The notes under the pieces were generated by a model. That model was not told the origin of the DNA. It did no database searches and saw nothing but the letters and a program-made list of their open reading frames with translations. A stretch of DNA of 64,000 nt from Gammaproteobacteria bacterium (GTDB lineage: Bacteria > Pseudomonadota > Gammaproteobacteria > Nevskiales > Nevskiaceae): contig JAPLSB010000017.1 in NCBI GenBank assembly GCA_026398875.1, forward strand, positions 248,001-312,000, read 5' to 3'. This document shows, in pieces, positions 1 to 64,000 of this stretch. The number at the start of each line of letters is the position of its first letter. The first letter of the stretch is position 1. The position numbers were made by a program, and so were the translations under genes.

Positions 1-430
1 GAAACAGCAGGAAACCCGATGACAGTGCAATCGCGGCCGGTATTCGGCCAGGCTTGCGTTGCTTCATCCGGGCGTACAACACCAGCACTGCGGCCATCAG
101 GCCAAGCATCAATGCCGACGCCAACACTATCGCAATGATGCCGGCGGGACCGCAAAGCAGTCCAAGCACTGCCATGTACTTCACGTCACCGGCGCCGAAC
201 TGGCGAATGACATAGCCCGGCAAGCCGAGCAGCAGGCCGATGCCAAAGCCGATCACAGCGGCTGTCGGACTCTGTCCCAGCAGACCGGAACCGTTGATGA
301 ACTGCACCAGCAGTGCCGGCACCAGTACCAGCAGCAGCAATGAATTGGGCACCCGCAGCTGCCGGAAATCGGTTCCGGCAATCACGAGTGCCCAGAGGGA
401 CAGCAGTCCGGTGACCAGTGCGATCGGCAC
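1..430 (-). CDS. Prepilin peptidase, A24 family (TadV/CpaA-like), 3' end cut by window edge
   Basis: Inner-membrane aspartic peptidase that would process Flp-type prepilins. The reading frame directly follows the Flp pilin stop and runs off the window, so the C-terminus is missing. Both catalytic motifs are visible: a first Asp in TDFRQLRVPN (about residue 21) and the second in GAGDVK (about residue 82), each set among hydrophobic segments. No ATG is available. The GTG at 430 gives a sensible distance to the first Asp, but it has no clear ribosome-binding site, and a CTG at 448 is also in frame, so the start is uncertain. Position after the pilin gene fits a Tad/Flp pilus locus continuing to the left. 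Confidence 0.85.
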   Translation of the reverse strand, partial: MPIALVTGLLSLWALVIAGTDFRQLRVPNSLLLLVLVPALLVQFINGSGLLGQSPTAAVIGFGIGLLLGLPGYVIRQFGAGDVKYMAVLGLLCGPAGIIAIVLASALMLGLMAAVLVLYARMKQRKPGRIPAAIALSSGFLLF

Positions 431-454
431 CTGCCGGACGGTATCCAGGCTGGA

Positions 455-634
455 TCAGCCGCCAGCAGCGCTCGACAGGGCGCCCGAGATACCGGTGAAC
501 AGCGTCAGCAGGCTCTGGCCCGAGGTGATCAGTACGCTGACGATGACCACGGCGATCAGGCCGACGATCAGACCGTATTCGACGGCGCTCGCGCCTTCTT
601 CACGAGTCAGGAAATTCTGGATTTTCTTCAGCAT
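455..634 (-). CDS. flp: Flp/Fap family type IVb pilin
   Basis: 59-residue Flp pilin, the major subunit of Tad adherence pili. It has a short charged leader, a type IVb processing site Gly14|Ala15 with Glu at mature position 5 (ASAVEYG), then one hydrophobic helix (about residues 20-45) and a small polar tail. The start at 634 is chosen over an upstream in-frame ATG because a GGAG box lies 10 bases upstream and the leader then has normal length. It is followed directly by the prepilin peptidase that would cleave it. Confidence 0.92.
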   Translation of the reverse strand: MLKKIQNFLTREEGASAVEYGLIVGLIAVVIVSVLITSGQSLLTLFTGISGALSSAAGG

Positions 635-761
635 GGCTAACACTCCGGTTGACGCGATTTCGGGGGCGGTACGGGCTGGTACTGCCCGTGACGAAACCTT
701 ATGACAGGGGGTAGGGGGAGTCAAAGCAGCTGGTTCCGGCAAGTTCTACCGCTCATCGGTT

Positions 762-1637
762 ATGGTTAAAGTCGATTCCAGAAGCGACTTTTCCTCCGTG
801 GCGACCTACGCGATCGGCGATGTCCAGGGCTGTTGCGACGCCCTCCTGCAGCTGCTCGATGCGCTGAATTTCGATCCTGCTGCCGACCGCCTCTGGCTGG
901 CCGGCGACCTGGTCAATCGCGGTCCGCAATCGGCTGCGACCTTGCGGCTGGTCCGCTCGCTGGGAGACCGCGCCGTGGCCGTGCTCGGCAACCACGATCT
1001 GCATCTGCTGGCGGTGGCCAGCGGCGGCAAGCGCGGCCGCCGCGACACACTCGACGACCTGCTGCAGGCACCGGACCGCGACGAGCTGCTCGACTGGCTG
1101 CGCCACCGGCCGCTGATGCACACCAGCGATGACGGCCGCTGGCACATGGTGCATGCCGGGCTGCCGCTGCAATGGACGGTCGATGCCGCGGCCGGGTACG
1201 CGCGTGAAGTCGAAGCGGCACTTCAGGGTCCGGATGCGAACGAGCTGCTGCGCCGCATGTACGGCGACCAGCCGGATCGCTGGGACCCCGCCCTGCCCCA
1301 TTGGCCGCGGCTGCGTTTCATCATCAATTGCTTCACGCGGCTTCGGTACTGCACGGCGGACGGCCAGATCGCTGCCGAACCGAAGGGCACGCCCGGCAGC
1401 CAGCCCGGTGGCCTGCTGCCGTGGTTCGCGATACCCGGGCGACGCAGTGCTGGAAGCCGGATCGTGTTCGGCCACTGGTCGACGCTGGGCCAGATCCACT
1501 GGCCGGAAGCCCAGGTCTGGGGACTCGACACCGGCTGCGTCTGGGGCGGTCGCCTGAGCGCGCTGCGTCTCGACGACGAAGCCGTGACCAGCATCGACTG
1601 CGCTGGCTACCGCACGCCGGGCAGCGAAGGTGACTGA
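762..1637 (+). CDS. apaH: Symmetrical bis(5'-nucleosyl)-tetraphosphatase
   Basis: Calcineurin-like metallophosphatase that hydrolyses diadenosine tetraphosphate to two ADP. Metal-binding motifs are present in order: GDVQGC (about residues 19-24), GDLVNRGP (48-55), GNHD (76-79), a histidine in VHAGLP, and VFGHWS near the C-terminus followed by WGLDTGCVWGG. Length matches the family (about 275-290). Two starts are possible: ATG at 762 and an in-frame GTG at 798, which would give the common N-terminus VATYAIGDVQG. Neither has a strong ribosome-binding site. It is divergent from flp and convergent with the RND gene. Confidence 0.95.
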   Translation: MVKVDSRSDFSSVATYAIGDVQGCCDALLQLLDALNFDPAADRLWLAGDLVNRGPQSAATLRLVRSLGDRAVAVLGNHDLHLLAVASGGKRGRRDTLDDLLQAPDRDELLDWLRHRPLMHTSDDGRWHMVHAGLPLQWTVDAAAGYAREVEAALQGPDANELLRRMYGDQPDRWDPALPHWPRLRFIINCFTRLRYCTADGQIAAEPKGTPGSQPGGLLPWFAIPGRRSAGSRIVFGHWSTLGQIHWPEAQVWGLDTGCVWGGRLSALRLDDEAVTSIDCAGYRTPGSEGD

Positions 1638-1656
1638 AGCCCGGTCCGGCACCGCA

Positions 1657-4119
1657 TCAGCCGCGCTGGCCCGAAGCGTCGGAACGCGTCAGCAGCAGGC
1701 TGGCGAAAGTTGGCAGCAGCAACAGCCCGGACACCGCGATCACCGACCAGCCGATCGAAAGCAGCTTGCCGATGCCACGCTGGGCTGGGTAAGCAGCCGC
1801 GATCCAGACCGCGAAGCCGGCCGCCATCGCCAGCGCCACCAGCAAGACCCGGCCGTGCATCACCAGCCCGACCCGCAGCGCCGCCGCCAGCGGATGACCG
1901 GCGAGCAGCCCCAGGTGCAGCTGACGCACGATCAGCAAATGGCCCATCAGTCCGGCGGCCAGGCACATCAGCCATAACGACAGCGTCAGCTGCGTCAGTG
2001 CAATGCCGCACGCCGCCATCAGGCCAAGGCCAATCCAGCCGGCGGACGCCAGCGGCAGTAACACCGCTGTGGTGGCGCGCAGATCTCTCAGCAACAGCCA
2101 CGTGCCCAGCGCCATCACAGCCAACACCAGCGCGGCCGCCAGTCCCCGGATATCGAGCAGCGCAGCTTGTCGCGCCAGGCTGGCGCCGAGCGGCCCGCCA
2201 GCCAGTTCGGCCATGATCGGACAAGCCCGGCGCATGGCCTCCGGCAGCGGACCCCGTTGCTGCAGCCGACGCTGTTCGGCGCAGTAGCCGGCGTCGACAT
2301 CGCGATGGGCCGCATAGAACGCGGCGGCGTTGTCGGCATTGAAAGCGAGAACCTCATTGGCTACCGCGTTCAGCGCGTCGCTGTCGCGCCGCGACAGATA
2401 CAGCGAAATCGGCAGCGTTGCGCAGTCATCAGCATGCAGGCTGCTGTCGGCACCGATCGGGGCCATCGCCTGGTTCAGCGTCTCGCGGTTGCGCGGCAGC
2501 GTGCTGAACTTCGGCGAGCCATCCGCGAACGCGGTCAGTACCCGCTTCAGCGCCTGCGGCAGCGCCGTGCTGCCGCTCACCATCGGCAGGTTCTCGAGCC
2601 GCCAGACCAGACTGTCGACCTGCTCCAGCACAGCGGCATCGGTGCAGGCATCGCGGCCCGCCTCGACGATCACCCGGAACTCGCGGACGTTGCGCGGAAA
2701 CGCCGCTGCCAGCTCGGCACCATCGATCTTGGCGGGATTGTCCGGTGACAGCCGCGCCAGGTCGGTCGCAGCCGGCTCCACCGGCTGCATGCGCTGCAGC
2801 CAGCCGCTGACGCCGGCCAGTGCCCCGACCATGACCAGCACCACGGTCGCCGGCACTGGTCGCGACAAGGCGGCCAGCCCGCCCAGCCGCGCATCGAACC
2901 AGTCCGCGAGCCGCCAGCCGATCCGGGCGGTGCCGGTCCAGCTCAACAGGATCGGCAGCGCCAGCAGCGCGATCGGCAGCACAGCCAACAGGCCGAGGCC
3001 AGTGACGATGGCGATCTGACGCGCCAGCGGCACATCGCTGAGCAACGCCAGCGCGGCCGCGACCGCCGCCGAGACGAGCAGTGCGACCGCCAACGGACTG
3101 ACCAGCTGTCGCCAGCTCTGCACGCTGGCTTCGAAGCCGGCGCAGTCACCATCCGCCGAGCGCTCCAGCCAACGCAGGCCAAACAGCGTCATCGTGGAAA
3201 GACCGGCCGTCTCGGTCACGGCGATGGCCCATGCCGCGTCCGGATCCAGTGATAGCCCGGCCAGCTGAATCAGTCCGAGATGCCAGACCGCCTGCAGCAC
3301 CAGACAGCTGAGGATGATCGCCGCCACCCGTGCAGCACCGATCACGAACACCAGTAACGCCGAGCTGACCAAAAGGCCGGCCGCCGACACCAGCAAGGCC
3401 CGCGGCGCTTCTGCAGCCAGCGCACGCGAAAGCGCTGGCGCCCCCACGACATGCACGCTGAAATCGCCGCCGCTGGTGGCACGGGCCGCGCGCAGCACGT
3501 CGTCGATCTCCAGCATGATCTGGCGCTGGTCGAACGGCTTGCCGGTCAGAGGATCGCGGGGCAGCCATGCGGCCTCAATCAGCACGCCGCGACGGTCAGT
3601 GCTGACAAAACGGCCGGTGATGCTGGCCTTCGCGATGTTGCTGCGCAGCCGTGCCAGATCGGCCGGTGTCGCCTGGTCCGGCTCGAAGCCCGGCGGCATG
3701 ACGCTGGCCCCGAAGTAGCGCCCCTCGACAACGTCGATATAACGGACTTCGGGCGTGAACAGCGACTTCAGATGCTGGCGATCGATGCCCGGCAGCGCAG
3801 CCAGGCCATCGGTCAGCGCCTTCAGACGCGACAGGAACGCCGGGTCGTAAAGACTGCCGGACTTGCGCAGCACGGCGATGCGGACCGGGCTCGCGCCATC
3901 GAAGACATCCCGATGCCGCAGATCAACCTCGGTGAACGGGTGCCGTGCTGGCTGGGCGCGATCGAACGCCGCTTCCAGCGTCAGTTGCGAGGCCTGCCGT
4001 GCCAGCAGCAAGGTGATCCCGAGCAGCAACACCAGCACCAGCCGGCGATGCGCGAAGATCATCGCTTCCAGCGACCGGTTCAGTCGCGCGATTCGCGAAA
4101 GCTGGGACTGCCCATTCAT
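1657..4119 (-). CDS. RND/MMPL-family membrane exporter (predicted lipid or hydrophobic-compound transporter)
   Basis: 820-residue inner-membrane protein of the RND superfamily (predicted exporter type). One transmembrane helix (about 28-45) is followed by a periplasmic loop, a cluster of helices (about 240-410), then a second helix, loop and helix-cluster half ending near the C-terminus: the duplicated RND plan. It is the last gene of an operon rluD-pgeF-YCF48-RND in which every junction overlaps by 4 bases. YCF48-like propeller and RND exporter genes are often neighbours in hydrocarbon- and steroid-degrading gammaproteobacteria. The substrate cannot be read from sequence. Confidence 0.85.
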   Translation of the reverse strand: MNGQSQLSRIARLNRSLEAMIFAHRRLVLVLLLGITLLLARQASQLTLEAAFDRAQPARHPFTEVDLRHRDVFDGASPVRIAVLRKSGSLYDPAFLSRLKALTDGLAALPGIDRQHLKSLFTPEVRYIDVVEGRYFGASVMPPGFEPDQATPADLARLRSNIAKASITGRFVSTDRRGVLIEAAWLPRDPLTGKPFDQRQIMLEIDDVLRAARATSGGDFSVHVVGAPALSRALAAEAPRALLVSAAGLLVSSALLVFVIGAARVAAIILSCLVLQAVWHLGLIQLAGLSLDPDAAWAIAVTETAGLSTMTLFGLRWLERSADGDCAGFEASVQSWRQLVSPLAVALLVSAAVAAALALLSDVPLARQIAIVTGLGLLAVLPIALLALPILLSWTGTARIGWRLADWFDARLGGLAALSRPVPATVVLVMVGALAGVSGWLQRMQPVEPAATDLARLSPDNPAKIDGAELAAAFPRNVREFRVIVEAGRDACTDAAVLEQVDSLVWRLENLPMVSGSTALPQALKRVLTAFADGSPKFSTLPRNRETLNQAMAPIGADSSLHADDCATLPISLYLSRRDSDALNAVANEVLAFNADNAAAFYAAHRDVDAGYCAEQRRLQQRGPLPEAMRRACPIMAELAGGPLGASLARQAALLDIRGLAAALVLAVMALGTWLLLRDLRATTAVLLPLASAGWIGLGLMAACGIALTQLTLSLWLMCLAAGLMGHLLIVRQLHLGLLAGHPLAAALRVGLVMHGRVLLVALAMAAGFAVWIAAAYPAQRGIGKLLSIGWSVIAVSGLLLLPTFASLLLTRSDASGQRG

Positions 4120-5090
4120 CGTCCAGGCACCGTGCGGATCGCATGCAGCCCGCGTTCACCGGCCAGTACCGGACCTGCGGCGCCCACCGCCACCGCCGAC
4201 CAGACGCCAGCAGCGGGCGATTTCACTCGCCGGCCGCTGCGCCGCACGGGGTCGGCCAGCAGCACCGTGCCTTCGGCGCCAACCAGGAACGCCCGGTCGT
4301 TACCGATCGCGACGCAGGCGTGCAGCGTGTGACGCGTGCCGGTATCGATCGACCGCCAGCGACCGATGCGAACGGCATCGCTGACCCAGGCCTCGCCGCG
4401 CAGCCCGCAGATCAGCGCACCGGACGTACCGAACGCCGAAGCGCCGAACAGCGTCGATTCGAGCGGGGAAGCCAGCTTGCTCCAGCTGGTCCCAGCGTCT
4501 GTCGACAGCAGCAGGCGACCTTGTTCACCGACGATCAGCAGATCGTCGTTGCCGAGACGGACGATCGCGTACAGATTCAGCTCGTCGTCATCGACAGCTG
4601 GGGTGTGCAGCGGGGTCCACGTATCGCCGCCATCGACGGTGCGAAGGAAAAGGCCGAACGCACCTACCGCGAAGCCGCGCCGGGCATCGACGAAAACAAC
4701 GTCCAGCAAGGGCTTTTCAAGGGCGGGCTCGAAATGCTGCAGGCCCCAGCTGGCCCCGCCATCGCGGGTATTGAGGATCACCGCGTCGTGGCCCACGGCC
4801 CAGCCATTGCGGGCATCGGCAAAGCTGACTGCCGTCAGCGCAGCGCGGACCGGGACCGGCACCTGCGTCCAGGTCTTGCCATCTGCCGAGCCGAGAATCT
4901 GGCCGCGCTCGCCCACTGCGACGTAGCGACCGCCGACGGCCGTGACATCCAGCATCAGACTGCTCGCAGCCCGCGGTGCGATCACGGCCGCTTGCGGCGC
5001 GTATGACGCGGCGGCGGCGGTCGAGGTCAACGGTGAAAGCAGGGCGGTCGCAGCAAAGAGGCGCAGCACACGGCGGAAACACGGGCTCAT
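4116..5090 (-). CDS. YCF48/HCF136-like beta-propeller protein, exported
   Basis: About 324-residue protein with an N-terminal signal peptide (RRVLRLFAATALLSPLTSTAAAA) followed by repeated BNR/YCF48 blades of the type ...GWAVGHDAVILNTRDGGASW... and ...GFAVGAFGLFLRTVDGGDTW.... The ATG at 5090 is preferred to an upstream in-frame start because it begins a proper signal sequence and overlaps the pgeF stop by 4 bases. Its stop overlaps the RND start in the same way. YCF48-like proteins act as assembly or scaffold factors; here a periplasmic partner of the RND exporter is an inference from context. Confidence 0.85.
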   Translation of the reverse strand: MSPCFRRVLRLFAATALLSPLTSTAAAASYAPQAAVIAPRAASSLMLDVTAVGGRYVAVGERGQILGSADGKTWTQVPVPVRAALTAVSFADARNGWAVGHDAVILNTRDGGASWGLQHFEPALEKPLLDVVFVDARRGFAVGAFGLFLRTVDGGDTWTPLHTPAVDDDELNLYAIVRLGNDDLLIVGEQGRLLLSTDAGTSWSKLASPLESTLFGASAFGTSGALICGLRGEAWVSDAVRIGRWRSIDTGTRHTLHACVAIGNDRAFLVGAEGTVLLADPVRRSGRRVKSPAAGVWSAVAVGAAGPVLAGERGLHAIRTVPGR

Positions 5091-5839
5091 CGGTACTCGT
5101 GACGGTCGATCCAGATCAGGGCCGCCATTCGGCCGCAAATTCCGTCGCGGCGATATGAGTAGAAACGTGTTGGGTCGGCATGGGTACTGACCCCGCCACC
5201 ATGAACGCGCGTGACGCCGGCGCGAGCCAGCCGCTGCCGTGCCAGCGCAAAAAGATCGGCGAAGTGCTTGCCGGGCGCGTCGCCGGGACGGAAACAGGCC
5301 GCTGCTGCGGGATCGACCGCGACGAACGCCGCGCGAACCTCGTCACCGACCTCGAACGCTTCCGGCCCGATTGCCGGGCCCAGCCAGGCGATCAGGCGAC
5401 TGGCATCGATCGGCAAGGCAGCAACCGTGCTTTCCAGCACGCCGCTGCACAGCCCTCGCCAGCCGGCATGGACAGCCGCAACCACCGAAGCATCGTCTGC
5501 ACAGAACAGCACAGGCAGGCAGTCGGCGGCCTGCACGCAGACGACCACGCCGGGCTGCGTCGTGAACGCCGCATCGGCCTCCGGCTCGTCGATGCCGTGC
5601 GGCAGTTCGACCACGCGGGTGCCGTGAACCTGGCGCAGCCATGCAGGCGTCTGCGGCAAGCCAAGTCCGACGGCCAGCAGCCGCCGGTTTTCGGCGATGG
5701 CCGCTGGCGCGTCACCACTGCTGCGACCGAGATTCAGGCCGGCATGCAGGCCGACGCTGACACCACCCTCGCGCGTCGAGAACGCGGCGCGAACCGCTTT
5801 CGGTGCCGGCCAGTCCGGCAGGATCGGCTGCAGGCTCAT
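5087..5839 (-). CDS. pgeF: Peptidoglycan editing factor PgeF / multicopper polyphenol oxidase (YfiH, DUF152)
   Basis: 250-residue cytoplasmic protein of the YfiH/DUF152 family, linked to removal of wrongly incorporated amino acids in peptidoglycan precursors and reported to act as purine nucleoside phosphorylase/laccase. Family signatures are seen: LRQVHGTRVV, a cysteine motif in QAADCLPVLF, and the histidine motif VHAGWRGL. The start overlaps the rluD stop by 4 bases, as is usual for this pair in gammaproteobacteria. Confidence 0.93.
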   Translation of the reverse strand: MSLQPILPDWPAPKAVRAAFSTREGGVSVGLHAGLNLGRSSGDAPAAIAENRRLLAVGLGLPQTPAWLRQVHGTRVVELPHGIDEPEADAAFTTQPGVVVCVQAADCLPVLFCADDASVVAAVHAGWRGLCSGVLESTVAALPIDASRLIAWLGPAIGPEAFEVGDEVRAAFVAVDPAAAACFRPGDAPGKHFADLFALARQRLARAGVTRVHGGGVSTHADPTRFYSYRRDGICGRMAALIWIDRHEYR

Positions 5840-6813
5840 CGCGCAGCAGCGGCCGCCGCAAGCTGGGCGGCATCGGCGCGCAGGCGGTCGAGCAGCCGCA
5901 GCATGTCGGCCGGCGGCTCGGCGCTGAATTCCAGCTCCTCGCCGGTCACCGGATGCTCCAGCCGCAGTTCACGCGCATGCAGCGCCTGGCGCGGAAAGCC
6001 GTTCAGCGCGGCACGCAGCGTTTCATCGATGTTGCGGCCGCGCGTCACCTTGCCGCCGTAGACCGCATCGCCGACGATCGGGTGAAGGATCTGCGCCATG
6101 TGCACGCGGATCTGGTGCGTCCGGCCGGTTTCGAGCTTCACGCGCAGCAGCGTGTGGTTCGGAAAGCGTTCCTGGATCCGGTAGTGGGTGACTGCCGGGC
6201 GGCCATCGCTGACCACCGCCATCTTCAGGCGGTTGCGCGGATCGCGGCCGATCGGCTGGTCGACCGTGCCGCCGGCGGTCATCGCGCCGTTGACCAGTGC
6301 GTCGTATTCGCGATTGATCTCGCGCGCCGCCATGTCGCTGACCAGGCGCGTGTACGCGGTCAGGGTCAGGCCGACGATCAGCAGGCCGCTGGTGTCCTTG
6401 TCGAGCCGATGCACGAGACCGGCACGCGGCAGCAGCTCGGTTTTCGGGAAGCGATGCAGCAGCGCGTTCTGCATCGTCGAGTCGCTTTGTCCGGCGCCGG
6501 GATGCACGGTCAGGCCGGGCGGCTTGTTGATCACCGCGATGTCGTCATCCTCGTAGACGACGTTCAGCGGGATCGCCTGCGGACGATCATTGCCGGCCAG
6601 CGGCAACTCCTCGGCGGTGAGTTCCAGCAGGTCGCCGATGGTCACCGGCTGACGGGATTTCTCGGCGGCAGCGCCATTGACGGTCAGCGCGCCATCATCG
6701 ATCCAGGCCTTCAGTCGCGACCGCGACCAGGCGGGAAACAGCTGTGCAGCGACGGCGTCCAGACGCTGGCCATCCAGGTGTTCAGGCACCGCTGCCTGCT
6801 CGACTCGGCTCAT
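5836..6813 (-). CDS. rluD: 23S rRNA pseudouridine(1911/1915/1917) synthase
   Basis: 325-residue pseudouridine synthase that modifies helix 69 of 23S rRNA. An N-terminal S4 RNA-binding domain (about residues 15-60) precedes the catalytic domain with HRLDKDTSG (135-143), where Asp138 is the nucleophile. The reading frame stays open far upstream across bamD, but the start at 6813 gives the standard N-terminus and lies beside a divergent promoter region. First gene of the four-gene operon rluD-pgeF-YCF48-RND. Confidence 0.95.
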   Translation of the reverse strand: MSRVEQAAVPEHLDGQRLDAVAAQLFPAWSRSRLKAWIDDGALTVNGAAAEKSRQPVTIGDLLELTAEELPLAGNDRPQAIPLNVVYEDDDIAVINKPPGLTVHPGAGQSDSTMQNALLHRFPKTELLPRAGLVHRLDKDTSGLLIVGLTLTAYTRLVSDMAAREINREYDALVNGAMTAGGTVDQPIGRDPRNRLKMAVVSDGRPAVTHYRIQERFPNHTLLRVKLETGRTHQIRVHMAQILHPIVGDAVYGGKVTRGRNIDETLRAALNGFPRQALHARELRLEHPVTGEELEFSAEPPADMLRLLDRLRADAAQLAAAAAAR

Positions 6814-6860
6814 CGGTCGCACCGCAAGGCTTGACGCAAATCGCGCGTGGCAACGCGAAA

Positions 6861-6887
6861 TTGAGGCCCACGGCCATGGGCTATACT
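6861..6887 (+). promoter_or_regulatory. Possible sigma-70 promoter for bamD
   Basis: TTGAGG at 6861-6866 and TATACT at 6882-6887, 15-base spacer, about 35 bases before the likely bamD start. The -10 box is good but the spacer is short, so this is tentative. It lies in the 108-base gap shared with the divergent rluD operon. Confidence 0.4.
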
Positions 6888-6921
6888 CGTTTCCTGACTC
6901 AACGTGCTGATGCTCCGCGTA

Positions 6922-8385
6922 ATGATCAATCGTTCTTTCCGCGGTCCTTCCGCGTCGCGCACGCTGCGCCTGCCCTGCCTGATGCTGCTTGCCGCCGTCG
7001 CCTGCGGCTGCGCTTCGAAAGAAAAGCGCGACACGCCGGACAACCCGTTCCGTGCAGGAACCGACGTCGGCTCCGGCGGCGTGCCGCAATCCGAAGCGGT
7101 CCTCAAGCAGGAAGCCCTGAAGGCTTACGCCAAGGCGCATGCAGCGCTGCTGAATACCGACTACGAAACCGCCACCGACCAGTTCACCCAGCTGATCGCG
7201 CGCTACCCGTTCACCGAGTTTGCGACCCAGTCCGAACTCGAAAAGGTCTACGCGCAGTATCGCAGTTTCAAGCCTGACGAGGCATTGCTGGCCGCCGACC
7301 GCTTCCTGCGCGAACACCCGCGCCACAAGAGCGCCGACTACGTCCAGTATCTGAAGGGCTTGATCAACGCGTCGCGCACCGAATCGATCAGCGACTTCCT
7401 GCCGATCGACACCAGCAAGAAGGACGTCAACGCCGAGCGTCGCGCCTACGACGACTTTGCCGTGCTGGTGCAGCGCTACCCGAACAGCGTCTATACCGGA
7501 GACGCGCGCAAGCGGATGGTGTTCCTGCGCAACCGCATTGCCAGCCATGAGCTGTCGATCGTCCGCTTCTACGTCAAGCGCGAAGCCTGGGTGGCCGTCT
7601 CGAAGCGTGCCGAAAACCTGATTGCCGAATACCCGGGCGCGCCGGCAACGGCCGAAGCGCTGGCGCTGCTCAAGCTGAGCTACGAGAAGCTGGGCCTGAC
7701 GCCGCAAATCGCCGACCTTGAGCGGATCATCGCCGCCAATCAGGAGTCGATCCGGCAAGCCGCAGTGCCGCGCGTCAAGCCGGGTCCACGCAGCCGGATC
7801 GGCTTCCCGGAGGAGGCCGATGCTGCCAAGGCGCCGGCCGCAGAAGCTGCCGCCGCAACGGCGACAGCCGCCGCGACCAGCAGCCCGAAGGAGGAGCCGA
7901 AAGGCTTTTTCGGAAAGCTGGCCGGCTATCTGAACGTGCTGAACAGCTCGTACACGCTCGACAAGGCACCGGTGGGCGACACGAAGGCGGCGGCCGCCCC
8001 GGCCAGCGCACCGGCGGCAGCAAGCCAGACGGTCGACACGAAGAATCCGAACGGCAACGCATCACTGGTCACCGGGCCGTATGCCGGTGCGCCCGTCGTG
8101 GTCGACGTGCCGCCGGTGTTTTCCGATGGCGACGGCAAGTCGCCTGCTCCGCCTGCGCCCGCCGCCGCCCCGGTCGCCGAACGCGCTGCCGCTGCTGATG
8201 CAAAGGCAGCGACGGCTGATGGCAACAAGAAAGACGAAGGCGGCGGCCTGTTCGACTTCCTGAACAAGAGCTACACGATTGGCGGCGACAAGAAGGACGC
8301 CGCAGAAGCACCAGCCGCGCCCTCGGATGCTCCGGCGCCGCCCTCGCCGCCCGCCTCGACTGACGCGGCGCCGGCCAAGCAGTAA
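6922..8385 (+). CDS. bamD: Outer membrane protein assembly factor BamD with long C-terminal extension
   Basis: Lipoprotein of the beta-barrel assembly machine. A signal peptide with lipobox near LLAAVACGC is followed by TPR-like helices typical of BamD (for example DYETATDQFTQLIARYPFTEFA, then HKSADYVQYLKGL). Normal BamD is about 240-290 residues; this product is about 487. The extra 200 residues are Ala/Pro-rich and contain two related short motifs, FFGKLAGYLNVLNSSYTLDK and GLFDFLNKSYTIGGDKK. Starts at 6904 (GTG) and 6910 (ATG) are also in frame; 6922 gives the most ordinary signal peptide. Divergent from rluD as in many gammaproteobacteria. Confidence 0.92.
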   Translation: MINRSFRGPSASRTLRLPCLMLLAAVACGCASKEKRDTPDNPFRAGTDVGSGGVPQSEAVLKQEALKAYAKAHAALLNTDYETATDQFTQLIARYPFTEFATQSELEKVYAQYRSFKPDEALLAADRFLREHPRHKSADYVQYLKGLINASRTESISDFLPIDTSKKDVNAERRAYDDFAVLVQRYPNSVYTGDARKRMVFLRNRIASHELSIVRFYVKREAWVAVSKRAENLIAEYPGAPATAEALALLKLSYEKLGLTPQIADLERIIAANQESIRQAAVPRVKPGPRSRIGFPEEADAAKAPAAEAAAATATAAATSSPKEEPKGFFGKLAGYLNVLNSSYTLDKAPVGDTKAAAAPASAPAAASQTVDTKNPNGNASLVTGPYAGAPVVVDVPPVFSDGDGKSPAPPAPAAAPVAERAAAADAKAATADGNKKDEGGGLFDFLNKSYTIGGDKKDAAEAPAAPSDAPAPPSPPASTDAAPAKQ

Positions 8386-8409
8386 AACCGCTGTATGCGT
8401 GGCGACCGT

Positions 8410-10026
8410 TCAGAGGTCGCCGTACACCGCGGTGATCGGATAACGCCGCTCGCGGCCAAACGCCCGCGGCGTGACTTTCGGTCCGGGCGGCGCCTGTCGC
8501 CGCTTGTACTCGGAACGCCGCACCAGCCCGGCCACACGCCGCACGGTCGCCTCATCGAAGCCCATCGCGACGATCTCGGGAATCGAGCAACAGCGCTCGA
8601 CGTAGGCTTCGAGAATCGGGTCGAGCACCTCGTACGGCGGCAACGAATCGGAATCCTTCTGGTCCGGGCGTAGCTCGGCGGTTGGTGGTCGTTCGATCAC
8701 GCGTTCCGGGATCACCGGCGAAATCGTGTTGCGGTAGCGAGACAACGCGTAGACCAGCGTCTTGTAGACGTCCTTGATGGGCGCAAAGCCGCCGCACATG
8801 TCGCCGTACAGCGTTGCGTAGCCAACGGCCATCTCGCTCTTGTTGCCGGTGGTCAGCACCACGCTGCCGAACTTGTTCGACAGCGCCATCAGCAGCACGC
8901 CGCGGCTGCGCGACTGCATGTTCTCTTCGGTCAGGTCGATCGGACGATCGCCGAACAGCGGCGCCAGCGTTTCGCCGAACGCCGTGAATGGCTTTTCGAT
9001 CGGCAGCACCGAGTAGCGGATGCCCAGCCGTTCGGCCTCGATGCGGGCATCGTCGTTCGACATGTCCAGCGTGTAGCGCGACGGCAGCGACACCGCCCAT
9101 ACCTTCTCCGGCCCGAGTGCATCGGCGGCGATCGCAGCGATCAGCGCCGAGTCGATGCCGCCGGACAAGCCGAGCAGCACGCCGGGAAAGCCATTGCGGG
9201 TCACGTAGTCGCGCGTCGCCTGCACCAGCCCGGCATAGACCTCGGCTTCGGTCGAGGTCGAAGCACGGATCGCGCCGTGCGGCGTCAGCGCCTCGAAGCG
9301 GATCGGATAGACGCCTTCCTCGAACAGCGGCGCCCGGAAGCCGATCTCGCCGCTCGCCGAGATCGCCATCGAATCGCCGTCGAAAACCAGTTCGTCCTGC
9401 CCGCCCGTGCAGTTGACGTAGACGATCGGCAAGCCGACTTCCGCCCCCCGCTGGCGCAGCACGGCCAGGCGCTCGGCCGGCTTGCCGATGTTGTACGGCG
9501 ACGCGTTGATGTTCAGCAGCGCTTGCGCGCCGGCCGCCTTCGCAGCCGCGGCCGGCCCTGCGCCCCAGATGTCTTCGCAGATGCACAGGCCGATGCGCAG
9601 ACCTTCGAGCGTGAACACGGCAGCACCAGTCGCACCCGGCTCGAAGTGGCGCTTCTCGTCGAACACGCCGTAGTTCGGCAGCAACTGCTTGCGGGCGCGG
9701 ACCACCAGCTGCCCATCGCGATAGACCGAAGCCGCGTTGTAGACGCTGCCGCCCGCGTAGTCCGGATGACCGACAACGATGTGGATGCTGCTGGACGCTG
9801 CCGCAATCTTCGCCAATGCCGCTTCGATCGCCTGCGGCAGCGCCGTGCGCAGCAGCAGATCATCCGGCGGGTAACCGAGCAGCGACAACTCCGGCGTGGC
9901 AACCAGTTGCGCGCCGAATTCGTCACGCGCCCGCGTGGCAGCGGCGACGATCTTGGCGACATTGCCGTCGAGATCGCCGACCCACAGATTGAGCTGGGCG
10001 GCGGCCAGAACCAGCGGCTTGTTCAT
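8410..10026 (-). CDS. nadE: Glutamine-dependent NAD+ synthetase
   Basis: 538-residue two-domain enzyme that amidates deamido-NAD+ using glutamine as ammonia source. The N-terminal nitrilase-type glutaminase domain has the catalytic triad Glu46 (ATPELSLLGYPP), Lys113 (ARKQLLPNYGVF) and Cys150 (CICEDIW). The C-terminal synthetase domain has the ATP pyrophosphatase loop SGGIDS at 288-293. The start at 10026 is preferred to an in-frame ATG 33 bases upstream because MNKPLVLAAAQLNLWVGD is the usual N-terminus. Confidence 0.96.
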   Translation of the reverse strand: MNKPLVLAAAQLNLWVGDLDGNVAKIVAAATRARDEFGAQLVATPELSLLGYPPDDLLLRTALPQAIEAALAKIAAASSSIHIVVGHPDYAGGSVYNAASVYRDGQLVVRARKQLLPNYGVFDEKRHFEPGATGAAVFTLEGLRIGLCICEDIWGAGPAAAAKAAGAQALLNINASPYNIGKPAERLAVLRQRGAEVGLPIVYVNCTGGQDELVFDGDSMAISASGEIGFRAPLFEEGVYPIRFEALTPHGAIRASTSTEAEVYAGLVQATRDYVTRNGFPGVLLGLSGGIDSALIAAIAADALGPEKVWAVSLPSRYTLDMSNDDARIEAERLGIRYSVLPIEKPFTAFGETLAPLFGDRPIDLTEENMQSRSRGVLLMALSNKFGSVVLTTGNKSEMAVGYATLYGDMCGGFAPIKDVYKTLVYALSRYRNTISPVIPERVIERPPTAELRPDQKDSDSLPPYEVLDPILEAYVERCCSIPEIVAMGFDEATVRRVAGLVRRSEYKRRQAPPGPKVTPRAFGRERRYPITAVYGDL

Positions 10027-10068
10027 CGGTTGTTCGCGTCCACGAAAGAGGCTCGACATTAAACGAGA

Positions 10069-10092
10069 AAGGGCGCGACGAATCGCGCCCTT
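10069..10092 (-). terminator. Rho-independent terminator of sucCD
   Basis: Perfect 10-bp stem AAGGGCGCGA/TCGCGCCCTT with a 4-base loop, 27 bases after the sucD stop. On the minus strand it is followed by a T-rich run (TTTCTCGTTT). It separates sucCD from nadE. Confidence 0.85.
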
Positions 10093-10119
10093 CCCGGTTA
10101 CTTCAGCTGCGAGCAGCGA

Positions 10120-10989
10120 TCAGAGCAGCGACTTCATCGCCGCGCCGAGATCGGCCGGCGAGCGGACGGTCTTCACACCGGCCGCTTCGAGTGCCGCGAA
10201 CTTCTCGTCGGCCGTGCCCTTGCCGCCGGCGATGATCGCGCCGGCATGGCCCATGCGCTTGCCGGCAGGGGCCGTGACACCGGCGATGTAGGCGACCACA
10301 GGCTTCTTGATGTGCTGCTTGATGTAGGCCGCAGCTTCTTCTTCCGACGAGCCGCCGATTTCGCCGACCATGATCATGCCGTCGGTTTCCGGATCGGCTT
10401 CGAAGCGCTTCAGCACGTCGATGAAGCCGAGGCCGCGCACCGGGTCACCGCCGATGCCGACACAGGTCGACTGACCGAGGCCGTTCTGGGTCGTCTGATG
10501 CACGGTTTCATAGGTCAGCGTGCCCGAACGAGACACGATGCCGATGCGGCCCGGCTTGTGAATGTGGCCCGGCATGATGCCGATCTTGCACTGGCCGGGC
10601 GTGATCACGCCGGGGCAGTTCGGGCCGATCAGCACGGCGTCCGGATAGGCCTTCAGCGCGGCCTTGACCTTGACCATGTCGATCACCGGGATGCCTTCGG
10701 TGATGCAGATGATGACCTTGATGCCGGCGTCGGCCGCTTCGAGGATCGCATCCGCGGCACCCGGGGCCGGCACGTAGATCATCGTCGCGTCGGCGCCAGT
10801 CGCCTTCACGGCATCGTGCGCGGTGCTGAACACCGGCAGGCTCAAGTGCGTGCTGCCGCCCTTGCCGGGCGACACGCCGCCAACGATCTTGGTGCCGTAG
10901 GCGATCGCCTGTTCGGAGTGGAAGGTGCCCTGCTTGCCGGTGAAGCCTTGACAGATCACTTTCGTGTTCTTGTCGATCAAGATGCTCAT
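10120..10989 (-). CDS. sucD: Succinate--CoA ligase (ADP-forming) subunit alpha
   Basis: 289-residue TCA-cycle enzyme subunit, standard length. CoA-binding N-terminal domain ([18 protein letters not shown]...), and the phosphohistidine region [17 protein letters not shown] near the C-terminus. It pairs with sucC upstream on the same strand, but the genes are 192 bases apart rather than nearly contiguous, and the gap contains a duplicated copy of this gene's first codons plus two strong hairpins. Confidence 0.97.
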
Positions 10990-11062
10990 GTTTTGTTCTC
11001 GTAAATTTTCGGCTTTATTCGAGGATGTACGCGCTGGGCCCTGTCAATTCTTCAGACCCCGG

Positions 11063-11081
11063 CCCGGCGAGAAGCGCCGGG
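11063..11081. repeat. GC-rich hairpin in the sucC-sucD gap
   Basis: Perfect 7-bp stem CCCGGCG/CGCCGGG with a 5-base loop, between sucC and sucD. No T-run follows on either strand, so it is more likely an attenuator or mRNA-processing/stability element than a full terminator. Confidence 0.6.
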
Positions 11082-11087
11082 CGTCAG

Positions 11088-11122
11088 TTGCGCTTGCGAG
11101 CAGTGCTCGCAAAGCAGCGCAA
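11088..11122. repeat. Extended palindrome in the sucC-sucD gap
   Basis: Nested inverted repeat: outer 7-bp arms TTGCGCT/AGCGCAA enclose a 9-bp stem TTGCGAGCA/TGCTCGCAA around a single base. It abuts the stop codon of the duplicated sucD mini-frame at 11123. Confidence 0.7.
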
Positions 11123-11158
11123 CTAACCCTTGGTGTCCTTGTTGATCAGAATGCTCAT
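11123..11158 (-). pseudogene. Duplicated, truncated copy of the sucD 5' end (11 codons)
   Basis: ATG at 11158 opens an 11-residue frame [11 protein letters not shown] ending in TAG at 11123. The genuine sucD begins [11 protein letters not shown], so this is a near-exact copy of its first 10 codons, located between the sucC stop (11182) and sucD, and immediately followed by a 35-base palindrome. It looks like the scar of an insertion or tandem duplication that separated sucC from sucD. It may still be translated as a leader peptide; that is untested. Confidence 0.75.
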
Positions 11159-11181
11159 TGCAGTCTCATTGATCCTTGGTT

Positions 11182-12345
11182 TCAGGCCTTGCTGGCAGCG
11201 ACGACGGCCTTGGCCGCTTCGGTGAGATCGGAAATCGGCGTGATGGCGAGGCCGGAATCGCGCAGCAGCGCCTGGCCCTTCTCCATGTTGGTGCCCTGCA
11301 GGCGGGCGATCACCGGGATCTTCAGGCCGACCTGCTTGACCGCCGCAATGATGCCTTCGGCAATCAGGTCGCAGCGGACGATGCCGCCGAAGATGTTGAT
11401 GAAGATGGCCTTCACTTCCGGGCTGGCGGTGATCAGCTTGAACGCTTCGGTGACCTTTTCGGCCGTGGTGCCGCCGCCGACGTCGAGGAAGTTGGCCGGC
11501 TGGCCGCCGTGCAGCTTGACGATGTCCATCGTCGCCATCGCCAGGCCCGCGCCGTTGACCATGCAGCCGATGTCGCCTTCCAGCGTCACGTAGTTCAGGT
11601 CGTACTTGGCTGCAGCGCGCTCGCGCTCGTCTTCCTGGCTGGCGTCCCGCATTTCGGCGATCGCCTTCTGCCGGAACAGCGCGTTGTCGTCAAAGTTCAG
11701 CTTGGCGTCGAGCGCGAAGACATTGCCTTCGCTGGTCACGATCAGCGGGTTGATCTCGACCATGCTGGCATCGAGTTCAACAACGATGCGGTAGACGCCG
11801 AGCAGGATCTTGGTGAACTGGTCGACCTGGTCCTTGGTCAGGTCCATGAAGAAGCCCAGCTCGCGCGCCTGGTACGGCTGCAGGCCGGCGGCCGGGTCGA
11901 CGATGATCGACTTCAGCTTTTCCGGCGTGTGCTCGGCCACTTCCTCGATGTCCATGCCGCCCGCGGCCGAGGCCATCACGACGACCTTTTCGGTCGAGCG
12001 ATCGACAAGTGCCGACACGTAGAGTTCGCGCGCGATGTTCGACGGCTTCTCGACCCAAACCGAATGGATCGGCAGACCCTTGGCATCGGTCTGCTTGGTG
12101 ACCAGCTGCTTGCCCAGCATCGCCTTCGCGGCTTCTTCGGCGGCATCGGCGCCGCTGACCAGCTTGACGCCACCCGCCTTGCCGCGACCGCCGGCATGGA
12201 CCTGCGCCTTGACCACGACCTTCTCGGTGCCGAGCTGCTTGGCGACCGCGCGTGCCTGCTCCGGGCTGGTCGCCAGGCCGCCCTGCGGGACCGGGATTCC
12301 GTAACGCGCAAAAACTTCCTTCGCCTGATACTCGTGCAGGTTCAT
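11182..12345 (-). CDS. sucC: Succinate--CoA ligase (ADP-forming) subunit beta
   Basis: 387-residue ATP-grasp subunit that binds the nucleotide and pairs with SucD. Standard N-terminus [23 protein letters not shown]-grasp elements ([19 protein letters not shown]) and C-terminal ligase domain ([17 protein letters not shown]...[14 protein letters not shown]). Length equals the family norm (388). First gene of the sucCD operon. Confidence 0.97.
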
Positions 12346-12538
12346 GCAGCCCCCAAGGATGGTTGAGACTTGTACATTGGCACGGCAATGCGCCAATGCG
12401 TGTGCGGATTTGATACAGCAGTTCGAAGCGCGCGCATTTTCCATGAATCGCCCGGTGCAGGCAAAGCATTTGCACCGTTACACTTTTTCGCATCCGCGGG
12501 AAAACCTTCCGCGAAATCAACCCTCAACAGGCGACGAC

Positions 12539-12751
12539 ATGTCACTACTCATTCGGGTGTTGTTTCTCGCCGCCGTCGGCTGGCTTTTGTATCGCGCCTA
12601 TATCCGCTGGCAGGTCGGCGACCGCCGCGGCAGCCGGCCACCAGAGCCGCTGCAGACCGTCGCCCGCTGCGAAGGCTGCGGCACCTACCTGCCGGTCCAG
12701 ACCCTGTCGCCGCAGGGGCGCTGCGGGGCCTGCGAACAGAAGCGGCCGTAA
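12539..12751 (+). CDS. PP0621-family small membrane-anchored zinc-ribbon protein
   Basis: 70 residues: one N-terminal transmembrane helix (about 5-22), a basic linker and a C-terminal four-cysteine cluster (CEGCGTYLPVQ...GRCGAC), the layout of PP0621-family proteins. Function unknown. It lies 28 bases before pilS and is probably cotranscribed, as it often is next to pilS in gammaproteobacteria. Confidence 0.8.
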   Translation: MSLLIRVLFLAAVGWLLYRAYIRWQVGDRRGSRPPEPLQTVARCEGCGTYLPVQTLSPQGRCGACEQKRP

Positions 12752-12779
12752 ATCGCCGCTAGCGCGGTTTCCGCCGACG

Positions 12780-14366
12780 ATGGACAACCGCGAGCGCAGC
12801 CGCTTCCTCGACCCGGAAGACTGGCGAATCGTCATCACGCTGGCGGCCTACCGGCTGGTGCTGGTGGTGCTGCTGGCGGTGGTCCACGGCTTCAAGCTGG
12901 TGCCGTACTTCTTTGATCGCGCCGACCCCGGCCAGTTTTTCACGATCATCACCGTCTATGCGCTGCCGGCCGTGGCCTTGCTGGCGGCGGCGCTGACGCG
13001 GCAGCCGAGCCTGCGGGTGCAGGCGCACATCTCGTTCGTCGTCGACACGCTGGCGATCGTGTCGATGATGTACACGGCAAACGGCGTGTCGTCCGGGCTC
13101 GGCGTGCTGCTGATCACACCGGCCGTCGGCTGCAGCCTGGTGCTGCCGCCGCGCCTCGGATTGCTGCACGCGGCACTCGGCACCTTCGCCGTGCTCGGCG
13201 CCGAATTGTGGCGGCAGTCGCAAGGGCAGTTCGAAACCGCCGACATCACCAACGCCGGCCTGATCGGGCTGATGCTGTTCGCCACCTCGCTGGGCGCCGG
13301 CGCCGTTGCCCAGCGAGCACGCAAGAGCGAGGCGCTGGCAGCGCGCTTCGGCAGCGATCTGGCCAGCCTGTCGCGGCTCAACGAACGCATCGTCGAAAGC
13401 ATGGACACGCCGGTGCTGGTCGTCGACGAGGAACGCCGGCTGCGCGTGCAGAACGCTGCCGGTCGCCGGCTGCTGGCCAGCCCGCAGCTCGATGGCCGGC
13501 CGCTGGCCAGCGCGCTGCCGGTGCTGAACGATGCGCTGGAACGCTGGCAGGAAGCGCCGAACCGCGATCCACAGCCGATCAGCCTCAGCATCGGCGGACC
13601 GGAACTGCTGCCGCGCTTCACGCGGCTCGGCTTCAACGCCTGGGCGCCGGTGCTGGTGCTGCTCGACGACGCCGCCCGGGTCCGCGAACAGGCGCAGCAG
13701 CTGAAGCTGGCGGCGCTCGGGCGCTTGTCGGCCGGCATTGCCCACGAGATCCGCAACCCGCTGTCGGCGATCCGCCATGCCGGCCAACTGCTGGCGGAAT
13801 CGCCGGAACTGCCGAGCGAAGACCAGCGCCTGCTGGAGATGATCCAGCGCCACACCACGCGCATCGACAAGATCGTCGAAGACGTGCTGCGCCTTTCGCG
13901 GCGGGAAGCGGCCGTGCCGCGAGCGCTGTCGCTGCGCGCCTTTCTCGAACGCTGCATCGCCACCTGGCGCGAGGGCTGCCCGAACGGTACCCGTACCGTG
14001 CTGATCGTCGGCGTCAGCGACGCGCTGACGGTGCGCTTCGATCCGGACCAGCTGCAGCAAGTGCTGCACAACCTCTGGCAGAACAGCTTCGACCACGGCG
14101 CCGCCGATGGCCGGCACGTCACCGTACAGCTGGCGGCCGGCCGAATGAATCCCGGCCAGCGTCCGTATCTCGACGTCAGCGATGACGGCAGCGGCATCCC
14201 GTTGCTGGTGCGTGAACAGCTGTTCGAACCGTTCTTCACCACCGCCAGTCGCGGAACCGGCCTCGGCCTGTATCTGTCACGAGAAATATGTGAATACAAT
14301 CAAGCACGTCTGCTGCATCTGCCGACCGAGACGGGCACCTGCTTCCGGCTGATCTTCGCCAGCTGA
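12780..14366 (+). CDS. pilS: Two-component sensor histidine kinase PilS
   Basis: 528-residue inner-membrane kinase controlling type IV pilin transcription. About six transmembrane helices fill residues 20-175, followed by a PAS-like segment (about 200-295), a HisKA domain with phospho-acceptor His322 in AGIAHEIRNPLSAIRHAG, and an HATPase domain with N box (NLWQNSFDH), DDGSGIP and GTGLGLYLS motifs. PilR follows 22 bases downstream. Confidence 0.93.
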   Translation: MDNRERSRFLDPEDWRIVITLAAYRLVLVVLLAVVHGFKLVPYFFDRADPGQFFTIITVYALPAVALLAAALTRQPSLRVQAHISFVVDTLAIVSMMYTANGVSSGLGVLLITPAVGCSLVLPPRLGLLHAALGTFAVLGAELWRQSQGQFETADITNAGLIGLMLFATSLGAGAVAQRARKSEALAARFGSDLASLSRLNERIVESMDTPVLVVDEERRLRVQNAAGRRLLASPQLDGRPLASALPVLNDALERWQEAPNRDPQPISLSIGGPELLPRFTRLGFNAWAPVLVLLDDAARVREQAQQLKLAALGRLSAGIAHEIRNPLSAIRHAGQLLAESPELPSEDQRLLEMIQRHTTRIDKIVEDVLRLSRREAAVPRALSLRAFLERCIATWREGCPNGTRTVLIVGVSDALTVRFDPDQLQQVLHNLWQNSFDHGAADGRHVTVQLAAGRMNPGQRPYLDVSDDGSGIPLLVREQLFEPFFTTASRGTGLGLYLSREICEYNQARLLHLPTETGTCFRLIFAS

Positions 14367-14388
14367 CTCCATTCGAACCGACGGTTTC

Positions 14389-15723
14389 ATGAGCAAAGCA
14401 CTGGCGCTGATCGTCGATGACGAGGCCGACATCCGCGAGCTGCTGGAGATCACGCTGTCGCGCATGGGGCTGCGCACGGTGGCCGCCGGATCGCTGCACG
14501 AAGCGCGCGCACGGCTGGCCGAACAGAGCTTCGATCTGTGCTTCACCGACATGCGCCTGCCCGACGGCAACGGCATCGAGCTGGTCGGGCTGATCCAGAA
14601 GAAACACGCCGGCCTGCCGGTCGCGGTGATCACCGCCTACGGCAGTGCCCAGGCCGCCGTCGAAAGCCTGAAGGCCGGCGCCTTCGATTTCGTGTCCAAA
14701 CCGATCGACCTCGGCCAGCTGCGCAAGCTGGTCGATACCGCGCTGAAGCTGCGCGCCGGTACTGCCGCCGACGACGGCGGCCTGCTCGGCGACACGCCGG
14801 TGATCGACGCGCTGCGGGCGCTGATCGAACGCCTGGCGCGCAGCCAGGCGCCGGTGCACATCACCGGCGAATCGGGCACCGGCAAGGAATTGGTGGCACG
14901 GCTGATCCACAGCCGCAGCCCGCGTGCCGACGCGCCGTTCGTGCCGGTCAACTGCGGGGCGATTCCGGCCGAGCTGATGGAGTCCGAGTTCTTCGGCCAT
15001 CTGAAGGGCAGCTTCAGCGGCGCCACGCGCGACAAGGCCGGGCTGTTCCAGGCAGCCGAGGGCGGCACGCTGTTTCTCGACGAGGTCGGCGATCTGCCGC
15101 TGCACATGCAGGTGAAACTGTTGCGGGCGCTGCAGGAGCGCGCGGTGCGACCGGTCGGCGGCGAAACCGAAGTGCCGGTCAACGTCCGGGTGATTTCCGC
15201 CACCCACAAGGATCTGGGCGAACTGACCGCTGCCGGCAGCTTCCGTCAGGACCTGTACTACCGGCTGAACGTCATCGAAGTCCGCACGCCAAGCCTGCGC
15301 GATCGCCAGGCCGACATTCCGCTGCTGGCCGAGGCAATCCTGAGCCGGCTGGCGCAGGCCAACGGGCTCGATCATCCGCCGAAGCTCGATGATTCGGCAC
15401 TCGGCCGGCTTCGCGACTATCCGTTTCCGGGCAATGTCCGCGAGCTGGAAAACGTGCTCGAGCGCGCCGTGACGCTGAGCGACGGCAGCCGGATTTCGGC
15501 CGACGACCTGCGGCTGCGCAGCGATGTGCAGCCGATCGCGGCCGCGCCGGTGGCCGTACCGGCCATCGCCAGCGACCTCGAAGGCCAGATGGAGGACATC
15601 GAGCGCCGGGCGATCATCGAAGCGCTGGAAAAGTCGCGTTACAACAAGACCCGGGCCGCTGCCCTGCTCGGCATGACCTTCCGGTCGCTGCGCTACCGGA
15701 TCAAGAAACTGAACATCGAATGA
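14389..15723 (+). CDS. pilR: Sigma-54-dependent response regulator PilR
   Basis: 444-residue NtrC-type activator. The receiver domain has Asp10/Asp11, phospho-acceptor Asp54 (FTDMRLPDG) and Lys104. The AAA+ domain has Walker A GESGTGKE (160-167), the sigma-54 contact loop as GSFSGA (207-212) and Walker B (TLFLDEVGD). A C-terminal Fis-type HTH lies at MEDIERRAIIEALEKSRYNKTRAAALLGM. Together with PilS it should activate pilA from a sigma-54 promoter. The contact loop differs from the common GAFTGA at two positions. Confidence 0.94.
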   Translation: MSKALALIVDDEADIRELLEITLSRMGLRTVAAGSLHEARARLAEQSFDLCFTDMRLPDGNGIELVGLIQKKHAGLPVAVITAYGSAQAAVESLKAGAFDFVSKPIDLGQLRKLVDTALKLRAGTAADDGGLLGDTPVIDALRALIERLARSQAPVHITGESGTGKELVARLIHSRSPRADAPFVPVNCGAIPAELMESEFFGHLKGSFSGATRDKAGLFQAAEGGTLFLDEVGDLPLHMQVKLLRALQERAVRPVGGETEVPVNVRVISATHKDLGELTAAGSFRQDLYYRLNVIEVRTPSLRDRQADIPLLAEAILSRLAQANGLDHPPKLDDSALGRLRDYPFPGNVRELENVLERAVTLSDGSRISADDLRLRSDVQPIAAAPVAVPAIASDLEGQMEDIERRAIIEALEKSRYNKTRAAALLGMTFRSLRYRIKKLNIE

Positions 15724-15784
15724 GCGCGTCGCGACCGCCGGACGTACCCGCTGCGCGAATCACGCCACCACCCTGGGGACTGCC

Positions 15785-17653
15785 TTGAAGATCATCCACT
15801 GCTCGATCGCCACTGCCATGGCCCTGCTGATCGGCGGCTGCGCCGGCAAGGCCGCCAAGCCGCAGGCGGCGGCGGTGCCGCCGGCCGTGCTGGCGCTGAA
15901 GGCACCGGCGGCCAATGTCGATCCGGCTCGGCAGCTGTCGGATCTGCTGGCCGCGGAATGGCAGCGCTGGCTGCGCAACAATCCCGAGGAAGCCTCGCTG
16001 CTCGGCGAGCACCGCCACGACGATCGCTGGAGCGACTACAGCCTTGCCGCCATCGACGCGCGCAATCGCGATGACACTGCCGCGCTGCAGAAGCTGCTGG
16101 AAATCGATCGCGAACGTCTGAGTCCGGCCGATCAGCTGAACTTCGACCTGTACCGCCAGCAGCTCGAACGGGCGATCGAAGCGCACCGCTATCGCGGCTT
16201 CCTGATGCCGATCAATCATCTGAGCGGACCGCAGACCGCCGACCAGGTGACCGAACTGCTGAGCTTCGGATCGGTCGCCGATTACGAAAACTGGATCGCC
16301 CGTCTGCGCGGTGTCGCGGTACTGATCGACCAGCACATCGACCTGCTGCGCCTCGGCATCGCCGAAGGCCGGACCGCACCCGCAGTGACCGTCCAGCGCA
16401 TTCCGGCGCAGATCGATCGGCAACTGGTCGGCAAGCCCGAGGCCAGCCCGTTCTACGCGCCATTCGCGCAATTCCCGGCCAGCATTCCGGCCGCCGAGCA
16501 AGCGCGGCTGCGCGACAGCGCCCGGGCGGCCATTCGCGAATCGGTGCTGCCTAGCTACCAGCGGCTGCGCGACTTTGTCGGCAACGACTATCTGCCGCGC
16601 TGCCGCGCCAGCATTGGCCTTGCCGATCTTCCCGATGGTCGCGACGCCTATGTCTTCGCCGCCCGCGACAGCACCACCACCGGCCTAAGCCCGGAAGAAA
16701 TTCATGCGATCGGCCTGCGCGAAGTGGCGCGCATCCGCAGCGAGATGGAAACGATCCGCAGCACGGTCGGCTATCGCGGCAACCTGAAGGCGTTCTTCGG
16801 CCACTTGCGCCGCGATCCGAAGTTCTTTCACAAGGATGGCGCGTCGCTGCTGCTGGCCTACCGCGACATTGCCAAGCGCATCGACCCGGAGCTGCCGAAA
16901 CTGTTCGGCAAGCTGCCGCGCCAGCCGTACGGCGTTCGTGCCGTTCCCGCCGCCCAGGCGCCGGACACCCATACCGCCTACTACCAGCCGGGCGCTGCCG
17001 ATGGCACCCGCGCCGGCAATTTCTACGCGAACCTGTACAAGCCAGGCTCGCGGCCAAAGTGGGAACAGGAAGCGCTGACCGCGCACGAAGCGGTGCCGGG
17101 CCATCACCTGCAGATCGCCCTGCAGCAGGAAATGGTGGCCGACGCCGGCGGCAGCACGCCAGCGTTCCGCAGCCAGATCTCGTTCACCGCGTTCGTCGAA
17201 GGCTGGGCGCTGTATGCCGAAAGCCTAGGCCCGGAAATCGGCCTCTATCAGGACCCCTACGCGAAGTTCGGCCAGCTGACCTACGAGATGTGGCGCGCGG
17301 TGCGGCTGGTCGTCGATACCGGCATGCACTGGAAAGGTTGGACGCGCCAGCAGGCGATCGACTTCTTCAAGGCCAACACGCCGCGCGCCGAACTGGACAT
17401 CGTCAACGAGATCGACCGCTACATCGCCTGGCCGGGCCAGGCGCTGGCTTACAAGATCGGCGAACTGAAGATCAAGGAACTGCGCGCCCGTGCCGAAACC
17501 GCGCTCGGTCCGAACTTCGACATCCGCAGCTTCCACGACACGGTGCTCGGCTCCGGCGCGATCCCGCTGGACCTGCTGGAACGCAATGTCGATGCCTGGA
17601 TCGCCAGCCGTCAGGGCGGCGTGATCGTCAAGCTGCGCACGCCTGCGCCTTGA
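15785..17653 (+). CDS. DUF885 family lipoprotein, putative zinc metallopeptidase
   Basis: 622 residues with a lipoprotein signal (MALLIGGC), then a DUF885 domain. The HExxxGHH-type motif HEAVPGHH is at residues 434-441, with downstream conserved FVEGWALYAESLG. Start is TTG at 15785, preceded by GGGGAC. Members are predicted exported peptidases; the substrate is unknown. It follows pilR by 61 bases but has no obvious functional tie to it. Confidence 0.88.
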   Translation: MKIIHCSIATAMALLIGGCAGKAAKPQAAAVPPAVLALKAPAANVDPARQLSDLLAAEWQRWLRNNPEEASLLGEHRHDDRWSDYSLAAIDARNRDDTAALQKLLEIDRERLSPADQLNFDLYRQQLERAIEAHRYRGFLMPINHLSGPQTADQVTELLSFGSVADYENWIARLRGVAVLIDQHIDLLRLGIAEGRTAPAVTVQRIPAQIDRQLVGKPEASPFYAPFAQFPASIPAAEQARLRDSARAAIRESVLPSYQRLRDFVGNDYLPRCRASIGLADLPDGRDAYVFAARDSTTTGLSPEEIHAIGLREVARIRSEMETIRSTVGYRGNLKAFFGHLRRDPKFFHKDGASLLLAYRDIAKRIDPELPKLFGKLPRQPYGVRAVPAAQAPDTHTAYYQPGAADGTRAGNFYANLYKPGSRPKWEQEALTAHEAVPGHHLQIALQQEMVADAGGSTPAFRSQISFTAFVEGWALYAESLGPEIGLYQDPYAKFGQLTYEMWRAVRLVVDTGMHWKGWTRQQAIDFFKANTPRAELDIVNEIDRYIAWPGQALAYKIGELKIKELRARAETALGPNFDIRSFHDTVLGSGAIPLDLLERNVDAWIASRQGGVIVKLRTPAP

Positions 17654-17699
17654 TCGGCTGCGCCGCGCCGACAAACGCACCCTAACCACAAGAAAAGAC

Positions 17700-17722
17700 G
17701 CGGCACCGGAGGTTCCGGGCCG
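17700..17722. terminator. Hairpin between convergent genes
   Basis: Imperfect stem GCGGCaCCGGA/TCCGGgCCGC around GGT, in the 112-base gap between the DUF885 gene and the convergent unknown gene. It could end transcription from either side; no strong T-run. Confidence 0.45.
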
Positions 17723-17765
17723 CGCCGAAGTTTGCGCAGGCTGCGTTGCTGCGCGAGGAGATAGT

Positions 17766-18209
17766 TCAGGCCGCGCGGGCGTACTGCGGCTGCGCGCGGA
17801 TCTCGGAGGCCAGCGGCGCCGTGACGGCGGTTGCCGGCAGCGGGCCGAACAGCACACTGACGTTGTCGACCGTCACCTCCGCTTCAAGCACTGCAGACGC
17901 CGACAGACCCGCGGCGATCAGACGGCGGCGCGCGGACTCGGCCCCCCGATTGCGCCCGGCCACCAGCGCCTCGACGTAATCGGCCAGCGCCACCAGACGC
18001 GGCGTTTCAAGTGCCGTGACCGGCAGGCGGGCGATGCCCGCGATCGTCGGCAGGCGGCTCTGGACCACCGCCTGCTCGGCGAGGCCGAGCTGCGAATCGC
18101 GGCCGAACAGGCCACGGCTGCGGAAGTAGTCGGCCAGCACGGCGCGCGACAGGCCGGTGGTGCCGAGGATGTTGCTGCGAACGTTCGAATTCCGAGTGTT
18201 GGTGCTCAT
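17766..18209 (-). CDS. Hypothetical protein divergent from a LysR regulator
   Basis: 147 residues, mostly helical and Ala/Leu-rich, with no signal peptide or membrane segment and no motif I recognise. A second in-frame region continues far upstream on the opposite strand of the LysR gene, but that is a shadow; the ATG at 18209 starts MSTNTRNSNVRSNILG. It is divergent from the LysR gene across a 138-base gap, the usual arrangement for a regulator and its target. Confidence 0.6.
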   Translation of the reverse strand: MSTNTRNSNVRSNILGTTGLSRAVLADYFRSRGLFGRDSQLGLAEQAVVQSRLPTIAGIARLPVTALETPRLVALADYVEALVAGRNRGAESARRRLIAAGLSASAVLEAEVTVDNVSVLFGPLPATAVTAPLASEIRAQPQYARAA

Positions 18210-18347
18210 GGTGATGACTCCTGACTGCGACGCCGCGATGGGCTGGCGTTTCATGGAGCGCACTGTGCGCTTTGCCATAACGCACGAGAAGACAGGTTTT
18301 GTGCATTCGGGATTTGCGTTTCTGCAAATGACTGCCATGCTCGCGCT

Positions 18348-19238
18348 ATGGACTGGGACGACCTCCGCTACGTGCTTGCCATCTCCCGCGCTGGCGGCCT
18401 GAACGGCGCGGCGCGCGCACTGGGCGTCAATCCGTCGAGCGTCTATCGCCGGCTCGAAGCGTTGGAGAAGGCGCTGGAAGTGCGGTTGTTCGAGCGTCTG
18501 CGCGCCGGCTACCGGCTGACGCCTGGCGGCGAAGCGCTGGCCGAAGCCGCCGAGCGCATGGAGCGCGAGGCGCTGAGTGTGGAGAACCGCATCAAGGGCA
18601 CCGACGTGCGGCTGGAAGGCCATCTGCGCGTATCGACCAGCGAAGCGGTGACCCTGCATCTGCTGCCGCGCTGGCTGGCCGAGTTCCGCGACACCTATCC
18701 CGGCCTGACACTCGACATCGCGTCGACCAACCAGATCGTCGACCTGTCGAAGCGCGAAGCCGATGTGGTGATTCGCGGCACCGACAACCCGCCGCCGCAT
18801 TTGGTCGGTCGCCGCTGCGGCCTGATCGCATTTGCCGCTTATGCCAGCAGTCGCTATCTCGACAAGATCGGCCGCGACCGGCCGCTGACCGACTACGACT
18901 GGCTCGGCTTCGACGGGCCGATGCTCAGGGTGCAGCAGGCGAAATGGCTCGCCGAGAACGTCCCTGAAACGCGAATTCGCCTGCGTTTCGACAGCTTCGC
19001 GCCGATCCGGCTGGCCGTGGCCTCCGGCCTTGGCTGCGCCGCGCTGCCGTGCTTTTCCTGCGCCGACGACCCGACATTGGAAGCCCTGCCCGGCACGCTG
19101 ACCACGACCGGCTTCCATTTCTGGGTGCTGACCCATCCGGACCTGCGCCGCAGCGCCCGGGTGCGGGCATTCCTGCAGTTCTTCGGCACCCGGCTGGCGG
19201 CGCTCGATGCCTCGGTGATGGGTGTCGTTGCGGACTGA
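18348..19238 (+). CDS. LysR family transcriptional regulator
   Basis: 296 residues. N-terminal winged helix-turn-helix (WDDLRYVLAISRAGGLNGAARALGVNPSSVYRRLEALEKALEVRLFER, residues 2-50) and a substrate-binding domain (about 90-290). Effector unknown. The divergent gene at 17766-18209 is the natural candidate target. Confidence 0.92.
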   Translation: MDWDDLRYVLAISRAGGLNGAARALGVNPSSVYRRLEALEKALEVRLFERLRAGYRLTPGGEALAEAAERMEREALSVENRIKGTDVRLEGHLRVSTSEAVTLHLLPRWLAEFRDTYPGLTLDIASTNQIVDLSKREADVVIRGTDNPPPHLVGRRCGLIAFAAYASSRYLDKIGRDRPLTDYDWLGFDGPMLRVQQAKWLAENVPETRIRLRFDSFAPIRLAVASGLGCAALPCFSCADDPTLEALPGTLTTTGFHFWVLTHPDLRRSARVRAFLQFFGTRLAALDASVMGVVAD

Positions 19239-19268
19239 GCGCTCGCGGAGGCGGGATCGGTATCAGGA

Positions 19269-19754
19269 TCAGGATTCGCGGATCAGCAGGAACGGCAGCC
19301 GCAGCCCGGCAATGCCGCGCGTCCAGCGCCAATCGCTGCGGGCCATGCCCAGCCAGACGTCTTTGCCTTCCATGCTCTGGAGCAAGCGCAGCTCATCGAC
19401 CACGGCCGGCCACGGGAAGCGCGCGGAGGCGTCATAACCGACGCGGACCACGATGCGGCCATCGTGCGGTGACGGAGCGAGTTCGAGTTGCATCTGCAGA
19501 TGCTCGACCAGTGGTGCGTTGGCGGCTGCGGGCTTCGGTCGCAGCAGGTTGACGCCGCTGCCATCCGCGCGGAACCGCTTGCCGTGCCAGCGCGGCAAAC
19601 CGCCAATGGCCAGCCCGATCAACGCGAAGCGGCGGAACCACGCCGGGCCGAGCAGTTCGGCGCGGTAGTCGCCGAGTGGGACGGTGGTGGGTTCGGGGAG
19701 CAGCGGGTATTGAGCGCGTGCGTCGCGGAGGCTGATGGTTGGGGTGTTGGTCAT
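19269..19754 (-). CDS. Hypothetical protein
   Basis: 161 residues, soluble, with a hydrophobic stretch FRRFALIGLAIGGLPRWHGKRF near residues 40-60 and a C-terminus ending in GIAGLRLPFLLIRES. The family is not recognised. Convergent with the LysR gene (30-base gap) and the last host gene before the interrupted repeat element and prophage. Confidence 0.6.
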   Translation of the reverse strand: MTNTPTISLRDARAQYPLLPEPTTVPLGDYRAELLGPAWFRRFALIGLAIGGLPRWHGKRFRADGSGVNLLRPKPAAANAPLVEHLQMQLELAPSPHDGRIVVRVGYDASARFPWPAVVDELRLLQSMEGKDVWLGMARSDWRWTRGIAGLRLPFLLIRES

Positions 19755-19829
19755 GGGCGGTGCTGTCCTGCGTTTTACAACTTTCGCATGGTCTAGCCGT
19801 GGTGTTGTTTGGCCGGCGGTTGCGCACTA

Positions 19830-19984
19830 TTCCGCGCTGTCGCGCGGGTAACTTTCTTCGTACCGCACGAAGAAAGTCACCAAAGAAGGGCGCCCCGCGG
19901 CATGTCGCCGGAGGACAAAAGCCGTCCTCCGGTGCCCTGCGCTTCTCGCGCTCTCCGGGGTCCGCGATAACGGGCCATCCCTGG
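19830..19984 (+). repeat. Host palindromic intergenic element, left part (interrupted by prophage)
   Basis: Non-coding. Starts with TTCCGCGCTG..CGCGGGTAAC and an 11-bp perfect hairpin ACTTTCTTCGT/ACGAAGAAAGT (19851-19877), followed by sequence matching the far end of the right part in inverse orientation (GTCACCAAAGAA, CGCCCC, GCCCTG.GCTTCTCG, GCCATCCCTGG). The element is cut at CCTGG by the prophage; the remainder lies at 61402-61854. Confidence 0.8.
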
Positions 19985-19994
19985 TGTAGCGCGC

Positions 19995-20033
19995 CGTTTG
20001 GTTTGATTCACCGCGACAGTTGGTTTGATTCGC
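19995..20033 (+). other. Prophage left-end transposase-binding sites (two, 22 bases apart)
   Basis: CGTTTGGTTTGATTCAC at 19995-20011 and CAGTTGGTTTGATTCGC at 20017-20033. Both match the inverted sites at the other end, with core TGGtTTGA. Arrangement resembles Mu R1-R2. The second site touches the stop codon of the first prophage gene. Confidence 0.8.
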
Positions 20034-20330
20034 TCATTTCCGGGGCTTTTTGCGGCCTTTTCCGACCCAGCCGCCGCCGCTCCAGTCGGTGCCTTTGATC
20101 AGGGGGCCGACGCGCTCGATGTAGGCCAGGACTTCGGCCAGGCCTTCGTCGCTTTCGGCGGCAGCATCGTGGGGTGTTTGCTGGCCGTTCCGGAAGTCAG
20201 GATAGAGCCGGAGACTCCACCACCCGGCAAGACGCCGGGTGACGAAGGGGGCGATGGCGGCTTGCATCGTGCCGATCCGGGTGGTGGCCGCCACGCCGAA
20301 AGTGGCGGCTTGGTGTCCTTGCTCGGGCAT
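20034..20330 (-). CDS. Hypothetical phage protein at the end of the late operon
   Basis: 98 residues ending in a basic tail (GKGRKKPRK). It includes a segment TRRLAGWWSLRLYPDFRNGQQTPHDAAAE with no recognised domain. It follows the Dam methylase by 12 bases and is the last gene before the prophage terminus, the place Mu uses for DNA-modification functions (com/mom). Function unknown. Confidence 0.6.
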   Translation of the reverse strand: MPEQGHQAATFGVAATTRIGTMQAAIAPFVTRRLAGWWSLRLYPDFRNGQQTPHDAAAESDEGLAEVLAYIERVGPLIKGTDWSGGGWVGKGRKKPRK

Positions 20331-20342
20331 GCGGTCTCCAGG

Positions 20343-21113
20343 TCACCAGCTGCGGATGATCAGTTCCTGGCTGGTCTTGCGCTTGTCGGCGGCGGCGACG
20401 GTGTACTGGATGCTGGCCTGCTGCATGTCGAAGCGCTTGAACAGTCGGCGGATGTCCGGGTGGTCGTTGATGGTGAGGATCATCTTGCCGGACATGGTGG
20501 CCATCAGCGCAGCCAGGCGCTCGTATTGTTCCCAGCCGAAGTCGACGCCGTAGCCGGCGGTCTGCCAGTACGGCGGGTCGGCAAAGAACAGCGTGTGTGG
20601 GCGATCGTAACGCTCGACCACGCGGTCCCACGGCAGGCATTCGATCAGCACGCGGGCCAGCCGCAGGTGGGCGGCCGACAGCTCTTCCTCGATGCGCAGC
20701 AGGTTCAGGCCGGGCGGCGCGGTGGTGGCGGTGCCGAAGGTCTGGCCTTCCACCCGGCCGCCGAACGCCAGCTTCTGCAGGTAGTAGAAGCGCGCGGCCC
20801 GCTGCACGTCGGTGAGCGTGTCGGGCACGGCCTGCTTGGTCCACTCGAACATCTGGCGGCTGGTCAGTGCCCAGCGGAACTGGCGCACGAACTCGTCCAG
20901 ATGGTGCTGCACCACGCGGTAAAGGTTGACCAGCTCGCCGTTGATGTCGTTGAGCACCTCGGTGTGGCTGGGCGGCTTGGCGAACAGCAGGGCAGCGCCG
21001 CCGGCAAACGGTTCGACGTAGCAGGTGTGCTCGGGGAACAGCGGCAGGATGTGCTTGATGAGCCGGCGCTTGCCGCCGAGCCACGGAATGATGGGTTTCG
21101 CTTGCTGGGACAC
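20343..21113 (-). CDS. DNA adenine methylase (Dam, D12 class)
   Basis: 256-residue N6-adenine DNA methyltransferase. It has the N-terminal motif WLGGKRRL (11-18), SAM-binding EPFAGGA (34-40) and catalytic DPPYW (179-183), the alpha-class order. It would methylate phage DNA to escape host restriction, the role Mom has at the same end of Mu. Target site cannot be read from sequence. Confidence 0.93.
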   Translation of the reverse strand: MSQQAKPIIPWLGGKRRLIKHILPLFPEHTCYVEPFAGGAALLFAKPPSHTEVLNDINGELVNLYRVVQHHLDEFVRQFRWALTSRQMFEWTKQAVPDTLTDVQRAARFYYLQKLAFGGRVEGQTFGTATTAPPGLNLLRIEEELSAAHLRLARVLIECLPWDRVVERYDRPHTLFFADPPYWQTAGYGVDFGWEQYERLAALMATMSGKMILTINDHPDIRRLFKRFDMQQASIQYTVAAADKRKTSQELIIRSW

Positions 21114-21140
21114 GGTTTTCTCCGATGGGCCTGTGATAGA

Positions 21141-21173
21141 AAGGCCTCGCCGTCGCGACGGCGGGGAGGCCTT
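21141..21173. terminator. Strong hairpin between tail fibre gene and Dam methylase
   Basis: Nearly perfect inverted repeat AAGGCCTCGCCGTCG/CGACGGC.GGG.GAGGCCTT, 33 bases, in the 145-base gap between the fibre stop (21259) and the methylase start (21113). A plausible end of the tail operon, making the Dam gene separately controlled; no clear T-run. Confidence 0.6.
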
Positions 21174-21258
21174 GGCTGGCCATCGGTGTGTGTCACCGGT
21201 GGTGAGCGTCGCCGCAGGTGCTGCAACACCGGCGGCGTCGCCTCTCCTTTGGGTTCTG

Positions 21259-21885
21259 CTACGCGGTTCGGTACCAGATGAGGCCGACGACCACGTAGGG
21301 CTGCAGGTTGTTGTGGGCTTCGTCTGCGCCGACGGTGACGGGGGCTACCGGCTGGCTGCGGATGTTCGGCTCGCCGCCGGATGCACTGGTGTCGAAGTTG
21401 CTCGGCGTCACGTCCTGGCCTGAGATCGATGTCGGGATGAAGCCGTAGTTGGTGCCGTTCGCGCCATTCGGTGGCCGGTGGTTGTGGGCCGGGATCTGGC
21501 CTACGGTCAGCTGGTGCGTCTTGGCACCGCCGGTCTTGCCCACGGCGTTGAACTCGGTTTCAGACACGTTGAGCGTCACCGGCACGCGGCCCGGCGGCAG
21601 CTGCACCCAGGTACCGAAGCCGAGGATCTGCGAGGCGGTGACATCCGTGCGCCGCGTCCAGTAGTAGCTGCCGACCGGGTAGCTCAGTTCGAAGATCGCG
21701 CGGCGCAGCTGGTTGACCAGGCTGGCGCTCGGGGTCAGTCCGGCTGCCTGGATCACGCCGACCAGCTCTTCCTGCACGTTGTTCAAGAACAGCGCGGTGA
21801 CGACGGTGGCCGGGGTGCCGCTGCCGGCATCGCCTTCGGTGAACTGCCGACCGGGGGTGGCGGTGGGGTGATTGATGCGGTCCAT
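21259..21885 (-). CDS. Tail fibre/baseplate protein with collar-like C-terminus
   Basis: 208 residues. Central PVGSYYWTRR...QILGFGTWVQLPPGRVPVTL and C-terminal GADEAHNNLQPYVVVGLIWYRTA are the hallmark of short tail-fibre/collar proteins, whose end fits against the receptor-binding tip. It follows the gp48 homologue, as the fibre gene does in Mu-like phages, so it is a likely host-recognition or tip protein. Confidence 0.8.
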   Translation of the reverse strand: MDRINHPTATPGRQFTEGDAGSGTPATVVTALFLNNVQEELVGVIQAAGLTPSASLVNQLRRAIFELSYPVGSYYWTRRTDVTASQILGFGTWVQLPPGRVPVTLNVSETEFNAVGKTGGAKTHQLTVGQIPAHNHRPPNGANGTNYGFIPTSISGQDVTPSNFDTSASGGEPNIRSQPVAPVTVGADEAHNNLQPYVVVGLIWYRTA

Positions 21886-21888
21886 TGA

Positions 21889-22422
21889 TCAGGTTCCGTA
21901 GGCAAACAGCAAGGCTGTGTGGGCCGGCTTAATGCGATTGAAAAGGCATTCAAAGGCTTCGTTTCCGAAGCTGGCCAGCGGGTCTCCGGCGGTGCTCAGG
22001 CCGGCGCGGAAGCGGCTGATGCCGACCGCTTCGGCCGAGCGCATGCGCCAGGTGTGCAGCGCCGGCTCTTCGATGGTCACGGTGTAGCCGTAGGCAGCGG
22101 CCACGCCGATGAAATACGCGCGGCTGGCACCGCCGGTGCCGGTGAGCCGCGCCAGCAAGGCGGCGCGGCGCTGCTCGATGGTCTGCGGCCCGCTGACGCA
22201 GGGGTCTGGCAGGCCGGCGGTGATCTCCCATTCCGGCAGCAGTTCGGTGGTGCTGCGCGGGTCGGCCTCGATGCGCAGCGTGTCCGCGCGGGCATGCACG
22301 CGAGCCAGCTCGCTGCCGATGGCCAGCAGCAGGCGGCCGAGCAGCGTTTCGGGGCTGGGCTGCCAGGCAGCACCGGTCGGCAGCAGCGCCGCGAGCTGCG
22401 CGGCGTAGTCCTCGGCGGTCAT
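21889..22422 (-). CDS. Baseplate wedge protein, Mu gp48-like (DUF2313/YmfQ)
   Basis: About 177 residues. MTAEDYAAQLAALLPTGAAWQPS... with EWEITAGLPDPCV and RRAALLARLTGTGG is typical of DUF2313 proteins, which complete the baseplate wedge. The ATG at 22422 overlaps the gp47 stop by 4 bases and is preferred to the GTG at 22428. Confidence 0.88.
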   Translation of the reverse strand: MTAEDYAAQLAALLPTGAAWQPSPETLLGRLLLAIGSELARVHARADTLRIEADPRSTTELLPEWEITAGLPDPCVSGPQTIEQRRAALLARLTGTGGASRAYFIGVAAAYGYTVTIEEPALHTWRMRSAEAVGISRFRAGLSTAGDPLASFGNEAFECLFNRIKPAHTALLFAYGT

Positions 22423-23477
22423 GACCACGTGAGCGTGCCCAGCGTTAGGATGGCGCCGGGGCCGGCGGTGACGTTGGCGGCGGGCTGAATCAGGTTGTGG
22501 TCGTACTCGCCTGCCGCCTGGCTGATCGCCTCGGCAATGTGGGTGCGCGGGATGGTGCCTTCCGGCACCGCTTCCCTGGCGAACAGATCAGCCAGCGAGG
22601 CCGTGACTGCGGCGCGGCCGGCCGGCGTATCAGGGCCGATGGTCACGCGGATGTTCACCGGCTGACGGTTCGGGGCGACGACGTCGACGTCGGCCGTCAC
22701 CGGCCGGACGCTGTCGAGGTAGGTCTGCGCGGCAGCCACGGTGCCGGCGCTGGCCAGCGCGCTGCCGGTGAAGCTGTCATCGGCGATGTAGACGCGGACG
22801 TTGCCGGCACCGAGGTAGAGCGGGAACACCCAGGCGCGGGTGACGCCCGGTACGCTCAGCGCCCACTCGACGTAGTCGGCAGCGTTACCGCCGTGCGGTG
22901 GGTTGCTGATGCGGGCCTTGAGCCGCGCCCGCAGGCTTTCGTCGTCTTCCTGATCGCTGCCGCTGTTCAGGCCGCTGGTGTCAACGGTGGCCAGCGCGTC
23001 GACGCCGAGCACCGGGCTGACAAACGACAGCACCACGCCGGCCGGCTGGTTGCCGATGCTGCCGGTGATCTGCGCGGCCACGCTGGCCAGCACCGAGCCG
23101 CCCACGGCGATCACCACGGCGGCCGTGGTGCGGTACTCGGTGCCGTTCTGGCTTTGCAGGGCGGTGTCGGCCGGCACGGTAATGCCGGCATCGCCGGTGA
23201 TCACGATGGTGCCGGTGGCAATTGTCGGGCTGCGGCGGCCAATGCCCCAGAGGCTGGCCCAGCCTTCGAGATCGGCACCGGTGGCGGTGTACGGCACGGC
23301 CTGGGTCGCGCGCTGGTTGATGTAGCCGTACAGGCCGTGCACGGCGGCGGCCACGGCGGTGGCGATGCTGCCGAGCACGGAGCGGCGCAGCGAGGGCTGC
23401 GCGCCTTCGATGCGGGCACGCATATCGGCTTGGACTCGCGCCTGCAGCGCGCCGAGGCCGGGGCGGAGGAACGGCAT
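22419..23477 (-). CDS. Baseplate J-like protein (Mu gp47)
   Basis: 352 residues, baseplate wedge component of contractile tails. Characteristic SLRRSVLGSIATAVAAAVHGLYGYINQ near the N-terminus, then YTATGADLEGWASLWGI and the GGNAADYVEWALSVPGVTRAWVFP segment of baseplate J proteins. Start at 23477; the reading frame upstream is shadow. It begins 3 bases after the stop of the AlgL-fusion gene. Confidence 0.93.
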   Translation of the reverse strand: MPFLRPGLGALQARVQADMRARIEGAQPSLRRSVLGSIATAVAAAVHGLYGYINQRATQAVPYTATGADLEGWASLWGIGRRSPTIATGTIVITGDAGITVPADTALQSQNGTEYRTTAAVVIAVGGSVLASVAAQITGSIGNQPAGVVLSFVSPVLGVDALATVDTSGLNSGSDQEDDESLRARLKARISNPPHGGNAADYVEWALSVPGVTRAWVFPLYLGAGNVRVYIADDSFTGSALASAGTVAAAQTYLDSVRPVTADVDVVAPNRQPVNIRVTIGPDTPAGRAAVTASLADLFAREAVPEGTIPRTHIAEAISQAAGEYDHNLIQPAANVTAGPGAILTLGTLTWS

Positions 23478-23479
23478 GA

Positions 23480-26400
23480 TCAGATCTCCGGTGGGGCTGG
23501 CCGGGCGATGCCGGGGAACGGGTACAGGTACGACTGCGCGCCGCCGATGCTGCCGGCGTAGATGTCGTTGTAGATCTCGAAGTTCGGCCGCCAGCGGGGC
23601 CGCCACGGGGCCTGTGCGTCGGTGAGGAACTGGAACGCGCCGTAGATCCAGCCGGCGCGGCCTTCGTTGAGGAGGCGCTCACCGGTGTTCGGATCGATGC
23701 TGACGCCCAGGCCCAGCGGCTCTTGCGTGACCGAGACGACGCCGGTGTCCCACGGCGCGCCCAGCGAGATCATCCGGGCCTGCTCGGCGGTCACGCGCGA
23801 TGGGTTGTCGATCGCGTCGACCGTCCAGTTGATCATCTCGATCAGCATGCCGCCGAGGGCGGAAAACGCTGGATAGCCGAAGCGTTCCAGGATCAGCGCA
23901 TGCGGCACCAGCGCACCGAGCGCCAGCGACTGGTACTGCAGGCTCTTCTGCGCCCGGCGCATTTCAAGCGGCAGAGCGCCGACATGCCCCGGCACGTCGG
24001 CCGCGTCCTGCAGCGTGTCGAGAAACACCTTCCAGCCCCAGCGCAGATAGTCGGCCCGGTCGAGGATGCAGGCGCACACGCCGGAGGCCAGTGCGGCCTG
24101 CTGCACGTGGTTGCCTCGGCCGATGCTTGTGGAGGCCCAGATACCCGGCGAGAGCCGGCCGGCGCCGATCTGTTGATCGAAGAACGCGATCTGCGCGTCC
24201 ATGCGCGTGCGGAACCATTCGCGGATCGCCAGGTGGTCTGCCGGGCGGCCAATCGGTGCGTCACGCACGCCCAGATACGCGAAGCCTGTCTGGTTGATCT
24301 GCGACTTCAGCGAGGTGTCGGCAGTGATGTTGAGGCTTGTGGCCCAGTAGCCGCTGGCACAGGCATCGCGTAGGTAGCGCAGGGTGATCGCGGCATCCGT
24401 GACGGTGCCGTAGTAGATCCAGCGGTTCATGCGCTGGGTGCAGGCGCCAGCCAGCGCGCGCAGCGGGCCGATGTCCGCCTGGTAGGCGCAGAAAGCCGGC
24501 GGAAAAATGATCGAGCGGTTGGGGTTCGATGGCGACGAAGGCCCGTAGATGCTGCTGAAGCCGTAGGCGCTGGACAGCGTGGCAGGGCTGTCGGCACGCG
24601 GGGCAAACCACCAGTTTTCGTTGTTCGGTACCCAGTCGCTCACTGCCGGGCTGAAGCCGTCTGAACAGAACACCGCCCGATGACCCGGTGGAATCACCAC
24701 GGCGGACACCGGCGCCAGCGTGTACGGCACGGTGCCGCCTGGCGGGTAGATCAGCCCGCCCTGCGACACGATCGTGATCGACGCGGTGGCATCCGCATTG
24801 ACCACCTGCATGCGGAACGGCGTGCCTTCGACGCTGCCAACTGTTGTGGCATCCGGCAGGGCGTCGGTCATGCTGACACCGCCATTGCTGCGGTAGATCG
24901 CGCGGTTGCCGGCGTTGGTGGGGTACGTGGCGCTGTTGCCGGTGATCACCAGCGAGGCCGGCGTGTAGACCGGCATGGCTTCGATGTCTGGCCCAAGGAA
25001 TCCGCTGGCGAGCTGCACGAAGTGCTGCGGCGACCAGCGGCGGCGTGCCAGCGGGCGCAGATCGGCGGCGGCGGTGGCGCCGCTGTTGATCTCGACGCTG
25101 CGCACGGCGGTGGTCATCGGCGTGGCGCCGTTGTCCGAGCCCAGCCAGGCGTTGCTGCAGGTCGACGGATCGAACCCAGGCACGGCCAGCGTGGCCGACT
25201 CGCCTTTGCAGGCATCGGAGAACGCGACCGACACCTGACCGGCTTGGTACGACAGCGCCAGCCGGATCACGCCCGGCACGGCGAAGCACGGCCGCAGTGC
25301 ACTGACGCTGGGGCCGCTCGACGGTGTGACCACCACACCCACCTGCCCGCCTGCGACCAACCGCACCCGGTGCGTGCCGAACGCCAGCGACAGCAGCGTG
25401 GCGTCGGCATCCAGCGCTGTGCATTCGGCGTCGACGGTCACTTCAGAAGCGCCGGAGAACAGCGCGGGATCAGCAAAGCGCACGACATCGAGCGGCCGGT
25501 CGGCGGAGGTGCCGGGAATGACGGTGATGCGGTCGGCGCGCGGGGCGCGCAGGCGCAGCGTGCAGCTGCGCGTGGTGCCCGCTGGTGCGGTCAGCAGGAT
25601 CACCAGCATCAGGCCGGCAGCGGTGGCTGGCAGGTTGCTGAGGCGTACCCGCGTGCGCGCCAGCCCCACCGAAGCGGGAAAGTTCGTGCTGCTGTTGAAG
25701 CCGGCGATGGTGGCGCCGGCACTGGTGCGGGCCGTCACGTTGAGCCGCGGACTGCTGCCGGTGTCTGACAGCAGCTGCGCTTCGATGCTGCCTTCCCAGG
25801 TCTCACCCGGCGTCACAGGAATCAGCCCGGCCGGGCCGCCGGGCGGCGGGACGTTGAGGCGGATGCCGAGCGTGGCGTCGGACGCACCCGCAGTGGCTGT
25901 GAGCGTGAGATCGAACGAGCCATCGGCGTTGGTTGGGCCGACCTGGTAGCTGGTCATCGTGCTTTGCGACCAGTGCGTCGGCAGCGTGCCTGGCGTGCCG
26001 CTGACCACGCCGGCCAGAGGCGTGTTCGGGTAGAAGTTCTCTGCGCTTTCGGTCGATGGCGTGAACGGGATGAAGCTGGTGGCCAGCACACCCGGCTCCA
26101 GCTGAAGGCCGTAGAGCGTCAGCACGACCACGCCGATGCTGTTGGCCGGCACGCCCCAGGTGACCGATGGAAAGAATGCCGTGGCGTCGGCATCCACTGC
26201 CGGGGTACACGTGAACGATGTGGCAGCACCCAGTGCCAGATCCTGCCGGCCCTGATCAGCGGCGCTGACGCCCTGGGCGTTGCGCACCACCAGCCGGGCG
26301 CTGAAGGTGCCGGCGTTGACGGCGGACTCCACAACAGCATTGCCAGAAAAACTGGCGACACGGCTGGCATTGATCGGCACGCCGGCCGACGATTCCAGAT

Positions 26401-26818
26401 TGAGCGTGACGGTGGCCGCAACCGCTGAATTGTTGTTGAGCGTGAAGCGCGCGCGGACGGCAGGCAGCCCATTGATGGTGCTGACCGACAGCACCTCGGA
26501 TGTGGTGCTTCCGCTCAGGCGCCAGCCATTCGGCAACACGCCTGGGTTGCCAGCGATGGCGCCCGTGAACGTGGGGTTGGACAGCATCTGGCGCGAGGCC
26601 TGTTCGATGATCGCGCCGCGATCCGTCAGGCGCAGCGCATCGATGGCGAAGCTGGCCACGGTGCGATCGGCGCGGGCTCCAGTGGCCGCAGCGGCGCGCT
26701 GGCACAGCAGGGCACTGCTCGGGGCCGCAGCGGGTACGCCGGCCACGAACGCACGGTCGCTGCACAGGTTGGCTTGCCAGCGCTGGCGCGAGCGATCAGC
26801 GGTTTGCGGACGGATCAC
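23480..26818 (-). CDS. Giant tail protein with C-terminal PL5/AlgL-like alginate lyase domain
   Basis: 1112 residues, starting at GTG 26818 (overlaps the upstream stop). Residues about 75-420 contain two carbohydrate-binding-like modules that start alike (NPTFTGAIAGNPGVLPNGW and NTPLAGVVSGTPGTLPTHW). A concanavalin-like segment follows (about 440-650). Residues about 760-1095 form an all-helical domain matching AlgL: GRGNH (Asn903, His904), ALPLEMRRAQKSLQYQSLALGALV with Arg955 and Tyr962 spaced as the catalytic Arg249 and Tyr256 of Pseudomonas AlgL. It is predicted to cleave alginate, probably mannuronate-rich, during adsorption. There is no signal peptide, consistent with assembly onto the virion. 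Confidence 0.85.
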   Translation of the reverse strand: MIRPQTADRSRQRWQANLCSDRAFVAGVPAAAPSSALLCQRAAAATGARADRTVASFAIDALRLTDRGAIIEQASRQMLSNPTFTGAIAGNPGVLPNGWRLSGSTTSEVLSVSTINGLPAVRARFTLNNNSAVAATVTLNLESSAGVPINASRVASFSGNAVVESAVNAGTFSARLVVRNAQGVSAADQGRQDLALGAATSFTCTPAVDADATAFFPSVTWGVPANSIGVVVLTLYGLQLEPGVLATSFIPFTPSTESAENFYPNTPLAGVVSGTPGTLPTHWSQSTMTSYQVGPTNADGSFDLTLTATAGASDATLGIRLNVPPPGGPAGLIPVTPGETWEGSIEAQLLSDTGSSPRLNVTARTSAGATIAGFNSSTNFPASVGLARTRVRLSNLPATAAGLMLVILLTAPAGTTRSCTLRLRAPRADRITVIPGTSADRPLDVVRFADPALFSGASEVTVDAECTALDADATLLSLAFGTHRVRLVAGGQVGVVVTPSSGPSVSALRPCFAVPGVIRLALSYQAGQVSVAFSDACKGESATLAVPGFDPSTCSNAWLGSDNGATPMTTAVRSVEINSGATAAADLRPLARRRWSPQHFVQLASGFLGPDIEAMPVYTPASLVITGNSATYPTNAGNRAIYRSNGGVSMTDALPDATTVGSVEGTPFRMQVVNADATASITIVSQGGLIYPPGGTVPYTLAPVSAVVIPPGHRAVFCSDGFSPAVSDWVPNNENWWFAPRADSPATLSSAYGFSSIYGPSSPSNPNRSIIFPPAFCAYQADIGPLRALAGACTQRMNRWIYYGTVTDAAITLRYLRDACASGYWATSLNITADTSLKSQINQTGFAYLGVRDAPIGRPADHLAIREWFRTRMDAQIAFFDQQIGAGRLSPGIWASTSIGRGNHVQQAALASGVCACILDRADYLRWGWKVFLDTLQDAADVPGHVGALPLEMRRAQKSLQYQSLALGALVPHALILERFGYPAFSALGGMLIEMINWTVDAIDNPSRVTAEQARMISLGAPWDTGVVSVTQEPLGLGVSIDPNTGERLLNEGRAGWIYGAFQFLTDAQAPWRPRWRPNFEIYNDIYAGSIGGAQSYLYPFPGIARPAPPEI

Positions 26819-27237
26819 AGGAAGAAGCCGATGGCCGTCAGGCCGGCGGTGGTGCCGGTGGCTAATAGCCGCGCTGGGGAGTTCGGAAAGAACTCACCGG
26901 CAAACACGGGCTTTGGCACCACCGTGCCGTTGGGGTACTCCAGCTGAGCGATGCCGGCGCTGTTGAACAGCAGCCCGCCGACCAGGCCGGTCAGCACCGT
27001 GGTGTCGCTGGGGGTCACCAGCACCGGCCGCTGGCCACCGATCGGCGTATCTGCAATCACGGCGATGGCGGCATCGGCTTCGGCGCGGATGTCGCCCAGC
27101 AGCTTGGCCAAGCTGGGCAGATCGACGAGCCCGTTGTTGACGGTCAGCGACGGCCCGCCTTTGGCCACGGCCACCATGATGTCCACCATCGCGCGGACGG
27201 TGGCGGCGGCGGCGTCGAGATCGGTTTGTGCACTCAT
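26815..27237 (-). CDS. Hypothetical baseplate-cassette protein
   Basis: 140 residues. A helical N-terminus (about 1-60) is followed by a Gly/Thr-rich region, with FNSAGIAQLEYPNGTVVPKPVFAGEFFPNSPARL and TTAGLTAIGFF at the C-terminus. No family recognised. It overlaps both neighbours (gp46 homologue upstream, AlgL-fusion downstream), so it is probably a linker or adaptor made in step with the fusion protein. Confidence 0.7.
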   Translation of the reverse strand: MSAQTDLDAAAATVRAMVDIMVAVAKGGPSLTVNNGLVDLPSLAKLLGDIRAEADAAIAVIADTPIGGQRPVLVTPSDTTVLTGLVGGLLFNSAGIAQLEYPNGTVVPKPVFAGEFFPNSPARLLATGTTAGLTAIGFFL

Positions 27238-27782
27238 GATTCGATGACCTGCGGGTATTGGAACTGGACGATGTAGACCCACGCAGCCGCAAGCCGCTGC
27301 AGCTCGGCGACGCGCTCGGTGACGTTGCGGCCGGCGTACGGCCGCAGGCTGGCGGCCCAGATGTCGGCGAAGCGGATCAGTTCGCGGCCGGACGGCCGAT
27401 CGATGGCGATTTCGATATCGAGCCGACCGCGCGCGGGGAACGTGGCGGTGGCGGTGACTGCACGGGCCACACCGTCCGCCACCATCCAGGCGAGCGCGGC
27501 TTCGGCATAGCGCTTGGCATCCACCAGCACGCTTGCGGTTTCTTTTTCGCGCTGCAGTTTCCACAGCAGTGAGCCAATGCGATCGCCTTGCGTGCCCAGG
27601 GCATCGCCCCACCAGCCGCGACGATCGGCGCGGGTGTCGTCCGGGTCTTCGCGATCGGTGAACAGGCTGACCACCACGGCCGAGCGCAGGCTGTCATCCA
27701 GCACCAGGTCGCCGTCGAACAGATCCAGGCCGATGCCATCTGCCACGTCGGCCGCGACCGGCAGTAGTGCGAGGTCGGCCAT
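27234..27782 (-). CDS. Baseplate protein, Mu gp46-like
   Basis: 182 residues. The signature RRGWWGDALGTQGDRIGSLLWKLQREKE and DLVLDDSLRSAVVVSLFTDR identify the phage GP46 family, a baseplate wedge component. It overlaps the spike gene upstream by 1 base. Confidence 0.9.
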   Translation of the reverse strand: MADLALLPVAADVADGIGLDLFDGDLVLDDSLRSAVVVSLFTDREDPDDTRADRRGWWGDALGTQGDRIGSLLWKLQREKETASVLVDAKRYAEAALAWMVADGVARAVTATATFPARGRLDIEIAIDRPSGRELIRFADIWAASLRPYAGRNVTERVAELQRLAAAWVYIVQFQYPQVIES

Positions 27783-28360
27783 CAGTTCATCGCCGTGCTG
27801 GTGGTGGCGGTGCTGGCGCTGCCCGGCTGCACGCCACCATGCGTGTGCGCGTTGTAGCGGTCACGCATCTCCTGCATCGTGCCGCGCAGATCTTCGACGG
27901 CCGTGGCGCTGTAGATGCGGCCGGCGGCCGTCAGCTCGCCCGTGCAATGCACCAGTGGGCTTTCGATGGTGACCTTCAACGAGGCTTTAACGGCAATTTC
28001 GCCGTTGGCTTTCAGCCAGATGTGATCGCCGGCCGCGTTGTAGAGCTGGCTTTCGCCCTCGCCGAGATCGCGCGGCCGTGATTCGTGTTCGCCGCCGATC
28101 ACGATGCAATGCGTACGGCTGCCGGCGATCGACACCAGCAGGCAGGTGCTGCCGGCCGGCGGTACCGCCGAATGGCCGAAGTACTGCAGCCGCTGCACGC
28201 CGTCCAGGCGCTCGCCGGCCATCACGCTGATCTGCACCTGCTGCAGCTTCGCACCGTCGTCGACTCGCGCGATCGACGCACGGCTGGCCAGCGCGCGCAG
28301 CCGGCGCAGCAGCGGGCGCTGTGCGGTCTGGATGGCGGCCAGAAGCGCCTGGCGGCTCAT
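27782..28360 (-). CDS. Central spike protein gpV (Mu gp45-like baseplate protein)
   Basis: 192 residues. OB-fold-like N-terminal region, a beta-helical part (GDHIWLKANGEIAVKASLKVTIESPLVHCTGELTAAGRIYSA) and a terminal His-containing segment NAHTHGG that in this family holds the metal-bound needle tip. It pierces the outer membrane during infection. The start overlaps the PL7 lyase stop by 4 bases. Confidence 0.92.
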   Translation of the reverse strand: MSRQALLAAIQTAQRPLLRRLRALASRASIARVDDGAKLQQVQISVMAGERLDGVQRLQYFGHSAVPPAGSTCLLVSIAGSRTHCIVIGGEHESRPRDLGEGESQLYNAAGDHIWLKANGEIAVKASLKVTIESPLVHCTGELTAAGRIYSATAVEDLRGTMQEMRDRYNAHTHGGVQPGSASTATTSTAMN

Positions 28361-29379
28361 TCCGCCAGCCCGCCCGGATTCATGAGCTGCTGGCTCAAGC
28401 TTGCAAACGCCACGTGGTTCACGTCAGTGACGTTCTGCGGCAGCAACAAGCCGCCGCTGTTACGCGATGGGAATCCGGCGGGGGCCGGGTCTTCCTTGGC
28501 ATCCGCGCTGTCGAGGATGTTCGTGGAGCTATAGGCCCCAGCCTTGAAATAGTGGTAGCGCGCAGCCCAGGCGGCCTGCACCTGGTGGTTGAAATTGATC
28601 GGCCCGCCGATGGCAATGTCATTGCGAAACTGCTGCAGCGTGTAGCGCAAGAAATGCTGAGCGCCTCGGCAGTCCCATTCCAGGACGAACTCGAGTTCAT
28701 CGCCGACCCTGAAATCAGTGACCAAGATTGGTCGGCCGTTGTTGGCAGGGGTCTGGCCGCTGTCCCAGATGTTGTCGGGGTTGGTGACGTCGCGTACCGA
28801 TGATTCGATGTTTCCGCTGGACTTGCGCCACGCGACGATGAGATAGACGGACCCGCTATCAACCGGGCCTGTGTAGCCAGATTCCTGGGTCGCCGGGTGG
28901 ATCTGGCACACGTCGGAAGTGCCGCTACCGGTGCCTGAGCTGGACTCCACAAGGCGCCAGCGGCCTTCGATTCGTGGGCGGTGGATGCCCTGAAACGACT
29001 GGCTGCGAGAATTCGGTCCGCCACCGGTCAGCAGGCCGCGCAGTTCGCTACGTGCGTTGTTGCTGAGCGCGGTCGGTGAACTGGTGGCACCGAAGATCGG
29101 GCAGCGCAGGTTCATGTAGCGCCGCGTGCTGAAGCGGTTGCCGAAGAAGTACGGGCTGGCGTAACCCGCCAGAAGCTCCGCTGGCAGCTTGGCTGCGTTG
29201 GTGCTTCTGGCGACATCTGCCGATGGATTGATGGCGAACGTGCCACCGCTGCGCAAGGTGGAGTTCGAGTACAGCTCTCCGGCGCTGTTCTCGGGAATGT
29301 CGAGCCGCCAGTTGGAAAGATCCACGACATCGCGCGGCAGGAATGCCTCGTCCAGACGCAAGGTGGGCAGGAAGAACAT
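28357..29379 (-). CDS. Alginate lyase, polysaccharide lyase family 7 (phage-borne)
   Basis: 340 residues without a signal peptide. All three PL7 signatures are intact: RSELR (110-114), QIH (159-161) and YFKAGAY (277-283). The N-terminus LSNWRLDIPENSAGE matches the first strand of the PL7 jelly roll. Gln159, His161 and Tyr283 correspond to catalytic residues of the family. QIH forms are generally reported to favour guluronate-containing blocks. The gene is coupled to the fibre upstream (TGATG) and the spike downstream (ATGA), so the product is probably made as a tail component or tail-bound depolymerase. Confidence 0.92.
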   Translation of the reverse strand: MFFLPTLRLDEAFLPRDVVDLSNWRLDIPENSAGELYSNSTLRSGGTFAINPSADVARSTNAAKLPAELLAGYASPYFFGNRFSTRRYMNLRCPIFGATSSPTALSNNARSELRGLLTGGGPNSRSQSFQGIHRPRIEGRWRLVESSSGTGSGTSDVCQIHPATQESGYTGPVDSGSVYLIVAWRKSSGNIESSVRDVTNPDNIWDSGQTPANNGRPILVTDFRVGDELEFVLEWDCRGAQHFLRYTLQQFRNDIAIGGPINFNHQVQAAWAARYHYFKAGAYSSTNILDSADAKEDPAPAGFPSRNSGGLLLPQNVTDVNHVAFASLSQQLMNPGGLAE

Positions 29380-31349
29380 CAGGCGTCGATCCAGAACAGC
29401 TGCGCCATTTCGATGAACGCGGTTGCCGAAGCGACGCCGGCCAGCGTGGGGGTGATGGTCCACGCGGCACCGGTATCGATCGCAATATCGGTGTCGTAGG
29501 TGGTGCTGGTGCTTTGACCGGAGCCAGTACCGCCGGAGCCGGCCCCACCGCGCCGCTGCACGGTCAGCGTCCCCTTGTTCCACACCTTGATCGTGGGGAA
29601 CACCGTGAGCTGCGAGGAAGCCGACACGAATAGGTTGTTGGAGCCGCTCTTGATTCGGAACGTGTTGTCAGCCGCCGCTGTAGGCCAGCGCGCAAGCGCA
29701 CAGACTTCGAACACCGAACTCAACGTGGCCAGGCCTGCCGGAACCGTCATGACGCGATCGGCCACCGAAACTTCGGCCGTTGCCGTGCCTGGCGTCGTGA
29801 CGTTGGCCGACGGTGTGGTCCAGTCCCAGAGCAAAGCTCTGCCGCCGAATGGCACCCACTTGGAGCCCGTGCTGATCATCTGCACGAACTCCACATTGCC
29901 GATGCCGGTGACCAGGATCACGCGGCCACGGTTGGCAGGTGCAGCGGCCGGCCGTTCTGCCATTGTGAAAATGCCGAGCGCAGCGTTGCTGGCTTCGATG
30001 GCCGCCAGGGCTCGGGCATTGGTGAAGTACTGGTTAGTCGCCCCCTCCGGCAGGCCGTCGGTGTTGGCCAGTGCGCGAAGATCCACCGCGTTGGCCAGCG
30101 TGGTGGTGAGCCCGGTGGGGCCGACGTACGCGCCCGTTGTTGGCTTGGTGCCCGATCCGCCTGACCAGTCAGCGACTTGGAGTACGCGGCGAGCGCCATC
30201 AGTGACCACAGCAAGGATCGGCGTCCAGGCGCTGGCGCCGGTCAATCCGTTGGCGCCATTGACGACTTGGAACGTCGACGTGGTGCTATCGGTGAAGGTG
30301 ATTGTGTAAGTGTCGGTCGTGCCCGCAGCGCCGGTACCCGCTGTGCGAGCGATCGAAGCCACACCTCGTCCGGCAGGACCTGGAACCGTTGAGGCCGCAC
30401 CGTTGGCGCCATTGACGACTTGGAACGTCGACGTGGTGCTGTCGGTAAAGGTGATCGTGTAGGTGTCTGTGGTGCCGGCGGCGCCAGTTCCTGCCGTGCG
30501 CGCGATAGAGGCGACGCCACGCCCGGCCGGACCCGGCACCGTCGAGGCTGCGCCGTTGGCACCATTGACGACTTGGAACGTCGACGTGGTGCTGTCGGTG
30601 AAAGTGATCGTGTACGTGTCAGTGGTGCCGGCAGCGCCCGTTCCCGCAGTGCGGGCGATCGATGCGACGCCTCGCCCTGCAGGGCCTGGGACAGTCGAGG
30701 CAGGACCTGGAACCGTCGAAGCCGCGCCGTTGGCACCATTGACGACTTGGAACGTCGACGTGGTGCTGTCGGTGAAGGTGATCGTGTAGGTATCGGTGGT
30801 GCCGGCAGCGCCCGTTCCCGCTGTGCGATCGATCGATGCGATGCCTCGCCCTGCAGGACCTGGAACCGTCGAGGCAGGACCTGGAACAAACGAGTCCGCG
30901 CCCTTGGCACCGTTGATGACTTGGAATGTCGACGTGGTGCTGTCAGTGAAGGTGATGGTGTAGGTGTCGGTGGTGCCGGCAGCGCCCGTTCCCGCAGTGC
31001 GGGCGATCGATGCGATGCCTCGCCCTGCAGGACCTGGAACCGTCGAGGTCGCGCCAGCGGTACCGCGCATGTCCACGGCCTCGGCAAGGTTCTGGGTGGG
31101 GCCAAGCGGGCCGATGTAGTGACCGGCGGCCGGCTTGGCGCCCTGGCCGCCAGACCAGTCCAACACCCTGGCCACGCGGCGCTCGCCATCGGCAACGAAG
31201 GCCAGCACCGGCGTCCAGCCGGCAGGCCCGCCCTGCAGCGAGGCCAGCCATTCGGCCTCGGTGCCGCCGAAGCCGTTGTTGACCGCGAGTTCGTAGGCCG
31301 AAAGGCCGGCATCGCCTTCGCGGATGACGATGGTTTTAGGGGCTGACAT
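29379..31349 (-). CDS. Collagen-like repeat tail fibre
   Basis: 656 residues. The N-terminus (MSAPKTIVIREGDAGLSAYELAVNNGFGGTEAEWLASLQGG) is typical of phage fibre attachment regions. Five tandem units of 51 or 58 residues, each with VPGPAGRG.ASI.RTAGTGAAG and a beta-rich DTYTITFTDSTTSTFQV.NGA, form the shaft. The shaft is bracketed by two related 50-residue modules (GWTPVLAFVADGERRV...AVDMRG and AWTPILAVVTDGARRV...AVDLRA). The C-terminal 190 residues are beta-rich with a GGAGSGGTGSG linker. Start at 31349 overlaps the upstream gene by 14 bases. Confidence 0.85.
   Translation of the reverse strand: MSAPKTIVIREGDAGLSAYELAVNNGFGGTEAEWLASLQGGPAGWTPVLAFVADGERRVARVLDWSGGQGAKPAAGHYIGPLGPTQNLAEAVDMRGTAGATSTVPGPAGRGIASIARTAGTGAAGTTDTYTITFTDSTTSTFQVINGAKGADSFVPGPASTVPGPAGRGIASIDRTAGTGAAGTTDTYTITFTDSTTSTFQVVNGANGAASTVPGPASTVPGPAGRGVASIARTAGTGAAGTTDTYTITFTDSTTSTFQVVNGANGAASTVPGPAGRGVASIARTAGTGAAGTTDTYTITFTDSTTSTFQVVNGANGAASTVPGPAGRGVASIARTAGTGAAGTTDTYTITFTDSTTSTFQVVNGANGLTGASAWTPILAVVTDGARRVLQVADWSGGSGTKPTTGAYVGPTGLTTTLANAVDLRALANTDGLPEGATNQYFTNARALAAIEASNAALGIFTMAERPAAAPANRGRVILVTGIGNVEFVQMISTGSKWVPFGGRALLWDWTTPSANVTTPGTATAEVSVADRVMTVPAGLATLSSVFEVCALARWPTAAADNTFRIKSGSNNLFVSASSQLTVFPTIKVWNKGTLTVQRRGGAGSGGTGSGQSTSTTYDTDIAIDTGAAWTITPTLAGVASATAFIEMAQLFWIDA
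30248..31046 (-). repeat. Five in-frame tandem repeats within the tail fibre gene
   Basis: Periods of 153, 153, 174 and 174 bases measured between copies of the core GACGACTTGG (30261, 30414, 30567, 30741, 30915 with one change). The longer units carry an extra 21 bases that duplicate the collagen-like STVPGPA segment. All period lengths are multiples of 3. They give a fibre shaft of variable length. Confidence 0.92.
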
Positions 31350-31677
31350 ACGCGCCGTCTCCGTAGATTTCGATCGCGAGTTCCTCGCGGAAAATGGGGG
31401 TGTTGGTCTTGCCGGCCGAGGTGACTTGCACCTCGAAGCCGTGGATGCCGGGCGGCCAGGCGCGGGTGATTGCGGGCGGCACTTCGGCCAGCCGGATGTC
31501 GCGGCCGTTGACGGTGGCGGTGCCTTCAGCGGTGGACCACTGGTGCACCAGCTGGTCGACCGCATCGCGCAGCTGCGCGAGCACTTGAGCGCCAGCGACC
31601 GGCGCGCGATCGAGCGTGATGCTCAGTGCGCCGAAGGTGTCGGCCGCCTTGAAGGTTTTCAGGATGGCGGGCGTCAT
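31336..31677 (-). CDS. Hypothetical phage tail protein
   Basis: 113 residues. MTPAILKTFKAADTFGALSITLDRAPVAGAQVLAQLRDAVDQLVHQWS, then a beta-rich half ending EELAIEIYGDGAYVSP. Sits between the gp44 homologue (4-base overlap) and the fibre gene. A baseplate accessory or fibre-attachment role is inferred only from position. Confidence 0.75.
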   Translation of the reverse strand: MTPAILKTFKAADTFGALSITLDRAPVAGAQVLAQLRDAVDQLVHQWSTAEGTATVNGRDIRLAEVPPAITRAWPPGIHGFEVQVTSAGKTNTPIFREELAIEIYGDGAYVSP

Positions 31678-32723
31678 TCCGCGCGGCTCTCGATCAGGGG
31701 TTCGGGTGCGAAGGCCGCTGGCGGGGTGACGCTGAGCCGCGTGATCTGCCCGGCCTGGTCATCCAGGCTGAAAGCCACGCTGGCAATCAGGTAGTCGCCG
31801 GCCAGGCCCAGCCACGGGTCGTCGATGCGCACCAGCGTGTTGGCAGCCCACGGCGTGGCGCCATCGAGCCAGCCGCGCACGGTCAGTTCGGCGCGCTCGC
31901 CTCGGGCGCGGCGGGTGGCGGCCGTCCACAGCGCGAGTTGGCGTGCGGCACCGGCATCGGTGGCGTCGGGCACATCGATCACGGTGCGGCGGCTGCGGCG
32001 GATCGCCGGATCGGTGGCGCTGGCCAGCACCTGCTGGGCCAGCGCTTCCGCGCCGTCGTAGGCCTGTTCGTTGTCCTGGCCGATGACGTCGTAGCGGCTG
32101 AAGCGCTCGGCATGGCTATAGGTGGCGCTGCCGTCGAGGATGTCGGTCCCGAGACGCAAGGACCGCACGCCCCGCTGGCTGCCGGCCCGCGTGATCAGCA
32201 GGCCGCCAAGGCTGTCCGACACCAGCAGAAAGCCGCGCTGCCGGGCCGCCCTTGAAAGCACTTCAAACGCCGTTTCACCGGGGCTGACAGCCTGTTTGCG
32301 GAACACGGCACCAGGGCTGCCTTCGATGCGCACCGGAATGCCGAACGGCTTGGCGACATCGGCCGCGATCTGCACCAGGTTGCGGCCTTCCCAGCTTTGG
32401 CCATCGCTGCTGGCGGCGCAGTCCACGAGATCGCCGGTGGCATCACGGCCGCGGATACGCAGGGCGTGCTCGTTCGGGCCGTAGGCCGGGCTGGCTTCGT
32501 CGATGAAGCCTGTGATGACCGGCACGCCGTGCAGCAGCACCGTGCAGGACTTCCCAGGCAGGATCGGGCGCGGCTCACCTCGCAATGCCCAGCGGTCGGC
32601 ACAGGTCAGCTCGAACTGCCCGGCCAGCTGCTCGATGCCGGTGCTGATGCTGATCGCCTTCCAGCCGGTGAACTGGCGATCGTCGATCTGCAGCACCACG
32701 TCGGTGTTCAGGACATCAGTCAC
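31674..32723 (-). CDS. Baseplate hub protein, Mu gp44-like (gpP/gpD type)
   Basis: About 349 residues from the GTG at 32723, which overlaps the upstream stop by 8 bases. VLQIDDRQFTGWKAISISTGIEQLAGQFELTCADRW is the start of the Mu gp44 hub fold, followed by LVQIAADVAKPFGIPVRIEG and ARQRGFLLVSDSLGGLLITRAG. The hub connects tail tube to spike. Confidence 0.88.
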   Translation of the reverse strand: MTDVLNTDVVLQIDDRQFTGWKAISISTGIEQLAGQFELTCADRWALRGEPRPILPGKSCTVLLHGVPVITGFIDEASPAYGPNEHALRIRGRDATGDLVDCAASSDGQSWEGRNLVQIAADVAKPFGIPVRIEGSPGAVFRKQAVSPGETAFEVLSRAARQRGFLLVSDSLGGLLITRAGSQRGVRSLRLGTDILDGSATYSHAERFSRYDVIGQDNEQAYDGAEALAQQVLASATDPAIRRSRRTVIDVPDATDAGAARQLALWTAATRRARGERAELTVRGWLDGATPWAANTLVRIDDPWLGLAGDYLIASVAFSLDDQAGQITRLSVTPPAAFAPEPLIESRAE

Positions 32724-33837
32724 TGAGCACCTCCAGCGGCACACCGCCGCGCACGAAGCCGGGGTGGGCAATGCCGTTGCGGCTGACGATGTCCGCCTCG
32801 CGCTTCAACAGCCCTTCCACGCCATTGCCGACGCCATACAAGCGCTGGGCGATGACCAGCGCTGGCAGGGTTTCGCTGGGCGTGTAGCGTTCGATCCGCG
32901 ACAGATCCACGGCCCGCGTGCGGATGTCCTCGACCACGCGGGTGCGCAGTTCCTGAAGGGCATCGAACGTGGCGTCGTCGGCCGCATAGCTGACGCGCTC
33001 GATGGCGTCTGCCAGTTCGTCCTGCACGGCCAGCGCCTGGCGCTGGCTGTCGAACGTGAGGCTAGCGCTGAGCTCCGCTGCGGCGATCACCGCCTGCTGC
33101 TGCACCAGCGCAGACAGTGCGGCCGCATTGGCCAGCGCGCCGCGCGTGTTGCTGCCGGCCGGTGCCCGGTAGGCGAACAGGCGGCGCAGGCTGGCCAGAT
33201 CGCGGATGCGGCGGATCAGTTCGCGGATGCGGGCGGCAATGCGCGCCGGCAGGCTGATGATGCCGGCGATCTCGTCCTGCGCCACAGTGACCACGCCGAT
33301 GACGGTCTCCACGGTGCGCACAGCGTTCAGCACGGCCGCCACGGCGCGGTCGAACTCCGCAGCGAGCTGCAGCGGCCAGGCCTGGACGAACTGCGCCTGG
33401 CTGGCGGCCACAGCGGCTGCAGCCTGGCTGAGCACGCGGCGCGGGGTGTCGCGGCGCTCGCTCGGGCCGGTGACCAGCGCGGCCTCGACGAACTCCATGT
33501 CGAACCGGGCCATGCCGCCTTCGCGGGTGGATTCCGCCAGCCGGTAGCTGATCAGCTGTGCCTGGAACGTGCCGCGATACGGGTGCACCAGCTCGCCAGG
33601 GCCGGGCATCTGGAGCTTCAGCAGCAACTCGTCGCGGGCAGCGAAGTAGTCGTTGCCGAGCACGTAGCCGTTGATCAGGATGCGATTGGCGCGAGCACCG
33701 AGGTCTTCGGTTTCGGCCTTGTCCTGCAACGGGTACTCGTGCACCACCACGCGGCGCGCGCCTTCGGCCGAAGCATCGTCGACGAAGAACGGCGTGCCCC
33801 GAAACGAGGCCGGCTGCAGCTGCTCGCGCCAGCTCAC
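32716..33837 (-). CDS. Tail/DNA circularisation protein N (Mu gp43-like)
   Basis: 373 residues. WREQLQPASFRGTPFFVDDASAEGARRVVVHEYPLQDKAETEDLG is the DNA_circ_N signature. In Mu, protein N enters the host with the DNA and is also a tail component. Its stop overlaps gp44, and its start overlaps the tape measure stop by 4 bases. Confidence 0.92.
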   Translation of the reverse strand: MSWREQLQPASFRGTPFFVDDASAEGARRVVVHEYPLQDKAETEDLGARANRILINGYVLGNDYFAARDELLLKLQMPGPGELVHPYRGTFQAQLISYRLAESTREGGMARFDMEFVEAALVTGPSERRDTPRRVLSQAAAAVAASQAQFVQAWPLQLAAEFDRAVAAVLNAVRTVETVIGVVTVAQDEIAGIISLPARIAARIRELIRRIRDLASLRRLFAYRAPAGSNTRGALANAAALSALVQQQAVIAAAELSASLTFDSQRQALAVQDELADAIERVSYAADDATFDALQELRTRVVEDIRTRAVDLSRIERYTPSETLPALVIAQRLYGVGNGVEGLLKREADIVSRNGIAHPGFVRGGVPLEVLSD

Positions 33838-35639
33838 TGGCCCGCTCCGAGTGCGATCGGACCGGAGCTGAAATCGAAGTCCACCCCGCTGCTGGATTTG
33901 GCGCTGGTCAGCCGGGCGGTCTTGCCGTCCAGCTCGATCTTGATGAAGCCGGTGAGCTCGGGCTCTAGTTTGCGGGCGGCAAGTGCATCGCGTGCTTGCT
34001 GGTTCCCGAAGGCAGCGAGCACGGTGGCGATGGCGCGGCCGATCTGGTCACCGCCTTCGGTGCCGGCCAGCTTGTCGCGGTAGATGGCATTGCCAAGCCC
34101 GTAGCCGGCGCCGCCAGCGAGCAATACGCCGGCCCCGCCACCCAGCGTCAGGGCGGCCCCTGCCGCCTTCGGCGCCAGTCCGATCAGTGCCAACGCTCGT
34201 GCCAGCACGCCGGACTTCGCAACGGCAGCGACACCAGCGGCAGCCGCAGCTGTTTCTGCTGCACCCGCTAGCCCGCTTGATCCATCCGGGAAGTTGGTAA
34301 CGAACACAGGCGTGGCCAAGCCTGCAGCCTTCAGCCCTTGCCCCATCGCAAGATCAGATGCCGTCTTCGCGGCTCCGCCCAGAAGCGGAATCTTGCCAAG
34401 CAGCCCCTTCGTGGCCGATGCAAGGGCGCCGACGCCCAGCAACACTCCACCAGTTGCAGCAGCGCTACCGACAGGGCCAAGCCCAAGACCGCCCTTACTC
34501 GGGGCATCAAGGCCGAAGCCGATCAGATTGGAGAGCATCTCATTGACGGGGCGCGCGAGAACTTCGCCCGCCTGACGCAGGCTTGCCTTCAGTCGACCCG
34601 CTTGCGAGTTGGCGTCAGCGATCGCGTCCGGCAGATCACGCGCCACAGTGCCGCTGGCATTGCGAATCTGGCTGGTCATCGTCGCGATCTGCTGCAGCAC
34701 GTCACCGCCCAGCAAGGTCCGTAGGCCCTTCTGCGTGTCCAGATCGGTTTCACCGAAGGCCCTGGCGATGAAGCTGTCGCGCGCCTTGTCGGTGGCCAGG
34801 CCGCGATACTTTCTGGCGATGTCGCCGAGCACGTCCAGCGGCGCACGGCTGGAGCCATCCCGGTTGTAGAAACCGACGCCAGTGGCCTTGCTGGCCGCTG
34901 CCTGGTACTTGGCGTTGTTGAACAGGCGCAGCGTGGAATCCGCAAGCGTGCTCAAGCGCTCCGGGTTGGGCTCCACCTGGCCCAGGCCTTCGACGAAGGC
35001 CAAGGTCTGCGCGAACCCAAGGTTGGCCGCCTTGGCGTTCACGCCGACGCGGGAAAAGATGCCGGCGAGGTCTTTCAACTCCGCGTTGCCGAGGCGGCCG
35101 GCGACCACCATCTGATCAAGCAGTTGCGTCGCGAGGCGCGGCTGGCTGAGGTCAAATTGGTAGGCGCTGGCCGCTACCGACAAACCACCGGCCAGCACGT
35201 CTTCACCGGCGCCGGTGACGGCACTGGCGGGGTTGATGGCCTTGATGGTGGCCAGCGCCGCCTGCCAGTCGAGGCCAGCGGCAATCAGGCTGTTGAAGCC
35301 TTCAAGCAAACCTTCGATCGGCCTACCGGTATCGCGTGCCATCTTGAAGATGTCGTCACGCAGACCGCGCATCTCGGTACGGGTAGCGCCCGCCGTTTGC
35401 CGCACCTGCGTGAGGTTCTTGTCGAGCAGCGCAGACTCGCGAAGCGCCCTTGCTGCGACCAAGCCAACGCCGAGCCCCGCGATCTGGTTACGCGCACTTT
35501 TGATCGTGGCGTCGAGCTGGCTGATTGCCTTGCGGCCTTCATCGCCGAAGCGCTTGATGTCTCGGCCGCCGCCCTGCAGGCCGCGCGTCAGTTCGCGGGA
35601 CTGGAGCAGCAGACGGAGGCTTACGGTGAGATCAGTCAT
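33834..35639 (-). CDS. Tail tape measure protein
   Basis: 601 residues. The N-terminal 400 residues are mostly helical and carry the TP901-type core (LRDDIFKMARDTGRPIEGLLEGFNSLIAAGL...LLDQMVVAGRLGNAELKDLAGIFSRVGVNAKAANLGFAQTLAFVEGLGQ). The C-terminal part is rich in Ala/Gly hydrophobic segments. It sets tail length and threads the tube. The start lies inside the end of the frameshift chaperone frame, as in many tailed phages. Confidence 0.92.
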   Translation of the reverse strand: MTDLTVSLRLLLQSRELTRGLQGGGRDIKRFGDEGRKAISQLDATIKSARNQIAGLGVGLVAARALRESALLDKNLTQVRQTAGATRTEMRGLRDDIFKMARDTGRPIEGLLEGFNSLIAAGLDWQAALATIKAINPASAVTGAGEDVLAGGLSVAASAYQFDLSQPRLATQLLDQMVVAGRLGNAELKDLAGIFSRVGVNAKAANLGFAQTLAFVEGLGQVEPNPERLSTLADSTLRLFNNAKYQAAASKATGVGFYNRDGSSRAPLDVLGDIARKYRGLATDKARDSFIARAFGETDLDTQKGLRTLLGGDVLQQIATMTSQIRNASGTVARDLPDAIADANSQAGRLKASLRQAGEVLARPVNEMLSNLIGFGLDAPSKGGLGLGPVGSAAATGGVLLGVGALASATKGLLGKIPLLGGAAKTASDLAMGQGLKAAGLATPVFVTNFPDGSSGLAGAAETAAAAAGVAAVAKSGVLARALALIGLAPKAAGAALTLGGGAGVLLAGGAGYGLGNAIYRDKLAGTEGGDQIGRAIATVLAAFGNQQARDALAARKLEPELTGFIKIELDGKTARLTSAKSSSGVDFDFSSGPIALGAGQ

Positions 35640-35748
35640 CGGCCTTGGTGATCAGCTTCAGGTAGTGGAGCAACTCGCTTCGGGGCAGCGCCCGCAGCTC
35701 CGTCAGTGACCAGTGGGTTTTCCCCGCGATGACGACCATTGCCGTCAT
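35632..35748 (-). CDS. Tail assembly chaperone, frameshifted C-terminal part (gpE'-like)
   Basis: 38 residues if translated from ATG 35748 (MTAMVVIAGKTHWSLTELRALPRSELLHYLKLITKADD). Its frame is open upstream through the end of the gp41-like gene and is the -1 frame relative to it, so it is more likely read as a fusion: ...AEKLG then RLTRRREAMTAMVV.... Such fused chaperones coat the tape measure protein. Confidence 0.8.
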   Translation of the reverse strand: MTAMVVIAGKTHWSLTELRALPRSELLHYLKLITKADD

Positions 35749-35768
35749 CGCCTCACGTCGCCGACGGG

Positions 35769-36056
35769 TCAGCCTTCCCCCAGCTTTTCGGCCTCCGCGT
35801 AGCTGTTGCTCAGCGTCATGAAGTCGGCCGGCTTGAGTCCGCGCACCATTGAGAACGTGAACGGCCCTTCGAACGTGCCGACGCGAACCAGCGTGCGGGC
35901 GATCAGCGCGGCCTTGAACTTCAGCGGGGTGCCGGTGCCGTGTTCGTCTTCGGCATCGAACAGGTCGGCGGTGGTGGGCTCGCGCATCACGTAGTCGTGG
36001 TGCGTCTGGTCGCCGATCTTCAGGCCGTGCTTCAGCGTGCCGGTGACGGTTTTCAT
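35769..36056 (-). CDS. Tail assembly chaperone (Mu gp41-like)
   Basis: 95 residues. MKTVTGTLKHGLKIGDQTHHDYVMREPTTADLFDAE...VRGLKPADFMTLSNSYAEAEKLGEG matches the gp41/gpE family that sits between the tail tube and tape measure genes. A GGGGGAA run seven codons' worth of bases before the next frame provides the frameshift site. Confidence 0.85.
   Translation of the reverse strand: MKTVTGTLKHGLKIGDQTHHDYVMREPTTADLFDAEDEHGTGTPLKFKAALIARTLVRVGTFEGPFTFSMVRGLKPADFMTLSNSYAEAEKLGEG
35775..35781 (-). promoter_or_regulatory. Predicted -1 programmed frameshift site
   Basis: On the minus strand the zero frame reads CTG GGG GAA GGC TGA. Slipping back one base on the G run enters an open frame that continues into the gpE'-like frame ending at 35632. 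The position between tube and tape measure genes is where tailed phages conserve this event. Mu is reported to use a different shift size at a similar G run. Confidence 0.65.
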
Positions 36057-36084
36057 TGCGGTTCAGCCTCGGTTGAAAGGGGGA

Positions 36085-36444
36085 TCAGGCGCGGTTGCAG
36101 CTGGTACCGCTGAACTGCGCGGTGATCTCGCCTTCCACTTCGGCGAGCTTCGGCGTGCTGGTGCTGAACGCGCCGCTGATGACGTAGTTGATGCCGTCGT
36201 CGCCTTCGAAAACGATCGTGGCGTCCTCGATCGCGCGGATCTCTTCCAAACCGAATTCGGCGGTCTGGGTGATGCGGCAATCGAGCATCGGGGCCATCAG
36301 TTCGGCGGTGAAGCCGTGCACGCTGCGGCTGCCGACGACGGCGGCGCGCTGCTCGCCGCCGGGGTCCAGCGTGCAGCCGCGCTTGGTCAGCAAGGTGCGG
36401 CCGTCCGCCTTGATCGTTGCGCGGCCGAGAAGTCGGTTTGCCAT
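36085..36444 (-). CDS. Tail tube protein (Mu gp40/gpM-like)
   Basis: 119 residues. MANRLLGRATIKADGRTLLTKRGCTLDPGG and LEEIRAIEDATIVFEGDDGINYVISGAFSTSTPKLAEVEGEI match the phage tail tube family of Mu-like myophages. Located between sheath and chaperone genes as expected. Confidence 0.92.
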   Translation of the reverse strand: MANRLLGRATIKADGRTLLTKRGCTLDPGGEQRAAVVGSRSVHGFTAELMAPMLDCRITQTAEFGLEEIRAIEDATIVFEGDDGINYVISGAFSTSTPKLAEVEGEITAQFSGTSCNRA

Positions 36445-36475
36445 GTCGGGTTCCTGTGGGGTGTCGGCGGAGGGC

Positions 36476-37942
36476 TTAGCGGCGGAACTGGATCTGGCCG
36501 GCGACGGTGCGCAGCTGGTTGATCAGATCCGGCGGCAGCAGCAGGTTCAGGCGGTTCGGATCGTTGCTGTCGATCTCGGCGCGCAGCTGCTTCTTGAACT
36601 GCTCGAAGGCTTCGCCGCCTTCCACCCAGCCCAGGTTCAGCCAGTCCAGGTACAGGGCGATGCACTCGGCACGCGCGGTGCTGGGCGTCATCACGTTCGG
36701 GCCTTCGCTGCCGTCCCGGCCGAGCTTGTGGCGCGGGTACTTGTTGGCGAAGCGGATGCGCAGCGTGTAGCGCAGGTTGGCCAGCAGATGCAGCGATTCG
36801 GTGTCGAAGTAGCTGCTGTCCGGCAGGCCCTGCGGGTTCGTGCGGTACGTGGTGGTGAGGCGCTCGATACGCACGGTGCCGGATGCGTCGATCGACAGCG
36901 TCGATACGCCAACGGCCAGCAACTGGTTGCGCACCGCCCGCGTGCGGCGGCCGGTGGCCACACGGGCCAGCACGCCGGGCAGCGCCAGCGACTGGCGCGG
37001 CCGGCCGGGGTCTGGCTCGCCGGCATCGAGCGCGGCCACGGAAGCCGCCACGGCCCAGGCCGGGGTCAGCACGTCGGCGCAGTCGATCAGCGACTGATGC
37101 GGTGCGTTGCGGGCCGTGGCCAGCGTTTGCAGCGTGGCCTGGTCTGCCGCGCGGCCGATGTGCGCATAGCCTTCGATCTGCCGCAGCGGGCCGAAGCGGT
37201 CGGCCAGTTCGGTTTCCAGCAGCGTGAGGTTGGCGCCGTCCGTGTAGCCCATCACCAGCGTCGGGTACCAGGACTCGCCCAGCCCGGTCAGGCCCAGGGC
37301 GATGCTCGGGTTCACGGTGCCTTCGACCAGGGCAGCGATGGTCAGCGTCACACCCAGCGGCAGGCGCTCGCCGTCGAAGCGGCTGTGGCTCACTTCGACG
37401 CGGCCGGCATCGATGCCGGCATGCCGCGCGGCGAAGTTCACGCGGGCCGGCGTGCCGCCGTCGACCACGGCATCGACGTAGCGATCCGGATCGGCGGTGA
37501 TCGCGGCGGCGATGGACGCGGCGATCTGCGCGGCGGTGGCGCCGGTGACCACGCCGATCGCATAGCGGGTATCGCCGACGTACAGATCCAGCTCGCCATT
37601 GGCGGTGGCACTGCCGCCGACCGTGACCTGGCGCGTGGCCTTGGTGGCGCCGCCGGCATCGGCCTGGGCCAGGACGTAGACCGGCGTGAAGCTGTTGGCC
37701 GCGAACAGCTTGCGGGCCATGTGGTGAAGCATGGAGCCCCGGCCGGCAAGCTGCGCCACTTCATCAGCGCTGGACACCAGCGTGGCCACGTTGGCCGAGC
37801 CGACACCGGTGGGCAGCATCTGGCCGATCAGCAGGATGCGCTGCGGAATGGTGGGCGTGCTGCCATCGGCCTGGCTGGCGTCGAACTCGACGTACTGGCC
37901 GGGCACCAGGAAATTCACGGGAATCTGGTTGAACTGGATCAT
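36476..37942 (-). CDS. Contractile tail sheath protein (Mu gpL-like)
   Basis: 488 residues. N-terminus MIQFNQIPVNFLVPGQYVEFD, a central domain, and the C-terminal sheath region (TYRTNPQGLPDSSYFDTESLHLLANLRYTLRIRFANKYPRHKLG) are diagnostic of Mu gpL sheath proteins. Full length. The start overlaps the upstream gene by 4 bases. Confidence 0.95.
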   Translation of the reverse strand: MIQFNQIPVNFLVPGQYVEFDASQADGSTPTIPQRILLIGQMLPTGVGSANVATLVSSADEVAQLAGRGSMLHHMARKLFAANSFTPVYVLAQADAGGATKATRQVTVGGSATANGELDLYVGDTRYAIGVVTGATAAQIAASIAAAITADPDRYVDAVVDGGTPARVNFAARHAGIDAGRVEVSHSRFDGERLPLGVTLTIAALVEGTVNPSIALGLTGLGESWYPTLVMGYTDGANLTLLETELADRFGPLRQIEGYAHIGRAADQATLQTLATARNAPHQSLIDCADVLTPAWAVAASVAALDAGEPDPGRPRQSLALPGVLARVATGRRTRAVRNQLLAVGVSTLSIDASGTVRIERLTTTYRTNPQGLPDSSYFDTESLHLLANLRYTLRIRFANKYPRHKLGRDGSEGPNVMTPSTARAECIALYLDWLNLGWVEGGEAFEQFKKQLRAEIDSNDPNRLNLLLPPDLINQLRTVAGQIQFRR

Positions 37943-38499
37943 GGGGTCGGCTCAGAGAGAGGCTCAGTCGGGCGGACGGGGAAAAGGTTGCTGGCCTCGG
38001 CCTTGCCATCTGCCGGTGCCAGGTCATAGGTGGCGTGCACGCGGAGGAACTCCTCGAGCGCGTCGTCGGTGAGCTCGGTCAGCGGCGTGGCCTGCTGCCA
38101 GGTGACGGCCGCCAGCCACACGCCTTCTTCGCCGAAGCTGGTGCTGTAAAGGTTGTTGAAGCCGAGGCCGGTGGGCGCCTGGCAATCCGGGGCCAGAGGG
38201 CCGCGCCGCATGGCATGCAGCAGGCTGCTGGCCAGCCGCAGGCCGGCTTCGTCGGCACGGCCGCTGCGGCCGTTCTTGGTCAGCACGTAGGCCGCGCACT
38301 TGAGCCTGGGCTGCAGTTCCTGGTCGTCGTCGATACCGGTGGCGGACAGCACGCCGACCATCACCGCCGGGCAGCGCTGCGTGTAGGTTTCCAGCTCGCG
38401 CAGATCGAAACGGCCGCGGATGCCGCTGACGGTGACCGCCTTCGGCAGCCGTTCGGCCAGGCTGGCGACGATGGCTTCGCGCACGTCGAGAAGATCCAT
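37939..38499 (-). CDS. Tail completion protein, Mu gp37-like (DUF1834)
   Basis: 186 residues. MDLLDVREAIVASLAERLP...FDLRELETYTQRCPAVMVGVLSATG fits the gp37/DUF1834 family located just before the sheath gene. ATG at 38499 overlaps the upstream stop by one base (TGATG); a GTG at 38502 is an alternative. Confidence 0.82.
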   Translation of the reverse strand: MDLLDVREAIVASLAERLPKAVTVSGIRGRFDLRELETYTQRCPAVMVGVLSATGIDDDQELQPRLKCAAYVLTKNGRSGRADEAGLRLASSLLHAMRRGPLAPDCQAPTGLGFNNLYSTSFGEEGVWLAAVTWQQATPLTELTDDALEEFLRVHATYDLAPADGKAEASNLFPVRPTEPLSEPTP

Positions 38500-38936
38500 C
38501 ACAGATCCTCCAGCGTGTCGCGGCTGAACAGGCGCGGCTTCGGGCTCAGCAGGATTTCGCCGCCTTTCACTTCGCCTGCAACCGGGGTTTCAGGAACCAG
38601 TTCCACGCCCAGGCCCACCGCGCCGCTGGCCATCTGCTTGAGCAGGCTGATGGCGTCATCAAAGCGCTGGCGCAGTTCCTTGGTCAGCGCATCGGCGCTG
38701 AGGCTCAAGGAGTACAGCGTGATGTCCACGCACAGCCGCTTGAGCACCGGCGGCACCACCGCCAGCGGCAGCGGGTAGCGCAGGCTGAGGTAGGTGTCGA
38801 TGGTGGCGCTGGCGTCCGCCAGCTTGGCATCCACCGCCGCGACATCCGTCTGGCCGTCGCGGTCGCGATCGGCCGCCGCGAACAGCGCGTCGGCGCCCTC
38901 GCGGCTCAGGATGTCTTGGCGGGTGGCGTAGATCAC
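38499..38936 (-). CDS. Head-tail connector protein, Mu gp36-like (DUF1320)
   Basis: 145 residues. MIYATRQDILSREGADALFAAADRDRDG...SATIDTYLSLRYPLPLAVVPPVLKRLCVDITLYSL is typical DUF1320, a likely head-completion protein. Followed by the DUF1834 gene with a one-base overlap. Confidence 0.9.
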   Translation of the reverse strand: MIYATRQDILSREGADALFAAADRDRDGQTDVAAVDAKLADASATIDTYLSLRYPLPLAVVPPVLKRLCVDITLYSLSLSADALTKELRQRFDDAISLLKQMASGAVGLGVELVPETPVAGEVKGGEILLSPKPRLFSRDTLEDL

Positions 38937-38946
38937 GTCGTGCGGC

Positions 38947-39150
38947 TCAGCCCAGCTCGACGACGACCAGCATCGGATCGGCCTTCAGCGCTTCGACCTG
39001 CTCGGCGGTGAAAGTGCCGGCCTTGTGGTCGGTGGGCTCCAGGCTGTGGGCGATGCCGGCACGGCGGAAGCCTTCGGCCTTTGCGGCAATGCGCAGCGCG
39101 GGGGTTTCGTACTTGGCCGGCTTCGCGGCGGGGGTCTTCGTTTCGGCCAT
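38947..39150 (-). CDS. Mu gp35/HI1506-like small head protein
   Basis: 67 residues. An Ala/Lys-rich N-terminus then IAAKAEGFRRAGIAHSLEPTDHKAGTFTAEQVEALKADPMLVVVEL, the HI1506-related pattern found between capsid and DUF1320 genes in Mu-like phages. Role uncertain. Confidence 0.82.
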   Translation of the reverse strand: MAETKTPAAKPAKYETPALRIAAKAEGFRRAGIAHSLEPTDHKAGTFTAEQVEALKADPMLVVVELG

Positions 39151-39203
39151 TGGAGTGCTCCAGGAGATTGATCGGGGCGGCTAGGTACGCCGGCACCGCC
39201 GAT

Positions 39204-39229
39204 GGCCGGGCGACTGGCATCGCCCGGCC
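39204..39229. repeat. Hairpin downstream of the capsid gene
   Basis: Perfect 10-bp stem GGCCGGGCGA/TCGCCCGGCC with a 6-base loop in the 150-base gap between capsid and gp35 genes. No T-run follows; a likely attenuator or mRNA-stability hairpin that would favour capsid mRNA over downstream tail genes. Confidence 0.6.
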
Positions 39230-39300
39230 CTTGCTGGTAGCCCTCCGGGCACGCGGTGCCAGCCGCGCGCCCTTCAACAGCGGGCGATCACGTTGAGGAG

Positions 39301-40209
39301 TTAGGTGGTGGCCAGGTAGTGGCTCATGACCTTCCGGAGCCGCTTGTAGTGGGTGTTGCCTTCGCCGCCGTTGATCAGCTCGCGGTCGATCAGGCCTTCC
39401 ACCTGCGCGCGCAGCGTGGTCGGGAACAGGATCACGTCCGGGTTCACGCCCATCGGCCGGCCGCCATCGGCCGTGATGCCCTGCATGGCGGTGATCGCGG
39501 CATCGAGGTTCGCGGCGGTCAGCGGCGCGCGGCTGGCATAGGCCAGCTGCCACAGGCCGTAGCCGGCGTTCCAGCGGCCGTCCACGCCGTAGCGGAATGC
39601 CTTGCGGGTGAACACGCTTTCGTCATCCGCGCGATCCATCGCCTGGAAGTCAGCCGGCTTGCGTTCCTGCAGCAGGAACGGCTTGATCGAGCGCGAGGTG
39701 TCCAGCAGGTACCAGGTCGGGTTGGTGCCGGCCACGAAGTTGGCAACGCTCACCGCTGTGCCGGTGCCGTCGACGTTCGGGTAGACGGGGTGATCGGTGT
39801 CGAAGAAGAACTGGCCGTCGTAGCAGAGCGTGCTGTTGGCGGCGTTGACGGCGCCGAACACCAGCTCATCCGGGAAGATGGCAGCCGCCGCGCCCATCTC
39901 GCGGAAGATCGGGCCATAGGTGCCGGTCAGGTCATCGGCGATCTCGTCGCGATCGACCACCACCGTGCTTTCGTAGCTCTTGTTGACCAGCGTGTAGGCG
40001 TGCGCCTTCAGATCCTTCAGCACGCGGTCGCCAACCCATTCCCGGAACTTCGGGAACTGGCCGAGCCAGCCGTACGTGTTGCTGCGGCCGGTGGATGGCA
40101 CGCGCATGGCGACCTGGTTCCACATCGGCTGCGTGCCGCCGAAGCCCTCGCGGAAGGCGGCCGAGAACGTGACCTGAAGATTCTGGATGGATTGCGGGGT
40201 GATGATCAT
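39301..40209 (-). CDS. Major capsid protein (Mu gpT-like)
   Basis: 302 residues. MIITPQSIQNLQVTFSAAFREGFGGTQPMWNQVAMRVPSTGRSNTYGWLGQFPKFREW and the C-terminal HYKRLRKVMSHYLATT match the Mu-like major head subunit. Full length. Follows the protease/scaffold gene by 62 bases. Confidence 0.95.
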   Translation of the reverse strand: MIITPQSIQNLQVTFSAAFREGFGGTQPMWNQVAMRVPSTGRSNTYGWLGQFPKFREWVGDRVLKDLKAHAYTLVNKSYESTVVVDRDEIADDLTGTYGPIFREMGAAAAIFPDELVFGAVNAANSTLCYDGQFFFDTDHPVYPNVDGTGTAVSVANFVAGTNPTWYLLDTSRSIKPFLLQERKPADFQAMDRADDESVFTRKAFRYGVDGRWNAGYGLWQLAYASRAPLTAANLDAAITAMQGITADGGRPMGVNPDVILFPTTLRAQVEGLIDRELINGGEGNTHYKRLRKVMSHYLATT

Positions 40210-40271
40210 CGTGCGGCTCCGTGGGGATTCGGGGGTGCGCGCTCAGACGCGCAGGGGTGCGGTCGGCGGCG

Positions 40272-40793
40272 TCAGGCCGCGTGCGCGGTGTTCAAGGCCT
40301 TGAGCTCCGCCAGGAACGTCTCTTCCTTGACGCCCAGCTGCGCGCACAGCGCCTTCTGTTCCGGCGTGAGCGTGGTTGCGTCGCCGGCCGGCGCACCGCG
40401 CTTGGCGGTTGCGGCCGGGTCGACGATCACCGGCTGGGTGGCGACGAACGCCTTGAACTTGTCCAGGCCGTCCTGATTGGCGCAGGTGGCCACGTAGAAC
40501 TCGCGGCTGGCCGGGGTGACCTTGCCGGCGGCGATGGCTGCGTCGATCGCGGCATCGACGGCCGCCTGGTGCTGCGCGGTCTTGACCGCACCGAGTGCGG
40601 CCTCGGCATTGGTGGCGCGAGCCAGCGCGGCGTCGTGATCGGCACGCGGCACGAACTTGGCCAGGTCGGGCGTCTGCGCGGCATTCAGCGCGGTGCCGAG
40701 CTGGGCGTTCAGCGCGTGGATGGCGTTGACGGCATCGGCCTCCGTCGCGGTGTCGGCGAGCTTCAGGGCGGCGAGGATGGCTTTCAGGTGCAT
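40272..40793 (-). CDS. Predicted internal-start scaffold protein (Mu gpZ-like)
   Basis: In-frame ATG at 40793 (MHLKAILAALKLADT...) lies exactly at the border of the protease and scaffold halves and is preceded by a GGAG box 9 bases upstream. It would give a 173-residue free scaffold, as known for Mu gpZ made from within gene I. Predicted only from the start signal and domain border. Confidence 0.6.
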   Translation of the reverse strand: MHLKAILAALKLADTATEADAVNAIHALNAQLGTALNAAQTPDLAKFVPRADHDAALARATNAEAALGAVKTAQHQAAVDAAIDAAIAAGKVTPASREFYVATCANQDGLDKFKAFVATQPVIVDPAATAKRGAPAGDATTLTPEQKALCAQLGVKEETFLAELKALNTAHAA

Positions 40794-41282
40794 GGGTGCA
40801 GGCTCCGGGCTGGGATCGGCGTGGCCTGCGCTGTTCAGCGCCAGCGGCAGGTTCGGGTTGTTGACGAGGGCTGCGCTGGTGAGCCGGACGATCTCCGTGC
40901 TCTCGCGCTGGTAGGTGAAGACGGGGCTGACAAAGCGGTACTCGCGGCCGTTCAGGGCCTGCGCGCCGCGCTCGGTCCAGGACACGCGGCCCCACAGGGC
41001 ACCGTTGCGGGCTTCGAGCTGCTCGATCCAGCCGACCGCCGGGCTGTCTTCGCCCTTCGGTGCTTTCAGCTCGGTGCTGTGATTGATGTCGATCGGCAGC
41101 CGGCTGCCGAAGTTGGCGGCCACGGCGTCTGCATTGCGGAAAAGCCAGCTGCGGCCGTCTTGGCCACGGACGATGCCGTCCGCGCCTGGCGCGGGAATCA
41201 GCTCGATCCACTCCGGGACGGCGCCATCGTTCGGCAGAACGAAGCAGAGGGCGGAAGCAAGGGCGGCAGTGCGTCTCGACAT
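40272..41282 (-). CDS. Head maturation protease/scaffold (Mu gpI-like)
   Basis: 336 residues. PEWIELIPAPGADGIVRGQDGRSWLFRNADAVAANFGSRLPIDINHSTELKAPKGEDSPAVGWIEQLE is the phage I-like protease domain (about 20-150). The Ala-rich helical C-terminal half serves as internal scaffold. First gene of the leftward late structural run; in Mu it follows gpG directly, but here gpG lies at the other end of the prophage. Confidence 0.92.
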   Translation of the reverse strand: MSRRTAALASALCFVLPNDGAVPEWIELIPAPGADGIVRGQDGRSWLFRNADAVAANFGSRLPIDINHSTELKAPKGEDSPAVGWIEQLEARNGALWGRVSWTERGAQALNGREYRFVSPVFTYQRESTEIVRLTSAALVNNPNLPLALNSAGHADPSPEPAPMHLKAILAALKLADTATEADAVNAIHALNAQLGTALNAAQTPDLAKFVPRADHDAALARATNAEAALGAVKTAQHQAAVDAAIDAAIAAGKVTPASREFYVATCANQDGLDKFKAFVATQPVIVDPAATAKRGAPAGDATTLTPEQKALCAQLGVKEETFLAELKALNTAHAA

Positions 41283-41460
41283 GCCGCCATGTTCGACGCG
41301 CGCGCGCAGCGAATCAGCCGAGGAAAAGCTTCGGCTGGTGCCCGCTCAAGATGGATTCCAAACAAGGCCCTGGGAGCGCGCAGGAGGCGCGCGGGCGCTA
41401 GACCGCCCTCGTCATCCGGCCGGCGCCGCTGCGGGGCGCTGGCGCGAAATTGAAAGGGTA
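41283..41460. other. Intergenic region at the early/late junction
   Basis: 178 bases between csrA and the protease gene, without a credible gene. It holds two small inverted repeats (AGCCGA...TCGGCT at 41316-41336 and GCGCGC-AGGAG-GCGCGC at 41376-41392). This is where a late promoter for the leftward structural operon would be expected; I cannot identify its boxes. Confidence 0.5.
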
Positions 41461-41658
41461 TTAAATGGGGTGTGGGCGGCTGTTGCCGCTTCGCGTGGCA
41501 GGCGGCGAGGTCTTCAGCAGTTCCTCGCGCAACACGGTGACATTGTTCGGGGCCTTGATGCCGATCTTCACCTGGGTGCCGTTGATGTCCAGCACGGTCA
41601 CCGAGATATCGTTTCCGATCAGCAGCGATTCACCGATTCTGCGCGTCAGTACCAGCAT
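41461..41658 (-). CDS. csrA: CsrA-family RNA-binding regulator carried by the prophage
   Basis: 65 residues. [47 protein letters not shown] is a full CsrA core, including the conserved LTRR, GE, IGI.AP and V.R.E positions; a short Ser/Pro-rich tail follows. Homodimeric CsrA binds GGA motifs in mRNA leaders. It is the last gene of the early operon, 19 bases after mor. Its own start region reads GGGGGAGACGGAC before ATG, with two GGA motifs over the ribosome-binding site, suggesting self-control. Confidence 0.93.
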
Positions 41659-41677
41659 GTCCGTCTCCCCCGCCTGA

Positions 41678-42106
41678 TCAGGCAATGTCGCCGAACAGAT
41701 CGGGCTCTGGGTGTCGGAACGCGGGTCGCGCTTCGCGCTGAACCAGGTTGAGCACATGCCGCTCGGTCAGGTCGTACCGTAGCGCCAGTACCGCCAGGCT
41801 GTCACCGGCTTCATGCTCGCTTCTGATCGCTGCGTCACGGATCTGCGCGAGCAGCTTGTCCGCCTTCGGCAGCGAGATCACATCGGCATCCGGAAACGCG
41901 GCCAGCAGCTGCACAGTCTGCTCGCGGCCGAGGATGTCCTGCAGCACGGTGCTGCGGTCGCCGTGCTTGGGCAGCCACAGGCGGATGCCGCCACGCGCTT
42001 TCAGCAGCCGCATGGTGCCAGCCACGCCGATCGCCGCCACGATGCGCCGCGTCACCGGCGGCAGCAGGCGTTCGTCGATCGCAAAGGTGGCCGGTGCGGC
42101 GTTCAC
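41678..42106 (-). CDS. mor: Mor-family transcription activator (middle/late regulator)
   Basis: 142 residues. [30 protein letters not shown] and [35 protein letters not shown] (C-terminal HTH) match the Mor/C family that recruits RNA polymerase to middle or late Mu promoters. It overlaps or abuts gemA and precedes csrA, and should control late transcription units of this phage. Confidence 0.9.
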
Positions 42107-42107
42107 G

Positions 42108-42560
42108 TCAGCGGGCCTTGTTGGCCTTTGGCCGGGGGCTGCGCTGGCTGCGGCCGTTGCGGCCGGCGTCCAGTTCCAGCGCCGCGATAAGCTTGCTCAG
42201 CTCGCGGCTGTCGGCGAATTCGATGGTGGCCTTGCCCGTCAGGCGCTCAAGCACGCTGCGGGCATACGCCCAACTGCGCCCCGCCGCGTGAAGCTGGGCG
42301 GCGATCTTGCGCAGCTGCGGCCGGGCCTGCAGGTTGCGGGGCTTGTCCGGATCGGCCTGCACACCGCTGGCTGCGTCGACATGCGACTGCAGATGCTCGA
42401 TCACGCGGCGGCGGCCGTGGCCGTCCAGCTTCGCGGATGACTCCACCTGGCCGATGGTCCACAGCACGGCTTCGTACTGGTCCCGCGTCAGCTTGAGCTG
42501 CGCTTTCAGGATGTGGATGCGCGCCAGGTCTGCCTTGCGCTGCGCGTCTGGCGTGCTCAC
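42108..42560 (-). CDS. gemA: GemA-like regulatory protein (DUF1018)
   Basis: 150 residues. RKADLARIHILKAQLKLTRDQYEAVLWTIGQVESSAKLDGHGRRRVIEHLQ is the DUF1018 start; in Mu GemA modulates host gyrase and gene expression. Basic C-terminus. It ends one base before the mor start. Confidence 0.9.
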   Translation of the reverse strand: MSTPDAQRKADLARIHILKAQLKLTRDQYEAVLWTIGQVESSAKLDGHGRRRVIEHLQSHVDAASGVQADPDKPRNLQARPQLRKIAAQLHAAGRSWAYARSVLERLTGKATIEFADSRELSKLIAALELDAGRNGRSQRSPRPKANKAR

Positions 42561-42901
42561 AGCAGCAGCCTGCTCTGGCCGGTGAGTGCCGGCCTGGCCA
42601 GCTTGCGCAGCGCCCGAACCTGGCGCGCTGTGGTGGCGATGCGGTCGACCAGGAAGCGGATCGACTGCTCCAGCTCCGCCGCATCGCGGGCGATGTGATA
42701 TCCGGCGGCTGGATCCGCGCAGACGGCAATGCCTTCGTCGCGCAGGCGCTCAACACACGCGCGCAGCTGACGCTCCATTCCCGGCGACGAAGCACCCGCA
42801 ATCTCGATGACCAACCCCTTTGCCGTTACCCCGTTTTCGCGCCCGATGTGTCGGGCCAGCGCCGTCAGCACGGCGTCGCGCGTCATGGATTCGTGCAGCA
42901 T
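42557..42901 (-). CDS. Small winged-helix-like early protein
   Basis: 114 residues from ATG 42901, preceded by GGAGGG. DAVLTALARHIGRENGVTAKGLVIEIAG...ERQLRACVERLRDEGIAVCADPAAGYHIARDAAELEQSIRFLVDRIATTARQVRAL looks like a winged helix followed by a long helix. Common in B3-type early regions; function unknown. It overlaps gemA by 4 bases. Confidence 0.75.
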   Translation of the reverse strand: MLHESMTRDAVLTALARHIGRENGVTAKGLVIEIAGASSPGMERQLRACVERLRDEGIAVCADPAAGYHIARDAAELEQSIRFLVDRIATTARQVRALRKLARPALTGQSRLLL

Positions 42902-42917
42902 TTGCTTGCCCTCCACG

Positions 42918-43172
42918 CTACTTGACCAGACGCAGTTGCACCGGCCGGTGCGGGTGCGTAATGAGCGCCAGTTCACGCAGTACCTCGCGCAGCTGGCGGG
43001 TGTATTCATCGGCATCGCTTGTCTGCTGGCTCAGCTCATAGACCTGCCAGGCGGCCAGCAGGGCATCGCACGGCGTGGCGGGCACACGCAGCAGATGCGG
43101 ACGGCACAGCGGGGCGTGGTCCACCGCCAGATGCAGGCAGCCGGGGACGGCACAGCGCGCGTTCACGGTCAT
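42918..43172 (-). CDS. Small Cys/His-containing early protein
   Basis: 84 residues. RCAVPGCLHLAVDHAPLCRPHLLRVP could bind zinc (two Cys, two His and a third Cys), then a helical half. Unknown function; overlaps the next upstream gene by 4 bases. Confidence 0.7.
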   Translation of the reverse strand: MTVNARCAVPGCLHLAVDHAPLCRPHLLRVPATPCDALLAAWQVYELSQQTSDADEYTRQLREVLRELALITHPHRPVQLRLVK

Positions 43173-43753
43173 GGGGCTTTACTCCGACGTTGGCGGAGGT
43201 ATTCGGTTTCTTCGGCTTTGGTCATCGCCGGCATGCCGAGCCGCTTGCGGGCAGCACGCTCGCCATGCAGATCGATCACGGCGACGTCGACGGCGGCAGC
43301 CGTCTGCGCCTCGCCGGTACTGCGGCTGCTGGACTGGCACCGGATGCCCTGCTCGCGGGCGCGCTCGGTACCGGCTTCTTGCTTGTCTGCCATGCCGGCG
43401 ACGATCTCCAGCAGGTAGCCGTGGCCCTTCAGCGGCAAGGTCAGCTTGTCCCGCTGGGCCTGCATGTGGTCCATCGCTTCGCGCCACATGGCGGGCACCA
43501 CCGCCCAGTCGCGGTGATGACGGCGGATGGTGGGCTGGCTGACCAGATCGAGGATCTCGCGCAGCAGCTTCTCGGTTCGCGACCAGGTCAACGCCCGCTG
43601 CGCCGGCCGGTGCAGCGCCAGGTAGTGCCACACGGCGCGAGCGATCAGCGGGTCGAGCTCGCCGGCCAGGCGCAAGGCTTCGGCCGCATCGGCATCGCCG
43701 AACACGGCTTCGGCACTGCCGGTTGCGCCGCAGCTGCGGCAGGTGAGCTTCAT
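43169..43753 (-). CDS. Early protein with N-terminal CxxC motif
   Basis: 194 residues. MKLTCRSCGATGSAEAVFGDADAAEAL begins with a CxxC motif but shows no second pair, so a full zinc ribbon is not evident. The middle is helical (AVWHYLALHRPAQRALTWSRTEKLLREILDLVSQPTIRRHHRDWAVVPAMWREAMDHM), with a basic C-terminus. Family unknown; conserved position in the early operon. Confidence 0.75.
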   Translation of the reverse strand: MKLTCRSCGATGSAEAVFGDADAAEALRLAGELDPLIARAVWHYLALHRPAQRALTWSRTEKLLREILDLVSQPTIRRHHRDWAVVPAMWREAMDHMQAQRDKLTLPLKGHGYLLEIVAGMADKQEAGTERAREQGIRCQSSSRSTGEAQTAAAVDVAVIDLHGERAARKRLGMPAMTKAEETEYLRQRRSKAP

Positions 43754-43968
43754 GCGCCCAGCACCTTGCGGTCGCGGATGCGGGTGGCGCTGCAGCCTCG
43801 CTGCGCTGCGATGGCATCGGCGAGCTGAACTGCGCCCTTGTGGTCGCCAGCGAAGCCGACCACGTGCCAGCCTTCGCGCGGGTAGCCGCAGGCTTCGATG
43901 ATCCAGCGCTGAGCCGAAGGCACTTCGGCCGGCTTCTCTGCGAAGTTCAATTGCTGCGTGGTGGTCAT
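43750..43968 (-). CDS. Small hypothetical early protein
   Basis: 72 residues, MTTTQQLNFAEKPAEVPSAQRWIIEACGYPREGWHVVGFAGDHKGAVQLADAIAAQRG.... Overlaps the downstream gene by 4 bases. A compact alpha/beta fold is likely; function unknown. Confidence 0.7.
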   Translation of the reverse strand: MTTTQQLNFAEKPAEVPSAQRWIIEACGYPREGWHVVGFAGDHKGAVQLADAIAAQRGCSATRIRDRKVLGA

Positions 43969-43993
43969 GGGGGACTCCTGGCATCGCTTGCCG

Positions 43994-44025
43994 AAGCCCT
44001 CTCGCTGTTACCGGCGAAAGGGCTT
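43994..44025. repeat. Hairpin downstream of the phage HU gene
   Basis: 12-bp arms AAGCCCTCTCGC/GCGAAAGGGCTT with one mismatch, in the 72-base gap after HU. Possible attenuator separating the proximal and distal parts of the early operon. Confidence 0.5.
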
Positions 44026-44040
44026 GAGCCAGCGCAGCCG

Positions 44041-44316
44041 TCAGGCCGCGAGTTCCTTGAGTGCCTTAGTCGGCACGAACTTCAGCTTGGTCTTGGCCGG
44101 CACCTGCACCGGCTCACCGGTCTTCGGGTTGCGGGCCGTGCGGGCTGCGGTGTGCGCCAGCTTCAGCTTGCCGATGCCCGGCAGCGCCACTTCCTCGCCA
44201 GCAGCGACGGCTTCCGCAGTTGTGGTGGCCAGCGCTTCAAGCACGGCTTCCGCCTGCTTCTTGGTGACGGCATTGGTGTGGGACATCAGCTGGTTCAGCA
44301 GTTCGTTCTTGGTCAT
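44041..44316 (-). CDS. HU-family DNA-binding protein (phage-encoded)
   Basis: 91 residues. MTKNELLNQLMSHTNAVTKKQAEAVLEALATTTAEAVAAGEEVALPGIGKLKLAHTAARTARNPKTGEPVQVPAKTKLKF is a complete HU fold with the DNA-bending arm (ARNPKTGEPV). Mu transposition needs HU to bend the left end, so a phage copy may secure its own transpososome. Confidence 0.93.
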   Translation of the reverse strand: MTKNELLNQLMSHTNAVTKKQAEAVLEALATTTAEAVAAGEEVALPGIGKLKLAHTAARTARNPKTGEPVQVPAKTKLKFVPTKALKELAA

Positions 44317-44353
44317 CGTGTTGCCCTCCTGTGGGCGTGGTTGAAACGGGGCT

Positions 44354-44605
44354 TCAGTGGGTGGTGGCGCTGCGCTGTTGCTGCTGCTCGTGCATCACCG
44401 CGCCGTAGCAGGTGGCCAGCAGAAGCAGTGCGTCGTCGTGGCCCATCGCGGTGACGATCTGCCGCACCAGGTGCGACATGAGCCCGGCGAAGAACCCGCT
44501 CTTGCACGTGGCCAGGTCGACGTGTTGCTGGAGGCTGATCACCAGCGCGTGGCCGGCAGCGCGGCCGGCAAGCTGGTCCGGGCAGTGGGTCTGGCCGCAG
44601 CTCAT
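44354..44605 (-). CDS. Small hypothetical early protein
   Basis: 83 residues, MSCGQTHCPDQLAGRAAGHALVISLQQHVDLATCKSGFFAGLMSHLVRQIVTAMGHDDALLLLATCYGAVMHEQ.... Overlaps its upstream neighbour by 4 bases. Mostly helical; no recognised domain. Confidence 0.65.
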   Translation of the reverse strand: MSCGQTHCPDQLAGRAAGHALVISLQQHVDLATCKSGFFAGLMSHLVRQIVTAMGHDDALLLLATCYGAVMHEQQQQRSATTH

Positions 44606-44859
44606 GTGTCGTGCCTCAAGTCGTACAAAGCCTGGGCGATGCCGAAAGGGCCGAAGTGAACGGTTTCGTCGATGGCTTCGAACATCGCGTCGTAGCCTTC
44701 AAGCACTTCTTCAAGGTCTGCGTTATTCGGAGCTTGCTTGCCGTACCCGCGTGACTGCATCTCCCAGCGGTTGTCGACCAGCAGCCGATCTTCGGCATAG
44801 ACACTGACGCTCCAGCCCTCCGCCGTGCACTCGATCACCACCTTGGTCGGCGCGCTCAC
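44602..44859 (-). CDS. Small hypothetical early protein
   Basis: 85 residues, acidic; beta-rich N-terminus KVVIECTAEGWSVSVYAEDRLLVDNRWEM and helical C-terminus LEEVLEGYDAMFEAIDETVHFGPFGIAQALYDL. Overlaps DUF3164 by 4 bases. Function unknown. Confidence 0.68.
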   Translation of the reverse strand: MSAPTKVVIECTAEGWSVSVYAEDRLLVDNRWEMQSRGYGKQAPNNADLEEVLEGYDAMFEAIDETVHFGPFGIAQALYDLRHDT

Positions 44860-45479
44860 AGCGTGGCCACGTCAAGGCTGATGGGCCGGAACTGGTCGGT
44901 GTCGCCCACCCGCTCGTAGAAGCGGATGTAGGGCTTGCTGCTGGCGACGCGCACGCTGTCGCTGATGGCCTGCATGGCGCGCTGCCAGTCGTCATCGCGG
45001 ATATCAAGGCGGCGCAGGCCCAGGACGCGGCCGGTGTTGATGCGGCCTTCCTTGCCGACCTGAAAAGCGTCGTTGACCAGCGTCATGATCTTGGGGTCGC
45101 CGTTGGCGCCCCAGGTCTGCACGCACTGGTCGATCAGCTGCTTGGCCGCCTGCAGGCGTTCGTCGAACACCAGGCTGTCCTGGATCGAGCGCTGGATGCG
45201 GTAGCGGCCGTCATAGCTGACCAGGGTGACGTTGCCCTTGTTGCCGCCGATCTTTGCGCCGTACTGCTCGGCACTGAGTTCGACGAAGGCGGCGATATCC
45301 GCAAAGGCCGCGGCCTTGAACTGCTCGATCTGCCGAGACAACACGCGCGCCTTGTCGATCAGTTCGTGCACCAGCGCTTCGCGCGCCTTATCGATCGGCT
45401 TGATCAAGGCTTCGGCCACCAGGCGGCCTTCGGTATCGCGCCAGTAGCCCGGCGGCGTGGCTTGTAGGGTGTGGCTCAT
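44856..45479 (-). CDS. DUF3164 family protein
   Basis: 207 residues. PPGYWRDTEGRLVAEALIKPIDKAREALVHELIDKAR...YGAKIGGNKGNVTLVSYDGRYRIQRSIQDSLVFDERLQAAKQLIDQCV is the DUF3164 pattern, a marker of B3-type transposable phages. Biochemical role unknown; it lies between the transposition genes and the regulatory genes. Confidence 0.9.
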   Translation of the reverse strand: MSHTLQATPPGYWRDTEGRLVAEALIKPIDKAREALVHELIDKARVLSRQIEQFKAAAFADIAAFVELSAEQYGAKIGGNKGNVTLVSYDGRYRIQRSIQDSLVFDERLQAAKQLIDQCVQTWGANGDPKIMTLVNDAFQVGKEGRINTGRVLGLRRLDIRDDDWQRAMQAISDSVRVASSKPYIRFYERVGDTDQFRPISLDVATL

Positions 45480-45495
45480 GAGGGGCTCCGTTGGT

Positions 45496-46482
45496 TCAGT
45501 GCTGCTCGATCGCGCAGACGCGATCGAGGTAATCCAGCAGTGCGCGCGTGGCGGGCTGGCTGAGGGTCACGTGGTCGCTGCCGGCGTCGATCTCCAGCCG
45601 GCCATCGCTCCACAGCGCGAAGCTGGCGGTGTCGATCAGGACGCAGCCGGTAACTGCGAGATCCGCCGCGCCGTCATCGCCGGTGTTGCGCATGGCGTTC
45701 GGCAGCGCGAAGGCCGGCTGGCGGCGTTCCGCCTCCTGCTCCGCGCGCTGCTGATGCCAGGCCAGCAGTTCGTCTGCAGCGGGCTCGAAATCGCCGGCAT
45801 GCTCGAAAGATGAAAGCCCGTCACGTGGGCCAGCCGGCTCCGTCACAGTCGCGAGGGTTGCGCACACTGCGGAAGCTGCCGTCGATGTCGCTGTGTCGAT
45901 CGGCTGCACAGCCGGGTTTGCGAGACCCGGAGTTGATTCAGCTGGGACTGCCGAGCCTGAGTCGTCATCGGAGCGCGTTAGAGCGACGGCTGCAGATGGG
46001 CTGAGGGCATACAACGGGGCGTTGTGGCGACCCGTACGAATCACCTGCCCCCTCGCTTCTAGCGCCCGCACCGCGAGGCTGAATGCCGACTGCGTGATTC
46101 CCAGGGCATCAAAGATTTCGCGGCCGGTGCGCGCCTCTGGATCTGCTTCCTTCAGGAAGCGAAGCACGCGGTCGCAGTTCTGCTCTGCCGCGCTGGAAGT
46201 CGGTGAGGCGGACGTGGCTACCGTGGGGACGTCACGGGCCGCGCTCGGCGGAGCGGGTGGCACGGGTGCAGGTGCCTGGCTTACCAAGGCCGCAAAGGTG
46301 ACATCGCGGCCGGTGTCGATGCGCTCCACCAGATCGCGCAGGGTGAGCGTATCCAACGCCACCTTCAGATCATGGGCCGTGGTCGAGCCCATCCGCTGCG
46401 CCATCTGCTTCAGATTCAGGCTTCCATTTGCGGCCTTGAGCAGCGTAAGCGCCTGCTCTTCGACGGCATTCAGCGCCCTCAC
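45496..46482 (-). CDS. Early protein with two winged-helix-like regions
   Basis: 328 residues. Two helix-turn-helix-like segments: EQALTLLKAANGSLNLKQMAQRMGSTTAHDLKVALDTLTLRDLVERI (about 8-55) and CDRVLRFLKEADPEARTGREIFDALGITQSAFSLAVRALEARGQVIRT (about 102-150). A Pro/Ala/Ser-rich linker and a C-terminal acidic part follow. A phage transcription regulator is likely, target unknown. Confidence 0.7.
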   Translation of the reverse strand: MRALNAVEEQALTLLKAANGSLNLKQMAQRMGSTTAHDLKVALDTLTLRDLVERIDTGRDVTFAALVSQAPAPVPPAPPSAARDVPTVATSASPTSSAAEQNCDRVLRFLKEADPEARTGREIFDALGITQSAFSLAVRALEARGQVIRTGRHNAPLYALSPSAAVALTRSDDDSGSAVPAESTPGLANPAVQPIDTATSTAASAVCATLATVTEPAGPRDGLSSFEHAGDFEPAADELLAWHQQRAEQEAERRQPAFALPNAMRNTGDDGAADLAVTGCVLIDTASFALWSDGRLEIDAGSDHVTLSQPATRALLDYLDRVCAIEQH

Positions 46483-46835
46483 CGCAGCACCCGCAGCAGC
46501 TGCGTGGTGGTGGGCTGGGCCGGCCTTTCGGTGATGGCACGGGCCAGCTCGCGCAGGCCTTGGCTGATGCCGCCGCGCGCCCTGGTGCGCGGCAGCGGCC
46601 GGGTGTCGCCGGTGATGCGCAGCACGGCGAAGCCGGCGGCACTGTCGGCCTCGAAGGCTTCAATGGTGCGGTCGCCCTTCAGCAGCGCCACGGCGGCCTG
46701 CAGGCGCTCGACGCTGGCGATACCGAGGCGCTTGCGGATCTTGTCCACGGCCAGCGGGCCATCGGCCCGCAGCAGCTCCGCAACATCGTTGGCCAGCAGC
46801 GCGACAGCACTGCGCTTGATCGGGGTGTGGTTCAT
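46479..46835 (-). CDS. Small winged-helix-like early protein
   Basis: 118 residues. KRSAVALLANDVAELLRADGPLAVDKIRKRLGIASVERLQAAVALLKGDRTIEAFEADSAAGFAVLRIT resembles a winged helix. Overlaps neighbours on both sides by 4 bases. Function unknown. Confidence 0.7.
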   Translation of the reverse strand: MNHTPIKRSAVALLANDVAELLRADGPLAVDKIRKRLGIASVERLQAAVALLKGDRTIEAFEADSAAGFAVLRITGDTRPLPRTRARGGISQGLRELARAITERPAQPTTTQLLRVLR

Positions 46836-47176
46836 GCCTTGCCTCCGGTGGGCTTGGTGCCCAAGTTGTGGCTGCAGCGCTTGCATGAGTGCCAGAGCTG
46901 CACGCGGGTGGGATTGGTGGCGGCGAACGGCGCGCGCTGGTTGTCCAGGCAGCGGTCGCGGGCCAGTGCGCCGAGCACCGGGCACTCCACTTCCGCGCCC
47001 ATCAGCGCGCCTTTCACGCGCTCTTCAACGCGGGTCCAATCGCCCTTGTAGGTGCCCTTGAGCACGCTGCAGACGACGGCGGTGGAGTAGCCGATCAGCT
47101 CGGCGGTCTTGGGCTGGCCGACTTGCATGGCGGTTTGCCGCAGCTGTGCGATCCAGCTCGGTTCAGGCGCGGACAC
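46832..47176 (-). CDS. HTH protein with C-terminal Cys cluster
   Basis: 114 residues. An N-terminal HTH-like part (QLRQTAMQVGQPKTAELIGYSTAVVCSVLKGTYKGD) and a Cys-rich C-terminus with CPVLG, RCLDNQ and CKRCSH that could bind zinc. Typical of small regulators in B3-type early regions. Confidence 0.75.
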   Translation of the reverse strand: MSAPEPSWIAQLRQTAMQVGQPKTAELIGYSTAVVCSVLKGTYKGDWTRVEERVKGALMGAEVECPVLGALARDRCLDNQRAPFAATNPTRVQLWHSCKRCSHNLGTKPTGGKA

Positions 47177-47549
47177 GCGGCAGCTCCTGGTTGAGGTTGA
47201 GATCGAGCAGGGTCTTGCCGTCCGCCCGCAGACGCGGCGCCAGCGGGCCGGTGTTCTTGATCAGCCGGTAGCTGGTGAAGTCGCCCACTTCGAAGGTGGT
47301 CATCCGTTCCACGCGGATGTAGCCGGCCTGCATCAGGGCGTGGATGAACGCGCGGCTGGCCGGTTCGCTGGCCTCTGCCGTGCCGCTGATGTCCTGCGCG
47401 GTGAACACCCGCATGATCCGCATGGAGGCCCACATGCGGCTGCGATCATTCGGCTTGCTGGGTGCCTTCGAGACGCGCGGCTGGGACTTGGGCTTGCGGC
47501 CGGGCGTCCACGTGGTGCCGCAGTTCGGGCAGGTGCAGGGTTGCGCCAT
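47163..47549 (-). CDS. Early protein with N-terminal zinc knuckle
   Basis: 128 residues. MAQPCTCPNCGTTW at the N-terminus, a basic linker, then FTAQDISGTAEASEPASRAFIHALMQAGYIRVERMTTFEVGDFTSYRLIKNTGPLAP, a winged-helix-like domain. ATG at 47549 overlaps the stop of the B gene. Function unknown. Confidence 0.72.
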   Translation of the reverse strand: MAQPCTCPNCGTTWTPGRKPKSQPRVSKAPSKPNDRSRMWASMRIMRVFTAQDISGTAEASEPASRAFIHALMQAGYIRVERMTTFEVGDFTSYRLIKNTGPLAPRLRADGKTLLDLNLNQELPRVRA

Positions 47550-48250
47550 CACTGCGCCCCGGTGAACAGTTCGGCTGCGCCGAACTGCTTGCGGTCGATC
47601 TCGGCCAGGCCCAGGGCGCGCGCCTTCTGTTCGATGCGCGCGAGGCCGACCACGATGTTGCGCACGCTGCCGCCGCTCTTGTCGTGCAGCAGGCTGATCA
47701 GATCAGGCTTCACGTTGACTTCGCAGAGCTGCTCGGCCAGCAGGTGGGCGTCTTCGGCATCCGCCGGCTCGAAGCGGACGTTCTGCGCCAGGCGGCCGAT
47801 CAGCTGCTTGCGGTGGCGTAGCCGGTCTTCGATCTTGTCCATGCCGACCAGCACGACCGGCACCAGCGAGATGTCGTGGATGTCGCGCAGGGTTTCGGTC
47901 AGCTTCATGGAGTTGACCAGGTAGTCGGCCTCATCGATGAACAGCGGCCGGCCGGTGCGGCCGAGTTCTTCGACGATGTCTTCGGTCATCAGCGCGCAGC
48001 TGCCGCGCGGGCTGCGGCGCAGTTCCCGCAAGATGGCGGCGAGCATGGCGCTGGGCGTCCAGGTGGCCAGCGCGCGCACGTAGACGCCGTTGCGCTTGTT
48101 GTTGATCCAGGCGATGGCGGTGGTCTTGCCGAAGCCGCTGTGGCCGTGCACCAGCCCCATGCCGGGCGCGCCAGGGGCACGGGTCATCAGCGCTTCGGTG
48201 GCGGTGGCCAGCCGGGTGATGTTTTTGACGGGCAGCGTCCTGGATTTCAT
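47549..48250 (-). CDS. Transposition protein B (AAA+ ATPase, MuB-like)
   Basis: 233 residues. Walker A GHSGFGKTT (36-44) and Walker B LFIDEAD (103-109). It lacks the long N-terminal DNA-binding extension of Mu's own B and matches the shorter B3-type B/TnsC-like ATPase. It binds target DNA and activates transposase A; likely provides target immunity. It overlaps the A gene by 4 bases. Confidence 0.93.
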   Translation of the reverse strand: MKSRTLPVKNITRLATATEALMTRAPGAPGMGLVHGHSGFGKTTAIAWINNKRNGVYVRALATWTPSAMLAAILRELRRSPRGSCALMTEDIVEELGRTGRPLFIDEADYLVNSMKLTETLRDIHDISLVPVVLVGMDKIEDRLRHRKQLIGRLAQNVRFEPADAEDAHLLAEQLCEVNVKPDLISLLHDKSGGSVRNIVVGLARIEQKARALGLAEIDRKQFGAAELFTGAQ

Positions 48251-50112
48251 GAGTTCCCCTGATGGTTCTGTGGCTGTTGGGGCACGCCTGACAGCGCGCC
48301 GAAGTCCTCGAACACCATCCGGTTGGCGGCGTGCTCGGGCGTGGTTTCGTAGATGGCGAGCCAGGCGGCGTCGGCTTCCGCCAGTGCTTCGCCGGCATCG
48401 CGCCGGGCGCTGAGGCGCAGGCAGCGGCTGAAGCGCTGCGAAGCGGTTTCCATTGGCGCCGGCTCCGCATCGCAGGCGGCGACCACTTCGGCGTGGGCGG
48501 CCTGATCGAGCGGGCGAACCGTGTTGAAGCGCTGGGCCGGCGGCGGCGCGGGCAGCGAGGGGATCGGGCTGCTGATGTCCTGGATGACCGGCAAAGCGGC
48601 TGCGGCCGGCGGCGCTTCCAGCGCGTCGAGCATGGCGGCGGCGGTGACCGGTTTGCGGCTGCGGGCGTCGACTTCGTCCAGCTTCACCTGCAGGCGCTTG
48701 CGCTGGCCGGCGGCGCGGCGTTCCAGACCGTCCTGAATGCGGCTGTCGCTGAGCCACGGCTGGCGTTCGTTCAGCGCGGCCTCCACCACGAAGCGGCCCT
48801 TGGCATCGAACACCCAGACCAGGCTGTCGTCGTGCAGGCTGTACTCCACCAGCACTTCGCGGCCTTCGAACTGGGCGAGCTCGTCGGCCCGGTAGGTGCG
48901 GCCGTGCAGCGCAATGCTCCAGCGGGCGACCTTGCGTAGCTCGCGCGGGCGTACCACCGCCACGCTCGGCACTTCCAGCGGCACGCGGTCCAGCTGCTGC
49001 CAGAGCTGGTCCGGGCTCATGCCGTCGTCCAGGCCGCGCTGCGGGTTGGCGTTGTAGAACGCGAAGTAGTCGCGCACCGCTTCGGCGTAGTCCACCAGCG
49101 ACGGCAGCTTGATGGCGCCGCGCTCGACCTGCTGGCGGAGCTGGCGCAGGGCATCGTCGGTGCGGCAGTGGCCGCAGAACGTGGCGAAGCGCTTGCCGCA
49201 GCGCTCTTCAAACCAGTGGAAGAAGCCTTCGATCAGGCCCTTGCCCTTGGCATTGCCGGGCAGCGCGAAGATGGGGTCGATGTCGAAGCGCTTCAGGAAG
49301 CCGCTGACTTCGTCAGTCATCAGCCGGCTCTTGAAGCCGGAGCCGACATCGCAGTGCACGTAGGCCGGCGTGTGATCGTGGCTGATCAGCGCATGGCTCA
49401 AGCTGAACAGCGTGGTTTCGCTGGATTCGCTCTCGCTGAGCCACCAGCCGACCACCCGGTGCGAGCGCACATCCACCCACACGGTGAGTTCTGGCCGGTA
49501 GGCGCGGCCGGTGGCCGGATGCGCGACGTAGACATCGCAGCAGTGGCCATCGCCTTCGTAGATGAAGCCGACCGGCAGCACGGTGGCATCGCGCACCACG
49601 TGCGGCTTGATGTTCTGCTGGTAGTAGTGGGCGCCGACGCGCTTGCGCGAGGTTTCGCTGGCATTGCTCGGCAGGCTCTTCAGGTACCGGCGCACCAGAT
49701 GCTCGCTGGCGTCTTCGAAGCCTTCCTGCCGCAGCCAGAGCGCGACGGTGGCGTAGCACGGCCGCTGTGGCTGCGCGAAGAGGTGCATGGCCCGCGCTTC
49801 CCAGCCGCGCGCTGTGCGCTGCTTGCCTTTGTACTGCGGCGCCAGGGCGACGATGCCGCCCTTCTGGTACTGCGTGAGCCAGCGGGCAATGGTGGGCGCG
49901 CTGGGCTTGCCGTCCGGGAACGAGGCTGCGAGCCAGGCGGCGGCGGCCCGGATGCTGACGCCCTGCTGCGTGACCCGCGTCAGCGCCGGCTTGATGACGC
50001 CCAGGCAGCGCTGCGCTTCTTCGCGGGCTGCCAGCGGCAGCGCCAGGAACGGATCGGTGACGCGCTCCGCGATCGGGGCATCACGACCAGGAAACTTGAG
50101 CAGGGCGGCCAT
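48247..50112 (-). CDS. Transposase A (MuA-like DDE transposase)
   Basis: 621 residues. N-terminal HTH domains, then an RNase H-like core with candidate catalytic Asp188 (YEGDGHCCD), Asp255 (HCDVGSGF) and Glu295 (GKGLIEGFF), and a Mu-type C-terminal beta-barrel. Pro/Ala-rich linker before the last 100 residues, which contact B. Catalyses integration and replicative transposition using the end sites at 19995-20033 and 61281-61391. Confidence 0.94.
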   Translation of the reverse strand: MAALLKFPGRDAPIAERVTDPFLALPLAAREEAQRCLGVIKPALTRVTQQGVSIRAAAAWLAASFPDGKPSAPTIARWLTQYQKGGIVALAPQYKGKQRTARGWEARAMHLFAQPQRPCYATVALWLRQEGFEDASEHLVRRYLKSLPSNASETSRKRVGAHYYQQNIKPHVVRDATVLPVGFIYEGDGHCCDVYVAHPATGRAYRPELTVWVDVRSHRVVGWWLSESESSETTLFSLSHALISHDHTPAYVHCDVGSGFKSRLMTDEVSGFLKRFDIDPIFALPGNAKGKGLIEGFFHWFEERCGKRFATFCGHCRTDDALRQLRQQVERGAIKLPSLVDYAEAVRDYFAFYNANPQRGLDDGMSPDQLWQQLDRVPLEVPSVAVVRPRELRKVARWSIALHGRTYRADELAQFEGREVLVEYSLHDDSLVWVFDAKGRFVVEAALNERQPWLSDSRIQDGLERRAAGQRKRLQVKLDEVDARSRKPVTAAAMLDALEAPPAAAALPVIQDISSPIPSLPAPPPAQRFNTVRPLDQAAHAEVVAACDAEPAPMETASQRFSRCLRLSARRDAGEALAEADAAWLAIYETTPEHAANRMVFEDFGALSGVPQQPQNHQGNS

Positions 50113-50115
50113 TGA

Positions 50116-51141
50116 TCAGCCCTCGTTCCGCTTGTTGCGCGGACCGCGCTTGTTGCCACGCCGGCCTGGCGTGGTGTTGGCCCGCTCATCATCGCGGGCC
50201 TTGACGCTGGCCTTGTGCATTGCAAGCACTTGATCGCGCGCCATGCTGAGACTCTTGAGCTCGTGCGGCTCAAGCACATGGTCAGCCAGCGGTTGCGCTG
50301 TGATCGCCTCACCAAATCTGGCCCGCACCTGCTCGGTGAGGGCGAAACCGCGCTGCAGCACGGCGGTCAGGGCATGGAGGAAAGTGTTGGCTGCTATCGG
50401 CTGCCAGCGCAGCGCTTCTGGGTCGTTGACATCGCGTAGTAGCGTGCGTGAAGCCACATCTTCGAGGGTTTCGATGCAGAGCGAGATCTGCTCGGAATGG
50501 ATGGCCGCTTCTTGTCGTGCTTCGCGGGCGTACATCGGAAGATCCGACTCGTCGAGCATCGCTTGCCGGGCACGCGCTTCCTGCCGCATGAGTCGCAAGG
50601 TTTTTTCGAGCTCGATGTTCTTGGCCGCGATCTCTTTGACGGCCGGATCCGCCGCTTGCCGGGCTGCCCGCTCGGCCTCTTTGAATTCCCGGACATTCAT
50701 TTCTTGCACGGCCTCGAACGTCAGGCCGTACACCGGCTTTCCAGACAAAAAGGCGTCAAGGTCATCCGGCGCCCAAGTCGTGAGTTCGCGCAGCTTCGAG
50801 AAATCGACGAGTGCGCACGTGCGCACTCGCTCCGTGCTTGGCAACTGGCCCAGCACGTTGACGAGCTGCATGTGCTCAAACGCGGTGCGGTGGTTCATTC
50901 CGATCTCGGTCAGAAACGCTTTGAACTCACCCTTGCGCTGCTGGCTCAGTGCCAGCAGGTTCGCCCCGCGCCACAGACGAATCCCAAGCTCGGCGGAGCC
51001 GCTGCGGCGAAAATCTTCGGCAAGCCGGGGCAGGTCGCTGATGTTCACAAACTGCCCGGCCACGACCGGCAGGTTCATGTCGCCAAGAAATTCGGCGATG
51101 ACCGGCGGCAACTCGCCTGCCTTCACGAGATCGCGGCTCAT
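50116..51141 (-). CDS. DUF3102-like early phage protein
   Basis: 341 residues. GIRLWRGANLLALSQQRKGEFKAFLTEIGMNHRTAFEHMQLVNVL resembles the DUF3102 pattern, followed by a long charged coiled-coil-like region (EFKEAERAARQAADPAVKEIAAKNIELEKTLRLMRQEAR) and a basic C-terminus. It lies between the Ner-like gene and transposase A, where B3-type phages carry a similar gene. ATG at 51141 overlaps the upstream stop by 4 bases. Confidence 0.8.
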   Translation of the reverse strand: MSRDLVKAGELPPVIAEFLGDMNLPVVAGQFVNISDLPRLAEDFRRSGSAELGIRLWRGANLLALSQQRKGEFKAFLTEIGMNHRTAFEHMQLVNVLGQLPSTERVRTCALVDFSKLRELTTWAPDDLDAFLSGKPVYGLTFEAVQEMNVREFKEAERAARQAADPAVKEIAAKNIELEKTLRLMRQEARARQAMLDESDLPMYAREARQEAAIHSEQISLCIETLEDVASRTLLRDVNDPEALRWQPIAANTFLHALTAVLQRGFALTEQVRARFGEAITAQPLADHVLEPHELKSLSMARDQVLAMHKASVKARDDERANTTPGRRGNKRGPRNKRNEG

Positions 51142-51374
51142 CTCGGTGCCCCATGAATCCAGCTGAACTGGATTTTTTTGATGGCTGCAAAAAGCTCGCG
51201 CTTGCTGATGCGGTGGCCTGACCCGAAAGCGTGGAGGCTCAACTTCAAACTCACGGCGCACCCAGGCGGCAAGCGGATTGGCAGTCGGGTTCCACACATA
51301 CGCGCAAGGCCGTCGGGGCCGGTGCGCCGGGAAAACGTGATTGACTGAACTTCAGGCGGTAACCGGGTTTTCAT
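51138..51374 (-). CDS. Small hypothetical protein between Ner-like and DUF3102-like genes
   Basis: 78 residues from ATG 51374, which overlaps the stop of the Ner-like gene by 4 bases. MKTRLPPEVQSITFSRRTGPDGLARMCGTRLPIRLPPGCAVSLKLSLHAFGSGHRISKRELFAAIKKI. Basic; overlaps both neighbours, which supports it being a real gene. Function unknown. Confidence 0.65.
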   Translation of the reverse strand: MKTRLPPEVQSITFSRRTGPDGLARMCGTRLPIRLPPGCAVSLKLSLHAFGSGHRISKRELFAAIKKIQFSWIHGAPR

Positions 51375-51601
51375 TCGCTCCTCGCTTTCTTTGCTTTCTG
51401 GACGTAGCTGTTCGGCCAGAGGGTGGACATGGGAATCGCAGTTGCACGGCTGATCGCTTTTGCGATCCGACGGCTGCGGTTGTTGGGTCGACCATTCACG
51501 ACGTGGCACACGGCGGTGTGCGTCACCCCAAGGCGACGTGCGATGTGCGCCTGACTGGTGCCGGCCTTCTTCAGCGCCGCGTTGATGTCTGCTGGGTGCA
51601 T
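51371..51601 (-). CDS. Ner-like helix-turn-helix regulator
   Basis: 76 residues. MHPADINAALKKAGTSQAHIARRLGVTHTAVCHVVNGRPNNRSRRIAKAISRATA is a Ner/Nlp-type HTH. First gene after the early promoter, the same place as Mu ner, which turns down early transcription and repressor synthesis. Confidence 0.88.
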   Translation of the reverse strand: MHPADINAALKKAGTSQAHIARRLGVTHTAVCHVVNGRPNNRSRRIAKAISRATAIPMSTLWPNSYVQKAKKARSE

Positions 51602-51688
51602 GTCTGCCGTGATCTCGGTCTCGTCAGCGGCCTCAGGTGGGCCTGTTGCGGACTGCTAAACTCGTTCAGGATGAAACGTGATGCGTCC

Positions 51689-51718
51689 AGAATAAGCCCG
51701 AGAAAAGACCAATGTCAA
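51689..51718 (-). promoter_or_regulatory. Early promoter (minus strand) overlapping the repressor start codon
   Basis: Consensus -35 TTGACA (complement of 51713-51718) and -10 TATTCT (complement of 51689-51694) with an 18-base spacer (TTATTC with 17 is also possible). The -35 box covers the first codons of the rightward repressor gene. The 110-base region 51602-51711 between the Ner-like and repressor genes should also contain the operators; CGTT-N8-AACG at 51664-51679 is a weak candidate. Confidence 0.75.
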
Positions 51719-52221
51719 GCCCAAAAAGCGACCAGCCGTGCGGCCGATTACTGGCCGTTCGAAAACGTCTGGGAAAGCGGCAGGGCGATATGGCGGCCGC
51801 GCTCGCAATCTCGCTGAAGGGCTACCAGCGCTATGAAAGCGGCGAGCGTGCGATTCCGGCCAACGTTGTTGATCGGCTCAGCAAGTTCTTCGGAATCGAC
51901 CCAGATTGGCTGTGGGATGGCACGGGCGAGATGTTCCCGAAAAAAGCCCACGATATGACCGAAAAAAGCATCGATCCCGTGCACAAGTTTCTGCCTGCTG
52001 CGGAGCCACGTGGGTCAACCATGACAACCAAGGCGTTCGGCGAGCGCTACCGTGCGGCGGTTCACCTTGTGGACGAGGTATTGGCGCAATCGCGATTGCA
52101 GCCGACTGCACTGATGCGAGAGGCTCTTCGAACGCTGGCGTACAGCCATCAGGTGAGCCCGGAAAATCTGGTGCTCCTGGTCAATGCGATCGAGCAGCAG
52201 GCGGGGGAGAACAAGGCATGA
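51712..52221 (+). CDS. Phage repressor, HTH family (lysogeny control)
   Basis: 169 residues. N-terminal HTH_3 domain (LAVRKRLGKRQGDMAAALAISLKGYQRYESGERAIPANVVDRLSKFFGIDPDWLWDG). The C-terminal half lacks a LexA-type peptidase domain, so induction may not be by RecA-driven self-cleavage. Divergent from the Ner-like gene, with the early promoter between and partly within them. Confidence 0.85.
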   Translation: MSSPKSDQPCGRLLAVRKRLGKRQGDMAAALAISLKGYQRYESGERAIPANVVDRLSKFFGIDPDWLWDGTGEMFPKKAHDMTEKSIDPVHKFLPAAEPRGSTMTTKAFGERYRAAVHLVDEVLAQSRLQPTALMREALRTLAYSHQVSPENLVLLVNAIEQQAGENKA

Positions 52222-52655
52222 AGATGCTTGGCAAAGGCTTAGTTGGACTGGCTGCATCCGCGATGGCGCTAGGCTCGGCGGTAGCGCTGGAGGTGTCAGC
52301 CGATGACCGAAGGATTGCCCTCGAGTTGGCAGTCCAGACGCAGCGAGCTGTGATGGCAGCAAAGGCGGCATTCGACCGCAACAGCACGCACCCGCTTGAG
52401 CACATCATCAAGCCACTTCGAACCGCCGCCGAGCGCTGGGACAATGAACGGCGCGTTCCGGATCAGGTGAAGGACACCCACCTAGGCTGCAAGTCGGCGG
52501 TAGCGAATCTGCGCACGCTGGCGAACGAGCGTTATGTGCTGAAGACCTCGACCATCAAATCTGCTTGGCGGGAGCAGGTAAAAAAGCATCTTGCGGACGA
52601 TTTGGCCTCTTGCGAGGCCAGCATCAAGAAACCGACGGTTCATTACATCAGCTAG
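52218..52655 (+). CDS. Small exported protein cotranscribed with the repressor
   Basis: 145 residues. Clear signal peptide (MKMLGKGLVGLAASAMALGSAVALEVS), then a helical mature part with two Cys (LGCKSAV, LASCEAS) that could form a disulfide. The ATG overlaps the repressor stop by 4 bases, so it should be made in the lysogen. No family recognised. Candidate superinfection-exclusion or lysogenic-conversion factor (inference from position and export). Confidence 0.75.
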   Translation: MKMLGKGLVGLAASAMALGSAVALEVSADDRRIALELAVQTQRAVMAAKAAFDRNSTHPLEHIIKPLRTAAERWDNERRVPDQVKDTHLGCKSAVANLRTLANERYVLKTSTIKSAWREQVKKHLADDLASCEASIKKPTVHYIS

Positions 52656-52658
52656 CGC

Positions 52659-52868
52659 TCAGACGAGAACGTACTCGCCCGGCTCGAGGTGAAACCAGCT
52701 GCTCTTGGTAGGCCGCAGCGGGTCGGTTTGCAGCAGCACCCGGATCGCGTCATCCGAGCCGTGGGTCGCGGGGGCCTCGTTGATGACCTGGCCGACCATG
52801 TTCCAGGCAGGCACTTCGATGAACTCGCCGATCAGGCTCAGGTCGGGGCGGACGGTGGTGTGGGTCAT
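52659..52868 (-). CDS. Small hypothetical protein
   Basis: 69 residues, MTHTTVRPDLSLIGEFIEVPAWNMVGQVINEAPATHGSDDAIRVLLQTDPLRPTKSSWFHLEPGEYVLV, beta-rich. Opposite strand to the repressor unit and just after it; start site without a strong ribosome-binding site. Likely cargo; function unknown. Confidence 0.55.
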   Translation of the reverse strand: MTHTTVRPDLSLIGEFIEVPAWNMVGQVINEAPATHGSDDAIRVLLQTDPLRPTKSSWFHLEPGEYVLV

Positions 52869-52964
52869 GGCGTGCTCGCGGGGGGTTGGCGTGCACACCA
52901 TTGCTCCGACGTCGCGCCATAGCGAACAAAACTTTGGCTGCTGCGTGACGCGTGTCACCTGAAG

Positions 52965-54005
52965 CTACTCCTCTCCGAGGAGTTTCAGCAGCTCCGCGTC
53001 GGTCGGTTTTCTGGCGCTCGTCACAGTCGCATCCCGAATCGAGTCGCGGTAGCGCTCAGCGTCGATGGAAAGCCAGATGATTTCTTTTTTCCACTCTGCT
53101 GCGGAAATGACATCGCGCTGCTTGGATGACAGCTCAATTGGAACGTCAGCTGTGAGCGTCTCCGCTGAGCCTAGGTCCTCCACTTTTATCCGAAAGCCAG
53201 CCCCCCGGTCGGTGTCGACTCGAAGAATCCGGTAGATGCCCGAAATCGCGACCGCCTGCGCCAATGCACGATCAGGCCTAGTGATCTGTCGCGCCTGTTC
53301 ACCGGTTAACTCGACGCCCCCATTGGTGATGCGGTCTGCTGGCCGCATCGCCTTGAGAATGCGATTCTCGGTTTCAAGCCGATCGTTCTTCGCCGTCATG
53401 AGCTCACTTGCCATATGGAATGCATCGGCGAGGATATTGGCTCGTTTCGTTTCTTCCTGACTCAGCTGTACGGTCTTCAGAGCATCTGTCTCTGCCTGCC
53501 GTTGAGCCACGTACTGCTTGTAAAGCTCCGGCGCAGTAAAGGTCAGCGCGAGACCAAGCACCAATACAACCACCTGAGTTGAAGACATTTTCTTGGCCGC
53601 CTCCGAAGCGAAAACGGCGAACTGCTTCGCCAGCTCGGCCACAAAGTCGGATGACCCTTGACCGACCTTTACGACAAGTTCCAACTGATCTCGTTCATCG
53701 TCACGAAGTCGCTGTGACGCGGGAGTACCGTAGCGAACGTTCGCATAGGCTCTTTGCAGATCGCGATGGTACTCAAGGAGCGGTCCCATGATTAGCGCGG
53801 GGACTGAGGAGTCCCAGTCACGTCCTTTCACGTTAAATGTCAGCTGAGGCCAGCCCTCGAACTTCATTTCCCCGATTGGGGGAATAGGCAGGTTTTTCGT
53901 CGCAGCCTCGAGCCACGACCAAGCTTCGTCAGCACTGGTGATGGTCAGTTCGATTGGATCTCTTGCGGCTGCTAGCTCAGCTGAGTATTTCGCCACGGTC
54001 CCCAT
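52965..54005 (-). CDS. Membrane protein of unknown function (probable cargo/moron gene)
   Basis: 346 residues. A soluble N-terminal part (1-140), one transmembrane helix (MSSTQVVVLVLGLALTFTAPELYKQYV, about 140-166), a coiled-coil-like stretch (QAETDALKTVQLSQEETKRANILADAFHMASELMTAKNDRLETENRILKAM), and a beta-rich C-terminal domain. Base composition is visibly more AT-rich than neighbours. Single gene on the opposite strand between the repressor unit and the lysis genes, a typical slot for prophage-carried exclusion or defence genes. Family not recognised. Confidence 0.8.
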   Translation of the reverse strand: MGTVAKYSAELAAARDPIELTITSADEAWSWLEAATKNLPIPPIGEMKFEGWPQLTFNVKGRDWDSSVPALIMGPLLEYHRDLQRAYANVRYGTPASQRLRDDERDQLELVVKVGQGSSDFVAELAKQFAVFASEAAKKMSSTQVVVLVLGLALTFTAPELYKQYVAQRQAETDALKTVQLSQEETKRANILADAFHMASELMTAKNDRLETENRILKAMRPADRITNGGVELTGEQARQITRPDRALAQAVAISGIYRILRVDTDRGAGFRIKVEDLGSAETLTADVPIELSSKQRDVISAAEWKKEIIWLSIDAERYRDSIRDATVTSARKPTDAELLKLLGEE

Positions 54006-54013
54006 CCGTAGAA

Positions 54014-54054
54014 GTAACGAAAATCATTATGTAACAAGACTTTTCACGGTTACA
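54014..54054. promoter_or_regulatory. Repeated GTAAC sites upstream of the rightward late block
   Basis: GTAAC at 54014-54018 and 54031-54035, and its complement at 54049-54053. The last two form TGTAAC-N13-GTTACA (54030-54054). They lie in the 275-base AT-richer gap before the holin-like gene, a reasonable binding region for the Mor-type activator that must switch on the lysis/packaging block. The rest of 54006-54280 shows no gene. Confidence 0.4.
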
Positions 54055-54280
54055 TACAGACGCGTGAACAGCGTCACTGAATTGGGACGAGATCAGGAAC
54101 GTGTGGGTAAGCAGCGGATGACGCCGTTATCGACACCCGCCCGACGAAGCATTTCCTCGGCTGACCGGCCCCCGCGCGCGCGCAACCATGCGCGACACCA
54201 GCATCCGCAACAGGTGCTGCCCGCCCGGAGCCGCGCATGCTGCGACCATCCCTGCTTTTTCCCGTGCCCGTGGCCCCGTG

Positions 54281-54502
54281 ATGGCCACCGGCAAGCACTG
54301 GCTGCGTAGCCGCACCATCCTGATCAACCTGGCTGTGGCGGTGCTGGCCGTGGCGATCGACAACCTGCACCTGCTGGGGCCGGTGCTGAGCCCGCGCGTG
54401 TTCGCAGCCGTGGCCTACGTGCTGCCGATCGTGAACGTGGTGCTGCGCGTGGTTACCCACCAGCCGCTGACCTTGCGCGCTGGTCGGCAGGATCAACCGT
54501 GA
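54281..54502 (+). CDS. Putative holin-like membrane protein
   Basis: 73 residues with a basic N-terminus (MATGKHWLRSRTI) and two hydrophobic helices (LINLAVAVLAVAIDNLHLL and VFAAVAYVLPIVNVVLRVV). Size, topology and location just before the spanin genes fit a phage holin. The ATG at 54281 begins the conserved-looking part; the stop overlaps the next GTG start. Confidence 0.65.
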   Translation: MATGKHWLRSRTILINLAVAVLAVAIDNLHLLGPVLSPRVFAAVAYVLPIVNVVLRVVTHQPLTLRAGRQDQP

Positions 54503-54978
54503 TTTCGGCCTGGCTGGGCGCTAGGGGCGTGGCCGCCGCGTTCCGCATTGGCCGCTGGCTACTGATAGTGGCCGCCTTCTGCGCACCGTTCTGGCTGGCC
54601 TGGCGCGCCGGCTACAACACCCGGTCTGCCGAGATTCAGGAAGCGCAGACGCGAGATACCGCTACGCAGATGGCGTGGCTGGTTGACCAGCACGAGCGCA
54701 ACGCCCAGCTGGCGGGCGACTACGTGCTGCGCCGGGCCGCCACACGCACCCGGTACCTACAGGTTTTCAGGAGCATTCCCGATGTCACATCCGAATTCCG
54801 CCCGGCCCCCGGCGCGCCGCTGCAGCCGATTCCTGGCTGTGTGTTCACTGGCGGCGCTGTGCGCCTGTGGAACCGCGCCCTCGAAGGGGCCGCTGATGAT
54901 TCCGCAGCCGCCGGCCGAGTACCTGCTGCCGCCGGAACCGCCGGTGCCGCTGATCCCGAACTGCACGGCGGCCGCTGA
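54499..54978 (+). CDS. Rz-like inner-membrane spanin
   Basis: 159 residues from GTG 54499. A single N-terminal transmembrane helix (GRWLLIVAAFCAPFWLAW), a periplasmic coiled-coil-like part (RSAEIQEAQTRDTATQMAWLVDQHERNAQL) and the segment DVTSEFRPAPGAPLQPIPGCVFTGGAVRLWNRAL. Its end overlaps the o-spanin in another frame. It joins inner and outer membrane in lysis. Confidence 0.78.
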   Translation: MISAWLGARGVAAAFRIGRWLLIVAAFCAPFWLAWRAGYNTRSAEIQEAQTRDTATQMAWLVDQHERNAQLAGDYVLRRAATRTRYLQVFRSIPDVTSEFRPAPGAPLQPIPGCVFTGGAVRLWNRALEGAADDSAAAGRVPAAAGTAGAADPELHGGR

Positions 54979-55102
54979 CGAGGATGCCTGCATCCCGCCG
55001 GACCAGCTGCTGGAGAACCACGTGCTGAACGCGGAGGCCTGCTTCAACACGCGCGAGCAGCTGCAGCGGCTGATCGACTGGCACCGGCAGGCTGCACCGT
55101 GA
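54782..55102 (+). CDS. Rz1-like outer-membrane spanin lipoprotein (nested in Rz)
   Basis: 106 residues in the reading frame offset from Rz. It has a signal RRCSRFLAVCSLAALCACG with lipobox around LAALCAC, then a Pro-rich mature start (PQPPAEYLLPPEPPVPLIPN) typical of Rz1. The ATG at 54782 lies within Rz, and the gene extends 124 bases beyond it. The stop overlaps the DUF2730 start (GTGA). Confidence 0.8.
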   Translation: MSHPNSARPPARRCSRFLAVCSLAALCACGTAPSKGPLMIPQPPAEYLLPPEPPVPLIPNCTAAADEDACIPPDQLLENHVLNAEACFNTREQLQRLIDWHRQAAP

Positions 55103-55443
55103 CCGGCTTGGACCTGAGTGCCGGCGAGGTGTGGTCGATCGCGACAGGGCTGTGCAGCGCGGGGTCGGTGGCTTACCTGTGGCTGACCCGCCGCAGCAAC
55201 GTGACCAACGAGACGATCAGCAAAATCGAAGACCGCATCGGCGAGGCCGAGACGCGGCTGACCACCGTGGAGCAGGCGCAGGCGCATTCGCCCACGACCG
55301 ATGACCTGACGGCGATCCGGAGCGACATCTCGGAGCTGGCTCGCGAAGTAGCCGGGCTTGCGGGAAACGTGAAAGCCGAGCTCGGCGGATTGAATCGCCA
55401 GCTCGGGCTCATCCAGGAACACCTGCTGAACCGGAGCGCCTGA
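55099..55443 (+). CDS. DUF2730 family phage protein (Mu gp25-like)
   Basis: 114 residues. One N-terminal transmembrane segment (WSIATGLCSAGSVAYLWLTRR) and a long coiled coil (NETISKIEDRIGEAETRLTTVEQAQAH...LAREVAGLAGNVKAELGGLNRQLGLIQEHLL). It lies before the gp26-like and TerS genes, the Mu order. Role unknown. Confidence 0.85.
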   Translation: MTGLDLSAGEVWSIATGLCSAGSVAYLWLTRRSNVTNETISKIEDRIGEAETRLTTVEQAQAHSPTTDDLTAIRSDISELAREVAGLAGNVKAELGGLNRQLGLIQEHLLNRSA

Positions 55444-55444
55444 C

Positions 55445-55747
55445 ATGCCGAAAGACTTCCGGCAAACCCTGAGTGAAGACCGCCGGCTGGTGATCCTGCG
55501 GTTGCTGGCCGAGGTGGACGGCTATGAGGCGAACAGCAGCGTGCTGCAGGCCGCGCTCGAAAGCTACGGCCACACGTTGAGCCGCGACAGCGTGCACACC
55601 GAGCTGGCCTGGCTCAGCGAACAGGGCCTGACCAGCACCGCACCGCTGGCCAGCATCGTGGTGGCCCGGCTAACGCCACGCGGGCTCGACGTGGCGCAGG
55701 GCCGCGCCACGGTGCCCGGCGTGAAGCGGCCAGGCCCGGGCGCATGA
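55445..55747 (+). CDS. VpaChn25_0724-like phage protein (Mu gp26-like)
   Basis: 100 residues. LSEDRRLVILRLLAEVDGYEANSSVLQAALESYGHTLSRDSVHTELAWLSEQGL is a winged-helix pattern known from the gene between DUF2730 and DUF3486 in Mu-like phages. A regulator of the packaging block is possible. Confidence 0.85.
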   Translation: MPKDFRQTLSEDRRLVILRLLAEVDGYEANSSVLQAALESYGHTLSRDSVHTELAWLSEQGLTSTAPLASIVVARLTPRGLDVAQGRATVPGVKRPGPGA

Positions 55748-56298
55748 GCCGCAAGCCTTCCATCGCCAAGCTGGACCCGGCCCTGAAAGCGGAGCTGGAC
55801 GCGCTGCTGCGCGACGGCCGCCACACGATTGCCGAGATCACCGCGCACCTGCGCGCGCTCGGCGCACCGGTCAGCAAGAGCGCGATTGGCCGCTACCACC
55901 AGAAGTTCGACCAGATCGGCAAGCGCATGCGCGAAAGCCGCGAGCTGGCGGCGGTGTGGGCGGAACGTATCGGCAAGGAGCCGCAGGGCGATATCGGCCG
56001 CGTGGTGATGGAAATGCTGCGCACGCTCGCGTTCGACGTGACGCTGGATCTGACCGAAGACGATGCCGAGACCGGCATCCCGAAGGCGCTGCTGGAGCCG
56101 AAGGCGATCGGCGCACTGGCGCTGGCCATGCAGCGCCTGGAATCGGCAACCAAGACCAGCTTTGAACGCGAGTTGAAGGCGCGTAAAGCGGCGCTGGAAG
56201 AGGCGGCGCAGGTGGTGGAGAAGATCGCGGCCAAGGGCGGCATGAAGGCCGAGACGCGCGAGGCAATCAAGCGCGGAATTTTGGGTATCGCCGCGTGA
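55744..56298 (+). CDS. Terminase small subunit (DUF3486, Mu gp27-like)
   Basis: 184 residues. An HTH-like N-terminus (LDPALKAELDALLRDGRHTIAEITAHLRALGAPVSKSAIGRYHQKF) for DNA recognition and a helical C-terminus for oligomerisation. Overlaps TerL by 4 bases. Confidence 0.9.
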   Translation: MSRKPSIAKLDPALKAELDALLRDGRHTIAEITAHLRALGAPVSKSAIGRYHQKFDQIGKRMRESRELAAVWAERIGKEPQGDIGRVVMEMLRTLAFDVTLDLTEDDAETGIPKALLEPKAIGALALAMQRLESATKTSFERELKARKAALEEAAQVVEKIAAKGGMKAETREAIKRGILGIAA

Positions 56299-57815
56299 GC
56301 GCGCCGGATGTCCTGTTGCCGTACCAGCAGCGCTGGGTGGCGGATGAATCTCAGGTGGCGGTGGCCGAAAAGAGCCGCCGTGTTGGCCTGAGCTGGGGCG
56401 AAGCCTGCGCCAGCGTGCTCGATGCCAGCTACGAGTCCGGCATGGATTGCTGGTACGTGGGCTACAACAAGGACATGGCGCAGGAGTTCATCCGCGACTG
56501 CGCGTTCTGGGCCAAGCACTTCAACGTGGTGGCCGCCGAAGTGGAAGAGGTGCTGATCGACGACGAAGACCAGGACATCCTGAGCTTCCAGATCCGCTTC
56601 GCCAGCGGCAAGCGCATCACCGCGCTCAGCAGCCGCCCTTCAAACCTGCGCGGCAAGCAGGGCCGCGTGATCATCGACGAGGCCGCGTTCCACGACCGTC
56701 TCGATGAGCTGTTGAAAGCCGCGATGGCGTTGCTGATGTGGGGCGGCAAGGTGCGGATCATCTCCACCCACGATGGCGAGGAGAACCCGTTCAACGAGCT
56801 GGTCAAGGACATCCGCGCCGGCCGCAAGCCCTACAGCCTGCATCGCATCACGCTCGACGATGCGTTAGGCGAAGGGCTGTACCAGCGCATCTGCCTGAAG
56901 CTAGGCCGGCCGTGGACGGCCGAGGCTGAGGCCGCCTGGCGCGACGAGCTGGTGAAGTTCTACGGCGACGCCAGCGAGGAGGAGCTGTTCTGCGTGCCCT
57001 CGCGCGGTGGAGGCGTGTGGCTGCCGCGCGTGTTGATCGAGGCACGCATGAAGCCAGGGCGGAAGATCGTGCGCTGGCGCGCACCGGACGGCATGGAGCT
57101 GTGGCCGGAACACAGCCTGAAAGCTGACGTGCGCGACTTCTGCGAGCGCGAGCTGCGCCCGCTGCTGGATGCCCTGAACCCGAAGCTGCCCAGCGCTTTC
57201 GGCCTGGACTTCGCGCGGGTGAGTGACCTGAGCGTGATCGCCCCACTGCAGATCGACGCGCTGCGGCGCGACTTTCCATTCCTGGTGGAGCTGGGCAACG
57301 CACCGTTCAAGGCGCAGGAGCAGATCCTGTTCTATCTGGCGGACCGTCTTCCGCGCTTCAGCCACGGCATGTGCGATGCCGGCGGCAACGGCGCCTATCT
57401 AGCCGAGGTGGCGAAGCAGCGCTACGGCGAGACGCGCATCACTGAGGTGAAGTTCAACGAGACCTGGTACCGCGAGAACACCGGCCCGTTCAAGGCGGCC
57501 TTCGAAGACGACACGCTGAGCCTGCCGGCCGACGAAGACGTGGCCGGCGATCTCGCCACGTTCCGCCTGGTGCGTGGCGTACCGCGCGTGCCGGATCTTC
57601 GCGTCACCGACCAGCGCGGCCAGAAGCGCCACGGCGACGCCGGCATTGCGATGCTGCTGGCCCATGCGGCCTCACGCCAGGAGCTTTATCAGCCCTACGT
57701 TTACGACCCGATCAAGCTGACCCGCAAGGGCGGCATCACCGGCGGGCGCGATGGCGACGATTACCGCGCGATCCGCACCACTGGCGGGTTCCGCGCCCGT
57801 TCTGGAGTCAACTGA
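56295..57815 (+). CDS. Terminase large subunit (Mu gp28-like)
   Basis: 506 residues. ATPase part with VAEKSRRVGLSWGEA (motor loop) and Walker B VIIDEAAF; a C-terminal nuclease fold with GLDFARVSDLSVI and MCDAGGNGAYLAE carrying candidate metal-binding Asp residues. It packages DNA by the headful route beginning at a phage end. Confidence 0.94.
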   Translation: MSAPDVLLPYQQRWVADESQVAVAEKSRRVGLSWGEACASVLDASYESGMDCWYVGYNKDMAQEFIRDCAFWAKHFNVVAAEVEEVLIDDEDQDILSFQIRFASGKRITALSSRPSNLRGKQGRVIIDEAAFHDRLDELLKAAMALLMWGGKVRIISTHDGEENPFNELVKDIRAGRKPYSLHRITLDDALGEGLYQRICLKLGRPWTAEAEAAWRDELVKFYGDASEEELFCVPSRGGGVWLPRVLIEARMKPGRKIVRWRAPDGMELWPEHSLKADVRDFCERELRPLLDALNPKLPSAFGLDFARVSDLSVIAPLQIDALRRDFPFLVELGNAPFKAQEQILFYLADRLPRFSHGMCDAGGNGAYLAEVAKQRYGETRITEVKFNETWYRENTGPFKAAFEDDTLSLPADEDVAGDLATFRLVRGVPRVPDLRVTDQRGQKRHGDAGIAMLLAHAASRQELYQPYVYDPIKLTRKGGITGGRDGDDYRAIRTTGGFRARSGVN

Positions 57816-57817
57816 AA

Positions 57818-59401
57818 ATGGCCATCGTCGACCAGTTCGGCCGCCCCATCGTCATCGCCGATCTCAAGCGCGAGATCGCCACCCCGCAGGTCACCGGCGT
57901 GCGCCAGGTGTGGCAATCCAGCATCGCGCTCGGGCTGACACCGGCCGGGCTGGCCAATGTGCTGCGCAGCGCGGCCGAGGGCGATCACGACAGCTACCTG
58001 ACGCTGGCTGAGGAAATGGAGGAGCGCGATCCGCACTACGCGGCCGTGCTGGCCAACCGCAAGCAGGCGGTGAGCGGCTTGCAGGTGACGGTGGAGGCGG
58101 TGGATGAATCCGCACCGGCCATGCGCCATACCGAGCTGCTGGAAGCACTGGTTGCGATGCCGGCATTCGAAGCGATGCTGGAAGAGCAGCTGGACGCGCT
58201 GGGCAAGGGCTACAGCGTCAACGAGATCATCTGGGATACCAGCGAGCGGCAATGGATGCCGAAAGCGTTCGAGCACCGCGACCCGCGCTGGTTCCAGTTC
58301 GACCGGGCATCGCAGCGCGAGCTGCACCTGCGCGATGCCGCAAACCTCACCGATGGCGTACCGCTGGCGCCGTACAAGTTCCTGGCACACCTGCCGCGCA
58401 TCAAGACTGGGCTGCCGATCCGCGGCGGCCTGGCCCGCGTGGTGGCGTTCGCCTGGATCTGCAAGGCATACGCCCTGAAAGACTGGGTGGCGTTCGCCGA
58501 AGTGTTCGGCATGCCGCTGCGCATCGGCCGCTACGGTGCCACCGCGAACGATGACGACATCCGGGTGCTGAAGATGGCCGTGGCAAACATCGGCACCGAT
58601 GCAGCGGCCGTGCTGCCGGAATCGATGAAGATCGAGTTCCAGGAGGTGAGCAAGACCGGCGGCGGCGCTGACGTGTTCGAGCGCCTGTGTGCCTACATCG
58701 ACCGGCAGATCAGCAAGGCCGTGCTCGGCCAGACGATGACCACCGAAAGCGGCGGCGGCAGCGGGCTGGCGCAGGCCAAGGTGCACAACGAAGTGCGCCA
58801 GGACATCCAGAAAAAAGATGCCAAGCAGCTAGCCGCCACCATCAACGCCATGCTGGTGCGCCCGATCATCGACCTGAACTTTGGGCCGCAGAAGACGTAC
58901 CCGCGCATCTGCCTGAACGTGCCGGAGCCGGAAGACCTGGCGGGCCTCGTGACCGCGCTGAAGGAACTGGTGCCGCTTGGCCTGCGCGTTGAGCAGAGTG
59001 TGATCCGCGACAAGTTCGGGCTGCCGGAGCCGGCGGATGATGCCGAGCTGCTGTCGGCGCCTGCGCGCCGTGAGCGCGCTTCGGGTTCCGAGCCGCCGGA
59101 CGATGACGCCGATCCGGCCGCGCCACCGGCCAAGGCCCGCAACGCCGCCACGAAGCCGGCACCGCCGACCACGTCGGACGAGCAGGCCAGCCGCATGGTG
59201 CGCGAGGGCGACCCGGTGGTGGGCGCGCTGGTGGCCCCAATCGAGCAGATGCTGGCCGCCTCGAACTCGTTCGAGGAGTTCCGCGAAAAGCTGCTGGATG
59301 CCTACACGGATCTCGACGACAAGGCGCTGGCCGAGCTGCTGACCCAGGGCCTGACCGCAGCACATCTGGCCGGCCGCTACGAGCTACTGCTGGGCGTTTG
59401 A
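57818..59401 (+). CDS. Portal protein (DUF935, Mu gp29-like)
   Basis: 527 residues. NVLRSAAEGDHDSYLTLAEEMEERDPHYAAVLANRKQAVSGL and LGKGYSVNEIIWDTSERQWMPKAFEHRDPRWFQFD are diagnostic of the DUF935 portal family. It forms the dodecameric DNA channel at the head vertex. It starts 3 bases after the TerL stop. Confidence 0.94.
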   Translation: MAIVDQFGRPIVIADLKREIATPQVTGVRQVWQSSIALGLTPAGLANVLRSAAEGDHDSYLTLAEEMEERDPHYAAVLANRKQAVSGLQVTVEAVDESAPAMRHTELLEALVAMPAFEAMLEEQLDALGKGYSVNEIIWDTSERQWMPKAFEHRDPRWFQFDRASQRELHLRDAANLTDGVPLAPYKFLAHLPRIKTGLPIRGGLARVVAFAWICKAYALKDWVAFAEVFGMPLRIGRYGATANDDDIRVLKMAVANIGTDAAAVLPESMKIEFQEVSKTGGGADVFERLCAYIDRQISKAVLGQTMTTESGGGSGLAQAKVHNEVRQDIQKKDAKQLAATINAMLVRPIIDLNFGPQKTYPRICLNVPEPEDLAGLVTALKELVPLGLRVEQSVIRDKFGLPEPADDAELLSAPARRERASGSEPPDDDADPAAPPAKARNAATKPAPPTTSDEQASRMVREGDPVVGALVAPIEQMLAASNSFEEFREKLLDAYTDLDDKALAELLTQGLTAAHLAGRYELLLGV

Positions 59402-59402
59402 C

Positions 59403-60644
59403 GTGGCGACGGCTTACGGCAGCCTGCCGTTCAGGGAACAGATCGCGTTCTTCCGGCAGAAGCTGAACCTGCCGACCCGCAGCTACACCGATATCCAGGG
59501 CGCGCAGCACGATCAGGCGTTCGTCGTGGCCGGCGCGATGAAGGCGGATCTGCTGGCCGACCTTCGCACCGCCGTCGACCGGGTGGTCGCCGAGGGCATC
59601 GGCTTCGAAGCCTTCAAGGCCGATTTCAAGGGCATCGCGGCGAAGCACGGCTGGGCCTATACCGGCGGCTCGAACTGGCGGGCGCAGGTGATCTACGAGA
59701 CCAACCTGAACCAGAGCTACAACGCCGGCCGGGAAGTGCAGATGGCCGACCCGGCGCTGCGCAAGCGCCGGCCGTTCGGCCTGTACAAGCACTACGCCAG
59801 CCCGAACGAGCGGCCTGAGCACGTGGCCTGGGACGGCATGGTGGTGGCGCTGGATGACCCGTGGTGGTCATCGCACAGCCCGGCCAACGGCTGGGGCTGC
59901 AAGTGCAAGAAGTTCATGGTGAGCGCGCGCGATGTCGAGCGGCGCGGCTTGACGGTGACGCCGGGGCCGCCGATCGATTACGAGGACCGCGTGATCGGCA
60001 AGCGCAGCGGCAACCCGCAGACGGTGCGCGTGCCGAAAGGCATCGATCCTGGCTTCCAGTACGCGCCGGGCCGGCGCTTTCATCCGAACCTGGACAAGTA
60101 CCCGGAGCCGATCGCGCGCGGTGTGGTGGCGCAGAACCTGCGCACTGGCGTGTTCGAGCGGTGGCACCAAAGCATCGAAAGCCGGGTGGCTGCCGCCCGG
60201 CCCCAGCCTGAACTTGTCGATCTGCCGAAGCCGGCATTGATCCGCGCGCTTCGCCAGCGTCTGGCGCAGCAAGAGCAGTTCGCCGTCGCGGTGTTATCGC
60301 CAGCCAACCGCGAGTTGCTCGCGGTCAAGACGCAGACCGTGCACGTGTCCGACTACGACCTGATCAAGCAGGCGGTGTCGCGCGAAGGCCAGGAAATGGC
60401 TGCGTCTGACTACTTTCAGGTGCAGCGAGTCATCGACGAAGCCAGCGTCGTAATCCGGGAAAGCGAGGCAATCACGGTGTGGGTTCGGCGCGGCGACGAC
60501 TACCTGCAGGTCGTGCTGCAGCAGACCGAGAGCGGCCAAGGCCTGTATCTCAAGTCGTTCCGTCGTAGCTCGCCGAAAGACGTGGCGCGGGAGCGAAAGC
60601 GAGCGAGCAGCAAGGGCTACCCGGTACTGAAGGATGAGGGGTGA
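59403..60644 (+). CDS. Minor head protein gpF-like with C-terminal PBECR-type nuclease-like domain
   Basis: 413 residues from GTG 59403. Residues about 1-250 are the Mu gp30/F-like head morphogenesis domain (RAQVIYETNLNQSYNAGREVQ...HYASPNERPEHVAWDGMV...NGWGCKCKKFMVS). Residues about 275-413 look like a phage barnase-EndoU-colicin-RelE-like (PBECR) nuclease domain: VKTQTVHVSDYDLIKQAV, DYFQVQRVIDEASVVI and VWVRRGDDYLQVVLQQTE..GLYLKSFRRSSPKDVARERKR. Being part of a head protein, it could be injected with DNA. The domain call is from pattern, not alignment. Confidence 0.85.
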   Translation: MATAYGSLPFREQIAFFRQKLNLPTRSYTDIQGAQHDQAFVVAGAMKADLLADLRTAVDRVVAEGIGFEAFKADFKGIAAKHGWAYTGGSNWRAQVIYETNLNQSYNAGREVQMADPALRKRRPFGLYKHYASPNERPEHVAWDGMVVALDDPWWSSHSPANGWGCKCKKFMVSARDVERRGLTVTPGPPIDYEDRVIGKRSGNPQTVRVPKGIDPGFQYAPGRRFHPNLDKYPEPIARGVVAQNLRTGVFERWHQSIESRVAAARPQPELVDLPKPALIRALRQRLAQQEQFAVAVLSPANRELLAVKTQTVHVSDYDLIKQAVSREGQEMAASDYFQVQRVIDEASVVIRESEAITVWVRRGDDYLQVVLQQTESGQGLYLKSFRRSSPKDVARERKRASSKGYPVLKDEG

Positions 60645-60739
60645 CGCACCATGCGAGGGCTCCAACCTCCTCGCTTACGCCTCGATAGGTCCACCTGCGT
60701 GGAATGCGCCGGCCGGGAGATTCACCGAAGGCGCGTCAC
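60641..60739 (+). other. Possible structured RNA in the gpF-gpG gap
   Basis: 7-bp closing arms GTGACGC (60641-60647) and GCGTCAC (60733-60739) enclose a hairpin GCGAGG/CCTCGC (60653-60674) and a second stem GCGCC/GGCGC near the 3' arm, suggesting a multi-branched fold of 99 bases. The 122-base gap is unusual in this tightly packed block. No tRNA T-loop is present. A 30-codon frame (60651-60743) also exists but has no visible start signal. Confidence 0.35.
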
Positions 60740-60766
60740 GTGAAAAGCGTACCACGGAGATGAGAA

Positions 60767-61255
60767 ATGGCTGGCGCGATCCTCAATCTTGACCTTCGCG
60801 GGCTGCAGACCTTCGACCAGGCGGTCACCCGCATCGAGCAACTGTTGCGGTACCCGGAGCCCCTGCTGACCGATATCGGCGAGGCGCTGCTGCTATCGGT
60901 CGACGAGCGCTTCGAGCGCCGCGAAGATCCGGACGGAATACCGTGGGAGCCGGTCAGCGATAAGTACGCCGGGCGGAAGAGCGCCGGCAAGGCAACGAAG
61001 CGATCGGGTGCGGTCACCGATCCGGGCAACATCCTCGAACTGACCCGCGATCTCCGGCGACTGACCAGGTACCAGGTCGATGGCGAAACGCTGCTGATCG
61101 GCTCGGACCGCGTGTACGCAGCAACCCACCAATTCGGCGATCCGAAGCGAGGCATTCCGGCGAGGCCGGTCTATGGATTGTCGGACGATGACCGAGAGGA
61201 AATCGGTCAGCTGGTGATTGAGCACCTCGACGATGCCGTGCGGAATTTCCCGTGA
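60767..61255 (+). CDS. Virion morphogenesis protein gpG (Mu gp31-like)
   Basis: 162 residues. RYPEPLLTDIGEALLLSVDERFERREDPDGIPWEPVSDKYAGRK and LTRDLRRLTRYQVDGETLLIGSDRVYAATHQFGDPKRGIPARPVYGLSDDD are typical of the phage virion morphogenesis (tail completion) family. Last gene on this side; in Mu the protease gene follows it directly, here the prophage end does. Confidence 0.92.
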   Translation: MAGAILNLDLRGLQTFDQAVTRIEQLLRYPEPLLTDIGEALLLSVDERFERREDPDGIPWEPVSDKYAGRKSAGKATKRSGAVTDPGNILELTRDLRRLTRYQVDGETLLIGSDRVYAATHQFGDPKRGIPARPVYGLSDDDREEIGQLVIEHLDDAVRNFP

Positions 61256-61401
61256 CGCGGAGTTAATCGCGCGTCGAAACATGCATCAAACCAACTGTCG
61301 CTCGGCCTGTCGGCGTTGTCGGCGAATTTTCTTTTACTTATCCCGATTTAGCCCACTTTTTCCCGCTTTTTCCCGTGCTTCAATCCATACGTCAGCAAGC
61401 A
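61256..61401 (-). other. Prophage right end with transposase-binding sites
   Basis: Non-coding terminus. Two inverted copies of the left-end sites: 61375-61391 (read inward CGTATGGATTGAAGCAC) and 61281-61297 (read inward CAGTTGGTTTGATGCAT). A 17-base segment at 61285-61301 is the exact inverse of 20013-20029. AT-rich spacing with two TTTTTCCCG runs lies between. Ends ...AAGCA, then the target duplicate CCTGG. The wide site spacing resembles Mu attL. Confidence 0.8.
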
Positions 61402-61854
61402 CCTGGCCCGCTATCGCTCAGCGGACATCCATGTCCGCTGCCCCCTCCGATCGCTGCGATGCTCGGCGCCATGCAAGGGGGATGAACGTCCACGGCAAAA
61501 GCTGAAGCAACTTCAACCGCAAGGACAAAAGCCGCAGCGCGGAGCGCTGCGGCTTTTGCTTTTGATTCTGCTTCGGCGGTTGCCGTTGCTGTTGCTGTTG
61601 CCGTGAATCCCCCTTGGAGCGCGCCGAGCATCGCAGGGCATGGCGGAATAGGCCCCGCAGGGGGCGAGGCAGGAGCCGAAGCCTTTTCGTCACGCCAGGG
61701 ATGGCGTGTCGAAAAGCCCCGCCATGTCCGAGAAGCACAGGGCATCGGGTCGCGCTTCTGCTTCTCGCGAACCGACGCAGCGATGGGGCGCATTCCTTTT
61801 GGTGACTTTTCCTTGGGCGTTTCAAGGAAAAGTTACCCGCGCGTCAGCGCGGAA
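61402..61854 (+). repeat. Host palindromic intergenic element, right part
   Basis: Non-coding continuation of the element cut at 19984. Contains hairpin GCGGACAT/ATGTCCGC (61421-61438), a terminator-like hairpin (61526-61558), a short GTTGCT/GTTGCC microsatellite near 61578-61602, a GCCA-GGGA-TGGC hairpin around 61695, and a terminal 11-bp hairpin ACTTTTCCTTG/CAAGGAAAAGT (61805-61833) followed by GTTACCCGCGCG, the inverse of the left terminus. No credible gene; 61855-61943 also shows none. Confidence 0.8.
61526..61558 (+). terminator. Perfect 15-bp hairpin with T-rich tail
   Basis: CAAAAGCCGCAGCGC/GCGCTGCGGCTTTTG around GGA, followed by CTTTTG. A textbook rho-independent terminator shape that works in either direction, inside the host palindromic element. 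Confidence 0.75.
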
Positions 61855-61943
61855 TGGTTCGCTGCGGCCGGATCAGTCAGGGTGGCTGACGGCACCGAAT
61901 CCGTCGGGATGCGCGGAAAGGCCGCTTTCCCGACCTACTCGGG

Positions 61944-62630
61944 CTAGGGAGTACCTTTGCTTGAAAACAATGGAACCATCACTCCTGCCAGGGCGGCGAG
62001 GGCGCTGATCGCGGTAAAAATCAGCATCCATACCTCGTTACTCACTGACCGCTTCGGTGCAGAAAGCCGAAGCCGACAGTGAGGCAAGAAGGTCCCGCGA
62101 AGGTGAGCAGAAAAAGCAGAAGTCAACGCGCCTAAAGCGATAATCGATAGCGAAGCCGACAAAAAACTGCCGTGCTTTATCGCTGTTGTTGCAGCGATCA
62201 AAAGAAACGCAATTCCAGCTCCACTTATCCCTGAGAACGCGGGAACCATGGGACGATACCAAGGGGTATGGGCCTGCATGAACTGGCTAAGCTGCTGGAG
62301 CTTGCCGCGAAACCATACTTCGTCGCTCGAGTGAACTTGGTATTCCCCACCGGTAGGCCGCAGAGTTAGCCAAATACCACGATCTATTCGATTGTCGTCC
62401 GTCCACCCCCGGACGGAAATTGAAAGGCTCTCAACTTGCACCGGCAGAGCCTGTGCCCAAAGCTCTTCCAAAGAGTCAGCGCCATACTGAGCATCGCCAA
62501 CGCTAAGGGTGAAATCACAGGACTTCGGCCTCGTCGGCACTCCCTGTACAGCCAATTTAGCAAGCGCCTCGATACTGTCCTTGTTTAGACGCAAAGGCGG
62601 TACCTTCACGATAGTTCTAAATTCCGGCAT
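61944..62630 (-). CDS. Hypothetical membrane protein
   Basis: 228 residues. A soluble N-terminal half (about 1-125, MPEFRTIVKVPPLRLNKDSIEALAKLAVQG...) and three or four hydrophobic helices (SGISGAGIAFLLIAATTAI, SASLSIIALGALTSAFSA, EVWMLIFTAISALAALAGVMVPLF). Family unknown. Composition is more AT-rich than the host average, consistent with an acquired gene. It lies between the repeat element and the oxygenase. Confidence 0.7.
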   Translation of the reverse strand: MPEFRTIVKVPPLRLNKDSIEALAKLAVQGVPTRPKSCDFTLSVGDAQYGADSLEELWAQALPVQVESLSISVRGWTDDNRIDRGIWLTLRPTGGEYQVHSSDEVWFRGKLQQLSQFMQAHTPWYRPMVPAFSGISGAGIAFLLIAATTAIKHGSFLSASLSIIALGALTSAFSAHLRGTFLPHCRLRLSAPKRSVSNEVWMLIFTAISALAALAGVMVPLFSSKGTP

Positions 62631-62658
62631 CAGATTTTCCTGTGGGCCCCAGCGCCAA

Positions 62659-63795
62659 TCAAACCCGCGGCAAATCCGCCAACTTCACCACCCCACCCTG
62701 CGCATACGCCGCCACCGGCACACTCTTCTCGATCAACAACTCCCGCAACGACTGGATCGCCGGAAAGATCTCCTGATTCCAGTCCTCGCCCTGCGCATCG
62801 AATGCCGCCTGCTCGGCTTCGACGATCTCCGTGTCCTGCCCGAAGATGCCGTTGGTGAAGGCGACGATGAACGGCCAGATCACGTGGATCATCCCCGGAA
62901 TCGGCGGCTTGCGGATCATCATCAGGCCGTAGGTCTGGTTCTTCCGCTGGGCTGCGTCGGTCGGCCAGTAGCAGTTCCACAGATCCAGCGCCGGTTCGTC
63001 CTTCGGGCTGCCAGCCGTCCAGAACTTCAGCGTCTGATACGGGTACTCGGTGCGGATGGTCATCATGTCGATCGAGCCGTCACTGACCTTGGCCGCACCC
63101 TTGCGATTGATCATGAAGCGCTCGCCGATCGGCTGCTTGCCGGCGGCGCGAGCAAACGTGTAATCGCACTCCACCCAGCCGTCGCCCTTGCGGACGTCGA
63201 GACAGGTGGCGCGGATCGAGCCCATCAGGCTGCGATGCAGGAACTGATGGTTCATGTCCATCAGGTTCTCGTGCATGAAGCTCCAGTGGCAGCCGATCGT
63301 GCGATCCAGCGTGCGGGTCTTGTACTCGCCCTTGGCAAAGGTCGAGACATCCGGGAACGCGGTGTAGCCAGGCGCGGCTTGATCGCCGGTGTAGACGAAC
63401 AGGAAGCCGTAGGCCTCGCGCACCGGATAGCTCTTGACGCCATTCGGCAACTGCTTGCCTTCGTCCAGATACGGCACGTTGACGCAAGCGCCGGTGCGGT
63501 CATAGGTCCAGCAGTGGTAGTGGCACTGCAGGCGTTCGCCACGGACCACACCCATGGTCAGCGGCACCTGGCGGTGGGCACAGCGGTCTTCGAGCGCGAA
63601 CACCTCGCCCTTTTCCGGACGGACCAGCGCGATCGGCTCGCCCGCGAAGCTGACTGCCAGCGACTTACCCGGCTTCAGCTGTTTCGAACGCGCCAGCGGA
63701 TACCAGAAGTTCGGATCGAGGCCGGATTTGCGCAGGTCGGCGGCTTCGAACTTCGGGGCGGGCGCGTGGCGGCGGAGGGCGGTGATCGAGGACAT
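62659..63795 (-). CDS. Rieske [2Fe-2S] aromatic ring-hydroxylating oxygenase-like protein
   Basis: 378 residues. Rieske motif Cys72-x-His74...Cys91-x2-His94 (CAHR, CHYHC) in an N-terminal domain, then a catalytic domain with candidate mononuclear iron ligands His183 and His187 (ENLMDMNHQFLH). It resembles oxygenase alpha subunits of the Rieske family that act alone with separate reductases. Substrate unknown. No partner reductase is in view. The start at 63795 is chosen as MSSITALRRHAPAPKFEA; a start 24 bases upstream is possible. Confidence 0.9.
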   Translation of the reverse strand: MSSITALRRHAPAPKFEAADLRKSGLDPNFWYPLARSKQLKPGKSLAVSFAGEPIALVRPEKGEVFALEDRCAHRQVPLTMGVVRGERLQCHYHCWTYDRTGACVNVPYLDEGKQLPNGVKSYPVREAYGFLFVYTGDQAAPGYTAFPDVSTFAKGEYKTRTLDRTIGCHWSFMHENLMDMNHQFLHRSLMGSIRATCLDVRKGDGWVECDYTFARAAGKQPIGERFMINRKGAAKVSDGSIDMMTIRTEYPYQTLKFWTAGSPKDEPALDLWNCYWPTDAAQRKNQTYGLMMIRKPPIPGMIHVIWPFIVAFTNGIFGQDTEIVEAEQAAFDAQGEDWNQEIFPAIQSLRELLIEKSVPVAAYAQGGVVKLADLPRV

Positions 63796-64000
63796 GCGGA
63801 CAACTCCGGGATGAGTCAAAAATTCGGGTGGGAGCCTAGCACGGGGCTATTCGCGGGTCGGCGGCGGCCGCGGGGATCGAAAAGCAACCGTTCAACGCAA
63901 AGGCGCAAAGAAAAAAGAAAGGACGCAAAGACAAGATCCATTCAGGAACAACAGCCGAGCGGATTTTCCTTTTCATCAAACAGCTTTTCGCTGTTCTCTC
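63796..64000. other. Intergenic end of window
   Basis: 205 bases upstream of the oxygenase gene with no credible gene. Contains an AT-rich stretch with CAACGCAAAGGCGCAAAG followed by GGACGCAAAGAC (around 63893-63932), a repeat-like motif of unknown role. Confidence 0.5.

Follow-up and report, generated by a model that had tools for sequence, protein, structure and literature searches.

Type III toxin-antitoxin systems, of the ToxIN kind, consist of an RNase-type protein and an adjacent pseudoknotted RNA, the RNA antitoxin being made up of short tandem repeats upstream of the toxin gene.

Predicted RNases are also found attached to phage head proteins. The PBECR domains were defined as predicted RNases by Iyer 2017 (PMC5512222), which describes families with a helix His and a C-terminal Ser/Thr, and one family with Arg in place of the His. 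The same paper reports MuF-PBECR fusions, the gpF of Mu itself included, and proposes that the domains are injected. Jamet 2017 (PMC5576092) gave an account of MuF polymorphic toxins and remarked on C-terminal extensions, as yet unexplained, in the phages of proteobacteria. The passages of PMC5512222 consulted do not mention an RNA partner of the PBECR fusions. The gpF-PBECR fusion is already known, then; apparently undescribed is a structured RNA that lies directly behind it, and it is this RNA and its relation to the nuclease-like domain that we consider here.

The window, a stretch of 64,000 nucleotides of a gammaproteobacterium of the Nevskiaceae, carries a Mu-like prophage at about 19.97-61.40 kb (19970-61402) with inverted repeats at its ends, which are probably transposase-binding sites. 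The gpF-like ORF is found there in the order portal-gpF-gpG (Table 1), and joins a MuF domain to a C-terminal toxin-type domain within the packaging module of a prophage, the arrangement by which Jamet 2017 recognizes MuF toxins. Genes for head, tail, transposition and lysis are present in the prophage, and gpF can thus serve as a functional virion protein. The gene order of the prophage is unusual. At its left end genes for tail, sheath, major head protein and protease are followed by transposase and early genes, all on the minus strand; lysis, terminase, portal, gpF and gpG, encoded on the plus strand, make up the right end. Mu and JBD25 place protease, head and tail after gpG. The right end is shared with the relative G008.

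Table 1. Features of the gpF region and of the prophage ends in window coordinates; the last row gives positions within other loci.
Feature	Position	Strand	Remarks
Portal protein	57818..59401	+	5' neighbour of gpF
gpF-like minor head protein with C-terminal PBECR-type domain	59403..60644	+	413 aa, GTG start
Phage_Mu_F domain (PF04233), residues 53-169	59559..59909	+	Pfam, E 3e-12
PBECR3-like BECR-fold domain, about residues 292-413	60276..60641	+	Pfam match 294-393, window model
Arg327 codon (SREGQ motif)	60381..60383	+	site of the helix His in most relatives
Gln373 codon	60519..60521	+	Lys at the same position in 171/179 relatives
Ser385 codon	60555..60557	+	Ser/Thr at the same position in 177/179 relatives
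Structured RNA, ~100 nt, from gpF stop codon	60641..60739	+	covariance-model match, family covariation
RNA outer stem (P1)	60641-60647/60733-60739	+	
RNA hairpin P2	60653-60659/60668-60674	+	
RNA loop-loop pseudoknot P3	60660-60663 with about 60716-60719	+	CUCC with GGAG
RNA hairpin P5	near 60710-60727	+	
gpG-like gene	60767..61255	+	next after RNA, last before prophage right end
Inverted GTTTGATTCACCGCGACAGTTGGTTTGAT-like repeats	19998-20030 and 61279-61302		both prophage ends
Tandem orphan RNAs	L289 5464-5866; L272 602-856; L312 1703-1971		

Is the C-terminal domain a PBECR domain? The initial annotation saw a PBECR-type pattern in the last 130 or so residues of gpF, and this is borne out, as all three peptides that it quoted are present and the PBECR3 match covers much of the same segment. 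In the profile search it had called for, the window copy itself stays below the Pfam cut-off, whereas SuMu- and Mannheimia-type relatives exceed it. The isolated C-terminus scores 22.8 bits (E 9e-5) against PF18812, PBECR3, for which the gathering cut-off is 30 bits, and so the domain is a PBECR3 relative and not a curated PF18812 member. Haemophilus phage SuMu, Mannheimia-type phages and other Pasteurellaceae-like viral loci lie above the cut-off, with L010, L048 and L081, from the SuMu-type and other viral loci, at 62.6, 54.6 and 37.3 bits; we therefore take the domain to be real, and the window copy to be divergent. Because of such divergence, a PF18812 scan of genomes missed most relatives, and our own alignments were used instead. 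A sequence search of the PDB gave chance matches only.

A trio of His, Lys and Ser/Thr is conserved among the relatives, the Lys and the Ser/Thr nearly throughout (Table 1). The His, of an HP motif, is present in 135 of 179 related domains, and in 43 it is replaced by an Arg-type SRxxQ motif, mostly in Pasteurellaceae-type phages, the window clade and L005. By the definition of Iyer 2017, the window domain keeps what marks the PBECR clade, namely a helix Arg (Arg327) and a C-terminal Ser (Ser385). The change of Lys to Gln is limited to the window protein, L001 and L004 (3/179). With Arg at the position of the helix His and Gln at that of the near-invariant Lys, RNA cleavage by the window protein is uncertain. 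To judge by these residues the activity of this copy is doubtful, and given the loss of the conserved Lys the toxin of this phage is likely impaired or altered.

The AlphaFold model of the window domain (pLDDT 91) has helices followed by strands at 103-107, 110-117, 120-128 and 135-143, and a relative that stands alone, L311, was modelled with pLDDT 89. In VIA-align, where Z below 8 is suggestive only by the tool's own note, L311 aligns with BrnT at Z 6.9 (rmsd 3.2, 77 of 77 residues), with the Salmonella toxin 7vd7 at 6.8, with CdiA-CT 7m5f at 6.5 and with RelE1 at 5.1; the first 23 rows are nearly all RelE, HigB, YoeB, ParE and YafQ chains. The window model gives 5.1 with 7vd7 and 4.5 with BrnT. 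Foldseek returned no PDB match below E 0.001 for either model. RelE-superfamily and CdiA RNases top the VIA-align list, then, although the Z values are modest and Foldseek lacks a significant match; the neighbour list of these models is consistent with, and suggestive of, a nuclease-like fold.

What lies between gpF and gpG? By comparing the gpF-gpG gaps of relatives we found a conserved element of ~100 nt that begins at the gpF stop codon. The family layout is an outer stem P1 enclosing a hairpin P2, a variable hairpin P4 and a hairpin P5, with a pseudoknot P3 joining the loops of P2 and P5. In an alignment of 24 sequences, trimmed by eye to the P1 ends, 86.7% of cells pair versus 73.2% when shuffled, and the covariation score is 0.411, whereas shuffled alignments give 0.187 and slid ones no more than 0.187. 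P3 was left out of model building and covaries nonetheless: its mean of 4.92 bp compares with 4.14 for shuffled alignments and with a maximum of 4.59 in 500 shuffles, and it covaries as CTCGA/TCGAG, CTCCC/GGGAG, CTGCC/GGCAG, CTACC/GGTAG and CTCCG/CGGAG. An automatic pseudoknot finder run on unaligned sequences gave mostly wrong folds and was replaced by this alignment-based counting. Single-sequence fold energies are mildly unusual (z -0.3 to -3.1, the window RNA having -2.45), so that the case rests on covariation.

The covariance model matches the window at 60646-60741 with 30.5 bits (E 0.001 in 438 kb, E 0.01 in the whole genome), a match that exists by construction, since the window sequence is among those that built the model; the support for the window RNA is its shared structure and position. 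A search of Rfam 15, ribozyme families included, gave no match above a gathering score and only chance-level ones, apart from an unrelated cobalamin riboswitch in L030. Searches of the openly available literature turned up no comparable RNA.

Could the gap encode a protein instead? A translated peptide across the RNA was rejected, as the reading frame differs between relatives. A protein immunity gene after the window gpF was likewise rejected: the gap to gpG is 122 nt and contains no suitable ORF. The sole ATG ORF seen there has 31 codons in a frame not common to the relatives, and ORFs of at least 35 aa are mostly absent from the relatives' gpF-gpG gaps. ORFs of 54-69 aa occur 3' of the RNA only in L010/L036/L037, L048, L073 and L077. 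In some Pasteurellaceae-type phages, a family of MEELLGDGW..YP-type proteins of 59-69 aa is encoded between the RNA and gpG (L010 3902-4102, L036, L048, L073); these small proteins might confer immunity or be cargo of another kind.

How closely is the RNA tied to the nuclease-like domain? It follows gpF in all of 36 protein-selected PBECR3/H-type loci except L007, L071 and L082; at L077 the usual RNA is about 300 nt further down from gpF. Mu, JBD25, MT835710 and the Stenotrophomonas phage examined lack it. Among phages examined the gpF C-terminus is a swap slot, occupied by PBECR2 in JBD25 and MT835710, by a sub-threshold MuF_C in Mu and by the PBECR3-like domain in the window. As a side observation, L077 (4461-4878) and L082 (4458-4570) have, directly after gpF, another element that resembles the RNA in the layout of its stems but diverges in sequence; L071 is grouped with these. 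The gpF loci L143, L186 and L214 have the RNA near gpF and gpG and lack a recognized PBECR3-like domain, the gpF C-terminus of L143 being PBECR2-like in appearance.

The linkage can also be approached from the RNA. An alignment-driven search for loci was unproductive, there being too few conserved stretches. The covariance model, run against genomes, placed 7 of 16 matches behind PBECR3/H-type gpF. A pattern built on the RNA only, TACGGCMGGNAGAN{4,9}CACCGTGTC, run on viral and genomic sequences, found at least 120 viral stretches and 111 genomic ones (at least 231 copies). With a domain HMM that had been built from protein-selected homologues before the RNA scan, the upstream ORF matched the domain in 148 of 181 cases among the matches listed (120 gpF fusions, 28 others). 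With an HMM rebuilt on the enlarged set, the domain lies directly upstream of the RNA in 152 of the 221 matches listed with enough 5' sequence, as against a mean of 3.0 and a maximum of 8 for random positions in the same loci, it being understood that the sequences in these sets are related, so that the loci are not independent events. The 152 partner genes among the matches listed comprise 120 gpF fusions, 20 genes without a gpF match and 12 that run off the contig. Most of the 20 solo genes among these matches are of about 130-170 aa; none of the 17 solo loci checked has Mu-like genes around it, and the six inspected sit amid ordinary chromosomal genes or beside an integrase.

The RNA and the domain also vary together. 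The distances between the RNAs of 111 gpF loci are correlated with those between their domains (r 0.49), and the partial correlation given the gpF N-terminus is 0.42 (0/500 permutations), versus 0.16 for the RNA and the gpF N-terminus given the domain. Among pairs with near-identical N-termini the mean RNA distance is 0.30 where the domains differ, compared with 0.11 where N-termini and domains are both similar. The RNA varies with the nuclease domain and, much less, with the rest of gpF; physical closeness explains part of this co-variation. L051 has mostly one domain type paired with an RNA of another type, so that the pairing is perhaps not strictly specific, or the specificity lies in the last residues. 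Taken as a whole, the linkage of RNA and domain is strong.

In about 30% of cases the RNA is not preceded by a PBECR-like gene, and some of these copies are beside plain host genes. Among the matches listed, 65 loci have the RNA without a PBECR-like gene nearby, with clear full-length scores in all except the weakest few. Three orphan loci have two or three diverged copies in tandem (Table 1), those of L289 being in a Mu-like prophage. Judged by eye, the orphan RNAs of L093, L085, L097 and L092 are near other conflict genes, their neighborhoods including a BrnT/BrnA pair, PIN and Fic genes, a serine recombinase with a SIR2-like gene, and a CRISPR-like array.

What might such an RNA do? An antidote role seems most likely. 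A nuclease with an adjacent RNA, solo pairs, orphan tandem RNAs and joint swapping form the pattern expected of a toxin and its RNA antidote, and we give about an even chance to a virion-borne module in which a PBECR/BECR-fold domain is accompanied by the ~100-nt pseudoknotted RNA behind its stop codon as its antidote. One might think instead of a 3' element that acts in cis on the upstream mRNA, such as a processing site, a self-cleaving ribozyme, or a stability or termination element. In most loci the RNA does start within a few nt of the upstream stop codon, and self-cleaving ribozymes are reportedly enriched near Mu-like phage genes (PMC10085705). We nevertheless consider a cis element unlikely, as the same RNA is found behind solo PBECR-like genes outside phages, is found also without such genes and sometimes in tandem, is missing after PBECR2 or MuF_C gpF in the phages examined, and matches no known ribozyme family in Rfam 15. 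A ribonucleoprotein whose RNA serves the nuclease as cofactor, guide or preferred substrate, and not as inhibitor, would show the same tight linkage to the domain and the same joint variation. This seems quite improbable, in that the RNA, leaving aside hairpin P4 and the compensating outer stem, has no variable guide-like segment, and the orphan tandem arrays are more easily explained by immunity.

A separate issue is whether the pair still works in the window phage, where the domain might have degenerated into a C-terminus with a chiefly structural role, and the RNA might be a remnant. The Lys to Gln change confined to the window clade, the score of the window RNA, which is among the three lowest of the set, and the MuF_C of Mu itself, which by eye lacks the motif, would all suit decay. 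We think decay rather unlikely, as the domain keeps Ser385, Tyr337 and the Arg of its R-type motif, the RNA keeps its stems, and the layout is preserved in a 73%-identical relative and in a viral contig.

If the RNA is an antidote, one can picture its use as follows. During lytic growth the RNA, made from the gpF transcript, would hold the nuclease silent, and in the producing cell or lysogen it would bind and inhibit the nuclease; the gpF C-terminal domain would be packed in the virion and delivered along with the DNA, so reaching a naive target cell without the RNA. On this view the solo pairs of chromosomes would act in the manner of toxin-antitoxin systems, and RNAs that are orphan or in tandem would confer immunity to other phages. 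Homology of the domain, structure of the RNA, their linkage, co-variation by type, solo modules and orphan arrays were computed; virion delivery, RNase activity and inhibition by the RNA are inferred. That all these loci form one toxin-antitoxin-like class, in which an RNA-neutralized BECR-fold RNase serves as a warhead of phage heads, as a chromosomal solo pair, and, through orphan arrays, as immunity to rival phages, is a more tentative proposal, for which we would put the chance a little short of even. The initial annotation had read the domain as a toxin on a head protein. Its PBECR-type identity stands, and the suggestion of injection with the head protein is one already made in PMC5512222; the reading overlooked the Arg-for-His and Gln-for-Lys changes of this copy and missed the adjoining RNA, by virtue of which a toxin on a head protein becomes a nuclease domain with an RNA partner.

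Should the antidote role hold, it would explain how the producing cell is protected in phages that pack an RNase-type domain into heads, and would be a rare case of RNA-based immunity to a polymorphic toxin. One covariance model would then be a handle on hundreds of nuclease/RNA pairs, and the orphan RNAs, findable by the same model, would be candidates for superinfection immunity. In any event this is a structured RNA family outside Rfam, with a testable protein partner.

How does the window locus compare with the systems already described? Like the PBECR/MuF-C gpF fusions (PMC5512222; PF18812, PF18810, PF18819), it has MuF followed by a C-terminal predicted BECR RNase, but the window copy scores below the cut-off of PF18812 and carries Gln in place of the near-invariant Lys. 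The MuF polymorphic toxins (PMC5576092; Bxa, Apk2, PMC11699363) similarly join MuF to variable C-terminal toxin domains for which virion delivery is proposed; in their case small proteins encoded downstream are credited with immunity, whereas the window has a structured RNA between gpF and gpG. The closest solved folds are RNase toxins of the RelE/BrnT type (BrnT Z 6.9, RelE-type about 5), with about 10% identity to the PBECR3-like domain, and their known antitoxins are proteins. The self-cleaving ribozymes near Mu-like genes (PMC10085705) are likewise small, structured, pseudoknotted RNAs of Mu-like phages, but no Rfam class matches the present RNA, which is tied to one nuclease family. To the type III toxin-antitoxin systems the likeness is that of an RNase-type protein with a neighboring pseudoknotted RNA. 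In contrast to those systems, the PBECR-linked RNA lies downstream, usually as a single ~100-nt copy and in tandem only at three orphan loci, and the putative toxin is BECR/RelE-like and often fused to a phage head protein.
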